Positions 1 to 51,668 of a DNA stretch of 51,668 nucleotides are shown here, piece after piece. The stretch is from a virus, in the IMG/VR virus record IMGVR_UViG_3300032294_002202, positions 1 to 51,668 of that record. One strand, written 5' to 3'. Within the stretch, counting starts at the first letter, position 1; each line of letters starts with the position of its first letter. The notes under the pieces are model-generated. The model ran no database searches and had not been told where the DNA came from. It saw only the letters and a list, made by a program, of their open reading frames with translations. The position numbers and the translations under genes are program-made.

Positions 1-655
1 AGAGTTTAATGACAGTGGAAGAAAAGAACTTGACTGCCATGCCACCTGTTGGGATGTGACTAGCATGCATAGATCCAAATTGATTTCGTTGTTGTGAGAT
101 GAGAACAAGTAGTGTGTTTTTGTTTGCATAATTTAACATCTTGACTGCGTGGGTCATGTCCTTTGCTTCTGCGCCGATTTGCTTAGTGTCTTGCAAATCC
201 TTCATTTCATTTCCATCTTTTTCAAAATAGATAGCTGGCAATAACGCTGAGATGGAATCAACAACAATTAAATCTACTCCAGCATCCATAAGCTTTGTTG
301 CAACATCCACCATATCATTAACTGTTTTGGCTGGAGAATAAATTAGGGCAGATGAATCTACTCCCAATGACTCGGCCCATGATTGATCATATGATGCCTC
401 AGCATCAATCCATGCACAAGTTTTGCCTTCTTTTTGTGCCATAGCAATCATCTGTAAACAGAAAGAAGATTTTCCAGCAGATTTATTGCCCCAAACAAGA
501 ACCTGTCTTCCATAGCCAAGCCCACCCTTAAGAGACATATTTAGTCCTATTGAAGGCGTCAACTGCTTTTCTACTTTTATATCTTGTGCAGATTTAACTC
601 TTGCTCTTGTTTTTGGATCTAGTTTTGCTAGTATATTATCTAACTCAATTGTCAT
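1..655 (-). CDS. recA: RecA-like recombinase (3' end beyond window)
   Basis: Strand-exchange ATPase acting in the cytoplasm in recombination-dependent replication and repair. My translation from the ATG at 655 gives about 218 residues and runs off the left edge without a stop. It shows Walker A GNKSAGKS (residues 56-63), the catalytic-glutamate segment WIDAEASYD (Glu86), Walker B around LIVVDSISAL (Asp133) and an L2-like region after ISQQRNQFGS. Bacterial RecA is about 350 residues, so roughly 60% is present. The first 30 residues are shorter and unlike those of cellular RecA. It follows the MazG-like gene and has its own promoter candidate at 680-708. The family call is secure; whether it acts in recombination or mainly in phage replication is inference. 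Confidence 0.93.
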   Translation of the reverse strand, partial: MTIELDNILAKLDPKTRARVKSAQDIKVEKQLTPSIGLNMSLKGGLGYGRQVLVWGNKSAGKSSFCLQMIAMAQKEGKTCAWIDAEASYDQSWAESLGVDSSALIYSPAKTVNDMVDVATKLMDAGVDLIVVDSISALLPAIYFEKDGNEMKDLQDTKQIGAEAKDMTHAVKMLNYANKNTLLVLISQQRNQFGSMHASHIPTGGMAVKFFSSTVIKL

Positions 656-679
656 TTATATTCTTTCTTCTCTCTGCTT

Positions 680-708
680 AGTATATCATTAAAATAAATT
701 GCCGTGAA
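680..708 (-). promoter_or_regulatory. Promoter candidate for recA
   Basis: On the minus strand TTCACG (703-708) is followed after 17 bases by TATACT (680-685), preceded by TGA, giving an extended -10 of the form TGnTATAnT. It sits exactly at the stop codon of the MazG-like gene, and the leader to the recA ATG would be about 20 bases with a purine-rich GAGAGAAGAAAG stretch. Seen by eye only. Confidence 0.45.
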
Positions 709-1057
709 GTCTTGGTCTATTAGAATTTATATCCATCTTCTTAAATAACTGTTCGTCTAAGCTCGTATCTATTAGTCCGCCGTTCATCATTGCTGCATAT
801 AAATCTAAAAGACGAATAATTACATCAGCCATTTCTTCTACAACCTTTTCAGACCCATGATTTTTTCGAATAGCTTCTAAAACTTCAGTTACTTCGGAAT
901 GAACTAGAGCAAGCTTATTACCTAGCTTGTCGTGATTTACTGGGCCTTCCCAAAAACCTTTTTCTATTGCTGTCTCGTGAAGTACAGCTGCCAAGGCATC
1001 GAGACCATTGTCTGTAACCATGTATACGCCGTGATCACTACTATTCATTTGTTGCAT
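689..1057 (-). CDS. MazG-like nucleotide pyrophosphohydrolase
   Basis: Probable all-alpha NTP pyrophosphohydrolase hydrolysing (d)NTPs to NMP and pyrophosphate. The region from LALVHSEVTEVLEA to VVEEMADVIIRLLDL carries the paired ExxE and ExxD metal-binding helices of the MazG/dUTPase superfamily. The chosen ATG at 1057 gives 122 residues and has AAGGA five bases upstream. The longer frame opening at 1108 lies wholly in the preceding gene, and an ATG at 1048 is the alternative. It overlaps the end of the upstream 69-residue gene by 17 bases. MazG proteins are common in aquatic phages and are usually linked to nucleotide-pool or stress-alarmone control; the actual substrate here is unknown. 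Confidence 0.8.
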   Translation of the reverse strand: MQQMNSSDHGVYMVTDNGLDALAAVLHETAIEKGFWEGPVNHDKLGNKLALVHSEVTEVLEAIRKNHGSEKVVEEMADVIIRLLDLYAAMMNGGLIDTSLDEQLFKKMDINSNRPRLHGNLF

Positions 1058-1250
1058 TCTTTTCCTTAAGCTTAAACACAAATGTCTGTGCATCTGAATT
1101 ATATTCAACCTCTAGCTCTTTATCTTCATTAGCAGAATTTAAAAATGTTTCAGATGGTACGCTAATCTCAGTAATTGTTTCCATAATAGCAACTAGAACC
1201 CTGCTTAAGCTCATCTCTTTAAAAAGTTCTTCTGGAGTTTTTTCTGTCAT
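1041..1250 (-). CDS. Small acidic hypothetical protein
   Basis: Sixty-nine residues, unrecognised. The N-terminus (MTEKTPEELFKEMSLSRVL) is amphipathic and helical-looking; the C-terminal half is acidic (NEDKELEVEYNSD) and predicted beta-like (AQTFVFKLKEK). No membrane segment or metal motif. Its ATG overlaps the TGA of the polymerase gene (ATGA), and the SD-like AAAGGAAAT is inside the polymerase's last codons, so translation is probably coupled to it. Lying between the polymerase and a MazG-like enzyme suggests a replication-related accessory role, but this is context only. Confidence 0.7.
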   Translation of the reverse strand: MTEKTPEELFKEMSLSRVLVAIMETITEISVPSETFLNSANEDKELEVEYNSDAQTFVFKLKEKNATNE

Positions 1251-4200
1251 TTTATTTCCTTTACATTTAATGTGCCATCATCTAATTTAGCTAGCACAAC
1301 CTTACATTTCATACCTTCACGCATTTTTGCAAGTGACATCTTGTACATTGTCGGAAATGCAATAACTCGTGTTAATTCTTTTTCACGGTTAGATAATACT
1401 ATATGGCTCATCATTTTACCAGCCTTAGTTTTATATGGAGTAAAGTTAATAACCATATATTCATCTTCTTCTAAATCATATTCTTTTCTATATAAATAAT
1501 CTACAAAAAGGTCTGGTGCATCTGGATTAATATCTTTAACATTAACATATCTTGCAATACGATTGTCTCCGACCAATATAAAGTACATTTGATTTGGTTC
1601 AATTTGAGTATCCTCATGATGGAATAATCCAACAGTACCGCTTTCATCTACAAGCTCTACTCTTGCCCAGCCAGTTCCACGCTTAATGCTCTTAACCATT
1701 CCGAACATAACAAATGATCCAAGGTCATCAAAGTCATCTATAGGCCTTGCCTGTGCTTTAATTCTTGGTGGTATTCCCTCTAAATTAAAAGTAGGTATCC
1801 CCAAATATTCATAGTAATTATCTTTCTCATTGCCAGATCTAGGATTATCAGTAAAAGCAGCACCACCAATTGCATTTAATGCAGCAATTGCTCTACTATT
1901 AATCCCACTTCCCTTTTTAGAAGCCTTATCAATAAAATCTGAGTAGTCTGCGAATGGTCTCTTATCTAATATCTTATTAGCAATACTATCTGAAATAAAT
2001 TTAATTTCAGCCAATCCAAATATAATTGAATTGTCTTTTAGTGAAAAGTATATGTCTGACTCATTTACATGCGGCAACTTAATTTTAAGACCTAGGCGCT
2101 TAGCCTCAATTAGGTACTCTGTTCTCGCATCTTTGTCATTTTCGTTTTTAAGAATTGAAAACATGAACTCAAGAGGATAATAGGACTTAAGCCAAGCAGT
2201 ATAATAACTAAGCATAGAGTAAGCAACAGCATGAGAGCGGTTAAAAGAATATCCAGCATGAGCTTCAAAGTCATGCCAAAGCTGCTCTGCTTTTTTCTGA
2301 GTAATTTGCTTTGAAGCACCAGCAATAAACTGATCTTTGAATTGGTCAAATTCTTTTGCATCTTTTTTCTTTCCAATAATCTTGCGGACCTTATCAGCCT
2401 CTGACCAAGACATGCCACCTAGGTATACGCAGGCTTGCATAACCTGCTCCTGATATATAATAACACCATATGTATTCTCAGTAAACTCCTTCATAATCAC
2501 ATGGCTATAGTCAACCGCTTCTTTCCCGTGCTTACGATTAATATATGCAGCACCCACTGTATTCATAGCTCCTGGACGAACTAAAGCATTCGATGCAACC
2601 AAATCTTCAAACTTATCTACACCCATCTTCATTAAAAGATTTGTATACGGTGTGGCTTCAGCCTGAAAAACACCCTTTGTATATCCTTCGCTTAACATTT
2701 TATAAACTTTAGGGTCATCCATGGTAAGCTCAGAAAGATTAATCTCTTTACCAGATCTTTCCTTAATAGACTCAAGCGTATCTGAGATTACCGATAAAGT
2801 CTTAAGGCCTAGTGCATCTAGTTTAATAAGACCTATATCAGCAACCGTATCCATATCGTATGCGACTACTGGAATTCTTCCAGATACTTTATCCTGTGAA
2901 TCTTCACGAGACTCAACTGGTGCATAATTTCTTAAGTCATCTTTTGCTACAACTACTCCAGCTGCGTGTACTCCAACTGATCTGATACGACCACGCAATC
3001 TTTCAGCAAGCCAAACTACTTCTGGGTACCTTGCTCTAAAATCTTTTGTATTCGGAGAATCCATAAAATCTTCAAAAGTGTCTACAGTTTTTAGTGCACG
3101 GTTTACTTCTTGAAGTGGAACCATGAATACACGAGCAGCATCACGAACAACACCTTTGTCTTTAAAATAAGTGTAAGTTGAAATTGAAGCTACGTGCTTA
3201 AATTTTTTCTTTAGGTATTCTTTAACTTCTTTTCTACGACGGTCCTCAAAGTCTGTATCAATATCTGGAAAGTCATTTCTCTCTGGATTAATAAATCTAA
3301 AGAAAAGCAAATCATATTTAATTGGATCAACATCTGTAATTCCCAATGAATAACAAACTAAAGATCCAGCAGCAGAACCACGCCCTGGCCCAACCTTAAT
3401 ATTATTTTCTTTAGCCCAATTAATCATATCTGCAATAACCAAGAAATATGAGGCAAAGTTCTTTGAGGCAATGACGGATAGCTCTTCCTCTACACGAGCC
3501 ACATAAATATCATCTGAGGCCTTCTGAAGCCTCTCTAAGCCTTGATAAGCCAACTCCCTAAGCTTCTCGTCGGCATCTGTTTTTGGGACTGGCAGAAGGT
3601 CAAGATTCTGATTAAAGTCATAATCACTAACCTTATCAGCAATCTCCATAGTATTTTCATATATATCTGTACGGCTAATTCCAGCCTTATTAAAGTCAGC
3701 CTCAATTTCTGAGCGTGACTGAATAAATAGATTATAATCTTGAAATGAAATTCTACGATCTGGATAAAGATAATTAAATCTATCTAACATATCCTTCATA
3801 TTTCTAGACATGTCAAAGTCAGCATCTTTATCAAACTTAGGGGATGTAGATAGAATTAGTAATGCTTCTTCTAATATTCTATCTTCTTCTTTAGCAAAGT
3901 GTGCATCTCCTGTTGCCACCGCCTTAATTTTAAGTTCATCTGCTAGCTCAAGGAGCTTTGAGTTTATCTCTTTGGGATTGTGAGATTGCACCTCAACGTA
4001 AAAGTCTTCAGAAAAAGTTTTCTTAAAATCCTGTAATAAAAGCTTGGCTTCGGAGAAGTCCCCTTTTTCAATAGCCTTAGAAACAATTCCGTTAAGGCAT
4101 CCAGAAAGGACAATAATGCCTTCCGCATATTCTTTTAAAACCTCTCTATCAATACGTGGCTTATGATAAAAGCCTTCGTTCCATGCAAGTTCCTGCAAAA

Positions 4201-4516
4201 TATTTATATTTTCTAAGCCCTTTTTATTTTTAGCCAAAAGAATAATATGATTGTATGCCTGAATAGATTTATCTGTTTTTGATGAACGATCAAATCTATC
4301 TGTTGGAGATATATATGCTTCCACTCCAAGTATCGGTTTTATTCCTAATTCCTTTGCAGCAATCTGCATATCTCTATGGGATGACAAAGTTCCATGATCT
4401 GTAATTGCAATTGCCGTCTGCCCAGCATCCAATGCTGCTTGGCACAATTCTTTTGGAGAATTTAATCCGTCCATCAATGAATAATAAGAGTGGACATGCA
4501 AGTGTGTAAAACTCAT
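1247..4516 (-). CDS. dnaE: DNA polymerase III alpha subunit (DnaE type, with PHP domain)
   Basis: Family C replicative DNA polymerase of 1089 residues, so the phage appears to bring its own bacterial-type replicase. The N-terminal PHP domain is intact (HLHVHS at residues 5-10, ITDHG near 40). The nucleotide-binding loop GPGRGSAAGSL is followed by the active-site motif PDIDTDF (Asp420 and Asp422) and a third aspartate in KLDALGL (Asp567). The palm/fingers segment FEAHAGYSFNRSHAVAY is typical of DnaE. The C-terminus after about residue 960 looks like an OB-fold region. It is slightly shorter than E. coli DnaE (1160). No separate DnaQ-type exonuclease is in the window; the PHP domain may proofread. 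The start abuts the stop of the upstream gene (TAAATG). Confidence 0.96.
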   Translation of the reverse strand: MSFTHLHVHSYYSLMDGLNSPKELCQAALDAGQTAIAITDHGTLSSHRDMQIAAKELGIKPILGVEAYISPTDRFDRSSKTDKSIQAYNHIILLAKNKKGLENINILQELAWNEGFYHKPRIDREVLKEYAEGIIVLSGCLNGIVSKAIEKGDFSEAKLLLQDFKKTFSEDFYVEVQSHNPKEINSKLLELADELKIKAVATGDAHFAKEEDRILEEALLILSTSPKFDKDADFDMSRNMKDMLDRFNYLYPDRRISFQDYNLFIQSRSEIEADFNKAGISRTDIYENTMEIADKVSDYDFNQNLDLLPVPKTDADEKLRELAYQGLERLQKASDDIYVARVEEELSVIASKNFASYFLVIADMINWAKENNIKVGPGRGSAAGSLVCYSLGITDVDPIKYDLLFFRFINPERNDFPDIDTDFEDRRRKEVKEYLKKKFKHVASISTYTYFKDKGVVRDAARVFMVPLQEVNRALKTVDTFEDFMDSPNTKDFRARYPEVVWLAERLRGRIRSVGVHAAGVVVAKDDLRNYAPVESREDSQDKVSGRIPVVAYDMDTVADIGLIKLDALGLKTLSVISDTLESIKERSGKEINLSELTMDDPKVYKMLSEGYTKGVFQAEATPYTNLLMKMGVDKFEDLVASNALVRPGAMNTVGAAYINRKHGKEAVDYSHVIMKEFTENTYGVIIYQEQVMQACVYLGGMSWSEADKVRKIIGKKKDAKEFDQFKDQFIAGASKQITQKKAEQLWHDFEAHAGYSFNRSHAVAYSMLSYYTAWLKSYYPLEFMFSILKNENDKDARTEYLIEAKRLGLKIKLPHVNESDIYFSLKDNSIIFGLAEIKFISDSIANKILDKRPFADYSDFIDKASKKGSGINSRAIAALNAIGGAAFTDNPRSGNEKDNYYEYLGIPTFNLEGIPPRIKAQARPIDDFDDLGSFVMFGMVKSIKRGTGWARVELVDESGTVGLFHHEDTQIEPNQMYFILVGDNRIARYVNVKDINPDAPDLFVDYLYRKEYDLEEDEYMVINFTPYKTKAGKMMSHIVLSNREKELTRVIAFPTMYKMSLAKMREGMKCKVVLAKLDDGTLNVKEIK

Positions 4517-4732
4517 TTAGTATCCGCCCTGACATTCATTTCTAGTATGATAAAGCCTAATCTTTGTCATAACCTTTTTATTTGGTGCATATAAATCTTC
4601 ATTACAACACAGGCAGTTCATGTGCCACTCCTTTGCAAAGAAGTCGTAGAGCATGCCCTTAAAATCTTTATATTTGTTTGACACAAATGTATCAAATGGG
4701 TCTGGTATATCTAAGTTAATCATTTCCGCCAT
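4517..4732 (-). CDS. Small CxxC protein, unknown
   Basis: Seventy-one residues, not recognised. The C-terminal half contains HMNCLCCNEDLYAP and later YHTRNECQGGY, so it has a CxxC pair with further Cys and His that could bind zinc. It could be a degenerate zinc ribbon. It lies between the tRNA (12 bases upstream) and the polymerase, whose ATG follows its TAA directly, so polymerase translation may be coupled to it. There is no clear Shine-Dalgarno before the ATG at 4732; an in-frame ATG at 4723 is an alternative start. Confidence 0.6.
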   Translation of the reverse strand: MAEMINLDIPDPFDTFVSNKYKDFKGMLYDFFAKEWHMNCLCCNEDLYAPNKKVMTKIRLYHTRNECQGGY

Positions 4733-4743
4733 TTTCTATTATG

Positions 4744-4816
4744 TACCAAAGGTGGGATTCGAACCCACGCTGTATAGATTTTAAGTCTACCGCCTCTACC
4801 GCTGGGCTACTCTGGC
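4744..4816 (-). tRNA. tRNA with UAA anticodon (tRNA-Leu-like)
   Basis: The minus strand folds as a 73-base tRNA. The acceptor GCCAGAG pairs with CTTTGGT (G.T wobbles at 1-72 and 5-68) and the discriminator base is A. The D arm is GCC/GGC with an AGCGGTAG loop, the anticodon stem GTAGA/TCTAT closes the loop CTTAAAA (anticodon TAA), and the T arm is GTGGG-TTCGAAT-CCCAC. Only CA, not a full CCA, follows the discriminator. Anticodon UAA reads UUA leucine, a codon expected to be frequent in this AT-rich phage. The variable loop is only 5 bases (ACAGC), whereas cellular tRNA-Leu has a long variable arm. Confidence 0.85.
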
Positions 4817-4820
4817 GTAA

Positions 4821-4842
4821 GAGGGCAGATTGCTCTGCCCTC
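4821..4842 (-). terminator. Perfect hairpin between the SSB-like gene and the tRNA
   Basis: A 9-bp perfect stem GAGGGCAGA/TCTGCCCTC with a 4-base loop lies 8 bases after the SSB-like stop and 5 bases before the tRNA. No U-run follows, so it may be a 3' stabiliser or a processing signal for the tRNA rather than a strict intrinsic terminator. Confidence 0.5.
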
Positions 4843-4849
4843 CGCCAAA

Positions 4850-5524
4850 TTATAACCAGTCTAGGCTACTGTTTGTTGATGAGTCAGAAGACTCTTGTCC
4901 AGCTTCTCCATTAAAAAAAGCTTCTTGTTCTGTATAAGGCATATCACGAACAGCAGTTTCTTCAAGCTTATATAACTCTAATGAAGATGAGTCAAAGTCT
5001 GACTCGTCTTTTGCTAAAGGAATAATAGTGTAGCTTGTATCTGTCTTTGTGCCAGAACGCTTAATACGCCACATTAGGTTTGTAATGCTACCCATTTCTC
5101 CAGCGTATTCAATTAATGTTGGTGTTACTGTCTTTCCGCTAGAACCCTGTGAAAGAATTGCAACATAAGGTTCCTCTTTGCCATCGTCTACTAAAACATT
5201 GATGTAAAGTCGTGAGCGACCCTTCCATCCTGCTTTGTAATCTTTACGATGTTGTTCGCAGCCATAGCACTTGCCCTGATCTTCCATTGAGCATAGCGCC
5301 TTGCGGCGATAGTCTTTAGGGTTTGTGTGTTCTACTGCAATAAAGCCAAGCCCATTCTTTTCATTGTAACTTGGTGAATCTGGATCAAGCTCCTGTAGGA
5401 AACGAATCTTAACGCTTTCTGTATCTTCTAGCTTAACCCAACGTGCTTTAGTTCCTTCGCCACCTGATGACTGTGGCTTATCCATTACTTTGTTTAGGTC
5501 TTTTAATCCCTTAACGATACCCAT
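4850..5524 (-). CDS. Putative single-stranded DNA-binding protein (gp32-like)
   Basis: A 224-residue protein that I read as a phage SSB. It has a basic N-terminal segment, a central region with a zinc-ligand cluster (Cys78, Cys86, Cys89, His92 in CYGCEQH, with His66 before it), a beta-rich stretch (SRLYINVLVDD, EPYVAILSQG) suggesting an OB fold, and an acidic, Ser-rich C-terminal tail ending in DWL. This plan resembles the zinc-containing gp32 type, whose acidic tail recruits partner proteins. It sits next to the primase and polymerase and has its own promoter/operator-like region (5548-5582) and an SD GAGGATATAA. The family assignment rests on layout and context, not on a clear sequence match. 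Confidence 0.6.
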   Translation of the reverse strand: MGIVKGLKDLNKVMDKPQSSGGEGTKARWVKLEDTESVKIRFLQELDPDSPSYNEKNGLGFIAVEHTNPKDYRRKALCSMEDQGKCYGCEQHRKDYKAGWKGRSRLYINVLVDDGKEEPYVAILSQGSSGKTVTPTLIEYAGEMGSITNLMWRIKRSGTKTDTSYTIIPLAKDESDFDSSSLELYKLEETAVRDMPYTEQEAFFNGEAGQESSDSSTNSSLDWL

Positions 5525-5547
5525 TTATATCCTCTTTTCATATAGTT

Positions 5548-5582
5548 GACAGTATATATCTGTCTGTATTGCTATTATATCA
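5548..5582 (-). promoter_or_regulatory. Extended -10 promoter plus operator-like inverted repeat before the SSB-like gene
   Basis: TGATATAAT (5574-5582) is an extended -10 whose TGA is the primase stop codon. No good -35 is visible. Just downstream of the expected start lies GACAG-TATATAT-CTGTC (5548-5564), an inverted repeat that could be an operator or an RNA structure, for example for autoregulation. Confidence 0.4.
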
Positions 5583-6629
5583 TGGGTTCCAAGATCGATA
5601 TTCGATATCGGAAACTGCGTTTTTTATACAAGCTTTTATCTCATCTTCTGACATATCGCCTGCATCTTTTGCTGCATGTGGATATATCTTACCATATTCA
5701 TAAGAAGCCCACAAGATGTCTTTATTCTTTAATTTATTAGCAATGCTCATTCCTAATGCTCTTCCAGCTTCATCTGCATCAGTCATTATTGTTATTCGAT
5801 TAAAGTATCTATTTAAAAGGTGGTGCTGTTCATTTGAAATAAATCCTCCAAGGGTTGCAACCACATTTGGGAATCCAGCCTGATGAACACGAATAGCGTC
5901 AAAGCTGGACTCAACTACGACTACATGATCACCGATTTTTTTTGCTCTATGAACATTAAACAAAGTTTTGCTCTTTGGAAGATTTGTACTGTTTTTAATG
6001 GACTTGCCTTCTATTGATCTACCAACAATTCCAATAGGCATTCCGTCTGGACTATGAACTGGAACTGTAACCATATCCATATTCTTTGAATATCCTAAAT
6101 TAAAATATTTACCAGAAGTCATATTAATTCCTCTGGACTCAAAATACTTCTGTGCTTTCCATTCCGTAACTAAATCATCATTTAGTTTAACTAAAGTGTC
6201 TTGTGAGAATTCCTCAAACACTGGTTTATCCTCTAGCATCTCCGCCATCAATTCATCAAAGTTATTAAGGGACTCTGTTTCCTTAGCGGCAATATACCTC
6301 ATAGCCTCAAAGTCATTCTTGTTGAGAACTTTTTTGATTAACTCAATTAAAGTTCCAGATTCACCGCAGGCAGGATTAAAACAAATAAACGCGCCTTTAT
6401 CACGACTTACGCTAAAGCTTGACGTATGTCTGTTTGAATGAAATGGACAATAGCATAGAAAATCGTTTGATGTTTCTCCAACTATATCTAACCCTAAAGA
6501 CTTTAAGATCGATTTGATATGGTTGGGCGCATATTGCGTGAGATCAGTTTTCCCTGAGACATTCCCTCTGATAGCCATGCCTTCTTCTTTCCTACGTAAA
6601 CTCCATGCAAGGTCATTAAGAACTTCCAT
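5580..6629 (-). CDS. dnaG: DNA primase (DnaG type)
   Basis: Synthesises RNA primers at the fork. The N-terminus carries a CHC2-like zinc site (CPFH at residues 61-64, then Cys83 and Cys88 in CFNPAC). The TOPRIM core follows, with the glutamate in VVVVESSFDAIR and the metal motif MTDADEAGR. At 349 residues it is shorter than cellular DnaG and lacks an evident helicase-binding C-terminal domain. The chosen ATG at 6629 has a strong SD (AGGAGAAAC); the in-frame ATG at 6578 (AGGAAAGAAGAAGGC upstream) gives a smaller overlap with the preceding gene. Either way the overlap with that gene is unusually long (76-127 bases). It is adjacent to the DnaB-like helicase gene, consistent with a primosome module. 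Confidence 0.9.
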   Translation of the reverse strand: MEVLNDLAWSLRRKEEGMAIRGNVSGKTDLTQYAPNHIKSILKSLGLDIVGETSNDFLCYCPFHSNRHTSSFSVSRDKGAFICFNPACGESGTLIELIKKVLNKNDFEAMRYIAAKETESLNNFDELMAEMLEDKPVFEEFSQDTLVKLNDDLVTEWKAQKYFESRGINMTSGKYFNLGYSKNMDMVTVPVHSPDGMPIGIVGRSIEGKSIKNSTNLPKSKTLFNVHRAKKIGDHVVVVESSFDAIRVHQAGFPNVVATLGGFISNEQHHLLNRYFNRITIMTDADEAGRALGMSIANKLKNKDILWASYEYGKIYPHAAKDAGDMSEDEIKACIKNAVSDIEYRSWNP

Positions 6630-6823
6630 GTTTCTCCTGTGAATTCTACTGCAAAGGCTGGATCTATGTCAAGTACCCTTGCATATCCCTTGTCACGCAT
6701 TTGATGCGTGAGCATGCTTTCATACTGATGCTTAATTTTAATAATTTCAGAATCATCTAAAAACTCAACATTAATTTGAAACCTTTTAATTTTTTTGTGA
6801 GTCATTTTGGAAAGGATTCTCAT
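6503..6823 (-). CDS. Hypothetical protein between helicase and primase
   Basis: One hundred and six residues, no recognised family. It has a basic N-terminus (KMTHKKIKRFQINVEF), a helix (DDSEIIKIKHQYESML) and a mixed C-terminal half with GKKKAWLSEGMSQGK. The gene overlaps the helicase end by 38 bases (or 20 if the ATG at 6805 is used) and the primase start by 76-127 bases. Its N-terminal reading resembles a compact nucleic-acid-binding protein, but that is weak. The long overlap with primase in another frame makes its 3' end less certain. Confidence 0.6.
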   Translation of the reverse strand: MRILSKMTHKKIKRFQINVEFLDDSEIIKIKHQYESMLTHQMRDKGYARVLDIDPAFAVEFTGETWKFLMTLHGVYVGKKKAWLSEGMSQGKLISRNMRPTISNRS

Positions 6824-8030
6824 AAATCTCTTTGATGATACCTCTGTTGATATCCCAATCTAAGAAGACATTAAAGTCTTGTCCATGTCTATTTTTTCGG
6901 CTAACCACTTCAACCATATTTGTATTAGTATATTTGTGAATTGCAATAGCCATATCTGCATCATACTCAATGGCTTTAGACCATGCAACCTGAGATAGCA
7001 TAGGTGGGGCATCTTGATCTGTAATGTCGTCCATAGTTGCTGCGGTAATATCAATAACTGGAATTCCATTTGTCATTGCTAACATTTTAAACTCACGAGA
7101 TATGTTCATGTTACGTTCTGTTGCGCCTGAGCTGCGCTTTGTGTCTGAGAATAGCTGGTGGTAATCAAGTATGACTAGATCTGGTTTATGCTGATCTATT
7201 TTTGCTTGAACTGTGTTTGCACTTACATCAGACATTCCTTCGCTTGACACTAATACGAAACCATTTTTGTTTTCAAACTTTTTAGATCCCCAAGACTTTA
7301 GGTCATCTATGTTAACGTCCCCCTTTGCAAAATCGCTTGCACGGAATAGACCTGAACCCATCATTGTATAGATACGGTTACGCATATCTTCTGGAGACAT
7401 TTCAAGAGAAACAATCATTGGCTTAAAGCCTTGCTCCCAAGCCTTGCACGCAAGGTAGGAAGTAAACCAAGTTTTACCACGCCCTGGCCAACCAATAGCA
7501 ACAATTAAATGTCCTGGAGCCATTCCAGTAGGATAAGCTTTATCAATTGCATCAAAGCCAGTAAGAATTCCAGGACTGCCACCCATTGCTGCAGAACGTT
7601 CTTTTACTGAAGCAAAGTGGTTGGCTGCAGACTCAAGGTCTGTAACATCTAGGTCTCTTACGTTATTAGTAAATTTAGAAAGCTGAGATAGCTTTGCTTG
7701 CATATCAGCGATAACTCTACCTGCTGCATCTTCCTTTAAAGCCGACCCAGATTGAATTAATATGCTTTTAAGTCTGCTACTTAAATATTCATTCTTAAGT
7801 TTATCTAAATAATATCCTGTTTCAGCCTTTGTATTAACTGGCTCAAAGTCTTTAAATCTTTCTGACAGGATACCTACTTCTGGAACAGCCTTGAACTTAT
7901 AATAGTATGACTTTAAAGATTCCCAGATATCTCTGTGTGATGTAAATATCTCATCTACGTTATCTGCTAGTAATGTACTAATGTCTTTATTCTTACATAC
8001 TGCGGAGATTACTTCTGCTTCTGTATTCAT
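6786..8030 (-). CDS. dnaB: Replicative DNA helicase (DnaB-like)
   Basis: Hexameric 5'-3' helicase of 414 residues. An all-helical N-terminal domain (about 1-120) is followed by a RecA-fold ATPase with Walker A GWPGRGKT (180-187), MIVSLEMSPEDMRNRIY and Walker B LVILDYHQLF. KAIEYDADMAIAIHK and VVSRKNRHGQ follow the usual DnaB motif order near the end. It is slightly shorter than E. coli DnaB (471). Its ATG overlaps the upstream gene's TAA by one base (TAATG), with a GGGGAG SD inside that gene, so the two are translationally coupled. Confidence 0.94.
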   Translation of the reverse strand: MNTEAEVISAVCKNKDISTLLADNVDEIFTSHRDIWESLKSYYYKFKAVPEVGILSERFKDFEPVNTKAETGYYLDKLKNEYLSSRLKSILIQSGSALKEDAAGRVIADMQAKLSQLSKFTNNVRDLDVTDLESAANHFASVKERSAAMGGSPGILTGFDAIDKAYPTGMAPGHLIVAIGWPGRGKTWFTSYLACKAWEQGFKPMIVSLEMSPEDMRNRIYTMMGSGLFRASDFAKGDVNIDDLKSWGSKKFENKNGFVLVSSEGMSDVSANTVQAKIDQHKPDLVILDYHQLFSDTKRSSGATERNMNISREFKMLAMTNGIPVIDITAATMDDITDQDAPPMLSQVAWSKAIEYDADMAIAIHKYTNTNMVEVVSRKNRHGQDFNVFLDWDINRGIIKEIYENPFQNDSQKN

Positions 8031-8347
8031 TACTCCCCGCCTTCAACTAATTTCTTCGTTGCTTCTAATAGCATACGACGATTCTCTACATCTTTTTCCA
8101 TTGCAACTCTTAAATGATCAATCTTATCAAAGTTGTAAAAGAAAAAGTTTAATGGGTGACCAGACTTGCTTGTCTTAAAATAGTATATCAATAGATCTTT
8201 GGCACAATCAAACCCAACACTATCGATTACATCTTGCATTGCCCATTTTTCCCTAAACTTATTTAGCTTTGGCTTTCGGCCATACTTTTCTAAGTATAAA
8301 GATTCATATAGTCCAATTAGGACATACGGCTCTTTCTCATTTGCCAC
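8030..8347 (-). CDS. Hypothetical protein upstream of helicase (possible helicase loader)
   Basis: One hundred and five residues beginning with a GTG at 8347. It is helical with an aromatic stretch (NFFFYNFDKIDHLR) and no catalytic motif. It ends directly at the helicase ATG and starts within the preceding gene (11-base overlap). Small helical proteins encoded next to phage DnaB helicases are often loaders or primosome adaptors. That role is offered here from position only; no family match is claimed. Confidence 0.7.
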   Translation of the reverse strand: MANEKEPYVLIGLYESLYLEKYGRKPKLNKFREKWAMQDVIDSVGFDCAKDLLIYYFKTSKSGHPLNFFFYNFDKIDHLRVAMEKDVENRRMLLEATKKLVEGGE

Positions 8348-8549
8348 TAGGCTTCTTCAATTCTTCTTCAACTTCACGAGTTTTTTCAATAAGCTTTTCT
8401 TCTACAAACTTATAGACACGCTCTGTTGCAGCCTCGACGCCTTCGCCTTGACGAACTGAATCTTCTATTCCAATACCAATCTTGATGCTTTCGTAATTGC
8501 CAAGGTTGCGAGTAAACGATAAGTCTACCTTAACTCTAGTGTCTGACAT
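8337..8549 (-). CDS. Small hypothetical protein
   Basis: Seventy residues if started at the ATG at 8549, which shares one base with the preceding TAA (TAATG) and has GGAAGGCGG upstream. The N-terminal half is beta-like (TRVKVDLSFTRNLGNYESIKIGIGIED) and the C-terminal half is a charged helix (AATERVYKFVEEKLIEKTREVEEELKK). No family recognised. The alternating beta hairpin plus helix could be a small nucleic-acid or subunit-binding fold. Confidence 0.72.
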   Translation of the reverse strand: MSDTRVKVDLSFTRNLGNYESIKIGIGIEDSVRQGEGVEAATERVYKFVEEKLIEKTREVEEELKKPSGK

Positions 8550-9031
8550 TATTCCGCCTTCCATACAGGGACAAACTTTCCTTCTTCGGTCTTAGTATAC
8601 AATATTAAGTTGTGTTTGAGAAGTGCCAATATCTCAGCTCTTGATGGAACCTTTGACGAGTGACCAACTTCTAAGATAAACTCATGTAAGTCTAGGATGT
8701 CTTTATGACTAAACATAAACTTAGACCACGAGCTATCTGGATTACCAATTGGATATATTCTGGCAGGAACTTTAATTTTGCCTTCTAATATATAATCTTC
8801 TATAGTAACCTTATGCTTATTTAAAAGAGCTGATACATCTTTGATTGAATAAGCATTCTCCATAGATTTTTCTACCTGAGTGTATGAGTATAACATTCTT
8901 TTTTTATCTTCATACGACCAAGCAATTAATTCATCTTTGGCTCTTGATGATTTTAATACTTTATGTATCTTCCCGTTTAAGAAGAAATAAAGAAACTTTT
9001 TGCGTGTCTTTGATCTTGTTTTTCTAGCCAT
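8549..9031 (-). CDS. Helix-turn-helix (MerR/excisionase-like) protein
   Basis: A 160-residue basic protein. After a very basic N-terminus (ARKTRSKTRKKFLYFF) there is a segment AYSIKDVSALLNKHKVTIEDYILEG that resembles the winged HTH of MerR/excisionase-type proteins (helix, turn, recognition helix, 'I' before the wing). The wing may be IKVPARIYPIGNPDSSW, followed by SHKDILDLHEFI. It may be a regulator or replication accessory. It overlaps the upstream zinc-ribbon gene by 55 bases, which is longer than the other junctions here. Confidence 0.65.
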   Translation of the reverse strand: MARKTRSKTRKKFLYFFLNGKIHKVLKSSRAKDELIAWSYEDKKRMLYSYTQVEKSMENAYSIKDVSALLNKHKVTIEDYILEGKIKVPARIYPIGNPDSSWSKFMFSHKDILDLHEFILEVGHSSKVPSRAEILALLKHNLILYTKTEEGKFVPVWKAE

Positions 9032-9162
9032 TTACCTAATGCACTCGTTTCTTTATTAATCATCCAGCGTTTACCACACATGACACAAAATAGTTCCATG
9101 TGTAGCTTCTGAGAGAATACTCTATCAATAAATACTCTACCGTTACATTTCTGACAATACAT
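8977..9162 (-). CDS. Small zinc-ribbon protein
   Basis: Sixty-one residues from the ATG at 9162. Two CxxC knuckles (MYCQKC near the N-terminus and CVMC in the middle) form a typical four-cysteine zinc ribbon, followed by a basic C-terminus. Such proteins usually bind nucleic acid or RNA polymerase. The start is fixed by the TAATG junction with the metallophosphoesterase stop; the frame that opens at 9195 overlaps that gene unnecessarily. Confidence 0.72.
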   Translation of the reverse strand: MYCQKCNGRVFIDRVFSQKLHMELFCVMCGKRWMINKETSALGKWLEKQDQRHAKSFFISS

Positions 9163-9962
9163 TATAAAGTAAATACCTTTCCGTCTACCACGCAAGAATA
9201 ATCTGGGGAAACATGGATCATTTGAATATGAGGATAGTCATTAACAATGTGCGCTACAGCGAATCCCTTTTGCCAATCGTGATGTTGGCTATACTTCATG
9301 CCATCAGATTTTTCATCACACATATGTCCTATTTCGTATCCACGAAGAGTTTCGCCTTCTCCATTATTTCTAAGCTCGTATGTAACCATATGAGAAGCAA
9401 TTCTGTGTGAGTGTCCTCTAATTAAAGATATCTGTAAGTCTTCCATGTCTTTTCTTACTGCACCGCCTGCAGCAACTGAGAGTCCATGGTGCACATGTAT
9501 ATCTCCAAATCGTCGCTTTGGTAATTCATTATAATAAATATATTCATACCCCAATGAGTCTAAGCTCCACATTGATTCTGGAGTTACCTCAGATATATAC
9601 TCTGGAAGCTTTGCATCTACGTAATTAAATACTCTAATATCGTGATTACCTAATGCTGAAAAAAGCTGTGCGTCTGGAAGCATCTCTCTGGTCTTAGCAT
9701 AAAAATCTCTTGCTCCTTTTGCTTCATGGCGCATCATTGGAACAATTAAATCCTTGCTATCATTCTTGTGATAATTTAAAAATTCTGCAGACTTTCCTTC
9801 TGTATACTTGCTATAACATGCCTGGTCATCTGTATCGCCAAGGTAGTCAACGACATCTGGCTTAAACCATTTCATTACCTTAAACCATAGAGCAATCATC
9901 TTATCATCTTGATAAGGGAATTGTTGATCTGATGATATCATCCACTTTAAATCGTTTGACAT
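9162..9962 (-). CDS. Calcineurin-like metallophosphoesterase
   Basis: A 266-residue phosphodiesterase/phosphatase. Motifs are in order: SDQQFPYQD (residues 11-19), GDTDD (42-46), ALGNHD (103-108), IHVHHG (155-160) and RGHSHR (182-187). The first motif lacks the usual DxH: a glutamine follows Asp11. The active site is otherwise complete. Phage members of this superfamily act on nucleic-acid ends, cyclic nucleotides or proteins. It is the first gene of the replication block, with an SD AAGGTAAACA before the ATG, and lies just after a promoter/terminator region. Confidence 0.87.
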   Translation of the reverse strand: MSNDLKWMISSDQQFPYQDDKMIALWFKVMKWFKPDVVDYLGDTDDQACYSKYTEGKSAEFLNYHKNDSKDLIVPMMRHEAKGARDFYAKTREMLPDAQLFSALGNHDIRVFNYVDAKLPEYISEVTPESMWSLDSLGYEYIYYNELPKRRFGDIHVHHGLSVAAGGAVRKDMEDLQISLIRGHSHRIASHMVTYELRNNGEGETLRGYEIGHMCDEKSDGMKYSQHHDWQKGFAVAHIVNDYPHIQMIHVSPDYSCVVDGKVFTL

Positions 9963-9978
9963 TGTTTACCTTAATACG

Positions 9979-10004
9979 AAAAAAGCCACGGGTACGTGAC
10001 TTTT
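9979..10004 (-). terminator. Intrinsic terminator after the structural operon
   Basis: Minus-strand RNA AGTCACG-TACC-CGTGGCT forms a 7-bp stem with one U.G pair and runs into TTTTTT. The wobble pairs properly only in the minus-strand RNA, and the A-run on the other side makes a weaker plus-strand version. Confidence 0.75.
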
Positions 10005-10043
10005 ATGTTACAGTAATTGTAACATATTATATAGATGTGTCAA
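10004..10043 (-). promoter_or_regulatory. Promoter with overlapping palindromic operator
   Basis: Perfect -35 TTGACA (10038-10043), 16 bases, then TACAAT (10016-10021). The -10 lies inside a perfect 9-bp inverted repeat TATGTTACA-n5-TGTAACATA (10004-10026). This geometry is typical of a repressor-controlled promoter. It would drive the replication genes, but the terminator hairpin follows within about 10 bases of the expected start. Confidence 0.6.
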
Positions 10044-10045
10044 TA

Positions 10046-10468
10046 CTAGCTATTGCTAATAGGTCTTAAATATACTGCAATCCAAAATATGCCGAAGTTG
10101 TTCTTGTTTACGTTAGATGTAACGTATATAGTTTTTTGCAATCCTGTACCATGAACACTTGCAGACACAACTTCCTTAGCATTTAGCTTTCCGCCAAGAC
10201 CTACTATGATCCAAGGATTTTCTGTTTTTCCAGTGTACTTTTTACTTAATTGATCGGATATATTTATAGTAACAACGTTGTTTGCTTTTAAATCTACGGA
10301 CTCTCTATTTCCAGAGATAACTGGAACAGTTGTTCCGAGCAAAGAATCGACAATGTCTCCAGCAGTTGACATTGCTCCAAAATTTCCTCTAAGCTTAACA
10401 AGCTCAGTATACATCTCATTTAGGGATGTAACATTTAATGGTTCACCTTCTTGGAATATATTTGCCAT
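10046..10468 (-). CDS. Hypothetical virion-associated protein
   Basis: One hundred and forty residues, not recognised; last gene of the structural block. It opens with MANIFQEGEPLNVTSLNEMY, a short helical lead, then has a beta-rich Ser/Val/Asn-rich body (VVTINISDQL, KTIYVTSNVNKNNFGIFWIAVYL). The composition is like that of small tail-tip or fibre proteins, and it is coupled to the upstream gene by TAATG with AGGAGA upstream. Its function is not determined. Confidence 0.75.
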   Translation of the reverse strand: MANIFQEGEPLNVTSLNEMYTELVKLRGNFGAMSTAGDIVDSLLGTTVPVISGNRESVDLKANNVVTINISDQLSKKYTGKTENPWIIVGLGGKLNAKEVVSASVHGTGLQKTIYVTSNVNKNNFGIFWIAVYLRPISNS

Positions 10469-10872
10469 TATAAGTTTTCTCCTAATTCATGCATATTTGT
10501 TTCCGCTTCACTTACCTCTATCAACATAGATCTATTTAGTCCATATTTATCAAAGACATCTGGGCTCAATATATGTCGTCTCTTATTTTGAGATATTAAA
10601 TACATTTTACCATCTGCTATGTTTTTTATCAAGGTGCCGTCTCTAAATCCTAATTTACCTGCCGATTTGATAGTAGACAAAGCATGATCGGTTGCTAGCA
10701 CTTCAACAAATCTCCAAGACTCTGCAGCCCTTTCAGATATAAGTTTATACTTTTTATTATCTTTAATCCAGTATATACCACTATCTGTTTTAACTGCTAT
10801 TCCTGATGGGAAATTAGTTGGTGATGTTATCAAGACTGATTGAATAGTCTTTGATTGCTTCTTCTTTAGCAT
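10468..10872 (-). CDS. Small protein with two WI/YLI beta-repeats
   Basis: A protein of about 134 residues with two related segments, SGIYWIKDNKKYKLIS and GKMYLISQNKRRHILS, each followed by a helix (AAESWRFVEV; PDVFDKYGLNRSMLIEV). This pattern (tag that prints as 'Y-x-I-...-K-R/K-x-I') is like small surface-protein repeats seen in phage fibres and bacterial wall-associated proteins. The start is uncertain: ATG at 10872 (GAGAAG upstream) and 10881 are both inside the upstream coiled-coil gene, giving a 58-68 base overlap, and a TTG at 10833 would shorten it. Role unknown. Confidence 0.65.
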   Translation of the reverse strand: MLKKKQSKTIQSVLITSPTNFPSGIAVKTDSGIYWIKDNKKYKLISERAAESWRFVEVLATDHALSTIKSAGKLGFRDGTLIKNIADGKMYLISQNKRRHILSPDVFDKYGLNRSMLIEVSEAETNMHELGENL

Positions 10873-10996
10873 TCTTCTCATCCACTAACTGTGTTAAATC
10901 AGCTCGCAGAACCGCAATCTGAGTTTCATAATTTGATACTAATTCGCCTATACGTTGCTGTAGAGCGGCTATGATTAGCTCCGCTTTTTCTGCCAT
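10814..10996 (-). CDS. Short coiled-coil protein
   Basis: Sixty residues, almost entirely heptad-like (ELIIAALQQRIGELVSNYET, QIAVLRADLTQLVDEKNAKE). No family recognised. Start ATG with a GAGGT SD. It is one of three adjacent small coiled-coil genes at the end of the tail region and could form trimers at a fibre base or act as a chaperone; this is inference. Confidence 0.7.
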   Translation of the reverse strand: MAEKAELIIAALQQRIGELVSNYETQIAVLRADLTQLVDEKNAKEEAIKDYSISLDNITN

Positions 10997-11005
10997 CTTT
11001 TACCT

Positions 11006-11224
11006 CTATACTATAAGTAATGCTAGCTCTGCTGTAAGAGCAGCTTTCTTTGCATTTAGTTCTGTAATTTCAGAATTAAGATTAGAAATCTTTTCAGAAT
11101 CTGGTGTTTGAACAGCTTCTTCTTCTATAATAGAAACTTCTAAGTTGTAAATTGAATACTCAATATTTTTCATATGCTGAGTTACAATTGCAGACTTTTC
11201 CTCATTTGTTAAAATTGTAGACAT
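11006..11224 (-). CDS. Small helical protein, paralogue of next gene
   Basis: Seventy-two residues, helical throughout with a coiled-coil C-terminus (SEITELNAKKAALTAELALL). Its first half (KSAIVTQHMKNIEYSIYNLEVSI) matches the pattern of the next gene (KNLIVERIINNERAMYHLQVAL), so the pair look like diverged duplicates. Strong SD AAGGAGATAAA. Function unknown; tail-region location. Confidence 0.75.
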   Translation of the reverse strand: MSTILTNEEKSAIVTQHMKNIEYSIYNLEVSIIEEEAVQTPDSEKISNLNSEITELNAKKAALTAELALLIV

Positions 11225-11247
11225 TTTATCTCCTTATGTTTATTATA

Positions 11248-11493
11248 TCAGTACTGATTAAATTCGTCAATGTTATTATTTAGATCATTTAAAATATTAT
11301 TTAAAACCTGAATGGTAGAAGAGCATTTATTAATGGCTATAGATGCTGAATCAATTTCGTCCTGAGAAGAAGAATTTGTATTGAATTCAAGCAGTGCCAC
11401 CTGTAAATGATACATTGCTCTTTCATTATTAATAATTCTTTCTACTATTAGATTCTTTTTATCTTGTATAGTAATATAGTTATAAGTATTCAT
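11248..11493 (-). CDS. Small helical protein, paralogue of previous gene
   Basis: Eighty-one residues: helical N-terminus (NLIVERIINNERAMYHLQVA), Ser/Asn-rich linker, then another helix (CSSTIQVLNNILNDLNNNID). It is similar in design to the 72-residue neighbour. SD GGAG lies 4 bases before ATG, and a consensus promoter (11502-11529) places the -10 only 8 bases from the ATG, so the message may be leaderless or nearly so. Function unknown. Confidence 0.75.
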   Translation of the reverse strand: MNTYNYITIQDKKNLIVERIINNERAMYHLQVALLEFNTNSSSQDEIDSASIAINKCSSTIQVLNNILNDLNNNIDEFNQY

Positions 11494-11501
11494 ATATCTC
11501 C

Positions 11502-11529
11502 ATTATAGCATTTAATTTATTAATATCAA
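11502..11529 (-). promoter_or_regulatory. Near-consensus promoter for the small coiled-coil genes
   Basis: TTGATA (11524-11529), 16-base spacer, then TGCTATAAT (11502-11510). Both elements are close to the sigma-70/SigA consensus. The -10 ends 8 bases before the ATG at 11493, so the transcript would begin near the start codon. Confidence 0.6.
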
Positions 11530-14500
11530 TTAGTTCACCGTGCCAAAAGGTGGGGCAGTTACTGAGGCTGAATTTGAGTTATGTCTCTTCCAGAGGGTCG
11601 CCACCTGAGTTCCTCGTGTGCCAGTTCCTGGTGCTACGCCAGTATATGGGGCAACTCTTATTCGGTACCAGATTGTTGCACCTCCTCCTGGGGCATTTGT
11701 AGCAGTAGAGGTTACTGTGACTGAATTGCTTGATAGATTAAGATCTGTTTGAGTTCCTGCAGTCCATGAAGTAGTTGGTGCAGTAGTTCCAGTATTTGCC
11801 CTATCAACGTTTACTCTAACAGATGCAGCATTACTACAAGTTATTACAAATGTTGCAAATGGTGAAGTTGTACTTGAGGTTTGAACAATTGATGTTACTG
11901 TTGGAACGACTGGGGCTGAGGTAGTTGTAAATGTAACTGAACCAGAAGTAGATGTTCCAATTGCATTCACGGCTCTTACAAAATAAGTGTACTGCGTTCC
12001 AGCTGTTAAGCCTGTAATATTTTGAGTCAGAACATTTCCTATATTACTATATCCACCTGATCCAAGCTGGGCTTCGTATTTTGTTATTGCTGATCCACCG
12101 TTTGCTGGTTCCGTCCATGAAACTGTTGCTGATGTTTGAGTTATGCTAGATGCGCTTGGGGATGGCTGAGATGGTGCTGTTGGCAAGTCGTAGTATATTG
12201 CAAATAGTGTTATTGAGGACGTGAAGGCATAGCTTGCTTGATTTGCATAAACAACTGATCCGCTAGATGATGTTGCCCAACCAGAAAAACCTTTTCCTGA
12301 TGGTGCTGTAAATCCAAATGCTGTTAGATTAGTAGCAGTATTTGCTGTTTGATTTGCCATTGTTCCAGTTCCACCATTTTTATCAAAAGTTACTGTAAAT
12401 GATGTGGCTGGTGTTGTAAACTGAGTTCCATTTGCTGTTGCTGTATCAGTGGTAGAAGATGTTATGGTTAAACTTGGAGTATAACTTGTACTTGCAGAAA
12501 GCGTAACCGACTTGCTGGTTTCTGATGTACCAGTATGTGATCCTACACCAGAAAGTGACCAGGTGTTTTGATTAGTGGAGGTCCACGAAATAGTTGCACT
12601 TGAAGATGTAACAGATGAAGAGGTAGGTCCACTATTTATTGTAGGAATTGTAAATGAACCAGTGCTGGCTGCCGATCCAGTTAGTGATGAACCTACTGCT
12701 CTAACTTGAAAAGTATTTGAACCACTTAATCCTGTCAACGAAACAGATGTAGATGTACCATTGTTTGTCCAGCCCAGACTGTTAAGCTGGTACTGATAAG
12801 AAACAACAGTGCCTCCAGAGGTTGGTGCAGACCAAGAGAAAGTTTTTGATCCAGCGTTTCCAGCTGACCTTGTTAAGTTTGTTGGAACTCCTGGAGCATT
12901 TGGAGTTGTAATTGAAGTTGTTTTTAAATCACCATACGTATCTTCTCCATTTATTGGATATACATTAACGGTATAAGTAAGTCCAGCTGTCAGGTTAGCA
13001 ATATTTATAGGGCTTGTGGAGGATGTAATTATAGTTGGATATCCTGTATGAGAGCTTCCAGCTCTTGTGACGTCTATATTATACTTTGTCATGTGTGAAT
13101 GAGTAAATGGTATTTGTGCCTGAGTTCCGCTTGGGTATGTTGGTGTGCCAAGTGTTATAACTGGAAATCCATAAACAATTTTATAGTTTGCATACTCTGA
13201 CGGAGATGTAATAGCTGGATTATATGCCTTGACCGCAAAGTACAGTGCTTTGGATATCATATCCAATCCACTTTTATAGTCTGCTGTTGGTACTGTTAAA
13301 GGTATAGAGGTTGATGAGCTAACTGTTCCTTCATAATAATTTGGAGCAGTTGTTGTTCCAGATGCAGAAGCATTTGAAAAAGATTGTAGTGTCCAGTATG
13401 AAGAATTGTTTGGATTTGCATTTGCCCAATAAGATGTACTAGAAAGTCGTACATTTATTTCTGACCAATAAGCAGTGTTGCTGCTAGATGGTGTTTGTGG
13501 ACCAATTGGGGTTGATGTTCCTGGTATCAAATATCCTGAACCTGAATTTTGTTGTGCCTGCCACCTTGTTCCGTTATGATGCACTACAGATCCAGTTGGG
13601 TAATTAGAACTTGAAGACCAAGCAGAAACTGCTGACAAAGCCTGTATGCATCTATACCTTGTAAAACCATCCCATGCGTTATCGCCAACGCTGTATGCAT
13701 TACCAGCAGAAAATAGTGTTGGTGATGGCATTGATATTGATGCATAATAAGCATTGCCTGAAAATGAAACTAAAGACCCAACAGAGTATGCTGTTGATGC
13801 AGACCATGCTGTTGGTGTTGGTAAAGTAAAAGATATTGTGCTATTTGTTCTACCCGTTATAGTGTGTGATCCATTAAATAAAGAATCCATTCCAGAAACA
13901 ATTACCGTATCATTTGTTTTATATCCGTGATTAGATGACGTTGATAGTGATGCAGAAAATCCAGACAAAGACTTAGTAGACACTGATCTAGATTGAGAAA
14001 ATGTTAATGGATAACTTGTAGCACCGCTCATAAAATACCATCTATAGTCATACTGTGTTGGAGAGTTTGTCCATACACCAATATTTCCAAATGCAGTGTT
14101 TCCTACGGTAGTGCTTCCAGTAATTGATGGATAGGGTGATTGTGGAATTGGGGTTCCATAATATGAAACTAATCTTGATAAGCTTTCAGAACTGGCATTT
14201 GTTCCATAAGTAGAATTTGTTGCCATAAACTTAAATCTAAAATACATATTTGGTCCAGATGTAAAATAAGAAGGAGAAAGAGTTAATGCGAGGGAGGATG
14301 AGGATGAGCCAGATGCTGGATTTGTTGTAGATTGAGCTGTTCCAATATCTGACCAATTAGAGTCATCTGGTGAACTTTGCCAAACATATGTAACTCCAGT
14401 TGCATTGTTCCAAGAGTATCTGGTAGATGTTATTGTAACGAATGTGGAATCATTCATTATATTATTAGATGCATTTATTCCGCCGCTTAAAGATATTGTT

Positions 14501-14673
14501 GATCTTGATTGCACTGTTGGCGTTATAACAGCTGTAAAAAAATCTGACCATACATTAGCTGCAGTCTTTACTCTTCCCTTTATTACATCTGACCATGTGC
14601 TTATAGCAGTTTTAACTCTTAACTCAGTAACATTAGCCCAGGTAGAAGATCCAGTTTTAACTCTTATCGGCAT
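11530..14673 (-). CDS. Minor tail / adhesion protein with FN3, CBM-like and InlB-type modules
   Basis: A 1047-residue modular protein. The N-terminus has three 16-residue repeats of RVKTxxxxWxxV (residues 4-44). Ig/FN3-like domains follow. Around 288-380 are CBM5/12-like segments (AWSASTAYSVGSLVSF, NAYSVGDNAWDGFTRYRC, NYPTGSVVHHNGTRWQAQ). FN3 domains span about 590-675 and 830-915, and between them is an InlB-type B-repeat (VTFDKNGGTGTMANQT ... GFSGWATSSSG, about 758-828). The modules point to carbohydrate and cell-surface binding at the tail tip. Stop lies directly upstream of the promoter at 11502-11529; the ATG is 10 bases after the preceding stop. No enzyme motif was seen. Confidence 0.85.
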   Translation of the reverse strand: MPIRVKTGSSTWANVTELRVKTAISTWSDVIKGRVKTAANVWSDFFTAVITPTVQSRSTISLSGGINASNNIMNDSTFVTITSTRYSWNNATGVTYVWQSSPDDSNWSDIGTAQSTTNPASGSSSSSLALTLSPSYFTSGPNMYFRFKFMATNSTYGTNASSESLSRLVSYYGTPIPQSPYPSITGSTTVGNTAFGNIGVWTNSPTQYDYRWYFMSGATSYPLTFSQSRSVSTKSLSGFSASLSTSSNHGYKTNDTVIVSGMDSLFNGSHTITGRTNSTISFTLPTPTAWSASTAYSVGSLVSFSGNAYYASISMPSPTLFSAGNAYSVGDNAWDGFTRYRCIQALSAVSAWSSSSNYPTGSVVHHNGTRWQAQQNSGSGYLIPGTSTPIGPQTPSSSNTAYWSEINVRLSSTSYWANANPNNSSYWTLQSFSNASASGTTTAPNYYEGTVSSSTSIPLTVPTADYKSGLDMISKALYFAVKAYNPAITSPSEYANYKIVYGFPVITLGTPTYPSGTQAQIPFTHSHMTKYNIDVTRAGSSHTGYPTIITSSTSPINIANLTAGLTYTVNVYPINGEDTYGDLKTTSITTPNAPGVPTNLTRSAGNAGSKTFSWSAPTSGGTVVSYQYQLNSLGWTNNGTSTSVSLTGLSGSNTFQVRAVGSSLTGSAASTGSFTIPTINSGPTSSSVTSSSATISWTSTNQNTWSLSGVGSHTGTSETSKSVTLSASTSYTPSLTITSSTTDTATANGTQFTTPATSFTVTFDKNGGTGTMANQTANTATNLTAFGFTAPSGKGFSGWATSSSGSVVYANQASYAFTSSITLFAIYYDLPTAPSQPSPSASSITQTSATVSWTEPANGGSAITKYEAQLGSGGYSNIGNVLTQNITGLTAGTQYTYFVRAVNAIGTSTSGSVTFTTTSAPVVPTVTSIVQTSSTTSPFATFVITCSNAASVRVNVDRANTGTTAPTTSWTAGTQTDLNLSSNSVTVTSTATNAPGGGATIWYRIRVAPYTGVAPGTGTRGTQVATLWKRHNSNSASVTAPPFGTVN

Positions 14674-14682
14674 ATATTTAAC

Positions 14683-16695
14683 CTAAGCATATTGCAGCCA
14701 AACATCTCCTATGTTACCAGTACCAGAGGTGGCTCCGATTAATGTATTTCTAATCCATATATTTCTAATATTTTTTGTTGAAGTTCCGCCTACTTCTGTA
14801 TCTATGTTAACAGAATTATTTGTACCAGAAAGAGTTAGGTTTCCAGTAACCCTTAAAGATGAGTCTATCAAAACGCCGTTTAGTGCAGTTATATCTACAT
14901 ATCCTGATGTTTCCATGTAAATACTTTTATCAGCAGATATCTTTCCGCCGCTAATAGTTATCGTGTTATTAGAGTATGCACCTGGCGATCCAATTGCTGA
15001 AAATGAACCAGATGCAATAATGTTATTTGCCCTAATAGAAGCATCTGATGCATTGATTAAAACATATTTACCAGTTGTGTCATATGCATAAATACCATGT
15101 GTAGATGTAACTCCACCAGCTGTTACCGCTGAGGAAAATGCTCCAATTTCAATCGCAGCGTTTGGAGTTACTCCATCTACTGCATAACTTTTGATAACTC
15201 TGAGCTGTCCAGTAACTGTTGGTGAACCAACACTTATTGCTCCAGTAAAGTTACCCGCTTTAGCATTAATAGTTCCAGTTACTGATAAAGTTGTGCCATT
15301 CCATGATAGATTATCTGTTGCGCTGCCAATTTTTATAACAGCCGCATTATCTGCCACCGTATTACCAGATACATACCAATAGTTATTTGTACTTAAATAT
15401 AAACCCTTGTTAACATTGTTTCCGCCAATTCCATAACCAAGCTTCATGTCTCCAGCAGTTAAAGCCTTTGTTCCAGTTATTGATCCCGTAAATGATGGTA
15501 CAGTTACTGTTGTATTAGACCAAGTAGAAGAAACATTATCGTATTCATCATAAACCGACAAGCCAACTTCATATGTTTGTCCAGCAAGAAGTCCGTACAA
15601 AAATGTAGACGTAGTTGTTCTTCCTGGAATAGACATAAATGTATACCCACCAGAACTTCCATTTATTCTAAATCTTATTTTATATCCAAGGGTTGTGGTA
15701 TCAGAATTTTGAGTCCATGTAAAAGGAACTTTATAGTTAAAGTCAAAAAGCCCGTCGCCATCAACCGATGGTGTGCCAGGAGTTATTACGCTACTATTTG
15801 ATGGAGCAGTGGCATCGTAGCCACTTGGACTTAGCGATGCAATAGATTTTACATTAGAGTATAAAGAGTATGTTCCATCTTTTACCTTGTGTCTTATTTT
15901 TACATACTTTGTATTTAAATCAGAAACGTAATATGCACTTATTGGGCTTTGTCCGTAAGTCATTAATGAGTAAGTACCGCCGAGAGTTGTGGATTGATAA
16001 ACTTCTGTATAAAGATATGATTCTAATTCACCTGGATCTGTAAATGGATTTACGTAAACAAAGTATCCATCTAGTCTTGCTGATAGATTCCATGAAGCGT
16101 CATCAATTGCTTTACCAGTTAATGTACTTCCATTAGATGCCGTTGTAAAAGATAACCCTGAGCTAACACCGTCATCATTTACTGTTTTAATAACTCCAGA
16201 AAAAGCTTTGGGAACATGTTTTGAATTTCCAGCACTTCTCCATGTATCCATTCTTGCTTCTGTTAATTCAAACTTTTGTCTAGTTTGAGATGGATCAACA
16301 TTTTGAGTAAATTTACCAGTAGTCAAAACGCTGCTACCATTTAAAGCAGATAAAGATATCTCAAAGCTTTTTGCTCTGTTTGTCAATACATTATCAACTA
16401 GCTCTTCTGGCCTGTCAAAACTTATAAATAGAGTGTTGCCCTTCCACTCACTAGATATATTTGCAACATTTGGTACTGAGACTCCAGGTGTTGTAACTTC
16501 AAACACAGCCGAATAATCGCTTATAGTTTTATCTTCATACACCCATGCAAATTGCATCTTGTATTCAGTGTCTAAGTTTAAATCAGTTAATACTACGTCA
16601 ATATAATCTTTATCGTCTTGAATTTGACTAACATCATTTAAGAGGTCTGGCGGAACATACCCCGCACCTCCATTCTTAACTACTGGATTTGCCAT
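14683..16695 (-). CDS. Minor tail protein with FN3 domains and a fibre-like C-terminus
   Basis: Six hundred and seventy residues. FN3-like beta domains cover about residues 30-410 (for example LNLDTEYKMQFAWVYEDK, YKIRFRINGS, GLLAGQTYEVGLSVYDEYDN). The last third is fibre-like, with repeated short beta segments (INAKAGNFTGAISVG, LRVTGNLTLSGTNNSVNID) as in trimeric tail-spike stalks. It ends NIGDVWLQYA. The ATG abuts the stop of the next upstream gene. Probable tail-tip or fibre component, role in host binding inferred. Confidence 0.8.
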   Translation of the reverse strand: MANPVVKNGGAGYVPPDLLNDVSQIQDDKDYIDVVLTDLNLDTEYKMQFAWVYEDKTISDYSAVFEVTTPGVSVPNVANISSEWKGNTLFISFDRPEELVDNVLTNRAKSFEISLSALNGSSVLTTGKFTQNVDPSQTRQKFELTEARMDTWRSAGNSKHVPKAFSGVIKTVNDDGVSSGLSFTTASNGSTLTGKAIDDASWNLSARLDGYFVYVNPFTDPGELESYLYTEVYQSTTLGGTYSLMTYGQSPISAYYVSDLNTKYVKIRHKVKDGTYSLYSNVKSIASLSPSGYDATAPSNSSVITPGTPSVDGDGLFDFNYKVPFTWTQNSDTTTLGYKIRFRINGSSGGYTFMSIPGRTTTSTFLYGLLAGQTYEVGLSVYDEYDNVSSTWSNTTVTVPSFTGSITGTKALTAGDMKLGYGIGGNNVNKGLYLSTNNYWYVSGNTVADNAAVIKIGSATDNLSWNGTTLSVTGTINAKAGNFTGAISVGSPTVTGQLRVIKSYAVDGVTPNAAIEIGAFSSAVTAGGVTSTHGIYAYDTTGKYVLINASDASIRANNIIASGSFSAIGSPGAYSNNTITISGGKISADKSIYMETSGYVDITALNGVLIDSSLRVTGNLTLSGTNNSVNIDTEVGGTSTKNIRNIWIRNTLIGATSGTGNIGDVWLQYA

Positions 16696-17648
16696 TAGAA
16701 GGATAGATCCAATCTATATTCTATGTCGACCTGTCTTCCAGCTAATTTATTTAATGGAGATGTAAGAGATGATCTACTTATTAATCCATATGAAGGGTCA
16801 AACGTGTCTTCGTCGTTAATTCTAATTCCATCAAAGTATACGGAAGTAGATCCGCCTGAATCGGATGTAACAACTATTCCAATTTTAGATATTGCTTTTG
16901 CATCTGGATTATTAATTGGATTATTTAACATTGTTCCGAGTGCTACTGGTTTAATTCTATTTCCAGCAGACCCATCTCCAGTAACTTGCGCCTCATAGTA
17001 ATCTGTTGCTGAGCTATAAAATCTAATTTTAATATTTGCAAGATTGGCGTCTGCTTCATAAAATGCAAACGACAGCGTATCATTTACGCTATATCCAGAT
17101 ATATCTAAATTGTTTACAGATGTATTATATTGAATAGAAGATGATGATCCAGATGTAGACATCTGAACTAAATACTTTCCAATTCTTGGATTGTTAGATG
17201 TTACTATTGGTGGGAATGTTACTCCATCTGAAGATAGAGTCCATAATGTATTATCTTCAAAGTCTGACAGGAACTTGTCATCATAGTTATTTACTGATGA
17301 TCTGAGTCCTGGATATATACCGACTTCCCTTACAATTCCCTCCACATCTTGAGGAATAGTTGTTTTATAAATAACAGAATAATTAAATCCACCTGATCCA
17401 TCAGATTGTATATCTATTCCTCCATATGAAATTGGTAGTCTATAAAATTCAAATCCAAGTCTGCTGTTGCTGGGGGATACTGCATAGTCTGAATCATTTG
17501 CTATTCCCAAGGCCATATCTTTAGAATCAAACGGAACGTTTCCAGCGATATAGCTGGTTAGGAATCGCTTGCCGAACTTTGTTATTATGTTATCTGAACG
17601 ATAAATCTCTTTTCCGTCTTCATAATATATATATGTGCCCTTTATCAT
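16695..17648 (-). CDS. Tail-tip protein with a jelly-roll domain
   Basis: Three hundred and seventeen residues. N-terminal region (IKGTYIYYEDGKEIYRSDNI) is a beta-strand-rich start typical of tail-tip proteins; a central segment (FLSDFEDNTLWTLSSDGVTF through SVYFDGIRINDED) resembles a jelly-roll carbohydrate-binding fold. The C-terminus is RQVDIEYRLDLSF. Its ATG overlaps the TAA of the preceding gene by one base (TAATG). Likely a receptor-binding accessory; not a named family. Confidence 0.75.
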   Translation of the reverse strand: MIKGTYIYYEDGKEIYRSDNIITKFGKRFLTSYIAGNVPFDSKDMALGIANDSDYAVSPSNSRLGFEFYRLPISYGGIDIQSDGSGGFNYSVIYKTTIPQDVEGIVREVGIYPGLRSSVNNYDDKFLSDFEDNTLWTLSSDGVTFPPIVTSNNPRIGKYLVQMSTSGSSSSIQYNTSVNNLDISGYSVNDTLSFAFYEADANLANIKIRFYSSATDYYEAQVTGDGSAGNRIKPVALGTMLNNPINNPDAKAISKIGIVVTSDSGGSTSVYFDGIRINDEDTFDPSYGLISRSSLTSPLNKLAGRQVDIEYRLDLSF

Positions 17649-17998
17649 TACTCTCCACCACTTCCTGTTGGAACTGCAATTCTTGCATCCATTCCAGACA
17701 AAACCTGACCACTACTATTTCTAATTCTAATAACTAATTTAGCTTTTGTTTTATTTGTCTTTGTATCCACATAAACACTTTTTGTGACAGACTCTATATC
17801 TGACAGCTGAGGTATTTTATTAGGCTCTCCTGGGCCTCCTGTGCCCTCTATCAAGCCTTCTACTGCGCCACCTAAAGGCAGCGGAGTATATCTAATATAC
17901 TTCTGATTCATATAATATGCATCTGAAGTACCTGGAGAAATAACTGGTTCAGAGTTTTGGGTTATATCTAAATTACTTATTCTTGGTGTGCTAGCCAT
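17648..17998 (-). CDS. Small structural protein
   Basis: One hundred and sixteen residues, unrecognised. Pro/Gly/Ser-rich with a central Gly-rich loop (LIEGTGGPGEPNKIP) and a beta-rich C-terminal half (KTKAKLVIRIRNSSGQVLSG). It is in the tail region between the hub and the tail-tip protein. Its extended -10 at 18005-18013 leaves only 6 bases to the ATG, implying a leaderless message. Confidence 0.75.
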   Translation of the reverse strand: MASTPRISNLDITQNSEPVISPGTSDAYYMNQKYIRYTPLPLGGAVEGLIEGTGGPGEPNKIPQLSDIESVTKSVYVDTKTNKTKAKLVIRIRNSSGQVLSGMDARIAVPTGSGGE

Positions 17999-18004
17999 TT
18001 ATTT

Positions 18005-18013
18005 ATTATACCA
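18005..18013 (-). promoter_or_regulatory. Extended -10 promoter 6 bases before an ATG
   Basis: TGGTATAAT, then AAATAA and the ATG at 17998. Transcription starting 7 bases after the -10 would begin exactly at the A of the ATG. No good -35 was found, as is common for extended -10 promoters. Confidence 0.5.
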
Positions 18014-18021
18014 TTTATCAA

Positions 18022-21000
18022 CTATAGTGTTCTACACACTATTGAAGTTGACAGCCCCTCTGAATATGAATGATCTACATTCGTTACTATAAATTTTTGT
18101 GTTGTGCCATCTAAGCCATGATAGTCATACTTTATTGATATTACATCTCCAACAGAAATAAGTGGGTTGCCAAACATTTCTAAAGACGAGACCATCTGTT
18201 TTTTAGCCCACTGTGTTTTAATCCACTTCGCAAGGTTAATGACATCAGTATTGTTTTGAAGCCATTGAGAAGAAAATATAACTGGCTCTTCTGATGTAAA
18301 TTCATTTGAAGAGTCATCTACATATTCTAATACTCCTGACTTAGTAACAGTCTTGCCGCCTACATAAAAAGAATATGTGTCTCCATCATCTAGCGGTATA
18401 TATGTTCCAGAATTATTTAAAACATATGCCTCTGCAGAAAATGGAGTGGTTCTTGAACCAATAACTGTAGCAAACTTATTTGCTCCAGTTGAAGGCCAAA
18501 GTGGGTAGGCTGGCCTACTACTATATTTAATATCGACCTTTCTTATTTCTCTTGCAATTATTCCAAACTCTTCTACCTGGCCCTTTATAGGTTCAGTATC
18601 TGTGGATTGATTTAAAACCTTTTCTCCATATAAGAATTGAAGAGAGTTGCTTGAAAACTTTCCGCTATATAGGTTATATGTATACTTTGCATTATATTGC
18701 GCCTCTGTAGTTTTTATTCCGTATACATAATCAAACTTAGTTGTTCCAGTTGTAGATATCATAGCAAGTATATTTGTTGGAGACAATATTGGATTTTGTG
18801 TAGTCTTTGTATCTATTGCATCAACCTGATATCCATTTACATAAACTGTTATTGTATTTGCCAAACTAGTTGACTTTACTCTTATATCTAATCTGTATGA
18901 ATCTCCGCCATAAATTCCAGAAAGCTTAACCTGCTCTGTCTGGCTATCATCTAATCTTTGTATTGTGTTATTGCTAACCTTTAATATTGAAAGCTCATTT
19001 TTTGAAGACATTGCTGAAGACTTTGCGCTTGTATCAATTTTTACTATATATCCAGAGCTTGCATTAGAAGACATAAAGAAACCAAATGCTCCGCCAGCAA
19101 TTGGATCATTTATATTATTCTCCATAAACATTGTTGTTCCAAATGTATAGTACTGGTCAGTACCAGAAGTTGGCATAGACGTAAAAGCCTTATATGCTAA
19201 AGAGTAGTCAGTTTTTGAAGGAGAGTTATTTGTGACACAAAATAAAGATCTTGCTGCAGCCACACTATTTTTATTATTAAGAACTCCCTTTTGCAGGAAT
19301 CCGCTTGCTGCATTAATTCCTTCTATAGTATTTGTGTTTACTGCTCCTGGTAATCCATACTTTATAGATGAATTATTTGATGCAGTTGAAGTTCCAGTAC
19401 CATCCCAAGCCTTATCTACTGTTGTCCATGAGGATATGATATCTTTTGAACCAACCTTGTGGTCTCCTAGTGGTGTTGAAAATGCTTGTCTTGCTTTAAT
19501 TCTATATCGCCCTGTTGGTCTAAAGAATGCCGTCTCTGGCTTTGTGTAATCTTGTGCGCCAGCTTTTGCTAGTGCTCTGTATTTAAATACATCGCTTTCA
19601 TTTTCAATTACAACATCTACCCAATTTGTGCTACCAATTGGCTGGTAAGTATATTCAACAGCATCGTATTCAATTATCTCTGAGTTAATCAGTAGGTAGC
19701 CGTTAAATGAGAAAAGAGACTGTATGTTAGTGTTATCGTCTGTCACTATTGGAAGAAGCTTAGCCCAGCTATTTGGTCCAGCCGCTTGAGAAGATAAAAG
19801 ATCTTCGTCTAAAGATAATGCGCCTAGATAGGCTGTTGGAGATTTCCAAATCGGACTGTTGTCTTGAATGTAATTTGATGTAAGTGCGCTTTGCCATCTT
19901 ACAATAACTTTATTTGCAGAAGGAAGATCTTGTTTTGACATAGATACTATGTTTGGAAGAATTGTAATTATATTTGGAGATGACCCTTCTTGAAGATCAT
20001 CATATGTTGCTTTCCAATCAACGTCTCTATCTCTGTATAAAAAATCTCTAGTGTAAAATTGAAGAACGTTGTTTTCATCAAATACCGCAGTCATCTGAGT
20101 ATCTCTACATATTTGTTGCAATGTTTCCCAAACAGTTGTAGAGTCGTCTGTCCACCAGTAGGCTGGAGATATTATACTTTTTTCTAAATTTAAATCTGGG
20201 TGAGTGTTAATATTGTAATTAGTGAATCCAATATTATCTAGTAGTCTTCTAATAATAGCGGTAACTGAGTATCCTTCACAAAATATGTCTGGGGAAACTA
20301 TCTCTTGCAGTATCTTTGCTCCGTCTAAACATTCTACATTTACATTTCCATATTCAGATATAGACCAGCTATCCATAAAGAATTTGCCCTGATTAATGAT
20401 GTCATACTTTTCAGATGTTCCATATGCTCCATCTGCATGATAAACTTTAAAATGTGGCTTAACTTCAGCTAGCTTATAAAAATAAATTTTCCCATCTTCA
20501 AATTCTGTAGTTGACTTTATGTAAGATACAGACTTTATAGAATCTTCATTATACCTATTCATTTGCATTGAAAGAGAGTTTGCGGATATATATCCTACTG
20601 GCAATGTATCTCTTGATGAAGATGAGCTTTCTTTTAATATATCAAATGCCTCTACGTCTGATGATACGTCAATAACATACTTTGGTGCCACCTCAATTAT
20701 TCCAACATACTCGTTTGAAGAAACATCAATTGATAGCCCAACTTTATTTATTGCAATGCGTGCTGATGTATTTAGGTCTGCTTCATTTTTTGACCACCCA
20801 GTGCCAGTATAATATATAGTTAAAGAACCAGCATCATAATTCTTTTTATTATCTGTTTTAAATGGCTTTATGTCTGAAGACGTTCCAGTAAGAAGTGTTT
20901 GAGATGATCCACCTGGCACTGTTCCACTAATTGTCCATGAGGCTGGAAGTGAATGAGATATTTCAAACTTAACTACTATCTTATTTACAAAAATAGTTTT

Positions 21001-21381
21001 AGGATATGAAATAGATAAGGCTGTATCCTGTCCAATTGGAGTTATAAAGTATTTATAATATGTGTTGGCTCCTGGAATATAAACTCTATAGTCTTTTGAA
21101 TAAGATACATTTACTGGATTAGCCCAATCTCCAGAACTGACATCTCCATTTATATAATATTTAACTCCAGCAAGTTCTGGTCTAATTGGCTTTACAATTG
21201 TATCTACTGGGAAAAGTTTTTGAAATGGCTTGGCATTATTAATTGTTTTATACTCTGCCCCAGTTATAACTATATTGTTAACCATTGAGTTTAAGTTATA
21301 TTCAATCAAACATCCAGCATTTATTTTTATTGCATGGTTTGTTTTTAATACCTTTTTTAATGCATCTGATGCTGGAATCAT
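18022..21381 (-). CDS. Tail hub / baseplate protein with a lectin-like insert
   Basis: A 1119-residue protein. The N-terminal portion and middle (SVTAIIRRLLDNIGFTNYNI ... CRDTQMTAVFDENNVLQFYT) resemble siphophage tail-hub proteins that sit at the distal tail. A LamG/ConA-like region spans about 665-890 (ending TKFDYVYGIKT). The C-terminus has VGDVISIKYDYHGL ... FIVTNVDHSYSEGLSTSIVCRTL, typical of a hub's last beta domain. It follows the distal tail protein and tape measure, as expected for this role. It may also hold host-binding function; no enzymatic motif was seen. Confidence 0.85.
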   Translation of the reverse strand: MIPASDALKKVLKTNHAIKINAGCLIEYNLNSMVNNIVITGAEYKTINNAKPFQKLFPVDTIVKPIRPELAGVKYYINGDVSSGDWANPVNVSYSKDYRVYIPGANTYYKYFITPIGQDTALSISYPKTIFVNKIVVKFEISHSLPASWTISGTVPGGSSQTLLTGTSSDIKPFKTDNKKNYDAGSLTIYYTGTGWSKNEADLNTSARIAINKVGLSIDVSSNEYVGIIEVAPKYVIDVSSDVEAFDILKESSSSSRDTLPVGYISANSLSMQMNRYNEDSIKSVSYIKSTTEFEDGKIYFYKLAEVKPHFKVYHADGAYGTSEKYDIINQGKFFMDSWSISEYGNVNVECLDGAKILQEIVSPDIFCEGYSVTAIIRRLLDNIGFTNYNINTHPDLNLEKSIISPAYWWTDDSTTVWETLQQICRDTQMTAVFDENNVLQFYTRDFLYRDRDVDWKATYDDLQEGSSPNIITILPNIVSMSKQDLPSANKVIVRWQSALTSNYIQDNSPIWKSPTAYLGALSLDEDLLSSQAAGPNSWAKLLPIVTDDNTNIQSLFSFNGYLLINSEIIEYDAVEYTYQPIGSTNWVDVVIENESDVFKYRALAKAGAQDYTKPETAFFRPTGRYRIKARQAFSTPLGDHKVGSKDIISSWTTVDKAWDGTGTSTASNNSSIKYGLPGAVNTNTIEGINAASGFLQKGVLNNKNSVAAARSLFCVTNNSPSKTDYSLAYKAFTSMPTSGTDQYYTFGTTMFMENNINDPIAGGAFGFFMSSNASSGYIVKIDTSAKSSAMSSKNELSILKVSNNTIQRLDDSQTEQVKLSGIYGGDSYRLDIRVKSTSLANTITVYVNGYQVDAIDTKTTQNPILSPTNILAMISTTGTTKFDYVYGIKTTEAQYNAKYTYNLYSGKFSSNSLQFLYGEKVLNQSTDTEPIKGQVEEFGIIAREIRKVDIKYSSRPAYPLWPSTGANKFATVIGSRTTPFSAEAYVLNNSGTYIPLDDGDTYSFYVGGKTVTKSGVLEYVDDSSNEFTSEEPVIFSSQWLQNNTDVINLAKWIKTQWAKKQMVSSLEMFGNPLISVGDVISIKYDYHGLDGTTQKFIVTNVDHSYSEGLSTSIVCRTL

Positions 21382-21849
21382 TTAAACCTCTTCCAGAGAT
21401 AAAGACACATTCCAATGAGGTTGTATACCACGCTTTACAATTGTAAAAGTTGCTTCTGTGCATGAAACATTATATTCTTCATAACCAGATGACTCTTGGT
21501 TTGTTCCAGCCTTTGCCATATTTACTCTTATTTTAAAGGTTCCTGTTCCGCCATTTTTATAAAATTCTCTAATATCCTCTGCTCCCCAAGCACCGTCTAC
21601 AGTTAAAGTTCTGTAGGAAGGAAGCATTTCCCAGCTTACATTAAATGATTTTTTATCTGCAATGTGGTACTTTCTTAGAGTACCATTTGACATTCTTCTT
21701 TTAGATTCAATTCTTTGATTGCTAATTGTAAAAGAAGATCTATTGTGCTCAGTGACCTTATTCCAAGATAGGGAGGTTCCTGCTGGAGTTGCAAGTAGGT
21801 CTTTGGCTTCAATTAATAAAATTGATCCTCTGGGCATGCTCATGCTCAT
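21382..21849 (-). CDS. Distal tail / minor tail protein
   Basis: One hundred and fifty-five residues, beta-rich. The ATG at 21849 overlaps the tape measure TGA (ATGA), and additional in-frame ATGs at 21843 and 21837 are alternatives. Segments such as GSILLIEAKDLL and FNVSWEMLPSYRT plus ATFTIVKRGIQPHWNVSLSLEEV fit a small beta-sandwich. Its position between tape measure and hub matches the distal tail protein in siphophages; exact identity is inference. Confidence 0.75.
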   Translation of the reverse strand: MSMSMPRGSILLIEAKDLLATPAGTSLSWNKVTEHNRSSFTISNQRIESKRRMSNGTLRKYHIADKKSFNVSWEMLPSYRTLTVDGAWGAEDIREFYKNGGTGTFKIRVNMAKAGTNQESSGYEEYNVSCTEATFTIVKRGIQPHWNVSLSLEEV

Positions 21850-24800
21850 ACTATAATTCCTCCACCGTTCATACTATTTCTTCTTGAGCCACGGGCATCC
21901 ATAATTGTTACAATGTGGTTAGCCAACTCTTTAACATCTTGTCCTTGTGCACCATTTACCACAATTCCGCCTGCGTTGTAATGATGAATTGATCCACCTC
22001 TATTATATCCTGGATTTTGATTATTGCCAATAGATAGCGTATTTGTAGGAATGTTGTATCTAGGTCCTACCATTCCACCTTCAGCCATCTTAGGAATCAT
22101 TATTGATTGTCCTAAAGCCTTTTCTGCTTTTTGTATTATGTCCATAAAGTATGTTAATCCCTGGTGTTCGTTCCAGCGAGATCCAGCCATTGGAGCTGAC
22201 AAAAATGAGGAAGACAAGCTTATCGATCTTCCAAGTTCAGAATCTTTCATTAACTTCATTAATGATTTTAGCTCGACCTCAGTCAAAGAAGATTTTAGTC
22301 TTTCTAGTGCCTCTGGAGGAATTTGGCCTTTTGCTGGTATCGGAGATGTTCTATAAAAATTGCTCAGTACTGTAGATCTTTTTGGTCCTGTTAGTAGGTT
22401 TTCCCATCCTAAACCAATTTTTGTTGCTGACCTTAAGCTATCTATAGTAGCTGGATTAAAAACATTAGCATATTCATCTATCATTCCACCCATTCCTATG
22501 GGTGTTGGAAACGCTTCTGCAGGGATGTCTGCTCTATAAAGTCCACCAAACGGTCTACCAGCTAAGCTACTTCTTTTTATATTTAAGTTTCTTAAGTATG
22601 AAGCACCCATTTTTGAGCTTAGTGACCAGTATCCACCCAATTCATGTGCAAGGCCTGACGTAAAAATTTGTTCTGGAGTAAGTGATGGGTCTGACATCAT
22701 CATTCCATCAATATAAGAATCGTAATTCTGTGGTGCTCTGACGGCTCTAAACATTGCTAGTGGCTGAGATGAACTTAATCCATGAGCTTGTAAGTAGGCT
22801 GAATTTGCTGCTTTTATAAAATCTGAAGGATTATCTATTTGAGATGCAGAGGGACCAGAGGAAATACTAAACCCTTCCCCTCTCCATCTAGAAGTTGCAG
22901 TTTCAGTGCTTCCAACTATAGCTTTAAAGAAATCATCTTTGCTCATACTATCAATTACTGGGTTTTTTGATTTTAATAAAATATCGTAAGCTTGTCCCCA
23001 ATACCTTCTAAGTGCTGCTCCATGATCTGATGCTTCATCCAGCATAGAAGTAGATAGCTTCAAGGTATCTGGTGCTGTAAGATTTGGTACATTCCTCCCA
23101 GAGCTTATAGCTGATTCTAGCATTGCACTATGCAAGTTTCTCATTATTGTTGTACTTGCTTTAGTTGAGCTAATTGCTTTGCCTGCTTTACCTATTCCTG
23201 TCCCCACCTTGCTTGCTAGACCCATTCCCATAAAATTAAGAGGCAGTGTAGCTGCAGATAATGAATCGCCTTTTCTACTTTGTCCAGCAAATTTTCTTAA
23301 AAGCGCTTGAGCACCTAGTGGGTCTCTTGCCCATTTTGGTAAAGAATCGCTAGACTTGGTTAAATTAGATACATATCTTTGGAACCAATTTTGTTTCTTG
23401 TTTGGTTTCTTTATACCAAATGACGACATGCCCATTGCGTGTGGAGCAGAACTTACCATTCCACCATTCGCAAACATTAGTGGTCCTAAACCATAAGCAC
23501 CATTTCCAATACCACCCATTGATGCGCCAGAACCTGCAAGGCGCATAGGGTCTCTGTCGACACCCATTCCTGGACTTGTAAATGGCTTGCGTGGCTGCTC
23601 AAGCATCTGGTGCATATAGTCTGAATGCTGTGGAACATTTCCACTAAAATTAAGTCCTGGTATTTCTGTACCGCCCCAGATATCCATACCTGGGCTACGT
23701 GGTCCAATAAATCTTGAAAGCTCTCCCCAATATTGTCCGAATGGGTTTCCTATAGGTCTTCCAGATCTTGAATAAGGAACGCCTGGCTTCTTTTGTCTTG
23801 GCACTGTTAATGGACCTTTAATCCAATTTCCAGAATCAGTTAAGCTATTTACAACTTTTCCACCTTCTGCAAACTTCTTTATGCTTACCTTTGTGCCTGC
23901 AAAAATTCTTGATCCGCCCATATATTTTGGATCATTTAACTGAGGATTCATTTCCATTAATTGCTTAACAGTAATTCCATACTTTGCAGCAATACTAGAT
24001 AGAGTGTCTCCTCTATTTACAGTGTATCTAGAATTTTCATAATCTGACTTAGCATCATCTGCGCTATAGTATCCTTCTTTTCCGTAGTTATATTCAATAG
24101 TATCTACTGGCTTATATGAAGGTCTTCCAAATCCTACAACTGGAGCATTCTTCATATTGTATTGTCTTACTTTTGCATGTACTCCGCCGCCGCTTCTTTG
24201 ACTTCCAGAACCTGATGTATTTCCTTCTATAGTTGAAACTGCATTACTGCTTAAAACATTTCTTACTAGCCCTACGTGAGAAATTCTATTAACGCCATCT
24301 CCTGGGAAATCCATGAAAGCTAGATCTCCACGTTTTGGATTCATTTTTGTCCATTTGCCACTCTTCATAAATGACTGAGCTCCACCAGGAGTCCAAATCA
24401 TGCTTGCTAAATCTACCCCAGCATTTTTTGCTGCCCAATTTATGAATGCTCCGCACCATGCTATGTATCTAGTTTGTAGATCATATGCCTTTTGTGCAAA
24501 CTTTCCAAATATGGTATCGTTTCCTCTTCCTTCTTGATACCCAAGCATAGACTCTGCTGCTTTAATCATTGAGTCTGCTGTTCCTAGTTTTCCTGCTTTT
24601 GCACTTCCTGGCTTGCCTACTTTTCCTCCGTTTGCAAACCTGCCAGCGTTTAGGTTATCAAGGAAGTCGGGGCCTAATTCTTTTTGAGCTTTCTCAACCG
24701 AAGTTGCCTTGATGACGTATTCTCCATCTGAAAGATATGCTGGAATAGAATCAGATGTTCCTGTTCCTGGACCAGATACATGTCCGCCTGGCTCAAAGCC

Positions 24801-27800
24801 TTTTATGAGTCCACCTGTTGCTGCTTTAGGAATTTTATTAAATGGGTTTAATTTTGTATAGTTATATTCTTTATAAGATTTATTTTTTTCTGTTGCATAT
24901 CCAATAAACTTCCAGCCCTTATCAGTATAAGCTTTAAATGCAGCCTCAGTATCAAATGATGTGGTTGCTACCTGAATCTTTCTATTTCCATCGGCAGAAC
25001 TAAATTGCATGTAGGTTGAGTTAATTCCAGTTGGAACTGGGCCAACCTTTAGAGATGTAGTTTTTCCATCTGGCTTTGAGTAAGGCATTCCAGTTACTCC
25101 AGCAAATTTATCTACTGCCGCAATAAATTTATCTACTGCTGTTGAAAATACACCGCTCTTATTATCTACTGCTGCAGCCAAAGCCTTGGCGAGCATTATT
25201 TCCGAAGATGTTCCAACTGGCTGTCCTCCAGCCTGTGAAGGTGGGCCTGAAGGAATTGATGGATAATTTTTAAGCATTTCATCTGCGGCCGCTTTAATTG
25301 CTCCGCCTGCTTTTCTCATCTCATTAAATATTTCAGTTAGTAGAAGCTGATCGTCTTTAGAGAAATTGCCATCTGGATTTCTTGTAACGATATCATTTAT
25401 TCTTGTTCTGTAGCTTTCAATTGTTGCTAAATCTGCAGACTTTTTTGCTGCAGCTGCAGCTGTAGTACCTTGAGTTTTTTCTGCATTCTCTAATATCTTC
25501 TGTAGCTTATCAATTTCTTTTTGCTTATCCTCAATACGTTTTTCATAGTCATCTGAAATTGATTGTCTTGTAAGCTCTCTCTGCCTATCCTCTTGAAGCT
25601 TTTTAATATTAAGCTGAGATTGTGCGGCAGCTGCTAAATCTCCAGAAGCAAGGAACTCTTGATACCTTATCTGCTCATCCTTTAGAGACTTATTAAAGTC
25701 AGCTGATGCTTGTTGAACTTCCAAAAGCTTTAATCTAGCGTTTCTTTCTTTTTCTAGTTCTCTTATAGCTTCCTGAATTGCTTTTATTTTATCCTTATAA
25801 TAGTCAGCATCAAATTTTGCAGCAGCTTTTGCAGCTTTGCCTGCAGAGTCTGCAGCCTTTTTAGCAGTTTCATAAAGTTTTGCCAAAGAAGAAAGTGGAT
25901 TACTTGAGTCAGTTGAAGATGTTATATCATTTAAAACACCTTGATAAGTTGCGAGTTGTTGAGCAAACATCACAGCTTGCTTACCAGTCATTGCTGCAAT
26001 ATTTATTTTATCTGCTAGCCCTGCTGCATATATAGCTGTTTTTGCATAAATGCTTTGTAAGCTTTCGCCATTTCTAAGTATAGTAGCATAAACTAGGTTT
26101 TGCTCTTTAAGCTTATCTAAAGTTTTTTGTTCTAATTGATCAGTTGCGCCCTTGATCTTTCCTATTTCATTTAGTGTTTGTTTAAGTGCATCAGCCTCTG
26201 TTAATTCTGTTTTTCCATCTGCTCCGCCTTTTGATCCAACCAGTGAGTCTTGGTAAATTGAAAGAACATTGATCATGTTTTCTATTCCAGTATTTAGCTC
26301 TTCTATAAATCCCTTATCTGTGTTACCATTCATTGTTTGAATTGCATTTGAAACTAATTTAACCGATTCTGCAGCAGCTGAAGCTCTATCTGTAATCTGC
26401 TTAAATGAAGATGATGATATGGCCCCTATTGCCTGACTAGACTTGTTTGATGCAGCAATCAAAGCATAAATTGTATTTGTTGCTTTCTCTACAGACATTC
26501 CCATTGAAACATATTGAGATTTTAGTGATGTTGCTAATTGATTGACCTTTGATGAATCTATATTATTAAATGCAGCTAGTGTTTCTGGCATTTCTGTTTT
26601 AACTCTGGCAGTCTCTTCTCTTAACTGTTTAATGGTAAGAGTAAGTCCATTTATTCCAGTCTTAGTATTTGCATCATATGATGCACGTGCCTTAGCACGT
26701 TGCAGGTCTAGCTGATCATTTATATCTTTTAGTCTAGTAGATAGGTCTTTATATTTTCCAGAGAGGCCAGCTTCTCCTAAAGTTTTTTCAGTGCCGCCAA
26801 ACGCTAATCTGTTTGCCTTTCCAACATCTTCATACTTTTTCTTTAAGTCCAGTAAGTACTTTCCAGCAGCGATCACGCTTGTAATTAAAGCACCATATCC
26901 AGTAAATTTAATTATTTTTGATAATGTTAGTGCTCCTTTCATTACGAATGGAAGCATGGATGCAACTTGTCCTAAGCCCATTCCAATCATCATTCCAGTA
27001 TTGCCGCCCATTGCCTGACCAAGCATTGGTCCGCCAACTGCCGCTACCATACCAAGACCTTGGGCTTTCATTCCATAAGGATTATATCCAGAAGACTGAT
27101 TTTGTGTGACTGGAGTCATTCCCATTTGAGTTGCTAAAGGAGTTTCGTATCCAGGCATAGTTGGGATATTAGGAAGTCCATATCCAGTTCTGTTCTTAAC
27201 AATATCTCCACCTGGAATTATTCCGCCTGAATTTTTAGGAACAAATATTTCTGGTCCGTTTTCTCCAACCAAGTACGGTCTGTTTGCATTAACTGGACCT
27301 CCCTTAGCACGGGCACCGTCAACAACTGTCTCTAATTGTATCTTACCATTTCCTGCATCAACAATTCTAAACTTGCCTCCAAAGATCGCTTCTTGTTCTG
27401 ATCTTGAGTTATGCCCAGCTACCTTTTGTCCGAATGGAGCTGAGAATTTTGCATCTGGAAAAACCTCTGATGCTGGAACAACATTTCTATTCTTTACAAT
27501 TGCTTCTATTAAAATAGCTTTTTCATCACCTGGAGCGGAATGGCCAGGGGCAAACAAACTTGCTATGTCTCTATTTTTACTCCAAGAGGAGCGACGCATT
27601 ATAAATTCTCTTCCAATTAGAGGCGAATAATCTCCAGTTAATTTTGCCTGAGTTATTAAATCTAATATGTCTGCTGGTAATGGATTTGATTTATTATTCT
27701 TTAAATATATTCCTCTGTATAGCTTTCCGCTAAACTTTCTTGATAAAGTTTTTACTGCTTCTACAGCACCTGGGGTTTGCAAAATGCTATAGTTGCCAGC

Positions 27801-30800
27801 CATGTATTGACGTAGTATATACTTACCTCTATCTTCTAAAGTTCCAATAGGGAACTGAGGAAGAACTGCCTGTCTTGCAAATTGATCATCACGATATAAA
27901 ACCTCACGAGTAAATTCAGGATCATCATGATATTGCTTTGGAACCATGCTTCTTCCAATTTGAAGTGGACCATGCAATGGGTCCTGGTTTCCTACAACAT
28001 ATTGCATTCCTTGTGGATAGAATTGTTTTTTAGGCTTCCATTTTGCAGTTAATCTAGCTAGTGTTGATGCTGGAAGTGATGATATGCCATAACCATATCT
28101 ATTAGAATAAATGTCACCGCCTGGAATATTACCGCCCATATTTCTTTTTAGAATTCCAGTTAGTAATCCTGGAAGACCATAATACTTACCAAGCATTGTA
28201 TTTCTTTGTACAGCTGATCTGGCAGACAATGGCAACTCGTCTGGAACAACTCCCCTTGATCTAGATCTAAGTCTATTTGTTGCAGAGTTGTGAGACTCTG
28301 AGCCAGCGACAGCAGAAAATAAATTTCCTTCTCCATGAAGATTCCACTCATTCATTGGTCTTGTATGCTCTGTTACAAGCGCAGTCCTGCCGCTTTTTGA
28401 CTTTCCAGTTTTTGGATCAATGTCTATTACTCTAGATATTTCTCCAATTACATTATTTAATATGTTTTGACTAAACTCTCCACCTCTTGCACGCATAGCC
28501 ATAATTAGTTTTGCAGTTGGAGTAACTGCAGATGTAGCAAACTTTCTTCCTACCCCAGTGCGTGATTGGGCTTCGTTTCTTCTAGCCAGAATAGATTTAC
28601 CAGTTTTTTCTTTTATTAAAGCTTCAGCTCTAAGTAACTGCTCTTCTCTAATATCTCTCCATAGATCTGGATTTATATCTTGCATGTAAGGATCATATGC
28701 AACCCTTCTTGCTTCACGTAAATAACTATCTGCCATATCGATTGCTTCATCTGGAGACATATATTGAGAAAGAATTGCAGCGTCATGCAATACTGTTCTG
28801 ATTCTAAAATCTTCATCATAGTCATCAGAGCCTAATCTAGTGGCAATTGCAAATAAATCATTTTCTTCCACAGACCCCATTTGTGGAGCAGAAGCACCAT
28901 AATTCTTTTTATTTCTCATTATGTTTCCGCCAAATGAGTAGCCATTATTTGCTGCGTCAACTGCTGCATAAAGTTCTGGGTTCTTATGTATGCCTGGTCC
29001 AAATATAGTTTCTTTTGGTGTTAGCAGGGCTGTCATTGAAGGTCCGCTATTTCCAAATGTTGTGCTTGCCATATCGACTAAATCTTTATTAGCTGGGTCT
29101 AGCGAAGCTCTTTGATTTAAGACATATCCTCCTAAAGGAATAACGCCCATTCTGTCATCATAGTTAATAGAACTTGGACCAGATACAACAGTTTTATTTG
29201 GTCCGAAGCTTTCAATGTCTCCACCAATATTAAATCTTTTTGGTCTTGTTGTTTCTATGCTATATGGTGCTCCATATGTTTTTACTCCAAGGACTCTTGC
29301 AATAGAGTTAAATAGATCTCTAGTTCTTCCTGGGCGAGTAAGCTCTTTCATATTCGCCTTACCAGTAGTTGGATCAAATGCTGGCTGATTAACAATAGGT
29401 AGCTGTGTTAAATTAATTGTTCTTCCTTGTGCAGTAGCAACTTCTGTTGCTGCCTGCCCCATCATCATTTCTATTTGCTGATTTAATGCAACAACTCTTG
29501 CTCTTGCCTGATCTACAGTTATTTTTGATGATTGCAGCTGTGCAACAATTTCGGCAGATTCTGTTGCGGCTAGTGTTGTTATTCTAGACATTTGAGGAAG
29601 AAGAGCTTGATATGAATCTGATAATGATGTCGTAATTAATCCTGTTGCTGCAACTTCACGTTTTAGCAAAGCAATTTCTGCTTCGGACTGCATTGCAAGT
29701 GCGCCAGTCATTGCGTGCCACTTTGCTGCTTCTCCTGCAACTATTCCAGTAGAAACACCCTTAATTGCAGATACTCCAGAAACCTTTGGAAGATCTGAAC
29801 TCATGTACATCTGTGGATTATTACTAATAGCATTATTTACTTTAGGTGCTCCTGGCACAATTCCAAATATGGTCTGAGCTTCTCTTTCAGCTGGAGTCAT
29901 TCTTGAAACAGGGTTTGGGTGAGAATATGCTCTAGTATCTCTTGGAGATATGTATTGACTTGTAGGGTCTACTTCTCTTATTGCGGTTCCAGTCATAACA
30001 ACTTGGCCAGCAACAGTTGAAATTGTAGGAGCTGCGCTTACTCCAGAATTTGCTCGTGCTTGTAATATTCTAAACTCTTCATTTAAGCTGTGTAGTGCTG
30101 TAGACAAAACAGATGCTGCTTTTGCATCACTATAAAATGTTGTCTCTAATAGGTTTCCTGCTTTATTTGCCGCAAGCATCTCTGGTGTAAGAAGTCTCCA
30201 TCCTTCTCCACCCTTAAACAATGCTCTGAAATGCGCTGCACCCTTAACAACATATCCCAAGAAGTTTGCTAGAACACCAGTTAACATAATTATTGGTCCA
30301 GCTAATGCTGTAAATCCTGCTGCAAATGTGAGAAGCTTTTTAATTGGGTCTGGAAGCTTGTTTGCAAACTGAACAACCTTATCTATTACGTTGATAAAGA
30401 ATGTTCCTATGTTTAGGAATTGCTCTCCGACGCCAGCTAAACTTGCCTTTAAAGATTCTAATGCTCTCTTATATCTACCAGAAGCCGACTCTGTAATTTG
30501 AGCTAATTCTCGATCAGCAATTCCTGCTAGTTCTTGAGTACTTGTTTTCATTAAGTCTAATACTTGCAAAGTCTGACTGCCTTCTTTTCCTAAGTTTTCA
30601 AATAAGGCAGAAAGTCTTGCAAACTGGAACTTTCCAAATAACTGCTCAATTGCTTTTGATTTAGATAAAGGATCTAGCTTTTCTAGTGCCGCTTGAACTT
30701 CCATTAACATTCCAGTTAAATTTCCCGCATTAGATGTAACTATGTTTTCAAGGTCTATGCCGAATCCCATAAACATTTCTTTTGCAACTTTAGTTGGATT

Positions 30801-31946
30801 AATAAGAGATGCCAAAGAGGACTTAATAGCATTTGCACCTTCTGATGCATTAATTCCGCCTTCTCTCATTGCCGTTAAGTATAAAGCTAGATCTTGAACA
30901 GATCCTCCAAGGCTTTGAATAACTGGGCCTGCCTTTGGAATTGCTTCAACTAAATCTGCTAGAGATGTAGATGTTTGGTTTTCAACTGCGTTTAAAAAGT
31001 TAATTGATTCAGAAAGCTCTGTTGTGTTTTGCTTGAATGCTGTTTGAATTGCTAGAGTTGCTTTCATTGCCTCTTGTCTATCAACTTCACCAAGTATAGA
31101 AAGTCTTGTTGTTTCTTGAGTTGACTTTAATAGCTCTTCGCCCTGTTTTCCTGCCGCTGCAATATCTGCTGCGAGTGCTATTGTTTCTTTATAAGATGCT
31201 CCATATGATGAAGCTAACTCTTTTGCAGTAGCAGCAACTTCTTTTCTTACTTTGGCAAGCTCTACTGCTGAGGTTTGTGCTACTCCTCCATAAACCTTTG
31301 TTAGTCTTACTAATTGCTCGTCTGCTTCTCTAAATGCTTTTGATGCAGCCATTCCAAAAGCTGCGATTGGTACAGTAAGTCCAACTGTTAGCTGACGTCC
31401 AGCCCACTGAGTATTTTTACCCCAGTTAATTAACTGAACTCCGCCATCCTGAATAACTTTATTAAATATTTGCATCTCTTGCTTGAGCAGAGATGCTTTA
31501 TTTTTAGTAGCATCCAGACCTCTTGGTATCTGAACGTTAAACTGCATTAAGCCTTCGGCATTTCTACCTAGTGGCTGAAGTATTGCATTTTGTAATTGAA
31601 CTTGTTGTCTTGCCAATTCCCTAATCATTCCACCAGAAGTTCTAGTGTGATCTTGGAATGTTCTATAGTAATCTCTAAGCTTAAGTCTTCCCTGATCTAA
31701 GTTTTTACCAAACTTTTCTACGTCAGAAGAAAGACTTACGAAGTGGGTTGAGAACTGGCCAGTGCTTCTAAGTGTTGCTGCAAACCCTTGCTGGATCTTT
31801 GCCGCATCCATTGCAAGCGATTTGTTTGTTGTTGCTAAAGCACCTTTTAATTGAGCGAGCTCTGCCGTAGCCTTTTGCACATTAGCAATAAGACTTGAGA
31901 AATTAGCATTAGCTACTATATTCGTAACTATTGTCTCATTGGCCAT
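21846..31946 (-). CDS. Tape measure protein with embedded CHAP, LysM and effector-like domains
   Basis: A 3366-residue tail tape measure protein. The N-terminal third has the phage tape-measure core (about 196-420: AFREADEQLVRLTKVYGGVA, AIPKAGPVIQSLGGSVQDL) and a hydrophobic stretch near 539-575. A second hydrophobic region lies at about 1630-1705, and a long coiled coil at about 2050-2157. Glycine-rich 'GGxIPGGDIxxNRxGYG' linkers and a GENGPEIFVP motif punctuate it. Enzyme-like modules: an HNH-like region (about 1160-1245), an ART-like region (1395-1540), CHAP (2470-2590, Cys2498/His2557), LysM (2641-2692) and a second ART-like region (3050-3175). CHAP and LysM fit cell-wall penetration during infection. 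Unusually long even for tape measures. Confidence 0.93.
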   Translation of the reverse strand: MANETIVTNIVANANFSSLIANVQKATAELAQLKGALATTNKSLAMDAAKIQQGFAATLRSTGQFSTHFVSLSSDVEKFGKNLDQGRLKLRDYYRTFQDHTRTSGGMIRELARQQVQLQNAILQPLGRNAEGLMQFNVQIPRGLDATKNKASLLKQEMQIFNKVIQDGGVQLINWGKNTQWAGRQLTVGLTVPIAAFGMAASKAFREADEQLVRLTKVYGGVAQTSAVELAKVRKEVAATAKELASSYGASYKETIALAADIAAAGKQGEELLKSTQETTRLSILGEVDRQEAMKATLAIQTAFKQNTTELSESINFLNAVENQTSTSLADLVEAIPKAGPVIQSLGGSVQDLALYLTAMREGGINASEGANAIKSSLASLINPTKVAKEMFMGFGIDLENIVTSNAGNLTGMLMEVQAALEKLDPLSKSKAIEQLFGKFQFARLSALFENLGKEGSQTLQVLDLMKTSTQELAGIADRELAQITESASGRYKRALESLKASLAGVGEQFLNIGTFFINVIDKVVQFANKLPDPIKKLLTFAAGFTALAGPIIMLTGVLANFLGYVVKGAAHFRALFKGGEGWRLLTPEMLAANKAGNLLETTFYSDAKAASVLSTALHSLNEEFRILQARANSGVSAAPTISTVAGQVVMTGTAIREVDPTSQYISPRDTRAYSHPNPVSRMTPAEREAQTIFGIVPGAPKVNNAISNNPQMYMSSDLPKVSGVSAIKGVSTGIVAGEAAKWHAMTGALAMQSEAEIALLKREVAATGLITTSLSDSYQALLPQMSRITTLAATESAEIVAQLQSSKITVDQARARVVALNQQIEMMMGQAATEVATAQGRTINLTQLPIVNQPAFDPTTGKANMKELTRPGRTRDLFNSIARVLGVKTYGAPYSIETTRPKRFNIGGDIESFGPNKTVVSGPSSINYDDRMGVIPLGGYVLNQRASLDPANKDLVDMASTTFGNSGPSMTALLTPKETIFGPGIHKNPELYAAVDAANNGYSFGGNIMRNKKNYGASAPQMGSVEENDLFAIATRLGSDDYDEDFRIRTVLHDAAILSQYMSPDEAIDMADSYLREARRVAYDPYMQDINPDLWRDIREEQLLRAEALIKEKTGKSILARRNEAQSRTGVGRKFATSAVTPTAKLIMAMRARGGEFSQNILNNVIGEISRVIDIDPKTGKSKSGRTALVTEHTRPMNEWNLHGEGNLFSAVAGSESHNSATNRLRSRSRGVVPDELPLSARSAVQRNTMLGKYYGLPGLLTGILKRNMGGNIPGGDIYSNRYGYGISSLPASTLARLTAKWKPKKQFYPQGMQYVVGNQDPLHGPLQIGRSMVPKQYHDDPEFTREVLYRDDQFARQAVLPQFPIGTLEDRGKYILRQYMAGNYSILQTPGAVEAVKTLSRKFSGKLYRGIYLKNNKSNPLPADILDLITQAKLTGDYSPLIGREFIMRRSSWSKNRDIASLFAPGHSAPGDEKAILIEAIVKNRNVVPASEVFPDAKFSAPFGQKVAGHNSRSEQEAIFGGKFRIVDAGNGKIQLETVVDGARAKGGPVNANRPYLVGENGPEIFVPKNSGGIIPGGDIVKNRTGYGLPNIPTMPGYETPLATQMGMTPVTQNQSSGYNPYGMKAQGLGMVAAVGGPMLGQAMGGNTGMMIGMGLGQVASMLPFVMKGALTLSKIIKFTGYGALITSVIAAGKYLLDLKKKYEDVGKANRLAFGGTEKTLGEAGLSGKYKDLSTRLKDINDQLDLQRAKARASYDANTKTGINGLTLTIKQLREETARVKTEMPETLAAFNNIDSSKVNQLATSLKSQYVSMGMSVEKATNTIYALIAASNKSSQAIGAISSSSFKQITDRASAAAESVKLVSNAIQTMNGNTDKGFIEELNTGIENMINVLSIYQDSLVGSKGGADGKTELTEADALKQTLNEIGKIKGATDQLEQKTLDKLKEQNLVYATILRNGESLQSIYAKTAIYAAGLADKINIAAMTGKQAVMFAQQLATYQGVLNDITSSTDSSNPLSSLAKLYETAKKAADSAGKAAKAAAKFDADYYKDKIKAIQEAIRELEKERNARLKLLEVQQASADFNKSLKDEQIRYQEFLASGDLAAAAQSQLNIKKLQEDRQRELTRQSISDDYEKRIEDKQKEIDKLQKILENAEKTQGTTAAAAAKKSADLATIESYRTRINDIVTRNPDGNFSKDDQLLLTEIFNEMRKAGGAIKAAADEMLKNYPSIPSGPPSQAGGQPVGTSSEIMLAKALAAAVDNKSGVFSTAVDKFIAAVDKFAGVTGMPYSKPDGKTTSLKVGPVPTGINSTYMQFSSADGNRKIQVATTSFDTEAAFKAYTDKGWKFIGYATEKNKSYKEYNYTKLNPFNKIPKAATGGLIKGFEPGGHVSGPGTGTSDSIPAYLSDGEYVIKATSVEKAQKELGPDFLDNLNAGRFANGGKVGKPGSAKAGKLGTADSMIKAAESMLGYQEGRGNDTIFGKFAQKAYDLQTRYIAWCGAFINWAAKNAGVDLASMIWTPGGAQSFMKSGKWTKMNPKRGDLAFMDFPGDGVNRISHVGLVRNVLSSNAVSTIEGNTSGSGSQRSGGGVHAKVRQYNMKNAPVVGFGRPSYKPVDTIEYNYGKEGYYSADDAKSDYENSRYTVNRGDTLSSIAAKYGITVKQLMEMNPQLNDPKYMGGSRIFAGTKVSIKKFAEGGKVVNSLTDSGNWIKGPLTVPRQKKPGVPYSRSGRPIGNPFGQYWGELSRFIGPRSPGMDIWGGTEIPGLNFSGNVPQHSDYMHQMLEQPRKPFTSPGMGVDRDPMRLAGSGASMGGIGNGAYGLGPLMFANGGMVSSAPHAMGMSSFGIKKPNKKQNWFQRYVSNLTKSSDSLPKWARDPLGAQALLRKFAGQSRKGDSLSAATLPLNFMGMGLASKVGTGIGKAGKAISSTKASTTIMRNLHSAMLESAISSGRNVPNLTAPDTLKLSTSMLDEASDHGAALRRYWGQAYDILLKSKNPVIDSMSKDDFFKAIVGSTETATSRWRGEGFSISSGPSASQIDNPSDFIKAANSAYLQAHGLSSSQPLAMFRAVRAPQNYDSYIDGMMMSDPSLTPEQIFTSGLAHELGGYWSLSSKMGASYLRNLNIKRSSLAGRPFGGLYRADIPAEAFPTPIGMGGMIDEYANVFNPATIDSLRSATKIGLGWENLLTGPKRSTVLSNFYRTSPIPAKGQIPPEALERLKSSLTEVELKSLMKLMKDSELGRSISLSSSFLSAPMAGSRWNEHQGLTYFMDIIQKAEKALGQSIMIPKMAEGGMVGPRYNIPTNTLSIGNNQNPGYNRGGSIHHYNAGGIVVNGAQGQDVKELANHIVTIMDARGSRRNSMNGGGIIV
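22422..22799 (-). other. ART-like domain 2 in the tape measure (C-terminal)
   Basis: Residues about 3050-3175. The order of signature residues fits R-S-E ADP-ribosyltransferases: Arg3067 in AMFRAVR, the strand GGYWSLSSKMGASYL (Ser3108-Ser3111) 41 residues later, then GLYRADIPAEAFP and Glu3158 in MIDEYANVF. Only one of the two glutamates of an ExE pair is visible (IDE). It is weaker than domain 1 and stays a tentative call. Confidence 0.35.
23871..24026 (-). other. LysM domain in the tape measure
   Basis: Residues about 2641-2692 read YTVNRGDTLSSIAAKYG ... VKQLMEMNPQL ... IFAGTKVSI, a canonical LysM peptidoglycan-binding repeat. It follows the CHAP domain by about 50 residues, so the two likely form one wall-degrading unit. 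Confidence 0.85.
24177..24539 (-). other. CHAP peptidase domain in the tape measure
   Basis: Residues about 2470-2590. Active-site Cys2498 in WCGAF and His2557 in ISHVGLV with a following glutamate in TIEGNTS; the segment KRGDLAFMDFPGDG between them is typical of CHAP (NlpC/P60-like) amidases/endopeptidases. It would cut peptidoglycan peptides during genome entry. Confidence 0.85.
27327..27764 (-). other. ADP-ribosyltransferase-like domain 1 in the tape measure
   Basis: Residues about 1395-1540. The signature layout is Arg1411 in KLYRGIYL, the strand MRRSSWSKNRDIA (Ser1453/Ser1454) about 42 residues on, and an ExE pair Glu1517-Gln-Glu1519 in SRSEQEAIFGGKFRIV. This R-[ST]-ExE order with a following strand is the hallmark of arginine-type ADP-ribosyltransferases. 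Glycine-rich linkers flank it. The fold call is from motif layout only. Confidence 0.55.
28212..28469 (-). other. HNH-like region in the tape measure
   Basis: Residues about 1160-1245. TEHTRPMNEW (His1194), then GEGNLF (Asn1208), then GSESHNSATN (His1219-Asn1220) follow the H-N-H order of HNH nucleases, although without cysteines and with an N-to-H gap slightly longer than usual. It is basic afterwards (RLRSRSRG). Tentative. Confidence 0.3.
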
Positions 31947-31956
31947 ATATTATATG

Positions 31957-32325
31957 TTACCCCACTTCGTATCCCAAACCAGCTCCGATTCCAAATCCAG
32001 TCTCTGAGGCAATTGATCCTTGTAGCGAAACAACATCATCGCCACTTGCATTTATTCCCAGAGCTTTTCTTCGAATGTCTTCAAAGGTTGGGCCTTCTTT
32101 TTCTTCAGCATTTTCAAGATTGATGCCTTGAAGTCCTGCTAAAAACTTTCTATTTTGTTCTTCTTTCTTATTCATTGACTGCAAAGTCTGAATAAGTTCT
32201 GGCATTGAAAGATTTTCTTCTAGCTCTGAATAATTTTTCCAGTGTCCTAAAAGAAAAACTTCCCCTAACAAAGCGGCTAGATCTAGTTCTGACCAGCCAG
32301 AACCGCTGCCGCTAGAAGGTTTGGG
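31957..32325 (-). CDS. Tail assembly chaperone, -1 frameshift extension (T part)
   Basis: The second half of the GT-type tail assembly chaperone. Its frame has no good start of its own (only a TTG at 32271) but is open from the slippery site CCCAAAC (32319-32325) to the stop at 31957. After the slip the sequence reads PSSGSGWSELDLAALLGEVF, then FLLGHWKNYSELEENLSMPE, a motif typical of actinophage chaperones. The fused GT protein helps load the tail tube around the tape measure, which follows 10 bases downstream. It is expressed only as a fusion with the upstream G protein. Confidence 0.85.
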   Translation of the reverse strand, partial: PKPSSGSGSGWSELDLAALLGEVFLLGHWKNYSELEENLSMPELIQTLQSMNKKEEQNRKFLAGLQGINLENAEEKEGPTFEDIRRKALGINASGDDVVSLQGSIASETGFGIGAGLGYEVG

Positions 32326-32615
32326 TCATCCATCTTAATTCCACCACAAACTTCTAGGATGCGATTGATTGTTGGAACATCTAATGCATCTTCTAGTGCA
32401 TCTCTATCTGCTACTAGTTCTGGTAGCTGTTTTGCTAATGCTACTGCACATGCATCAATAAGAATATCAAGTGTTTCGTCTTCTGATGTTGTATTTGCTG
32501 TCTTTTGAATAGCGACCATAAACTTGCGAAGCTCTTTAATTGTTAAAGGCTTAAGCTTTACTTTTGCGCCATTTTGTAGTTCAATTTCTTCTACGTCATA
32601 TATTGTAGTTGCCAA
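32283..32615 (-). CDS. Tail assembly chaperone G
   Basis: One hundred and ten residues starting with a TTG (32613-32615) under a strong SD AGGAGGATAAA. The body (ELQNGAKVKLKPLTIKELRK, LDILIDACAVALAKQLPEL) is like siphophage G proteins, and it is immediately upstream of the frameshift site and tape measure. Its normal stop is 32283. The ratio of G to GT protein is set by the frameshift. A terminator and an extended -10 lie just upstream, after the major tail protein. Confidence 0.85.
   Translation of the reverse strand: MATTIYDVEEIELQNGAKVKLKPLTIKELRKFMVAIQKTANTTSEDETLDILIDACAVALAKQLPELVADRDALEDALDVPTINRILEVCGGIKMDDPNLLAAAVLAGQN
32319..32325 (-). promoter_or_regulatory. Programmed -1 frameshift slippery heptamer CCCAAAC
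   Basis: Reading 0-frame codons GAC CCA AAC, the heptamer C CCA AAC is an X XXY YYZ slippery site. The -1 frame is closed by TGA just before it and open for 369 bases after it, exactly as expected for a G/GT frameshift. Confidence 0.85.
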
Positions 32616-32641
32616 TTTATCCTCCTAGGATTGTCTTAATT

Positions 32642-32650
32642 ATTATAACA
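32642..32650 (-). promoter_or_regulatory. Extended -10 promoter for tail chaperone/tape measure
   Basis: TGTTATAAT (32642-32650) after the terminator of the major tail protein gene; a weak -35 TTGTAT is 17 bases upstream. The leader to the TTG start is about 20-30 bases including the SD. Confidence 0.5.
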
Positions 32651-32674
32651 AATCACTCTTATTAATACAAGCAG

Positions 32675-32697
32675 AAAGCCCCCATTTCTGGGGGCCT
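32675..32697 (-). terminator. Intrinsic terminator after the major tail protein
   Basis: Stem GCCCCCA-GAAA-TGGGGGC (32678-32695) followed on the minus strand by TTTCT. It separates the tube protein from the chaperone/tape measure unit and may allow high tube-protein output. Confidence 0.8.
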
Positions 32698-32721
32698 TCC
32701 AATTAATTTAAATTAATTAAA

Positions 32722-33444
32722 TTATGCTGGTGTCCAAGTACGGTCAATGATCTTACCGTATTCCTGTCCTGCGTATGCAGAATCTCCTGATGGGAGAAGA
32801 CGGAATGTTACTGGGAATGTTGATGCTGCGTTACGAGCAAGTGAGAATTGTGACTGCTGTACAGACAAAACTCTACGTGCATAGTAAACACGCTCTGATG
32901 TTGCGCTTGATGTAGTTGGTGCTTGACCTACTGCAATAAGCTGACGCTCTGTTGGAGCTGATCCAAGTGCACCTGCCTCAAGACCTAGAACTCCATTATT
33001 TAGTGTTGACTTTCCTTGGCCAAATACAACTAGAATATTTTCTAGAGTACCTTCTGCCATTTCTGTTGCAATCATAACTTCCATTGACTCCTTGAACAGC
33101 TTTGCTGTGTCAAGAAGCTGATCTACTGTTACTGAACCGTATGATGGGTTGTAAGTAATCTGAAGACCATTGTTTGTGTAACCTACGTTACGGTATGCTG
33201 CTGCATCTGCTCCACCTGCTGCATTAGTATCTAATGCATTTAGTGTTGGAATATATGATGTAGCTGTGTTGAAAGCTGGTACCTTTGTAGATGGCTTGAC
33301 TGCGCCAGATGCAACTGTTCCCGCTCTTGAAACTCCTGGCTCCATGTTATCTACATAACCTGCTGCCGTTGAATCGTCTACTGACAAAAATAGTGGTGAA
33401 GCACCAACTAAAATATTCTTGGCATTACCTGTGTTTTGTGCCAT
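32722..33444 (-). CDS. Major tail (tube) protein
   Basis: Two hundred and forty residues, Ala/Gly/Thr-rich. It has a flexible N-terminal stretch and a beta-sandwich-like body (LQITYNPSYGSVTVDQLLDT, ENILVVFGQGKSTL, ASTFPVTFRLLPSGDSAY). A strong SD AGGAGG and its own promoter candidate, plus a terminator directly after the stop, fit a highly expressed tube subunit. Position between tail terminator and chaperones is the standard one. Confidence 0.88.
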   Translation of the reverse strand: MAQNTGNAKNILVGASPLFLSVDDSTAAGYVDNMEPGVSRAGTVASGAVKPSTKVPAFNTATSYIPTLNALDTNAAGGADAAAYRNVGYTNNGLQITYNPSYGSVTVDQLLDTAKLFKESMEVMIATEMAEGTLENILVVFGQGKSTLNNGVLGLEAGALGSAPTERQLIAVGQAPTTSSATSERVYYARRVLSVQQSQFSLARNAASTFPVTFRLLPSGDSAYAGQEYGKIIDRTWTPA

Positions 33445-33463
33445 AATTTAAAACCTCCTGTTT

Positions 33464-33472
33464 ATAATATCA
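33464..33472 (-). promoter_or_regulatory. Extended -10 candidate for the major tail protein
   Basis: TGATATTAT is 5 bases before the AGGAGG SD. The expected start is right at the SD, giving a short leader. No -35 was found; weak. Confidence 0.35.
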
Positions 33473-33555
33473 ATATTAAATTGTAAAACATAATTTGGCT
33501 GGCTAGGCCAATTCCTCTAGATCCAATTTTAGTGTATAATGCCCCAAAAGGCAAA

Positions 33556-34068
33556 CTAAATGAATCGACCAGAATTGTCTGTTATTCTGGAATACTTTAT
33601 TTCTAGGATTACGTCTGAGGACAAAAATCCCTGAATTTCCTCAGAGGGTGATGTTGGCGATATATCGGCAACAAATATGCTATGGAATTTAAATAGGTCT
33701 GAGACCATATCTGAACTCCTAACATCCCTTGCCGATTCATCCATTCTTCTAAACTCATCAATCATGAAGTTTCTTATCTCATTAATCTCTGATATATCTG
33801 TTGAATATATGGTAAATAGAATTTGTTCACAACATATTAACCAATTGTCCTCATAAGACATTCCTATCTTATCATAGACTATATGCTTCTTGCCGCTCAA
33901 GAATTGATTTAGCTCCGCCGATTGCTGTACTGGAATTATAGGAATAATCTCTTTACCTATATTGTCTGAATAATAGTCGCTGGCATCAAATATCTCGTAG
34001 TTTAAAAGCTGAGACCATAAAAACTTTCTTATCTCAGATGATGCATCTAATTTATAATTTGCCGTCAT
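33556..34068 (-). CDS. Tail terminator-like protein
   Basis: One hundred and seventy residues, unrecognised by motif. It is mixed alpha/beta (NYKLDASSEIRKFLWSQLLN, LICCEQILFTIYSTDISEIN, EIQGFLSSDVILEIKYS), with a shape like tail-completion proteins that cap the tube. Its ATG overlaps the upstream gene by 4 bases. Position between neck proteins and the major tail protein is the usual place for a tail terminator; function is by context. Confidence 0.75.
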   Translation of the reverse strand: MTANYKLDASSEIRKFLWSQLLNYEIFDASDYYSDNIGKEIIPIIPVQQSAELNQFLSGKKHIVYDKIGMSYEDNWLICCEQILFTIYSTDISEINEIRNFMIDEFRRMDESARDVRSSDMVSDLFKFHSIFVADISPTSPSEEIQGFLSSDVILEIKYSRITDNSGRFI

Positions 34069-34853
34069 AGCATTGAACCTCCAAATGATGAAGCCAATGC
34101 AACGTCTGCTTGTGCCCTGACAGCATTTGGCGAAAATGAATATTGAACTTTTTTAATGTTTGATGGAATTCCAAGTGCTTTTGACATTGCACTATTAAAT
34201 ATATTTTGAAAACCAGATTTTTTAATTGATAAATTAACTAAATCGCTTTTAAAGAAATGTGCATATGCCATCTTAAAGGATCCAGTTGTGGCAGCCCCTC
34301 CAGGCCTTCTGACGACCACTGAAGCCCCTTTTGGCATAAAGACGGTATAACCATTAACCTCAAACACAAGGCGCTTAGAAGCCTTTGGAGAGATTGTTAT
34401 GGGGTTTCCTAATTCCATTACAAAAGCTTTATTTGCAAATACATATGAGTTTTTGGATCTTTTATCTTTGGGTACTTTAGTTTTTGAAAGTTTAAAATCA
34501 TATCCTATCCTAAAGGATAATCCGTCTGAGCCCATTCTATTTAATTTAAATAGTCTTCCAGATTCTTGCCCCGTCTTTTTCCATTCATAAACATGGTGAA
34601 AAGACTTTGGCTTTGTTCTTGCCTGAGCATCTATATAATTACCAAAATCTTTATCTATCTGGTCATAGATCATTGTTTGAAATTTATTCTTAAATCCAGG
34701 ATTGCTCATAAGCTTTGCTATTACATTTGATTGATAATATAAAGCAGCAGATATTTGTGCAACAGTTGTATCCTGTAAATTTGTTCCTACAGTACCAACC
34801 ATTAACCTTTCTAGTCCGCTTGCGGCTTGAAGTAGAGCAACATTAGATTCCAA
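34065..34853 (-). CDS. Neck / minor head-tail protein
   Basis: Two hundred and sixty-two residues, basic in the second half (FKLSKTKVPKDKRSKNSYVF, SIKKSGFQNIFNSAMSKALG). An HK97 gp10-like connector is plausible from the size and the location after the head-closure gene. The start overlaps the previous gene by 11 bases. No specific motif identified. Confidence 0.72.
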   Translation of the reverse strand: MESNVALLQAASGLERLMVGTVGTNLQDTTVAQISAALYYQSNVIAKLMSNPGFKNKFQTMIYDQIDKDFGNYIDAQARTKPKSFHHVYEWKKTGQESGRLFKLNRMGSDGLSFRIGYDFKLSKTKVPKDKRSKNSYVFANKAFVMELGNPITISPKASKRLVFEVNGYTVFMPKGASVVVRRPGGAATTGSFKMAYAHFFKSDLVNLSIKKSGFQNIFNSAMSKALGIPSNIKKVQYSFSPNAVRAQADVALASSFGGSML

Positions 34854-35271
34854 TTATCTGATTCTCCGATCTTTTGACCATTGAGTTATAGCCAAGAAGT
34901 TGACCGAATGGATCTGTTATTGGAGTTGTTCCAAAAACCTCGAACACCGTCGGTGTCTCTGAAGGGAAATCTATTTCTGTCCAAATACAATTATTATATT
35001 GATCACGAATATTAGTAACCTTTTCTCTTATAGTTAGCTTATTCTCTGTTCTAATTTGCAGGGTCTGCTCGTTCATATATTTATTATTGAAGGACTGAAT
35101 ATCTCCAGAACGAGTTGTTGTTGAATTTGATATTATTCCTTTAGCATGGCATGGAACAGTTTTATAAAAATGCCATTCTTTTTTAATTGCGCCAGTATCT
35201 GGGTCTTGAGTATCAAACTGTCTGTATACGTCGACTGTCATTGACAGTATTGAGTCAACTAAGCCTAGCAT
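34843..35271 (-). CDS. Head-tail connector (head closure)
   Basis: One hundred and forty-two residues: LVDSILSMTVDVYRQFD, then SGDIQSFNNKYMNEQTLQIR and TEIDFPSETPTVFEVFG. Beta-rich and consistent with the head-closure (Hc1-type) proteins placed after the adaptor. The start is an ATG 2 bases after the previous stop. Confidence 0.72.
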   Translation of the reverse strand: MLGLVDSILSMTVDVYRQFDTQDPDTGAIKKEWHFYKTVPCHAKGIISNSTTTRSGDIQSFNNKYMNEQTLQIRTENKLTIREKVTNIRDQYNNCIWTEIDFPSETPTVFEVFGTTPITDPFGQLLGYNSMVKRSENQIIGI

Positions 35272-35273
35272 AA

Positions 35274-36260
35274 TTAAATCACTACCATGCCGTTTACAAC
35301 ATATGGGTTAAGTAATTGATCTGCATAAGCATTTCCAGTTCCCTTGTATGTATCTGCTGTAAATTCAAACTGCCAATCAAAGGTCTTTACGCCCTTGACA
35401 TACTTTTGTCTCCAGGTAGAATCTTTTTCAAAGAAATCTCCCATAAGCTGGATACATGCTTGCTCAACATTATCTGGAACTGATTCCCATCCAAATTTTC
35501 CAGCGACTCTATATCTTACGTCTTTTTTAAATGCTCCGCCATATCCTATATCATTTACGGTTGGAGGGACCATTCCGTTTGCAATATATACAGTGTTATC
35601 AATTAAGTTCTGGGTATTAACTCTTATACCAAATCCAGTTTCAGATATTATTGGTACTGTATTCCAGTTATTAATTTCATTAATATTATCTATTAACAAA
35701 TAATCTCCTGCATAAAGCTCATGCAATTGTGCTAACTTAAAAGGAAGAGGAAGAGTATCTGACCCGCTTCCGTAAGCTACTTGAACATCATCGTATAAAT
35801 AAAATGATTGATTGCAATAATTTTCAATAACTTTTCTTGCATACTTTTCAGCCATTTGTAATTCGTGATAAGTTTTATATCTTGGGTCAGAAGGATCTGA
35901 TCCAAGGCCAAGGTCTTCGATTGCTTCTGCTAAATTTGCATATGGAGTAACTACATCAGTATAAGATACATGATATGAGTTTGAATTGTTTACCTGATAT
36001 CTCCACACCAACTTAAATCTTCTATTTCTATCAGAATAAGCTGTTGGTAAAACAATTTGATAGCTGCCGATATCATTTTCTAGCTTCATAGCAGTTAGTG
36101 TTAGCAATAAAGATGTTGGATCTATTGATGGGTCTATAGCAGGATCTTCTGTAATGTCATAGACCTCTACAGACACATTGCCATCTGGGTCTACAATTTC
36201 ACCAGCCCAAAATATTTTAGTTTTGATTGGTGCATTACTATTAACATAAATCTCTGCCAT
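35274..36260 (-). CDS. Head-tail adaptor with N-terminal Ig-like domain
   Basis: Three hundred and twenty-eight residues. About 1-105 is an Ig-like beta domain (NAPIKTKIFWAGEIVDPDGN, RFKLVWRYQVNN); the rest is helical (YHELQMAEKYARKVIENYCN) with an Asn/Gly-rich part, as in phage adaptors. The combined architecture, an Ig domain joined to a connector, is frequent in phages. Role as the adaptor (Ad1-type) is inferred from position. Confidence 0.75.
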   Translation of the reverse strand: MAEIYVNSNAPIKTKIFWAGEIVDPDGNVSVEVYDITEDPAIDPSIDPTSLLLTLTAMKLENDIGSYQIVLPTAYSDRNRRFKLVWRYQVNNSNSYHVSYTDVVTPYANLAEAIEDLGLGSDPSDPRYKTYHELQMAEKYARKVIENYCNQSFYLYDDVQVAYGSGSDTLPLPFKLAQLHELYAGDYLLIDNINEINNWNTVPIISETGFGIRVNTQNLIDNTVYIANGMVPPTVNDIGYGGAFKKDVRYRVAGKFGWESVPDNVEQACIQLMGDFFEKDSTWRQKYVKGVKTFDWQFEFTADTYKGTGNAYADQLLNPYVVNGMVVI

Positions 36261-36272
36261 ATCACATAGGGA

Positions 36273-36668
36273 TTAGTTGTAGTACTCTTGAACTTCCTTT
36301 GGAGTAGCTAATCTAAAACCCTCCTCCTTATCAAAAATTTCTTGTGCTGTCTTTGGATCCATTGCCACGAAAGGGTGTTCCTTTGTAAATGTGTGACCTT
36401 GAATATCATATCTGAAGTTAGCTCTTGTCATTCTAACAAGTACATCATCCTCATCTAATTCTTTCTTTGAATCAAATCTAGGCAAGACCTCAATCTCTTC
36501 TGAATCTTCTTCAATATCTTTAATTGTCTTCTGGTACACTGACCATGTGACGCCTTCTTCTGTGAAAGCTGCAATTATATCGTTCTTATTCTTTAAACCT
36601 TCTGTATCAACGCCGAAATCTTCTGCGATTTTTTTTAACTCAGATACTTTTAATGTATCAAATGACAT
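36273..36668 (-). CDS. Small head protein with SAP/HeH-like N-terminus
   Basis: One hundred and thirty-one residues. The first 45 (SFDTLKVSELKKIAEDFGVD, GLKNKNDIIAAFTEEG) match the shape of SAP/HeH/Rho-N-like DNA-binding helices; the rest is acidic (DIEEDSEEIEVL, DSKKELDEDDV). Often found right after the capsid gene in actinophages. Own promoter at 36695-36723. DNA-packaging or head-completion role is a guess. Confidence 0.75.
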   Translation of the reverse strand: MSFDTLKVSELKKIAEDFGVDTEGLKNKNDIIAAFTEEGVTWSVYQKTIKDIEEDSEEIEVLPRFDSKKELDEDDVLVRMTRANFRYDIQGHTFTKEHPFVAMDPKTAQEIFDKEEGFRLATPKEVQEYYN

Positions 36669-36694
36669 AAAATCTCCTTAGTCTAAGTTATTTA

Positions 36695-36723
36695 ATTATA
36701 GCATTAGTCAATTAAAATGAAAA
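36695..36723 (-). promoter_or_regulatory. Promoter downstream of the capsid terminator
   Basis: TTTTCA (36718-36723), 17 bases, then TGCTATAAT (36695-36703). The -35 uses the T-run of the preceding terminator, so a terminator and a new promoter are fused in about 50 bases. It drives the connector and tail genes. Confidence 0.55.
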
Positions 36724-36745
36724 GCCCCTAAAATTAATTAGGGGC
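36718..36745 (-). terminator. Intrinsic terminator after the major capsid protein
   Basis: Stem GCCCCTAA-n6-TTAGGGGC (36724-36745) followed on the minus strand by TTTT. It lies 30 bases after the capsid stop. Confidence 0.82.
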
Positions 36746-36775
36746 CTTTCTTGCAAGTCTTCTTAATAAATTAAA

Positions 36776-37825
36776 TTATGAAGCGACTTTAACGTTCTTA
36801 ACTACAACCCAAGCATCTGCTTGCTCGATCTGGACGCCAACACGAGTATACATTGTGTACTCAATTGAGTCCTTACGTGGCCAGAAGAATCGGTATACAG
36901 TTACGTCACGCTTAACACCAATAACAACGTTATTTGGGAATGTCAAGTGGATATCACCGTGTGAACCTGATGCTGCTGAATAGTCACCAGTCTGTGTCTC
37001 TGGTAGCAGTGGAACTTCAACGATTGGAATACCAAATGCGTATGGAGCTACATATCCTGCTGGACCTGAAACTGGAGCAACCTCACCACGGATGATGCCT
37101 GAAGCAATATCCTGTGGGTTGACGTTCTGGATGTTTTGTGATGTTGAGTATAAGTAATCCTGAATCAAGTTTGAACCTGAAAGGAAGCGAAGATCTGTTC
37201 TGCGCTGCTTGTACTTACGTGGGAGTGCCTTAAGAGCTGAGTTAAATACTGCACGAGAGATACCAGCACCTGCTGCGTCTACTACGTGTGCATCTGACTT
37301 TGCCTTCTTTACAACACCATCAAATGCCTTGTATAGGTTATCTGATGATAGTGATGTATTTCCGTTAAGGACTACATCTTCAATGTCATTACCTGCCTGT
37401 GTTGCCATCATGCGTGCAATGTGATCTTCTAGATCTGGACCTTCAATGTTGTCTTCTAGAGACTCTGTTGAAAGCTCCCAATCCAAGCGAAGCTTCTTTG
37501 TTGTAAGAGAGATCTTTGAGAATGTCACTGCTGCGTTAGCTGCTGTGTTATCTCCTTCTGTTGCGAGCTTCATAAGCTTCTCACCAACGGACATACGATC
37601 AATCTCGGTTGTGTCAGACTTCATTCTAACAGTACGTGCGACTTTACCAATTACGGTTGCGTCGAACATATAGTCGAGGAAGCGAGCTGATTGCTCTGGG
37701 TTTAGTAAACCACCGTTGCCATCTTCTGACGCTGTGTGGATTCCTGTTCCGTTTGTAACGGATGCAAATGTGCCAGTGGCTGTTGTGCCTGCTGCAATTG
37801 CTTTTTCTAATGTTTCATTGCTCAT
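36776..37825 (-). CDS. Major capsid protein (HK97 fold)
   Basis: Three hundred and forty-nine residues from the ATG at 37825 (a GTG at 37837 is the other option; SD AGGTGA fits 37825 better). It has an N-arm rich in Ala/Thr/Gly, an E-loop region, and a C-terminal A-domain (SIEYTMYTRVGVQIEQADAW, VVVKNVKVAS) typical of HK97-like capsids. LRLDWELSTESLEDNIEGP is a common motif in actinophage capsids. It follows the protease/scaffold gene by 20 bases and has its own terminator, consistent with high expression. Confidence 0.92.
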   Translation of the reverse strand: MSNETLEKAIAAGTTATGTFASVTNGTGIHTASEDGNGGLLNPEQSARFLDYMFDATVIGKVARTVRMKSDTTEIDRMSVGEKLMKLATEGDNTAANAAVTFSKISLTTKKLRLDWELSTESLEDNIEGPDLEDHIARMMATQAGNDIEDVVLNGNTSLSSDNLYKAFDGVVKKAKSDAHVVDAAGAGISRAVFNSALKALPRKYKQRRTDLRFLSGSNLIQDYLYSTSQNIQNVNPQDIASGIIRGEVAPVSGPAGYVAPYAFGIPIVEVPLLPETQTGDYSAASGSHGDIHLTFPNNVVIGVKRDVTVYRFFWPRKDSIEYTMYTRVGVQIEQADAWVVVKNVKVAS

Positions 37826-37845
37826 TATATTTTTCACCTACCTTA

Positions 37846-39150
37846 TTATCGAATTAAATCTGATACGGTACCGAGGAAAGAACCGTTCCATTTAGATTTT
37901 GTTATTGTTACTTCCTGAGATCCGCCAAGATCTGAGGACTTCTTAATTGCAGTCTCTGATTCTACTGCATCGACACGCTTTGTTACACCATCAATCGTGC
38001 TCTTGATATCTGCTACAGCATTGCTTAATGCTGTGTGTTGTTCTGCCAACTCTGTGATTCTAACTTCTACAGCTTTGCTGAAATTTTCAACAGTTGACTT
38101 AATTTCTGTCACCTGTGCAGCATTTGACTCTGTAGCTTTAGCTAGAGTTTCTGAGAAAAAGCCTTTTAGATCGCCCATCATCTTTGCAAAATCAGGTTCA
38201 TCAACCTCAACTTCTGATACATCGGCTGCTTTTTCGAGAGAATCGGCAGAAGCGTCTGCTGCTGGTGCAGCATCTACGTCAGCAGGTGCTTCTTCAGCAA
38301 CTACTAGTGTTTCTTCGGCAATAGCTTCTGCAGCTACTACATCTTTTTGTACATCTGACACTTCATTACCTCCTTCTACGTTTGCCTGTTTTGCAATTTT
38401 TTGTGTTTCAGGCAACGGTAATCTTGACTTCTTAAATGAATCAAGAATCTTATCTATTTCGTTTGATTTGTTTACATCTGAACTTTCGACCCAACCAATT
38501 AGTGTTGCTGGCTTTCCAGAAACTGGAGAGTCGAATGTCTTCTCTGTTGACATAAATACAGAGTCACTTTCTTCACAATAAAAAATATTTTCTGTTACAG
38601 TTTCTGCTGCCATACCTTTAAATACTAGCTGGCCATTCATTTTAGATATTGAAAGAACGTTGCATAATTCATTTGCTGGTGAATCAACTATTGACAACTC
38701 CATTAAGTCATAACCCTTAATGAATCTTACCTGTTGTCCTGTTGCTTTGTTAACTTCATTATCTGATTCTGTAATCTTTCCGCCGATTGAAAATCCTGTA
38801 AGTGTGCCATCTAAACATTTTTCCCATGTATCATTTGCGCCTTTTGATACATATACGTCTACATAAATTCCGTTAAAGAAACCCTTTGAGATTGGATCGT
38901 AATAAGTTTCTGGTCTAAATGAAAGCATCTTGCCAACTGCAAGAGGGGTGTGCATCTCACGAATGTTTCCACGGAAACTTTCAAATGCTTTTAAGCTAGC
39001 TTCTGATGTAACTACATCCCCAGTTTGATCAACGTTATCTAATGTTGCAAAACCTGATACGGTTCTCTTCTCACGGTTTACCTTTGTAAAAGGAACCGAT
39101 AGCTGTATGTTTTCACCATTGGAAGACCAATGTGACTTTTCAATATTCAT
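37846..39150 (-). CDS. Capsid maturation protease fused to a scaffold-like tail
   Basis: Prohead serine protease plus scaffold of about 434 residues from the ATG at 39150; a TTG at 39186 is the alternative upstream start. The N-terminal half holds the protease (NIREMHTPLAVGK His, LTGFSIGGKI Ser, YDLMELSIVDSPANE), the HK97/S78-like fold. The C-terminal half is acidic and Ala/Glu-rich followed by a coiled coil (VTEIKSTVENFSKAVEVRIT, AVADIKSTIDGVTKRVDAVE), resembling a scaffold or delta domain. It lies just before the major capsid gene. One polypeptide therefore appears to serve both scaffolding and cleavage; site of self-cleavage not seen. Confidence 0.85.
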   Translation of the reverse strand: MNIEKSHWSSNGENIQLSVPFTKVNREKRTVSGFATLDNVDQTGDVVTSEASLKAFESFRGNIREMHTPLAVGKMLSFRPETYYDPISKGFFNGIYVDVYVSKGANDTWEKCLDGTLTGFSIGGKITESDNEVNKATGQQVRFIKGYDLMELSIVDSPANELCNVLSISKMNGQLVFKGMAAETVTENIFYCEESDSVFMSTEKTFDSPVSGKPATLIGWVESSDVNKSNEIDKILDSFKKSRLPLPETQKIAKQANVEGGNEVSDVQKDVVAAEAIAEETLVVAEEAPADVDAAPAADASADSLEKAADVSEVEVDEPDFAKMMGDLKGFFSETLAKATESNAAQVTEIKSTVENFSKAVEVRITELAEQHTALSNAVADIKSTIDGVTKRVDAVESETAIKKSSDLGGSQEVTITKSKWNGSFLGTVSDLIR

Positions 39151-39203
39151 ATGCTTAATTTTATACTCGTACGCATCAAAAGGCAAATAACAGTTGAGTA
39201 GGT

Positions 39204-40784
39204 CTAGTCAACCTGTCTGCCGTCGCCTTTTGCATTTCTGCCTTCTCCTGAATTATCTGGGGAAGTTGCGCTTCGGTCCTGAGTTCTTTTTCTGCTATTT
39301 GTGGCTTGGGCTGTAATTTCTGCTGCATCTTGAGCTTTTAAATCAACCATCTCGTCCCCACCATCAACGGGAACCATGCCCTTTCTAATTCTAACTTCAT
39401 TAGGGGTAATGACCTTCATTCTTAAATATCTTTCATCAATTTTAGATTGAGTGTCTTCATCCGTAAGAGTAAGCTGATTAAATTTAATTAATAAAGCATC
39501 TGTTTTCTCTTCAATAATCTTATTTAATATTTTTTCTAAAATCATCTGTGCGGGAGCGCAAACCTGCTCTCTAAATGTCTTATCAGCATCACGGGCTACG
39601 GCTAAATTAACTCCCTCTGGAGTTCCAAGCTTATTAATGGGAACACGGTGAGCAAGCAATATCTCATCTCTATTTGCTTGTCTATATTTATTAAATGATG
39701 AGTCTTGAGTATTTGCCTCAACTGGCTCCATTTTAAATTCAACCTTTGAGTCTGGAGTATCTGCTGGAAGTGGGACATATAGGGATCTGTGATTTTTTCC
39801 CTTTAAGCCGACTTGGAAAAATTCTAATAGTTTTCTTTCTGCTTCAGGAGAAAGCTTTGCTCCCTTTACCGTTACTATATATCTTGGCACCGCTTTATTT
39901 TCAAAATAATCAAGGTTGTACTTTGCCGCAAACTCATTACCAGCAAGGGCATTTGTTGCTGCCACAATATCTGGTATGCCATAATAATTATTTGTTGGAG
40001 TATATTTCTTTAAATGAATAACTTCATTTGGTCTATCTGCAATTCCTGCAATTGGATTCTCCGTATCTGAGTCTCCGAAGTTTCTAAAAAATACAGCCTT
40101 GCCATAAAGTAATTGAATAAATCCATCACGAAGTCTTCGAACTCTCATTGTCTTTGCTGGAATATGACCAATGTAACCAATGTTGCCACTTGTGGTTCTT
40201 CCAATTTCGATATAGCCGTTTCCAGTTACCTCTAAATCAGTATATGCCTTTTTGAGAGTTTCAATAAATAGCTCTTCCTCATTTGTTTCATCTAGCCAAG
40301 TGTTTAGGTCTTGACGCAATCTATTTAGCTTTTTGCGTGCACGCTCTAATTGCTTGTCATCGGTTATTGAATCAAATGCTTCATTTGTTTTTCTTGTCTC
40401 AACAAAGTCATAGCCTAGTCCTACAATGTTTGAAACCTTTGCATTTACCGCAGAATAATTATATGTAGAAAGCTCATAAACTCTTGAAAGATAATCTAAG
40501 TTATATGGTGGCTCGATTAAATCGAACATAGCATAGCCAGTAATTGCTTGTGCTAAAAGATTTTGCTGTGTTCCAGTTCCATCTTGACCAACAAATCTTT
40601 TAGAAAACTCTCTATTCATTTTTCTTTTAAAAGAAGTACTTAGTCCGCCAACCTTTTTTAATGCGTCAAAATCTATTGAAAATGGATCATTATTTGTTAC
40701 AACCTCTTTATTAAGAAGCGCCCAGTCCATAGCATTTGAAATATTTATATCGCTATTAGATGTCTCGTCATTAATAAATTCCAT
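39204..40784 (-). CDS. Portal protein
   Basis: Five hundred and twenty-six residues. Typical phage-portal features: NLLAQAITGYAMFDLIEPPY, a central wing with GNIGYIGHIPAKTMRVRRLR, the clip region (NYYGIPDIVAATNALAGNEF) and helices LLEFFQVGLKGKNHRSLYV through RVPINKLGTPEGVNLAVARD. It forms the dodecameric vertex through which DNA is packaged. It is next to the small protein at 40786. The terminase that would normally precede it is not in the window. Confidence 0.92.
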   Translation of the reverse strand: MEFINDETSNSDINISNAMDWALLNKEVVTNNDPFSIDFDALKKVGGLSTSFKRKMNREFSKRFVGQDGTGTQQNLLAQAITGYAMFDLIEPPYNLDYLSRVYELSTYNYSAVNAKVSNIVGLGYDFVETRKTNEAFDSITDDKQLERARKKLNRLRQDLNTWLDETNEEELFIETLKKAYTDLEVTGNGYIEIGRTTSGNIGYIGHIPAKTMRVRRLRDGFIQLLYGKAVFFRNFGDSDTENPIAGIADRPNEVIHLKKYTPTNNYYGIPDIVAATNALAGNEFAAKYNLDYFENKAVPRYIVTVKGAKLSPEAERKLLEFFQVGLKGKNHRSLYVPLPADTPDSKVEFKMEPVEANTQDSSFNKYRQANRDEILLAHRVPINKLGTPEGVNLAVARDADKTFREQVCAPAQMILEKILNKIIEEKTDALLIKFNQLTLTDEDTQSKIDERYLRMKVITPNEVRIRKGMVPVDGGDEMVDLKAQDAAEITAQATNSRKRTQDRSATSPDNSGEGRNAKGDGRQVD

Positions 40785-40785
40785 T

Positions 40786-41127
40786 TTATCTTAAGCCCCT
40801 CAACTTCTTCATTTCATCTTTATGGTTGCCAATATCAAGCGGGTCTGGAACCAATCCCCAGTCTAATCTTTTTTTCTGATACTCAAATTCTTCATCATCA
40901 ATTTTGCGCCTTCCAGAAAGGAACTTGGGCTGACCTTCATGAATTCCATATGAACGAACTTCTCTTGCCAGTGCATCCATTCTAGATCTATTTCCCTTTT
41001 TAGATGTAATAGAAAGGAAGTTTCCATCGTCATCACCAATCCATCTTCCGTCTGGCATTTCCCATACGTATATACCGAGAGTTGTTTCCTCTTCTAGCAT
41101 TTTGGTGTTTATTGTTTTGATATCCAT
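40786..41127 (-). CDS. Small hypothetical head-associated protein
   Basis: One hundred and thirteen residues, mixed charge, no motif (LGIYVWEMPDGRWIGDDDGN, SRMDALAREVRSYGIHEGQP). It is one base from the portal start and shares its transcript. Its promoter (41137-41165) puts the -10 nine bases from the ATG, suggesting a leaderless or nearly leaderless message. A portal-associated or head accessory role is inferred. Confidence 0.72.
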   Translation of the reverse strand: MDIKTINTKMLEEETTLGIYVWEMPDGRWIGDDDGNFLSITSKKGNRSRMDALAREVRSYGIHEGQPKFLSGRRKIDDEEFEYQKKRLDWGLVPDPLDIGNHKDEMKKLRGLR

Positions 41128-41136
41128 AAGACTTTT

Positions 41137-41165
41137 ATTTTACCATTCTTTAGCACATAAGTCCA
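41137..41165 (-). promoter_or_regulatory. Promoter for the head operon
   Basis: TGGACT (41160-41165), 17 bases, then TGGTAAAAT (41137-41145). The -35 matches 4 of 6 and the -10 is extended. The ATG at 41127 is 9 bases from the -10. Confidence 0.5.
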
Positions 41166-41190
41166 GCTTTTGTCACACCTCAGTACAAAA

Positions 41191-42948
41191 TTAAATACTT
41201 TTAACCACTATCCAGTCATAATCATGCACTTGATAGGCATTTTCTGTCAATGACATTGACGTATCTTCTGCCAAAGTTGACGGTCTTTCCGTATAAAGGG
41301 CATAGTGCTCTAGGGCTAATGTTGAGCTAAATGCTGATGGGTATATTGCTATATTATTATATAGATTTCTTGGACCAGAATTTGACCATGTTCCATTAGT
41401 TACTTTAACATTAAACCATATTTGAGTGGATATTGCTGAAGATAAAACTACAACAATATGATATAACTCATCTGGATACATAAAGGTATTTATATTAGTG
41501 GCATTAGTTCTGTTTACTCCATTTACATATATTGCAGATATTCCGCTTTTTGTAACCGCCCCAGTATTGCTCCATGAGTAATGTGCTAAATCATGGTAGA
41601 AAAGATAGTTAGCAGAAAGGCTTATTGGCGTAAAGAACATTTCTAGAGTCTGAACACTCATTAATGTATTTATAGGGAAACCAGAATCATATGGCCTAAT
41701 TCCATTATTTTTATTTCTCATTAAAATTGGGTAATCTTCTGAAGATAAATCATAATCCCACAAGGCTAGGTTTGATTCTTCTGGCTCGATGTCTTCCCCG
41801 TGATTATCTGCAAACAGTGTCTTGCTTGAATAAAAATTAAAAGACAATGAATAAAGCTTTGGAAAAAACTTTGTTATGTCTGAGCTGCTTAAAGTTATTT
41901 TTACATATAAAACTCTATCTTCTGCAAAGGATCCATCTCCGTATACATAACCTGGAATTGCATCTCCATTAGAGCATGGATCATAATTTATTCCATCTGT
42001 TCCAATTGCTACTGATACACCTTTTGTTCCGCTCCATTCAACTTTTGAGGACATAAACGATATAGAACTTGGCACTGAAAATATATCATACAAGATTACA
42101 TCATCTGAATCGGTATTAACAGTTATATAATCTTCGTTGTCCTGATAATATAAACCCTCTTCTTGAAACTGATTCCATTTTTTATTATACGGATAAGAGT
42201 AAGAAAATGTTTTTTTAATTGATCTATCTGATAAAGTAAATAAAACTCCTCCATCTGGTCCCGCTATTTGTATTGGAGCAATTCCACTGAATAAATTAAA
42301 ATGAGATTTAGCTTTTTCTTGAGTTAGGGCATATCTATACACCGCTGGCGCATCAACAATAAATGAATCTTCGGAGCTGGCTGTTGGACCAATTTTTGGA
42401 AAAAACGATTCGTTTGTAAAAGTATATTTATCATAAAATATTGAGCCAGCTCTTTCTCCATTTATAAATAAGCTAATTGATGTTGGAGTATAAGTTGCAC
42501 AAACATGCGAGGACTGATTGATTGAAGGAAGCCTAAAATCTAGTCTTTTGTTTTCTAGCAAAAAAACAATGTTTCCGTCTTCGTAATAAATACCTATATC
42601 GCTTTCACCATCTGCAAAAATTGGGGTAAGTGTAGTGGAAGATATCTTTGGATAAACCCAACATTCTAATGTAAAATCATTATCAGAAAAATATTTAGTG
42701 GCCAACCCTCCAAGAGCGGCATCTCCGTTATAGTCGTATTCTATTGGAAGATCAATTGAGTTTAAGTTATTAATTAAAGATCCAGAAACGCCCCCAGAAA
42801 CTAAAGGAAGTATATCTGTTGTTAAAGATCCTACATAGGATCCGTTATTTCCAGAACCAGATACATCAAAGGCGGTTGTGCCAGAAGTTTCATCCAACGG
42901 CCAAAAGGCTATTGGGTTATCTTTTATAACCTGCAATTGATACGACAT
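41191..42948 (-). CDS. LamG/ConA-like lectin virion protein
   Basis: Five hundred and eighty-five residues. The N-terminal segment (AFWPLDETSGTTAFDVSGSG, FTLECWVYPKISSTTLTPIF, SISLFINGERAGS) is a LamG/concanavalin-like jelly roll; a second beta-rich lectin-like region follows the middle (VQTLEMFFTPISLSANYLFY, IYVNGVNRTN). Likely a tail-fibre or capsid decoration that binds glycans. It closes the dioxygenase cluster, and its -10 at 42955-42960 is only 6 bases from the ATG. It is a candidate virion partner or substrate for the enzymes. Confidence 0.8.
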   Translation of the reverse strand: MSYQLQVIKDNPIAFWPLDETSGTTAFDVSGSGNNGSYVGSLTTDILPLVSGGVSGSLINNLNSIDLPIEYDYNGDAALGGLATKYFSDNDFTLECWVYPKISSTTLTPIFADGESDIGIYYEDGNIVFLLENKRLDFRLPSINQSSHVCATYTPTSISLFINGERAGSIFYDKYTFTNESFFPKIGPTASSEDSFIVDAPAVYRYALTQEKAKSHFNLFSGIAPIQIAGPDGGVLFTLSDRSIKKTFSYSYPYNKKWNQFQEEGLYYQDNEDYITVNTDSDDVILYDIFSVPSSISFMSSKVEWSGTKGVSVAIGTDGINYDPCSNGDAIPGYVYGDGSFAEDRVLYVKITLSSSDITKFFPKLYSLSFNFYSSKTLFADNHGEDIEPEESNLALWDYDLSSEDYPILMRNKNNGIRPYDSGFPINTLMSVQTLEMFFTPISLSANYLFYHDLAHYSWSNTGAVTKSGISAIYVNGVNRTNATNINTFMYPDELYHIVVVLSSAISTQIWFNVKVTNGTWSNSGPRNLYNNIAIYPSAFSSTLALEHYALYTERPSTLAEDTSMSLTENAYQVHDYDWIVVKSI

Positions 42949-42954
42949 GTAATT

Positions 42955-42983
42955 ATTATACCTTAAGTATTAAACCAAAACAA
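42955..42983 (-). promoter_or_regulatory. Promoter at the lectin gene, leaderless geometry
   Basis: TTGTTT (42978-42983), 17 bases, TATAAT (42955-42960), then AATTAC and the ATG at 42948. The transcript would start at about the A of the ATG. Confidence 0.5.
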
Positions 42984-43565
42984 CGGTATCATGTACTTGC
43001 TGCCAGATGTTACTGGTTTTGGATCATGATAGTAAGGTTTATTTGAAGGGAAAATAATAAGGCTGCCAGCTTCTGGCTTAATAGATATCCCTTGCTCTGG
43101 AAACTCAATTTTTCCACCCTCGTAATTATCATTTAAGTATAAAACCATAGAGATAGAAGGAATTAAAGTTGTTCTGCCCTCACCCTCATAGTCTACGTGT
43201 GGCCCCATATAAACATCTGGAAGGTATTTATTTATTGTATAGTAATCTGGAAGAAAGTCTGGATTAATTCCAGTTTGTTCGTAATAGTCTTTTGCACATT
43301 TTTCAACTACACTTTTTATTTTTTTTGATATATTTATTTGATCTAAGTCATAGGCATTTCTTGAATAATCTATACTAAATTTTGATTCTTTTACTGAGCC
43401 ATAAACAGTATCTGAATTGCTTGCTTTCCATAAGTTCCACTTGGTTATTGGAGAATAAATATCTGAAAATAAATCTAATCTTTCTAAATTTTCTATTAGG
43501 GTATAAGGGTCATCTATAGCGTTTTTATAATAAAATATATTTTTTTCTAAAACATTTAAAATCAT
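42963..43565 (-). CDS. 2-oxoglutarate/Fe(II) dioxygenase 6 (prolyl-hydroxylase-like)
   Basis: Two hundred residues. Iron ligands H123-V-D125 and H180, and the 2-oxoglutarate-binding basic residue Lys190 in GSKYM, with the family motif YLNDNYEGGKIEF. The N-terminus (EKNIFYYKNAIDDPYTLIEN) is clearly homologous to dioxygenases 4 and 5, so these three arose by tandem duplication. Uses O2, Fe(II) and 2-oxoglutarate to hydroxylate a substrate, releasing succinate and CO2. Overlaps the previous gene by 4 bases. Confidence 0.9.
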   Translation of the reverse strand: MILNVLEKNIFYYKNAIDDPYTLIENLERLDLFSDIYSPITKWNLWKASNSDTVYGSVKESKFSIDYSRNAYDLDQINISKKIKSVVEKCAKDYYEQTGINPDFLPDYYTINKYLPDVYMGPHVDYEGEGRTTLIPSISMVLYLNDNYEGGKIEFPEQGISIKPEAGSLIIFPSNKPYYHDPKPVTSGSKYMIPLFWFNT

Positions 43566-44197
43566 TTTTTATGCATTCCAAACGAAGATGGTGATATGTA
43601 TTTAATTCCAGAAGAAATTGGGTTAACACGATGTATATATGGCTCATAAGAAGAAAACATCATTGCGCTTCCAGCTTCTGGCTTTAAAGATATGTTATGG
43701 TTTGGGAATACTATCTCTCCACCGTCATAATTATCCGTAAGATATATGATGCATGATATTCCCAAAACACCGCCTTCTGGATCCCCAATTGAATCAATAT
43801 GGTCACTCATTCCGTTGCCGACTGCATACCTAGAAAGTATTGATGGGAAAAAATCAGTAACAACTCCACCATGTTGTTTTGCATAATAATTTCCAGCTTC
43901 AAAAAACTTTTCTGATCTTAATGATTTGTATATATATTCGCAAGCATTATTTAAATTTTCATCGTCTGTTTTTACTGGAATGTTAATTCTTTTTTGCGCT
44001 CCAAAACGATCAAACTCTCCTTCAACAACAGGTATTCCTTCTCCTATATAGTTGGGTCCCCAAGGAGACCATTTTGTTATAGATGTTGTGCTAGACATAA
44101 TAGAATCTGTTTTTTCTATATATTCTATAAGTTGATATGGATTTTCTATTATATTTTTATAGTAATAAATATTTTCATCTAATATTTCAAGATCCAT
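43562..44197 (-). CDS. 2-oxoglutarate/Fe(II) dioxygenase 5 (prolyl-hydroxylase-like)
   Basis: Two hundred and eleven residues with H133-I-D135, H189 and Lys199 (GIKYI), and YLTDNYDGGEIVF. The N-terminal ENIYYYKNIIENPYQLIE matches dioxygenases 4 and 6. All active-site residues appear intact, so it should be catalytic. Overlaps both neighbours by 4 and 11 bases, typical of one co-translated operon. Confidence 0.9.
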   Translation of the reverse strand: MDLEILDENIYYYKNIIENPYQLIEYIEKTDSIMSSTTSITKWSPWGPNYIGEGIPVVEGEFDRFGAQKRINIPVKTDDENLNNACEYIYKSLRSEKFFEAGNYYAKQHGGVVTDFFPSILSRYAVGNGMSDHIDSIGDPEGGVLGISCIIYLTDNYDGGEIVFPNHNISLKPEAGSAMMFSSYEPYIHRVNPISSGIKYISPSSFGMHKK

Positions 44198-44840
44198 CTA
44201 GGTCTGCCAGGCCATTTCTATAATTATTATTTTCAAACCAGTCAAGCTTAGCCCAAACAATTGGAGACATATACTTTGTTCCTTTAATTAAAGGCAAGGA
44301 CTCATGAAAATACGGTCTATGAGACGGAAAGACAACAACGCTTCCAGCTTTTGGCTTAATTTTTACCCCTTGCTTAACAAAGTTTAGCTCGCCGCCAACA
44401 TAGTCATCATTTAAATAAAGAACTGCTGAAACTGTAGAATCAGAAACATCAATAGAGTCATCCATTGAATCAACATGTGGCCCCATTTGTTGCCCTTCAT
44501 CATATTTTTTAATCATTAGGTTTTTATTAAAACCAACATATATTTCTTTTTCAACTCCATAAATGTTTATGCATGCATCTAAAACAGTTTTTAGCTTATC
44601 GCCTAATGCAGCAATTCTTTTGTTTAATTCTGTATCTTCTGATCTTAAGTTTTGATTATAGTCTTTAGTATCACCGTATACAAAATGATCGCTATCGTTT
44701 GGATGCCAGGTTCTCCATGGAGTCATAGATGTGCTTTCATTTAAAAATTGATCTAAGTACTCAATTTCTTTAATTACTCCTTGTGGGTCTTTTAAAATAG
44801 ACTCAAAATAGAAAATATTTTCATCTAGCTTTGTATACAT
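44187..44840 (-). CDS. 2-oxoglutarate/Fe(II) dioxygenase 4 (prolyl-hydroxylase-like)
   Basis: Two hundred and seventeen residues; H122-V-D124, H179 and Lys189 (GTKYM), with YLNDDYVGGELNF. Third member of the tandem trio (ENIFYFESILKDPQGVIKEI). The long loop after the HxD, with DDSIDVSDS, is specific to this copy. Substrate unknown. Confidence 0.9.
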   Translation of the reverse strand: MYTKLDENIFYFESILKDPQGVIKEIEYLDQFLNESTSMTPWRTWHPNDSDHFVYGDTKDYNQNLRSEDTELNKRIAALGDKLKTVLDACINIYGVEKEIYVGFNKNLMIKKYDEGQQMGPHVDSMDDSIDVSDSTVSAVLYLNDDYVGGELNFVKQGVKIKPKAGSVVVFPSHRPYFHESLPLIKGTKYMSPIVWAKLDWFENNNYRNGLADLDGS

Positions 44841-45550
44841 TATTCACCTTTTCCTATATGTTTTGGGACATAGCCTTGAGCTCTTTCTTCTGCCCATACT
44901 TTATATAACTCGTCTTGACCTTTTCTTATTTCTGCTAAATCTTTTGCCCACATTGCTTCTTGTTCTGGAGTATATACTGACTCTGCTTTATCCCAAAATG
45001 ATCCGATTGTATATCTAGTTCCACTTAAAACTTGAGTTACTTCATGCTCATTACCATGACCTCCGTCAAAAATTGAAAGCATTCCAAGTTTTGGAACTAT
45101 CGTTATATCATCATTTTTAAAGTTTAGCTTGCCACCAGTAAATTCTTCATTTAAATATAAAAATACTGCGTACTTGCTTCTTATGAAAGGTGTTGGATTG
45201 CCATCCTCATCTGAATTATCTGAATGAAAAGTTGCAAATGCACCCTCTGTCCATTTTTGTGCATGATAACTAACTTCTGTTAATTTTCTACCCAAGACTT
45301 CTTCGGACTTTTCTTTTATTCTTTCTTTTAACTGTCTAAAATACTCTGGATCTAGCCCAAACATTTTTAGATTATTGTCTCTTTCCCAAAAACCCATGGC
45401 ATAAGACTCATAAAATGATATCTGGTTCCATATTAGCATCTTAGACTCTACTAAAAACTCTAAATATTTAATTATTTTTTCACACTCGTCTTTGTCTAAA
45501 AAATCTGAGAGCGTGTAAACATCTTCTTTGTGTTTAATTAAATTACTCAT
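44840..45550 (-). CDS. 2-oxoglutarate/Fe(II) dioxygenase 3
   Basis: Two hundred and thirty-six residues. H109-S-D111 (FHSDNSDEDG), H169 in NEHEVT and an arginine (Arg179 in GTRYT) in place of lysine; motif YLNEEFTGGKLNF. A longer C-terminal tail (EQEAMWAKDLAEIRKGQDEL) is helical. It belongs to the same superfamily but is more diverged than dioxygenases 4-6, so it may have a different substrate. Confidence 0.88.
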   Translation of the reverse strand: MSNLIKHKEDVYTLSDFLDKDECEKIIKYLEFLVESKMLIWNQISFYESYAMGFWERDNNLKMFGLDPEYFRQLKERIKEKSEEVLGRKLTEVSYHAQKWTEGAFATFHSDNSDEDGNPTPFIRSKYAVFLYLNEEFTGGKLNFKNDDITIVPKLGMLSIFDGGHGNEHEVTQVLSGTRYTIGSFWDKAESVYTPEQEAMWAKDLAEIRKGQDELYKVWAEERAQGYVPKHIGKGE

Positions 45551-46229
45551 TTATTTTTCTTTCTAAGCTAGTAACTGTCCAAAAAAATGGACAAGTATAT
45601 CTTGTTCCCTCTTTTACTTTATTTACGCCATGTATATAATTTAAATCTCCTGGGAAAAAATAAGCACCCCTAGCTTTTGTTTTAAATGCTATATCTTGTT
45701 TTGGAAAATATAATTCTCCTCCAACGTAGTCGTCATTTAAATAAAACACAGTTCCTATGTCATACCAAGGAAATTCGTTTGGTGTACCAGCATCTGGACC
45801 CTCATGTAGTTCTTTGTCTGCATGAGGAAACTGCATGGTTCCGACTGGCCATCTAACTATAGCTGGGTGGGTTGGTAAAACCTCTACACCAAAAAAATCT
45901 TCAATTACTGGCTTCATTCTTTCAATCACACCCTGAAGTATTTCAATTACTTTTGGATCTGATTTTTCTAAAGTTTTTAAAGTTGCAACCCTATCTTCCC
46001 AAACCCTGTGGTCATAAATTATGTTGCCATTTTCATTCCATTGAGACTCAGTAATATCCCAGAATTTATTATTTTTTGCAAAGTCTAGTAGGTAGGACTG
46101 CTCTTCTTCTGTTATAAAATTTTCTAACTCAACAATTTTATCTTTTGAGTTACCAAAATATCCAGAAGGGGTTATTGACTGTCTAGAGTACCTAACTCTT
46201 TCTCCGACCTCATCATTTAAATTTATCAT
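45543..46229 (-). CDS. 2-oxoglutarate/Fe(II) dioxygenase 2
   Basis: Two hundred and twenty-eight residues. H136-A-D138, H200 and Arg210 (GTRYT), with FYLNDDYVGGELYF. The arginine is shared with dioxygenase 3, so these two form a subgroup. SD AGGAG is near the ATG. It is coupled to dioxygenase 3 by an 8-base overlap. Confidence 0.89.
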   Translation of the reverse strand: MINLNDEVGERVRYSRQSITPSGYFGNSKDKIVELENFITEEEQSYLLDFAKNNKFWDITESQWNENGNIIYDHRVWEDRVATLKTLEKSDPKVIEILQGVIERMKPVIEDFFGVEVLPTHPAIVRWPVGTMQFPHADKELHEGPDAGTPNEFPWYDIGTVFYLNDDYVGGELYFPKQDIAFKTKARGAYFFPGDLNYIHGVNKVKEGTRYTCPFFWTVTSLERKINE

Positions 46230-46238
46230 ATTAATCTC

Positions 46239-46964
46239 CTATGTATACCTTTTTTTAGACCACGTATGCTTTTTATAAGCTCCGCCATCTTTTGTTCTGT
46301 AAAGCTTTGCTTGATATTCGTGTCTTAACACAATGTCTTCGTAATTATGTTTTTCTATTTCCATACTCCAGTCTTCTCTTTTAAAAGGTATTATTTGAAC
46401 GTATGGAGTTCCTTCTGGAATAACTCCTTCAAAGTCTTCTCTTAAAAAAAATGGTATAAGTCCTGGCGTATCCATGTTATCATTATCTATTATACCAGCA
46501 GTTGTAATGAATGGTAAATCAAATCTATTTACAGGACTCAAATACAATGCACTATAACCTTTTGGAAGCTTTGGAGCCCATGCTGGATACCAATGAAAGT
46601 GATAAGGCAGATACCCTTTTGGATTTGAAAAATCATCCATTTCTGGTCTTTCATCACAAAATTCTTCAAAACCTAAAGAAGTTTTAACTTTTGTTATCCC
46701 TTCTGCATTTTTATAAAATGTTATGTCACATGGAGTTTTATACATATACCCAGCAGTAAATATATCTACTAAAGCTGGGCAAGCCTTAAAAGAAAGCATC
46801 TTGCCGCCTTGCTCATTATGATAGTATTCTTCACTACCTGGAATTTTTAAATATCTATCTGCAGAACTGTACCACTTTGGGACCATTTCTTTTGAGGGAA
46901 CAGGATAAAATTTATCTGAAGAATTATTATAAAGTCTATTAGAATGAAATACTATTTTATTCAT
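46239..46964 (-). CDS. DUF6065-like protein B
   Basis: Two hundred and forty-one residues. Pattern: FYPVPSKEMVPKWYSSADRY, KACPALVDIFTAGYMYKTP, DITFYKNAEG, and late IPEGTPYVQIIPFKRED. I recognise this layout (Pro-rich start, then 'GYxxxTPxDI' and a terminal 'GTPxxxIPF') as resembling the DUF6065-type proteins found beside 2OG oxygenases in phage genomes; that recognition is from memory. It resembles the next gene in the final motif. Possibly a substrate-binding or assembly partner. Overlaps the next gene by 8 bases. Confidence 0.6.
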   Translation of the reverse strand: MNKIVFHSNRLYNNSSDKFYPVPSKEMVPKWYSSADRYLKIPGSEEYYHNEQGGKMLSFKACPALVDIFTAGYMYKTPCDITFYKNAEGITKVKTSLGFEEFCDERPEMDDFSNPKGYLPYHFHWYPAWAPKLPKGYSALYLSPVNRFDLPFITTAGIIDNDNMDTPGLIPFFLREDFEGVIPEGTPYVQIIPFKREDWSMEIEKHNYEDIVLRHEYQAKLYRTKDGGAYKKHTWSKKRYT

Positions 46965-47655
46965 TTATTGTTTTTAACCTCAATGTTTTTATTTCATGTT
47001 GACCTATTTTTTTGCCATCATGATCTGTAGCATTTCTATAAAAATGTGTCCAGTTTCCAGAACTTGTTATCTTTTGTGAAACCTCTGCATACTTTTCTCC
47101 ATCAAATTTAAGCGGAGGTATTTCTGATATATCTTTTATTATTAACTCTGAATTATTTATTGATTTTAAGCTTAAAGGTATAACCGAACATATTGGGGTG
47201 CCAGCTTTAATTGTTATTGGTATGTTTGGCTTTGTAATTTTCCATGCTACTTGCAGCTCTCCTATAAAAAATGACGTTGATAGCAATGTAGTAAAACATT
47301 GAGCACCGTCAATAAATTGATTTGGCACTGGCATAATTAAGCTAGTTGTATCTTCGTCTGTTTTTAAAGTTATTCCTGTTTTAAAACTTATGGTTGCATT
47401 AGATCTAAATGGGTGACACCACTGTTCTCCAGATAATATTTTTACATGTGATGGATTTGAGTCAGATATTCCATCCCAAATAAAAGTAATATCCTCTGGG
47501 AAAGATATACCCCAACCCAATGAATTTGTTAAATTTACTGGAAAACAGTTATAAGCATGTTTGTTGTATGTTTGATCCATCCAATCTCTTTTAACTGAAA
47601 TTTGAGATATATCTACTTTGTCTTCTTTGTTTTTATATCCATTTAGAATATACAT
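46957..47655 (-). CDS. DUF6065-like protein A
   Basis: Two hundred and thirty-two residues. Features GWGISFPEDITFIWDG, SNATISFKTGITLKTDEDTT and AGTPICSVIPLSL, a beta-rich fold that I associate with DUF6065. It follows dioxygenase 1 by 4 bases and overlaps protein B by 8 bases, so it is part of the same operon. No catalytic motif. Function is unknown; its fixed pairing with dioxygenases suggests it acts on or recognises the same target. Confidence 0.65.
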   Translation of the reverse strand: MYILNGYKNKEDKVDISQISVKRDWMDQTYNKHAYNCFPVNLTNSLGWGISFPEDITFIWDGISDSNPSHVKILSGEQWCHPFRSNATISFKTGITLKTDEDTTSLIMPVPNQFIDGAQCFTTLLSTSFFIGELQVAWKITKPNIPITIKAGTPICSVIPLSLKSINNSELIIKDISEIPPLKFDGEKYAEVSQKITSSGNWTHFYRNATDHDGKKIGQHEIKTLRLKTINE

Positions 47656-47659
47656 CTTG

Positions 47660-48325
47660 TTAAGCTAATCCGTCGGAATATCTTTTTTCTATTTCACGAT
47701 AGTCTGGTGTATGAGGCGCTTCAAGGTAATCTAACATTGTTACAACTGAATATTTTGTTCCAGAAGTAACTGGCATTGCTGCATGCGAATAAATATATGA
47801 AGATGGAAACAGATAAAGGTCTCCTGCTTTTGGTTTAATCTTTAAGTTTAATTTATCAAAAAACAGCTCTCCTCCTTCATAGTCATCATTTAAGTATCCG
47901 ACAGAAGATAGAGTACATATATAAGAATAACCATGATCTGAATGAACATCAAAGTGCTGTCCTGGGCCGTATTTGATAAAATTAAAAGCTTCCCAATAAT
48001 TTAATGGGGCTATTCCAAAGCCATTTCTATAGTGTTCTACTGGACCGACTTGAGCAGCTTTGGCATCTTCCCAAATTTCTTCAAGAAGGAGTGTAGACTC
48101 TGTTTTGCCTTCTGGACTTTCAACATTTTTCTTTATCTTAAAATCAAAACAATCTCTATATTCTTTATCTAGATTTGCATAACCAGTTCTTGCTTCTTTC
48201 CATTGATTATCAGAAGACTTATCATCTAAAATATTTTCAAGCCTCGATATCAAATCCATCTCTTTTGTAAAAATATTTCTGTATACAATTATACCTGGAT
48301 AAAGATATTCCATGTCTACTTTCAT
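47660..48325 (-). CDS. 2-oxoglutarate/Fe(II) dioxygenase 1 (prolyl-hydroxylase-like)
   Basis: Two hundred and twenty-one residues, first gene of the enzyme operon. HFDVHSD offers two HxD options (H124-F-D126 or H128-S-D130); H181 and Lys191 (GTKYS) complete the site, with YLNDDYEGGELFF. Upstream lie an extended -10 promoter and an SD GAGGG. It is the closest copy to the Pro-Pro repeat gene. Prolyl-4-hydroxylase-like fold and motifs are clear; the true substrate is not known. Confidence 0.9.
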   Translation of the reverse strand: MKVDMEYLYPGIIVYRNIFTKEMDLISRLENILDDKSSDNQWKEARTGYANLDKEYRDCFDFKIKKNVESPEGKTESTLLLEEIWEDAKAAQVGPVEHYRNGFGIAPLNYWEAFNFIKYGPGQHFDVHSDHGYSYICTLSSVGYLNDDYEGGELFFDKLNLKIKPKAGDLYLFPSSYIYSHAAMPVTSGTKYSVVTMLDYLEAPHTPDYREIEKRYSDGLA

Positions 48326-48376
48326 TGTTCCCTCGTATTTCTATTAATAAATACTAATTTATAGATTTATAATAAT

Positions 48377-48385
48377 ATTATACCA
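48377..48385 (-). promoter_or_regulatory. Extended -10 promoter of the dioxygenase operon
   Basis: TGGTATAAT directly after the T-run of the upstream terminator; TSS about 45 bases before the ATG of dioxygenase 1. No strong -35. The arrangement matches the terminator-plus-promoter junction at 36718-36703. Confidence 0.55.
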
Positions 48386-48394
48386 TTTATAATT

Positions 48395-48417
48395 AAAAAA
48401 CCCCACTGGTTGTGGGG
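48395..48417 (-). terminator. Intrinsic terminator after the Pro-Pro repeat protein
   Basis: CCCCAC-AACCA-GTGGGG followed on the minus strand by TTTTTT. It stops transcripts from the tail-fibre and repeat genes before the dioxygenase operon. Confidence 0.85.
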
Positions 48418-48440
48418 CTTAATAATTAAGTAAACTATAA

Positions 48441-49322
48441 TTAAATAGAGAATACTGTAAAGGATGGTGGACTAAAGAACCGTGGTGGACTAAAGAACAC
48501 TGGTGGACTAAAGAACACTGGTGGACTAAAGAACACTGGTGGGCCAAAGAATACTGGTGGCGCAAAGAATCCTGGTGGCGCAAAGAACACTGGTGGGCCA
48601 AAGAACACTGGTGGCGCAAAGAATCCTGGTGGCGCAAAGAATACTGGTGGACCAAAGAATGCTGGTGGACCAAAGAATGCTGGTGGAGCAAAGAATGCTG
48701 GTGGACCAAAGAATGCTGGTGGTGCAAAAAATGTTGTTACTGGACCAATCCTATTAGAAGCTCCTTCACCATTTGCGTTAGATAGCCAAACATCGTAGCT
48801 TTGTGCTGTTCCAGGCTCGTTTGCAATTGTTACTGGGCTTGCACCAGTTCCATTTTTAGTTGGGCTATCATTGACAGAAGAATATCTTCTAGAAGATATT
48901 GCTTTTCCACCTGTAAGAGGCTCTTGCCATGACAATACATCTTGTCCATTAACTGTTGATGTAACAGACATTGATGCTGGCGCACCTGGAACTGTAGTTG
49001 CTGTAAATGAAGCAGATGTTGTGCTAGGTGAATTTCCAGAAGCGTTTTTTGCTACAACTGTAACTGTATAAGATACTCCAGAAGATAATCCAGTAATTGT
49101 ACCTGATGTAGATGTTACGTTAGTAGTAGTTGTTGTTGGAGTTGTTGTTATATCATAACTTGTTGCTGCAGGAGAATCTGCTGGCAATGTCCACGAAACA
49201 GATGCTGCACCATTATTATATGCACGAGCTGTTCCGACATCTGTTGCTACTAAATTTGTTACTGCTTTCGGCTCTAAAAAATCATTAGCCGATTGACTCA
49301 TTCTACCTGCTTGTTTTGACAT
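48441..49322 (-). CDS. FN3 protein with 15-fold FF[AGS]PPx repeat tail
   Basis: Two hundred and ninety-three residues. Residues about 15-110 and 110-195 look like two fibronectin-III domains (KAVTNLVATDVGTARAYNNG, SGVSYTVTVVAKNASGNSP, ASMSVTSTVNGQDVLSWQEP). Residues 198-287 are 15 tandem hexapeptides FF[AGS]PP[AVGRS], ending in FTVFSI. It is probably a virion fibre or tail protein. The Pro-Pro array is the type of sequence that prolyl-4-hydroxylases act on, and six such enzymes follow it. Its own terminator separates it from them. SD AAAGGGG. Confidence 0.85.
   Translation of the reverse strand: MSKQAGRMSQSANDFLEPKAVTNLVATDVGTARAYNNGAASVSWTLPADSPAATSYDITTTPTTTTTNVTSTSGTITGLSSGVSYTVTVVAKNASGNSPSTTSASFTATTVPGAPASMSVTSTVNGQDVLSWQEPLTGGKAISSRRYSSVNDSPTKNGTGASPVTIANEPGTAQSYDVWLSNANGEGASNRIGPVTTFFAPPAFFGPPAFFAPPAFFGPPAFFGPPVFFAPPGFFAPPVFFGPPVFFAPPGFFAPPVFFGPPVFFSPPVFFSPPVFFSPPRFFSPPSFTVFSI
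48462..48731 (-). repeat. Tandem 18-bp repeat (15 copies) coding for FFxPPx
   Basis: Fifteen in-frame 18-base units, near identical to GGTGGACTAAAGAACACT on the plus strand. Units at the C-terminal end (plus-strand left) are most alike, indicating recent expansion; small changes swap Ala/Gly/Ser at position 3 and Ala/Val/Gly at position 6. Confidence 0.92.
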
Positions 49323-49346
49323 ATTTATATTCCCCTTTAATTTATA

Positions 49347-51668
49347 TTATAGTGCAAGGTCTCCAAAGACCAACCAGCCTGCAGATGTTTTCATAGCTGT
49401 TGCAACTGAGTTTGTAGTTCTTAGCTTCAAACCTGGTGTTCCTACAACGCTGTTAGTTGAAGCAAACTGTGCTCCAGTTCCTGAAGCCTGATAGAAATCA
49501 ATAGACTGTCCAGTTGAATATCCTGTTGCAGGAAGTGTAATAGTAACTGCTCCAGTTAGTGGAACAAACTTATCTTGTTCTCCAGCTGCAATTGTTGCAG
49601 AAGATGAAATTGCTGTTGCAAATGTTGTAATAGATGGAACACCAGCACGTGTCTGTGTACCATCTGTAAATGCTACACCTGATGCTGCAACTGTTACAAG
49701 ACCTGTAAATGTTGGGGCATTAATTGGTGATTTAGCAGCAAGATCGGATGTTAATCCTGAGATCTTAGACTGTGCAATTGCTGCTGATGCGCTAATGTCA
49801 GCATTGACAATTGTACCATCTGCAATCATATCTGAAGTGATTGCTCCAGTTGCAACAGAAATTGTTCCTGGTGTTGCTTCTGTCAAACCAGAGCCTGCAA
49901 CTACTGTCTTACCAGCATTAAACTCTGTATAAGAGATGTTGTCTGTTCCGATTACGATTGGGTTCGCTGTTGAGTTATTGATGTATCCAACAGATGCGTT
50001 TACTGTTCCTCTTTGAACAAATGTGAAGTCACCTGTCTTCATTTCTCCAGTTGGGTTGTTATCTGCATCTGTTGCACGAGTTAATACCCATGGAGCAGAT
50101 ACTGAACCTACTGTTGTTAATGTGTAAATACCGTTTTGCTTTGCGTCAGTCTGATTCTTAATAAGAACTCTCTCACCAAGAACTACTGTTTCTCCATCAA
50201 GGACTGCAAATGCACGGTTTGTGTCGGCTGTAAGAGTTGCACCTACACCATTTGTGCCGTTATTATAAATTACTGCCAAGTTGGTAACAGAGGCTGCGTG
50301 AACTGATTCGTGGAAGTTAATTCCAGCAGTTACGTTGTCAACATATAGTTTAGTTGCTGCATGAAGGTCTGATGTTGGTGCACCTGATAGTGTAAGTGCT
50401 CCTGTCATTGTTCCTCCAGCAAGTGGTAGGCGAGCAGTTAACTGTGTTTGAACTGATGAAGTAACTCCATCAAGGTGTCCAAGTTCAGCTGCTGAAACAT
50501 TTCCAATTGATGTTGTTGAAGGAAGTACTACTGTACCAGTAAATGTTGGTCCTTCAAGGTTGGACTTAAGATCAAGTGCTGTCTGTGTAGCAGTTGAAAC
50601 TGGCTTATCAGCATCTGAAGTATTGTCAACATTTGCAAGGCCTACTGAAGACTTTGTAAGTGCTGCTACTGCTGCTGCTACCTTAGAGTCTGCTGCTGTT
50701 CCTGCTGCAGTAATTGCATCTGCTTCTGCAGTGTCAGCATAAGACTTTGTTGCAAGAAGTGATGTGTCTGCAATTCCATGAACATCTGTTGTGTCAGAAT
50801 TATGTGTACCAATTGCAGTGTTTCTATTATTTGTTTCAGTTCCGACAGATGTATCTACATACGACTTTGTTGCAAGAAGGGAAGTGTCGGCAATCCCATG
50901 AACATCAGTTGTATCTGAAGCATGATTTGCAACAGATGTATCTGCATAAGACTTTGTTGCAAGATCTGCTGTGTTTGAAATTCCATGTACAGATGTTGTG
51001 TCATCATTGTGTGCTGTTAATGCTGTAGAAAGATTTGTTGCAACTTGACCTAGTGCATCAGATATTGCTGAGCCTCTGTCAGTGGCTTCTTGACCTACTG
51101 CTACTGATATGTCTGTTGCAACCTGACTTAATGCTGAAGTTATTTCTCCATCTGTATATGCTGATGCATTTGTTTCTGCTTCATTTACAGCGTTGTTTGC
51201 TGCTGTATCTACATAAAGCTTTGTTGCTGCATCATAGTCTGAAGTAGGAACTGGTAGTGATGTTATCTTATTATTGTTCATAGAAAGATCACCGCTCATT
51301 GTTCCACCAGCCAAAGCTAGCTTGCCGCTAAGGGATGTAGCAATTGAAGTAGCAAAATTTGGATCGTCTCCCAAAGCTGCAGCTAATTCATTTAAAGTAT
51401 TTAATGCTTCTGGAGCAACATCAACTATTGCAGCTGCTGCAACAGCAGCTACATTGTCGGCATATGACTTTGTTGCAAGGTCTGCTGTGTTTGGAATGCC
51501 GTGTACACTTGTTGTGTCTGCTTCATGTGTTGAAAGCGCTGTTGCTGCAGTTGCCTCTGCTGCTGACTTAGCTGCGTTAGCCTTTGAAGTTGCATCTGCT
51601 GCTGCAGTTGCCTCTGCTGCTGCTTGAGCTGCGTTGGCCTTTGAAGTTGCATCTGCTGATGCAGTTGC
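49347..51668 (-). CDS. Tail fibre protein (N-terminus beyond window)
   Basis: At least 773 residues; the coding frame is open to the right edge, so the apparent start at 51374 (a TTG) is not the real one. It contains Ala-rich repeats, several VHGI..TADLATKSYAD-type units, LALAGGTMSGDLSMN/ RLPLAGGTMTGALTLSG, and late IIDFYQ-like strands ending in a C-terminal domain (SAGWLVFGDLAL). This is the classic design of a trimeric phage fibre. The next gene, the FN3/Pro-Pro protein, follows 24 bases after its stop. Confidence 0.88.
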   Translation of the reverse strand, partial: ATASADATSKANAAQAAAEATAAADATSKANAAKSAAEATAATALSTHEADTTSVHGIPNTADLATKSYADNVAAVAAAAIVDVAPEALNTLNELAAALGDDPNFATSIATSLSGKLALAGGTMSGDLSMNNNKITSLPVPTSDYDAATKLYVDTAANNAVNEAETNASAYTDGEITSALSQVATDISVAVGQEATDRGSAISDALGQVATNLSTALTAHNDDTTSVHGISNTADLATKSYADTSVANHASDTTDVHGIADTSLLATKSYVDTSVGTETNNRNTAIGTHNSDTTDVHGIADTSLLATKSYADTAEADAITAAGTAADSKVAAAVAALTKSSVGLANVDNTSDADKPVSTATQTALDLKSNLEGPTFTGTVVLPSTTSIGNVSAAELGHLDGVTSSVQTQLTARLPLAGGTMTGALTLSGAPTSDLHAATKLYVDNVTAGINFHESVHAASVTNLAVIYNNGTNGVGATLTADTNRAFAVLDGETVVLGERVLIKNQTDAKQNGIYTLTTVGSVSAPWVLTRATDADNNPTGEMKTGDFTFVQRGTVNASVGYINNSTANPIVIGTDNISYTEFNAGKTVVAGSGLTEATPGTISVATGAITSDMIADGTIVNADISASAAIAQSKISGLTSDLAAKSPINAPTFTGLVTVAASGVAFTDGTQTRAGVPSITTFATAISSSATIAAGEQDKFVPLTGAVTITLPATGYSTGQSIDFYQASGTGAQFASTNSVVGTPGLKLRTTNSVATAMKTSAGWLVFGDLAL
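51543..51668 (-). repeat. 19-residue Ala-rich coiled-coil repeats
   Basis: Two full 57-base copies of a unit reading ADATSKANAAQAAAEATAA, plus the end of a third at the window edge. The array continues off the right side. Confidence 0.8.

Follow-up and report, generated by a model that had tools for sequence, protein, structure and literature searches.

Known prolyl hydroxylases and phage oxygenases

For PBCV-1, the general idea of virus-made hydroxyproline is said to exist already: in 1999, Eriksson et al. reportedly described a prolyl 4-hydroxylase of this virus, proposed to hydroxylate proline-rich repeats of viral proteins. The enzyme (vP4H/vCPH, PDB entry 5c5t) is a virus-encoded 2-oxoglutarate (2OG) enzyme with the same fold as oxygenase A, the first of six oxygenases (A to F, in transcription order) in the phage locus described here. 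It is among the top structural matches of A and also among the profile matches of D, E and F. PBCV-1 is a eukaryotic giant virus, and we know of no adjacent substrate, set of three to six paralogues or DUF6065 protein in it.

Among cellular enzymes, the algal prolyl 4-hydroxylase (P4H) Cr-P4H-1 (3gze, 2jig) is the best structural match of A, although the two share just 16–18% identity at a TM-score of about 0.6. Entry 3gze was solved with a non-collagen proline-rich peptide, (Ser-Pro)5. The best profile matches of A and of D, E and F are the bacterial peptidyl-prolyl hydroxylases of Bacillus anthracis (3itq/5hv0) and Pseudomonas putida (4iw3), which as far as is known are encoded by single chromosomal genes. 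The partner in entries 5v7y and 4iw3 is EF-Tu, and not an adjacent repeat protein. Prolyl 3-hydroxylase 1 (8k0e) has an arginine at the 2OG position, as have B and C, but it belongs to the animal collagen system.

Genes of the prolyl-hydroxylase type are numerous in phages and other viruses. T4-like cyanophages (such as Nanhaivirus ms29, PMC10436341, and S-MbCM7) carry several PF13640 genes per genome, some of them beside a short tail fibre gene. These oxygenases are about 30% identical to A, and in the records checked they have neither DUF6065 nor a proline-rich repeat nearby. Cultured cyanophages thus carry such oxygenases without the repeats nearby, and the family is not tied to these repeats in every case. 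The cyanophage 2OG oxygenases have been described as multi-copy genes for which several functions are possible (PMC10436341); the viral prolyl hydroxylase has been treated as an auxiliary gene, and how viruses use prolyl 4-hydroxylase has been said to remain cryptic (PMC9301287). None of the cyanophage and other phage oxygenase loci that were examined as potential carriers contains the cassette described below. Neither the segment nor its repeat gene nor its DUF6065 gene matched any of 50,697 phage records by blastn or tblastn, and at this sensitivity named phages seem to lack the cassette; the repeat alone gave no match either, which is a weak test as low-complexity filtering was on. A description of such a cassette was not found in the open-access literature that was searched. 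As far as that literature reaches, the linked substrate, the paralogue set, the DUF6065 genes and the exchange as a block are new in phages.

Content of the segment

The analysed window, a single IMG/VR virus record, is 51,668 bases long. It contains a block of morphogenesis genes of the tailed-phage type, in which Pfam profiles identify an HK97-type capsid protein, an S78-type protease, a portal and a tail tube protein. Just upstream, in transcription order, of the genes for a LamG protein, a 113-aa protein and the portal lies the segment 42963–49322, which is one copy of a widespread cassette. Re-reading of the segment bore out the initial annotation in its coordinates and strand and in the genes that it named: an FN3 protein of 293 aa with 15 FF[AGS]PPx units at its end, six paralogous 2OG/Fe(II) dioxygenases, all with an intact HxD...H and a Lys or Arg, and two DUF6065-like genes, one by a PF19541 match and one by profile comparison. 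All genes are on the minus strand. The repeat gene, REP (48441–49322), heads the cassette here as in relatives, and is followed by oxygenase A (47660–48325), dufB (46957–47655), dufA (46239–46964) and oxygenases B (45543–46229), C (44840–45550), D (44187–44840), E (43562–44197) and F (42963–43565). Upstream of REP lies a gene for a tail-fibre-like protein (49347–51374, minus strand), with weak to moderate homologues in cassette-bearing relatives only. The LamG gene (41191–42948, minus strand) forms the downstream border outside the cassette and is present in relatives with and without it.

The best reading of this segment, with a probability of about 70%, is a dedicated mobile phage cassette that hydroxylates prolines of the repeat in the adjacent fibre protein.

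The repeat protein

REP contains an fn3 domain (PF00041, 2.3e-9). The same first gene carries PASTA instead in some relatives. Its FF[AGS]PPx units are encoded by an 18-bp tandem array (48465–48722, minus strand) of 14.3 copies with 90% matches. An overlapping ORF at 48419–48727 was discarded as a separate gene, as it is the repeat read in another frame. When neighbouring units were compared in dereplicated relatives, the codons for F and P showed 620 synonymous against 10 nonsynonymous differences, whereas the two x positions showed 193 synonymous against 593 nonsynonymous ones. The loci counted had been chosen for FF and PP, which somewhat lowers the nonsynonymous count at F and P, while the synonymous count stands. 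Judged from these codon counts, the repeat is under selection as protein, and its unit is maintained at that level and not merely by DNA copying.

REP is probably a virion protein, of the fibre or adhesin type, and its repeat is the proposed oxygenase substrate. A collagen-like substrate was considered and rejected: GXY periodicity is absent from the FF[AGS]PPx repeat, and where cassette-less sister phages carry glycine-rich or collagen-like GxY fibres in the same slot, no oxygenase cluster accompanies them.

The oxygenases and the DUF6065 proteins

Five of the six oxygenases in the window exceed the Pfam cut-off for PF13640, and B scores 24.8–26.5 against 27 bits. HxD...H is present in all six, and the 2-oxoglutarate residue is Lys in A, D, E and F and Arg in B and C. 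Conservation of the active site extends to relatives, in which the HxD/E...H triad is found in 746 of 763 aligned oxygenases and K or R at the 2OG position in 763 of 763. An AlphaFold2 model of A (pLDDT 91.9, 44 sequences) has the double-stranded beta-helix fold. Its best Foldseek match (E 3e-11) is 3gze, in which the algal P4H binds (Ser-Pro)5. Nearly all of the top 50 matches are peptidyl-prolyl hydroxylases, the PBCV-1 enzyme included, and PKHD-type proteins and PolD are among the others; the TM-scores against known P4Hs are moderate, at about 0.6. In sequence profile comparisons, A and D/E/F are nearest to the B. anthracis P4H (1e-6 and 6e-11). The residue after the 2OG lysine differs, the alignments of A and D/E/F showing KY in the window enzymes and KW in 5hv0. 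By profile, and in the case of A also by model, A, D, E and F thus resemble peptidyl prolyl 4-hydroxylases, as their closest solved relatives are peptidyl-prolyl hydroxylases.

For B and C, the best PDB match by profile is prolyl 3-hydroxylase 1 (7e-6 and 2e-8), in which only the catalytic core of about 75–80 residues aligns. Since the match is local only, a 3-hydroxylase assignment of B and C, which perhaps holds, is a lead and not one under which they can be filed. The same goes for the split between the P4H-like enzymes (A, D/E/F) and those like prolyl 3-hydroxylase 1 (B, C): it is a lead for distinct regiochemistry, not a proof. The oxygenases fall short of the NCBIfam PKHD/PiuC equivalog (PRK05467), with at most 41 bits against cut-offs of 143–336. 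A defence function was not retained either, as PADLOC matches its generic 2OG model only.

Two further genes lie between A and B. The product of dufB, a core member of the cassette, matches DUF6065 (PF19541) at 1.7e-29 and 103 bits, against a cut-off of 26.6. That of dufA, a common member, has no Pfam match, but it has a match in phrog_7084 (1.2e-35), and a comparison of profiles links it to DUF6065 (probability 78, E 1.8e-5). The dufB model does not indicate a further oxygenase; it matches a dUTPase-like fold instead, weakly (TM 0.39 by query length).

Linkage of repeat and oxygenases

An IMG/VR scan with A as query gave 80 loci. When ORFs were labelled by homology in these A-selected and in the repeat-selected loci described below, a conserved order appeared: REP, one or two A-type genes, dufB, often dufA, B, variable types of D/E/F genes, C and F, with LamG commonly at the end. 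In another group of loci, B is on the opposite strand beside REP. As A and dufB stay in their usual place there, the association is not that of a single frozen operon.

A second set of loci was selected with a DNA pattern for FFxPPxFFxPP, which is blind to oxygenases, and at least 120 such stretches were found in viral contigs. The stretches listed hold at least 117 repeat ORFs, or at least 81 after dereplication. Among the matches listed, an oxygenase lies within 1.6 kb downstream of 49 of 57 dereplicated repeat genes and upstream of none (0/54), where 57 and 54 are the genes with at least 1.6 kb of sequence on the respective side; repeat genes among these matches usually have five or six oxygenases within 7 kb. 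Of the eight genes without an adjacent oxygenase (8/57), seven have PF13640, or an ORF for an oxygenase, at another place in the same record or locus; the eighth (L106) is on an 8.5-kb fragment. When the 32 repeat-pattern records without a clear adjacent oxygenase were searched again as a whole, PF13640 was found in 24. Of the other eight, six are pieces that lack a repeat ORF and two are fragments shorter than 14 kb.

These counts bear on the view that the oxygenases are ordinary auxiliary metabolic genes, situated by chance in a recombination-prone fibre region. Cyanophage 2OG oxygenases are often classed as auxiliary genes (PMC10436341) and the viral use of P4H has been termed cryptic (PMC9301287), but the strictly downstream direction among the matches listed, the conserved gene order and the lack of a multi-gene PF13640 cluster in all 29 repeat-less relatives described below make this view very improbable. 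Chance linkage of repeat and oxygenases is nearly excluded.

Exchange of the cassette between related phages

As a neutral marker, portal homologues were used to select 37 records, which were searched whole. All eight records with the repeat have five to eight PF13640 genes. Of the 29 without it, 24 have no PF13640 gene, five have one each and none has an oxygenase cluster (Fisher p = 3e-5 for any PF13640 gene and 3e-8 for the cluster, in related phages that are not independent). The claim of the initial annotation that repeat protein and enzymes form a functional pair has survived tests that it could have failed, among them the downstream position in 49 of 57 cases and the co-inheritance of 8/8 against 0/29.

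The five single-gene records are no clear exceptions, as inspection by eye showed another proline-containing repeat nearby in each. G037 has an FNPG repeat with a Hint-like tail beside an A-type gene, and its near relatives G039 and G040 have the FNPG repeat as well. In G035, a SNPPPY repeat is nearby, and G051 has an (IIAVTPP)n repeat together with DUF6065, more oxygenases and JmjC_2 proteins.

On a portal tree of 36 rows, well-supported branches force at least three changes of cassette state. In the portal-selected set, variation that follows the block is confined to REP, A to F, the DUF genes and the fibre gene upstream of REP, apart from a weak dufA-like or fn3 match in a few cassette-less relatives; LamG and the structural genes occur in relatives with and without the cassette. 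No homologue of the window's portal could be detected in several of the longer records with the cassette, some of them 53 to 205 kb in length, which indicates that the cassette crosses phage lineages. The LamG protein, proposed earlier as another hydroxylase substrate, is not supported in that role, since every portal-selected relative has it, even those that lack oxygenases altogether; this uncoupling also removes it as an enzyme partner.

Since the fibre gene at 49347–51374 follows the cassette among the portal-selected records, it belongs to the swapped block, and co-inheritance by itself does not identify the substrate. The block might thus be inherited together as a module for adhesion, with oxygenases that have another target (this upstream fibre, a molecule of the host surface or a small molecule) and a repeat that serves only as a linker or rod. 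Such a module would also fit the one locus with DUF6065 and two oxygenases but no proline-rich repeat (L302, below), and the superfamily oxygenases that adjoin short tail fibre genes without such repeats in cyanophages. It is nevertheless unlikely, as the repeat gene directly precedes the enzymes in many phages, even where the orientation of the neighbouring enzyme differs, LamG is uncoupled from the block, and the repeat types change yet remain proline-rich.

Proposed mechanism

Under the preferred reading, hydroxylation of the adjacent repeat, the product of the first gene would display a C-terminal proline-rich repeat, the prolines of which would be hydroxylated during virion production by the 2OG-, Fe(II)- and O2-dependent oxygenases of the same block. 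A, D, E and F would follow a prolyl-4-hydroxylase-like route, B and C would perhaps act at other positions in a 3-hydroxylase-like way, and the DUF6065 proteins may assist. Hydroxyl groups on a proline-rich and otherwise very hydrophobic rod would raise its solubility and favour an extended polyproline-like form. Once modified, the repeat would form a stiffer and more soluble rod of the polyproline kind, on which the host-binding part is carried or displayed. In sum, the cassette suggests that the uncultured phages with it modify the tips of their own fibres chemically.

The number of oxygenases had been taken as a sign of several substrates. This view is not supported: the paralogues are gained and lost alongside a single repeat protein, and several sites or chemistries on a single substrate are at least as likely. 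Each unit has two prolines, each of which could be modified at either of two places on the ring, and with the varied x residues there would be enough different sites. More tentatively, and with somewhat less than even odds, the cassette could be a self-contained, horizontally moving fibre-maturation system, in which a proline-rich repeat adhesin and the 4- and 3-hydroxylase-like enzymes dedicated to it produce a multi-site hydroxyproline pattern on the virion. If so, it would be a prokaryotic counterpart of hydroxyproline-rich cell-wall proteins.

A candidate substrate is encoded here beside the enzymes. The two travel together and occur in natural variants, so that mass spectrometry and co-expression can put the question to a direct test. 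If the proposed hydroxylation is true, oxygen-dependent protein hydroxylation would join the ways in which phages build or diversify receptor-binding fibres, and the cassettes would form a catalogue of enzymes that hydroxylate hydrophobic proline-rich peptides.

Distant cassettes and exceptions

Relatives that have the enzymes but lack the repeat protein were sought among 71 dereplicated oxygenase-anchored loci, each with at least 1.2 kb of upstream sequence. A proline-rich repeat ORF lies within 4 kb upstream in 64 of them. In L049 and L074 such an ORF is present, although the automatic selection passed it over, L300, L330 and L338 have just 1.2–2.6 kb of upstream sequence, and L370 is a partial match to a different gene. 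The one real exception is L302 (G086), with DUF6065 and two oxygenases and no proline-rich repeat in its 46-kb record.

With the A gene of G037 and the DUF6065 gene of G051 as queries, more distant cassettes were found. Their repeats are HFPPFFPP, IIAVTPP, IIASPPP, PPTTPP, PPPYTPPYV (YTPPYVPPP), SFPPPPP and FNPG, in which proline is constant and FF is replaced by II, TT, Y or HF.

This series is of importance for which residue is modified. The enzymes could act elsewhere in the repeat, by beta-hydroxylation or cross-linking of the paired phenylalanines or at the small x residue. Within the FFxPPx class FF is as invariant as PP, C has a weak match to the cyclophane-peptide oxygenase family 2OG_matur_YhhC (NCBIfam; 4e-4, 20 bits against a cut-off of 150), and in some relatives the set is joined by oxygenases of the JmjC_2 class, which PF13640 does not cover. 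Such chemistry is improbable all the same, as the distant cassettes exchange FF while proline stays, and fold and profile matches are to prolyl hydroxylases. Proline would accordingly be the modified residue, as the preferred reading has it. Besides the added JmjC_2 oxygenases, some versions of the cassette contain Hint domains.

Domain variation of the repeat protein

The repeat protein, i.e., the product of the cassette gene encoding the Pro-rich repeats (FF[AGS]PPx in the window), carries a Hint/intein-like domain at its C-terminal end in many related phages (loci L016:6397-7710, L011:7890-9215, L063:5851-7215, L075:7813-9147 and L284:1325-2437). This domain gives weak PF14890/PF07591 matches in some relatives, and has a conserved start of the xVNTLLRTPTG type in others. 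Through it, the fibre tip might cleave itself or become covalently attached. The window repeat protein (48441-49322, minus strand) lacks it. In some relatives (L284:1325-2437, L286:727-1224), a PASTA domain replaces fn3, a hint that the protein binds cell-wall material. One cassette contains a Cys-rich repeat, FCPFFPNFCPSFCP (L081:6165-7022).

Additional enzymes and other fibre loci

Among the PF13640 and DUF6065 genes of some cassettes lie oxygenases of a second 2OG enzyme class, the JmjC_2 type (L285:3523-4669, L069:7774-8373). A gene judged by eye to be short-chain dehydrogenase-like adjoins the oxygenases in several cassettes (L035:6234-6917, L062:6704-7378, L086:7691-8233).

In relatives without the cassette, the fibre genes filling the same slot are located 1-9 kb upstream of the portal gene (L221, L237, L258, L278); their products have long Gly-rich C-termini (GGGGGAGG...) or, in other such relatives, collagen-like GxY repeats instead. 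T4-like cyanophages have a short tail fibre gene followed by two 2OG oxygenases with one gene between them (L372:557-4676, L373:230-2546); these loci are devoid of Pro-rich repeats. The genes may represent a different fibre-modifying set, present in cultured phages.

At the window edge (51539-51668), a 57-bp tandem repeat occurs in 2.3 copies with 93% matches.
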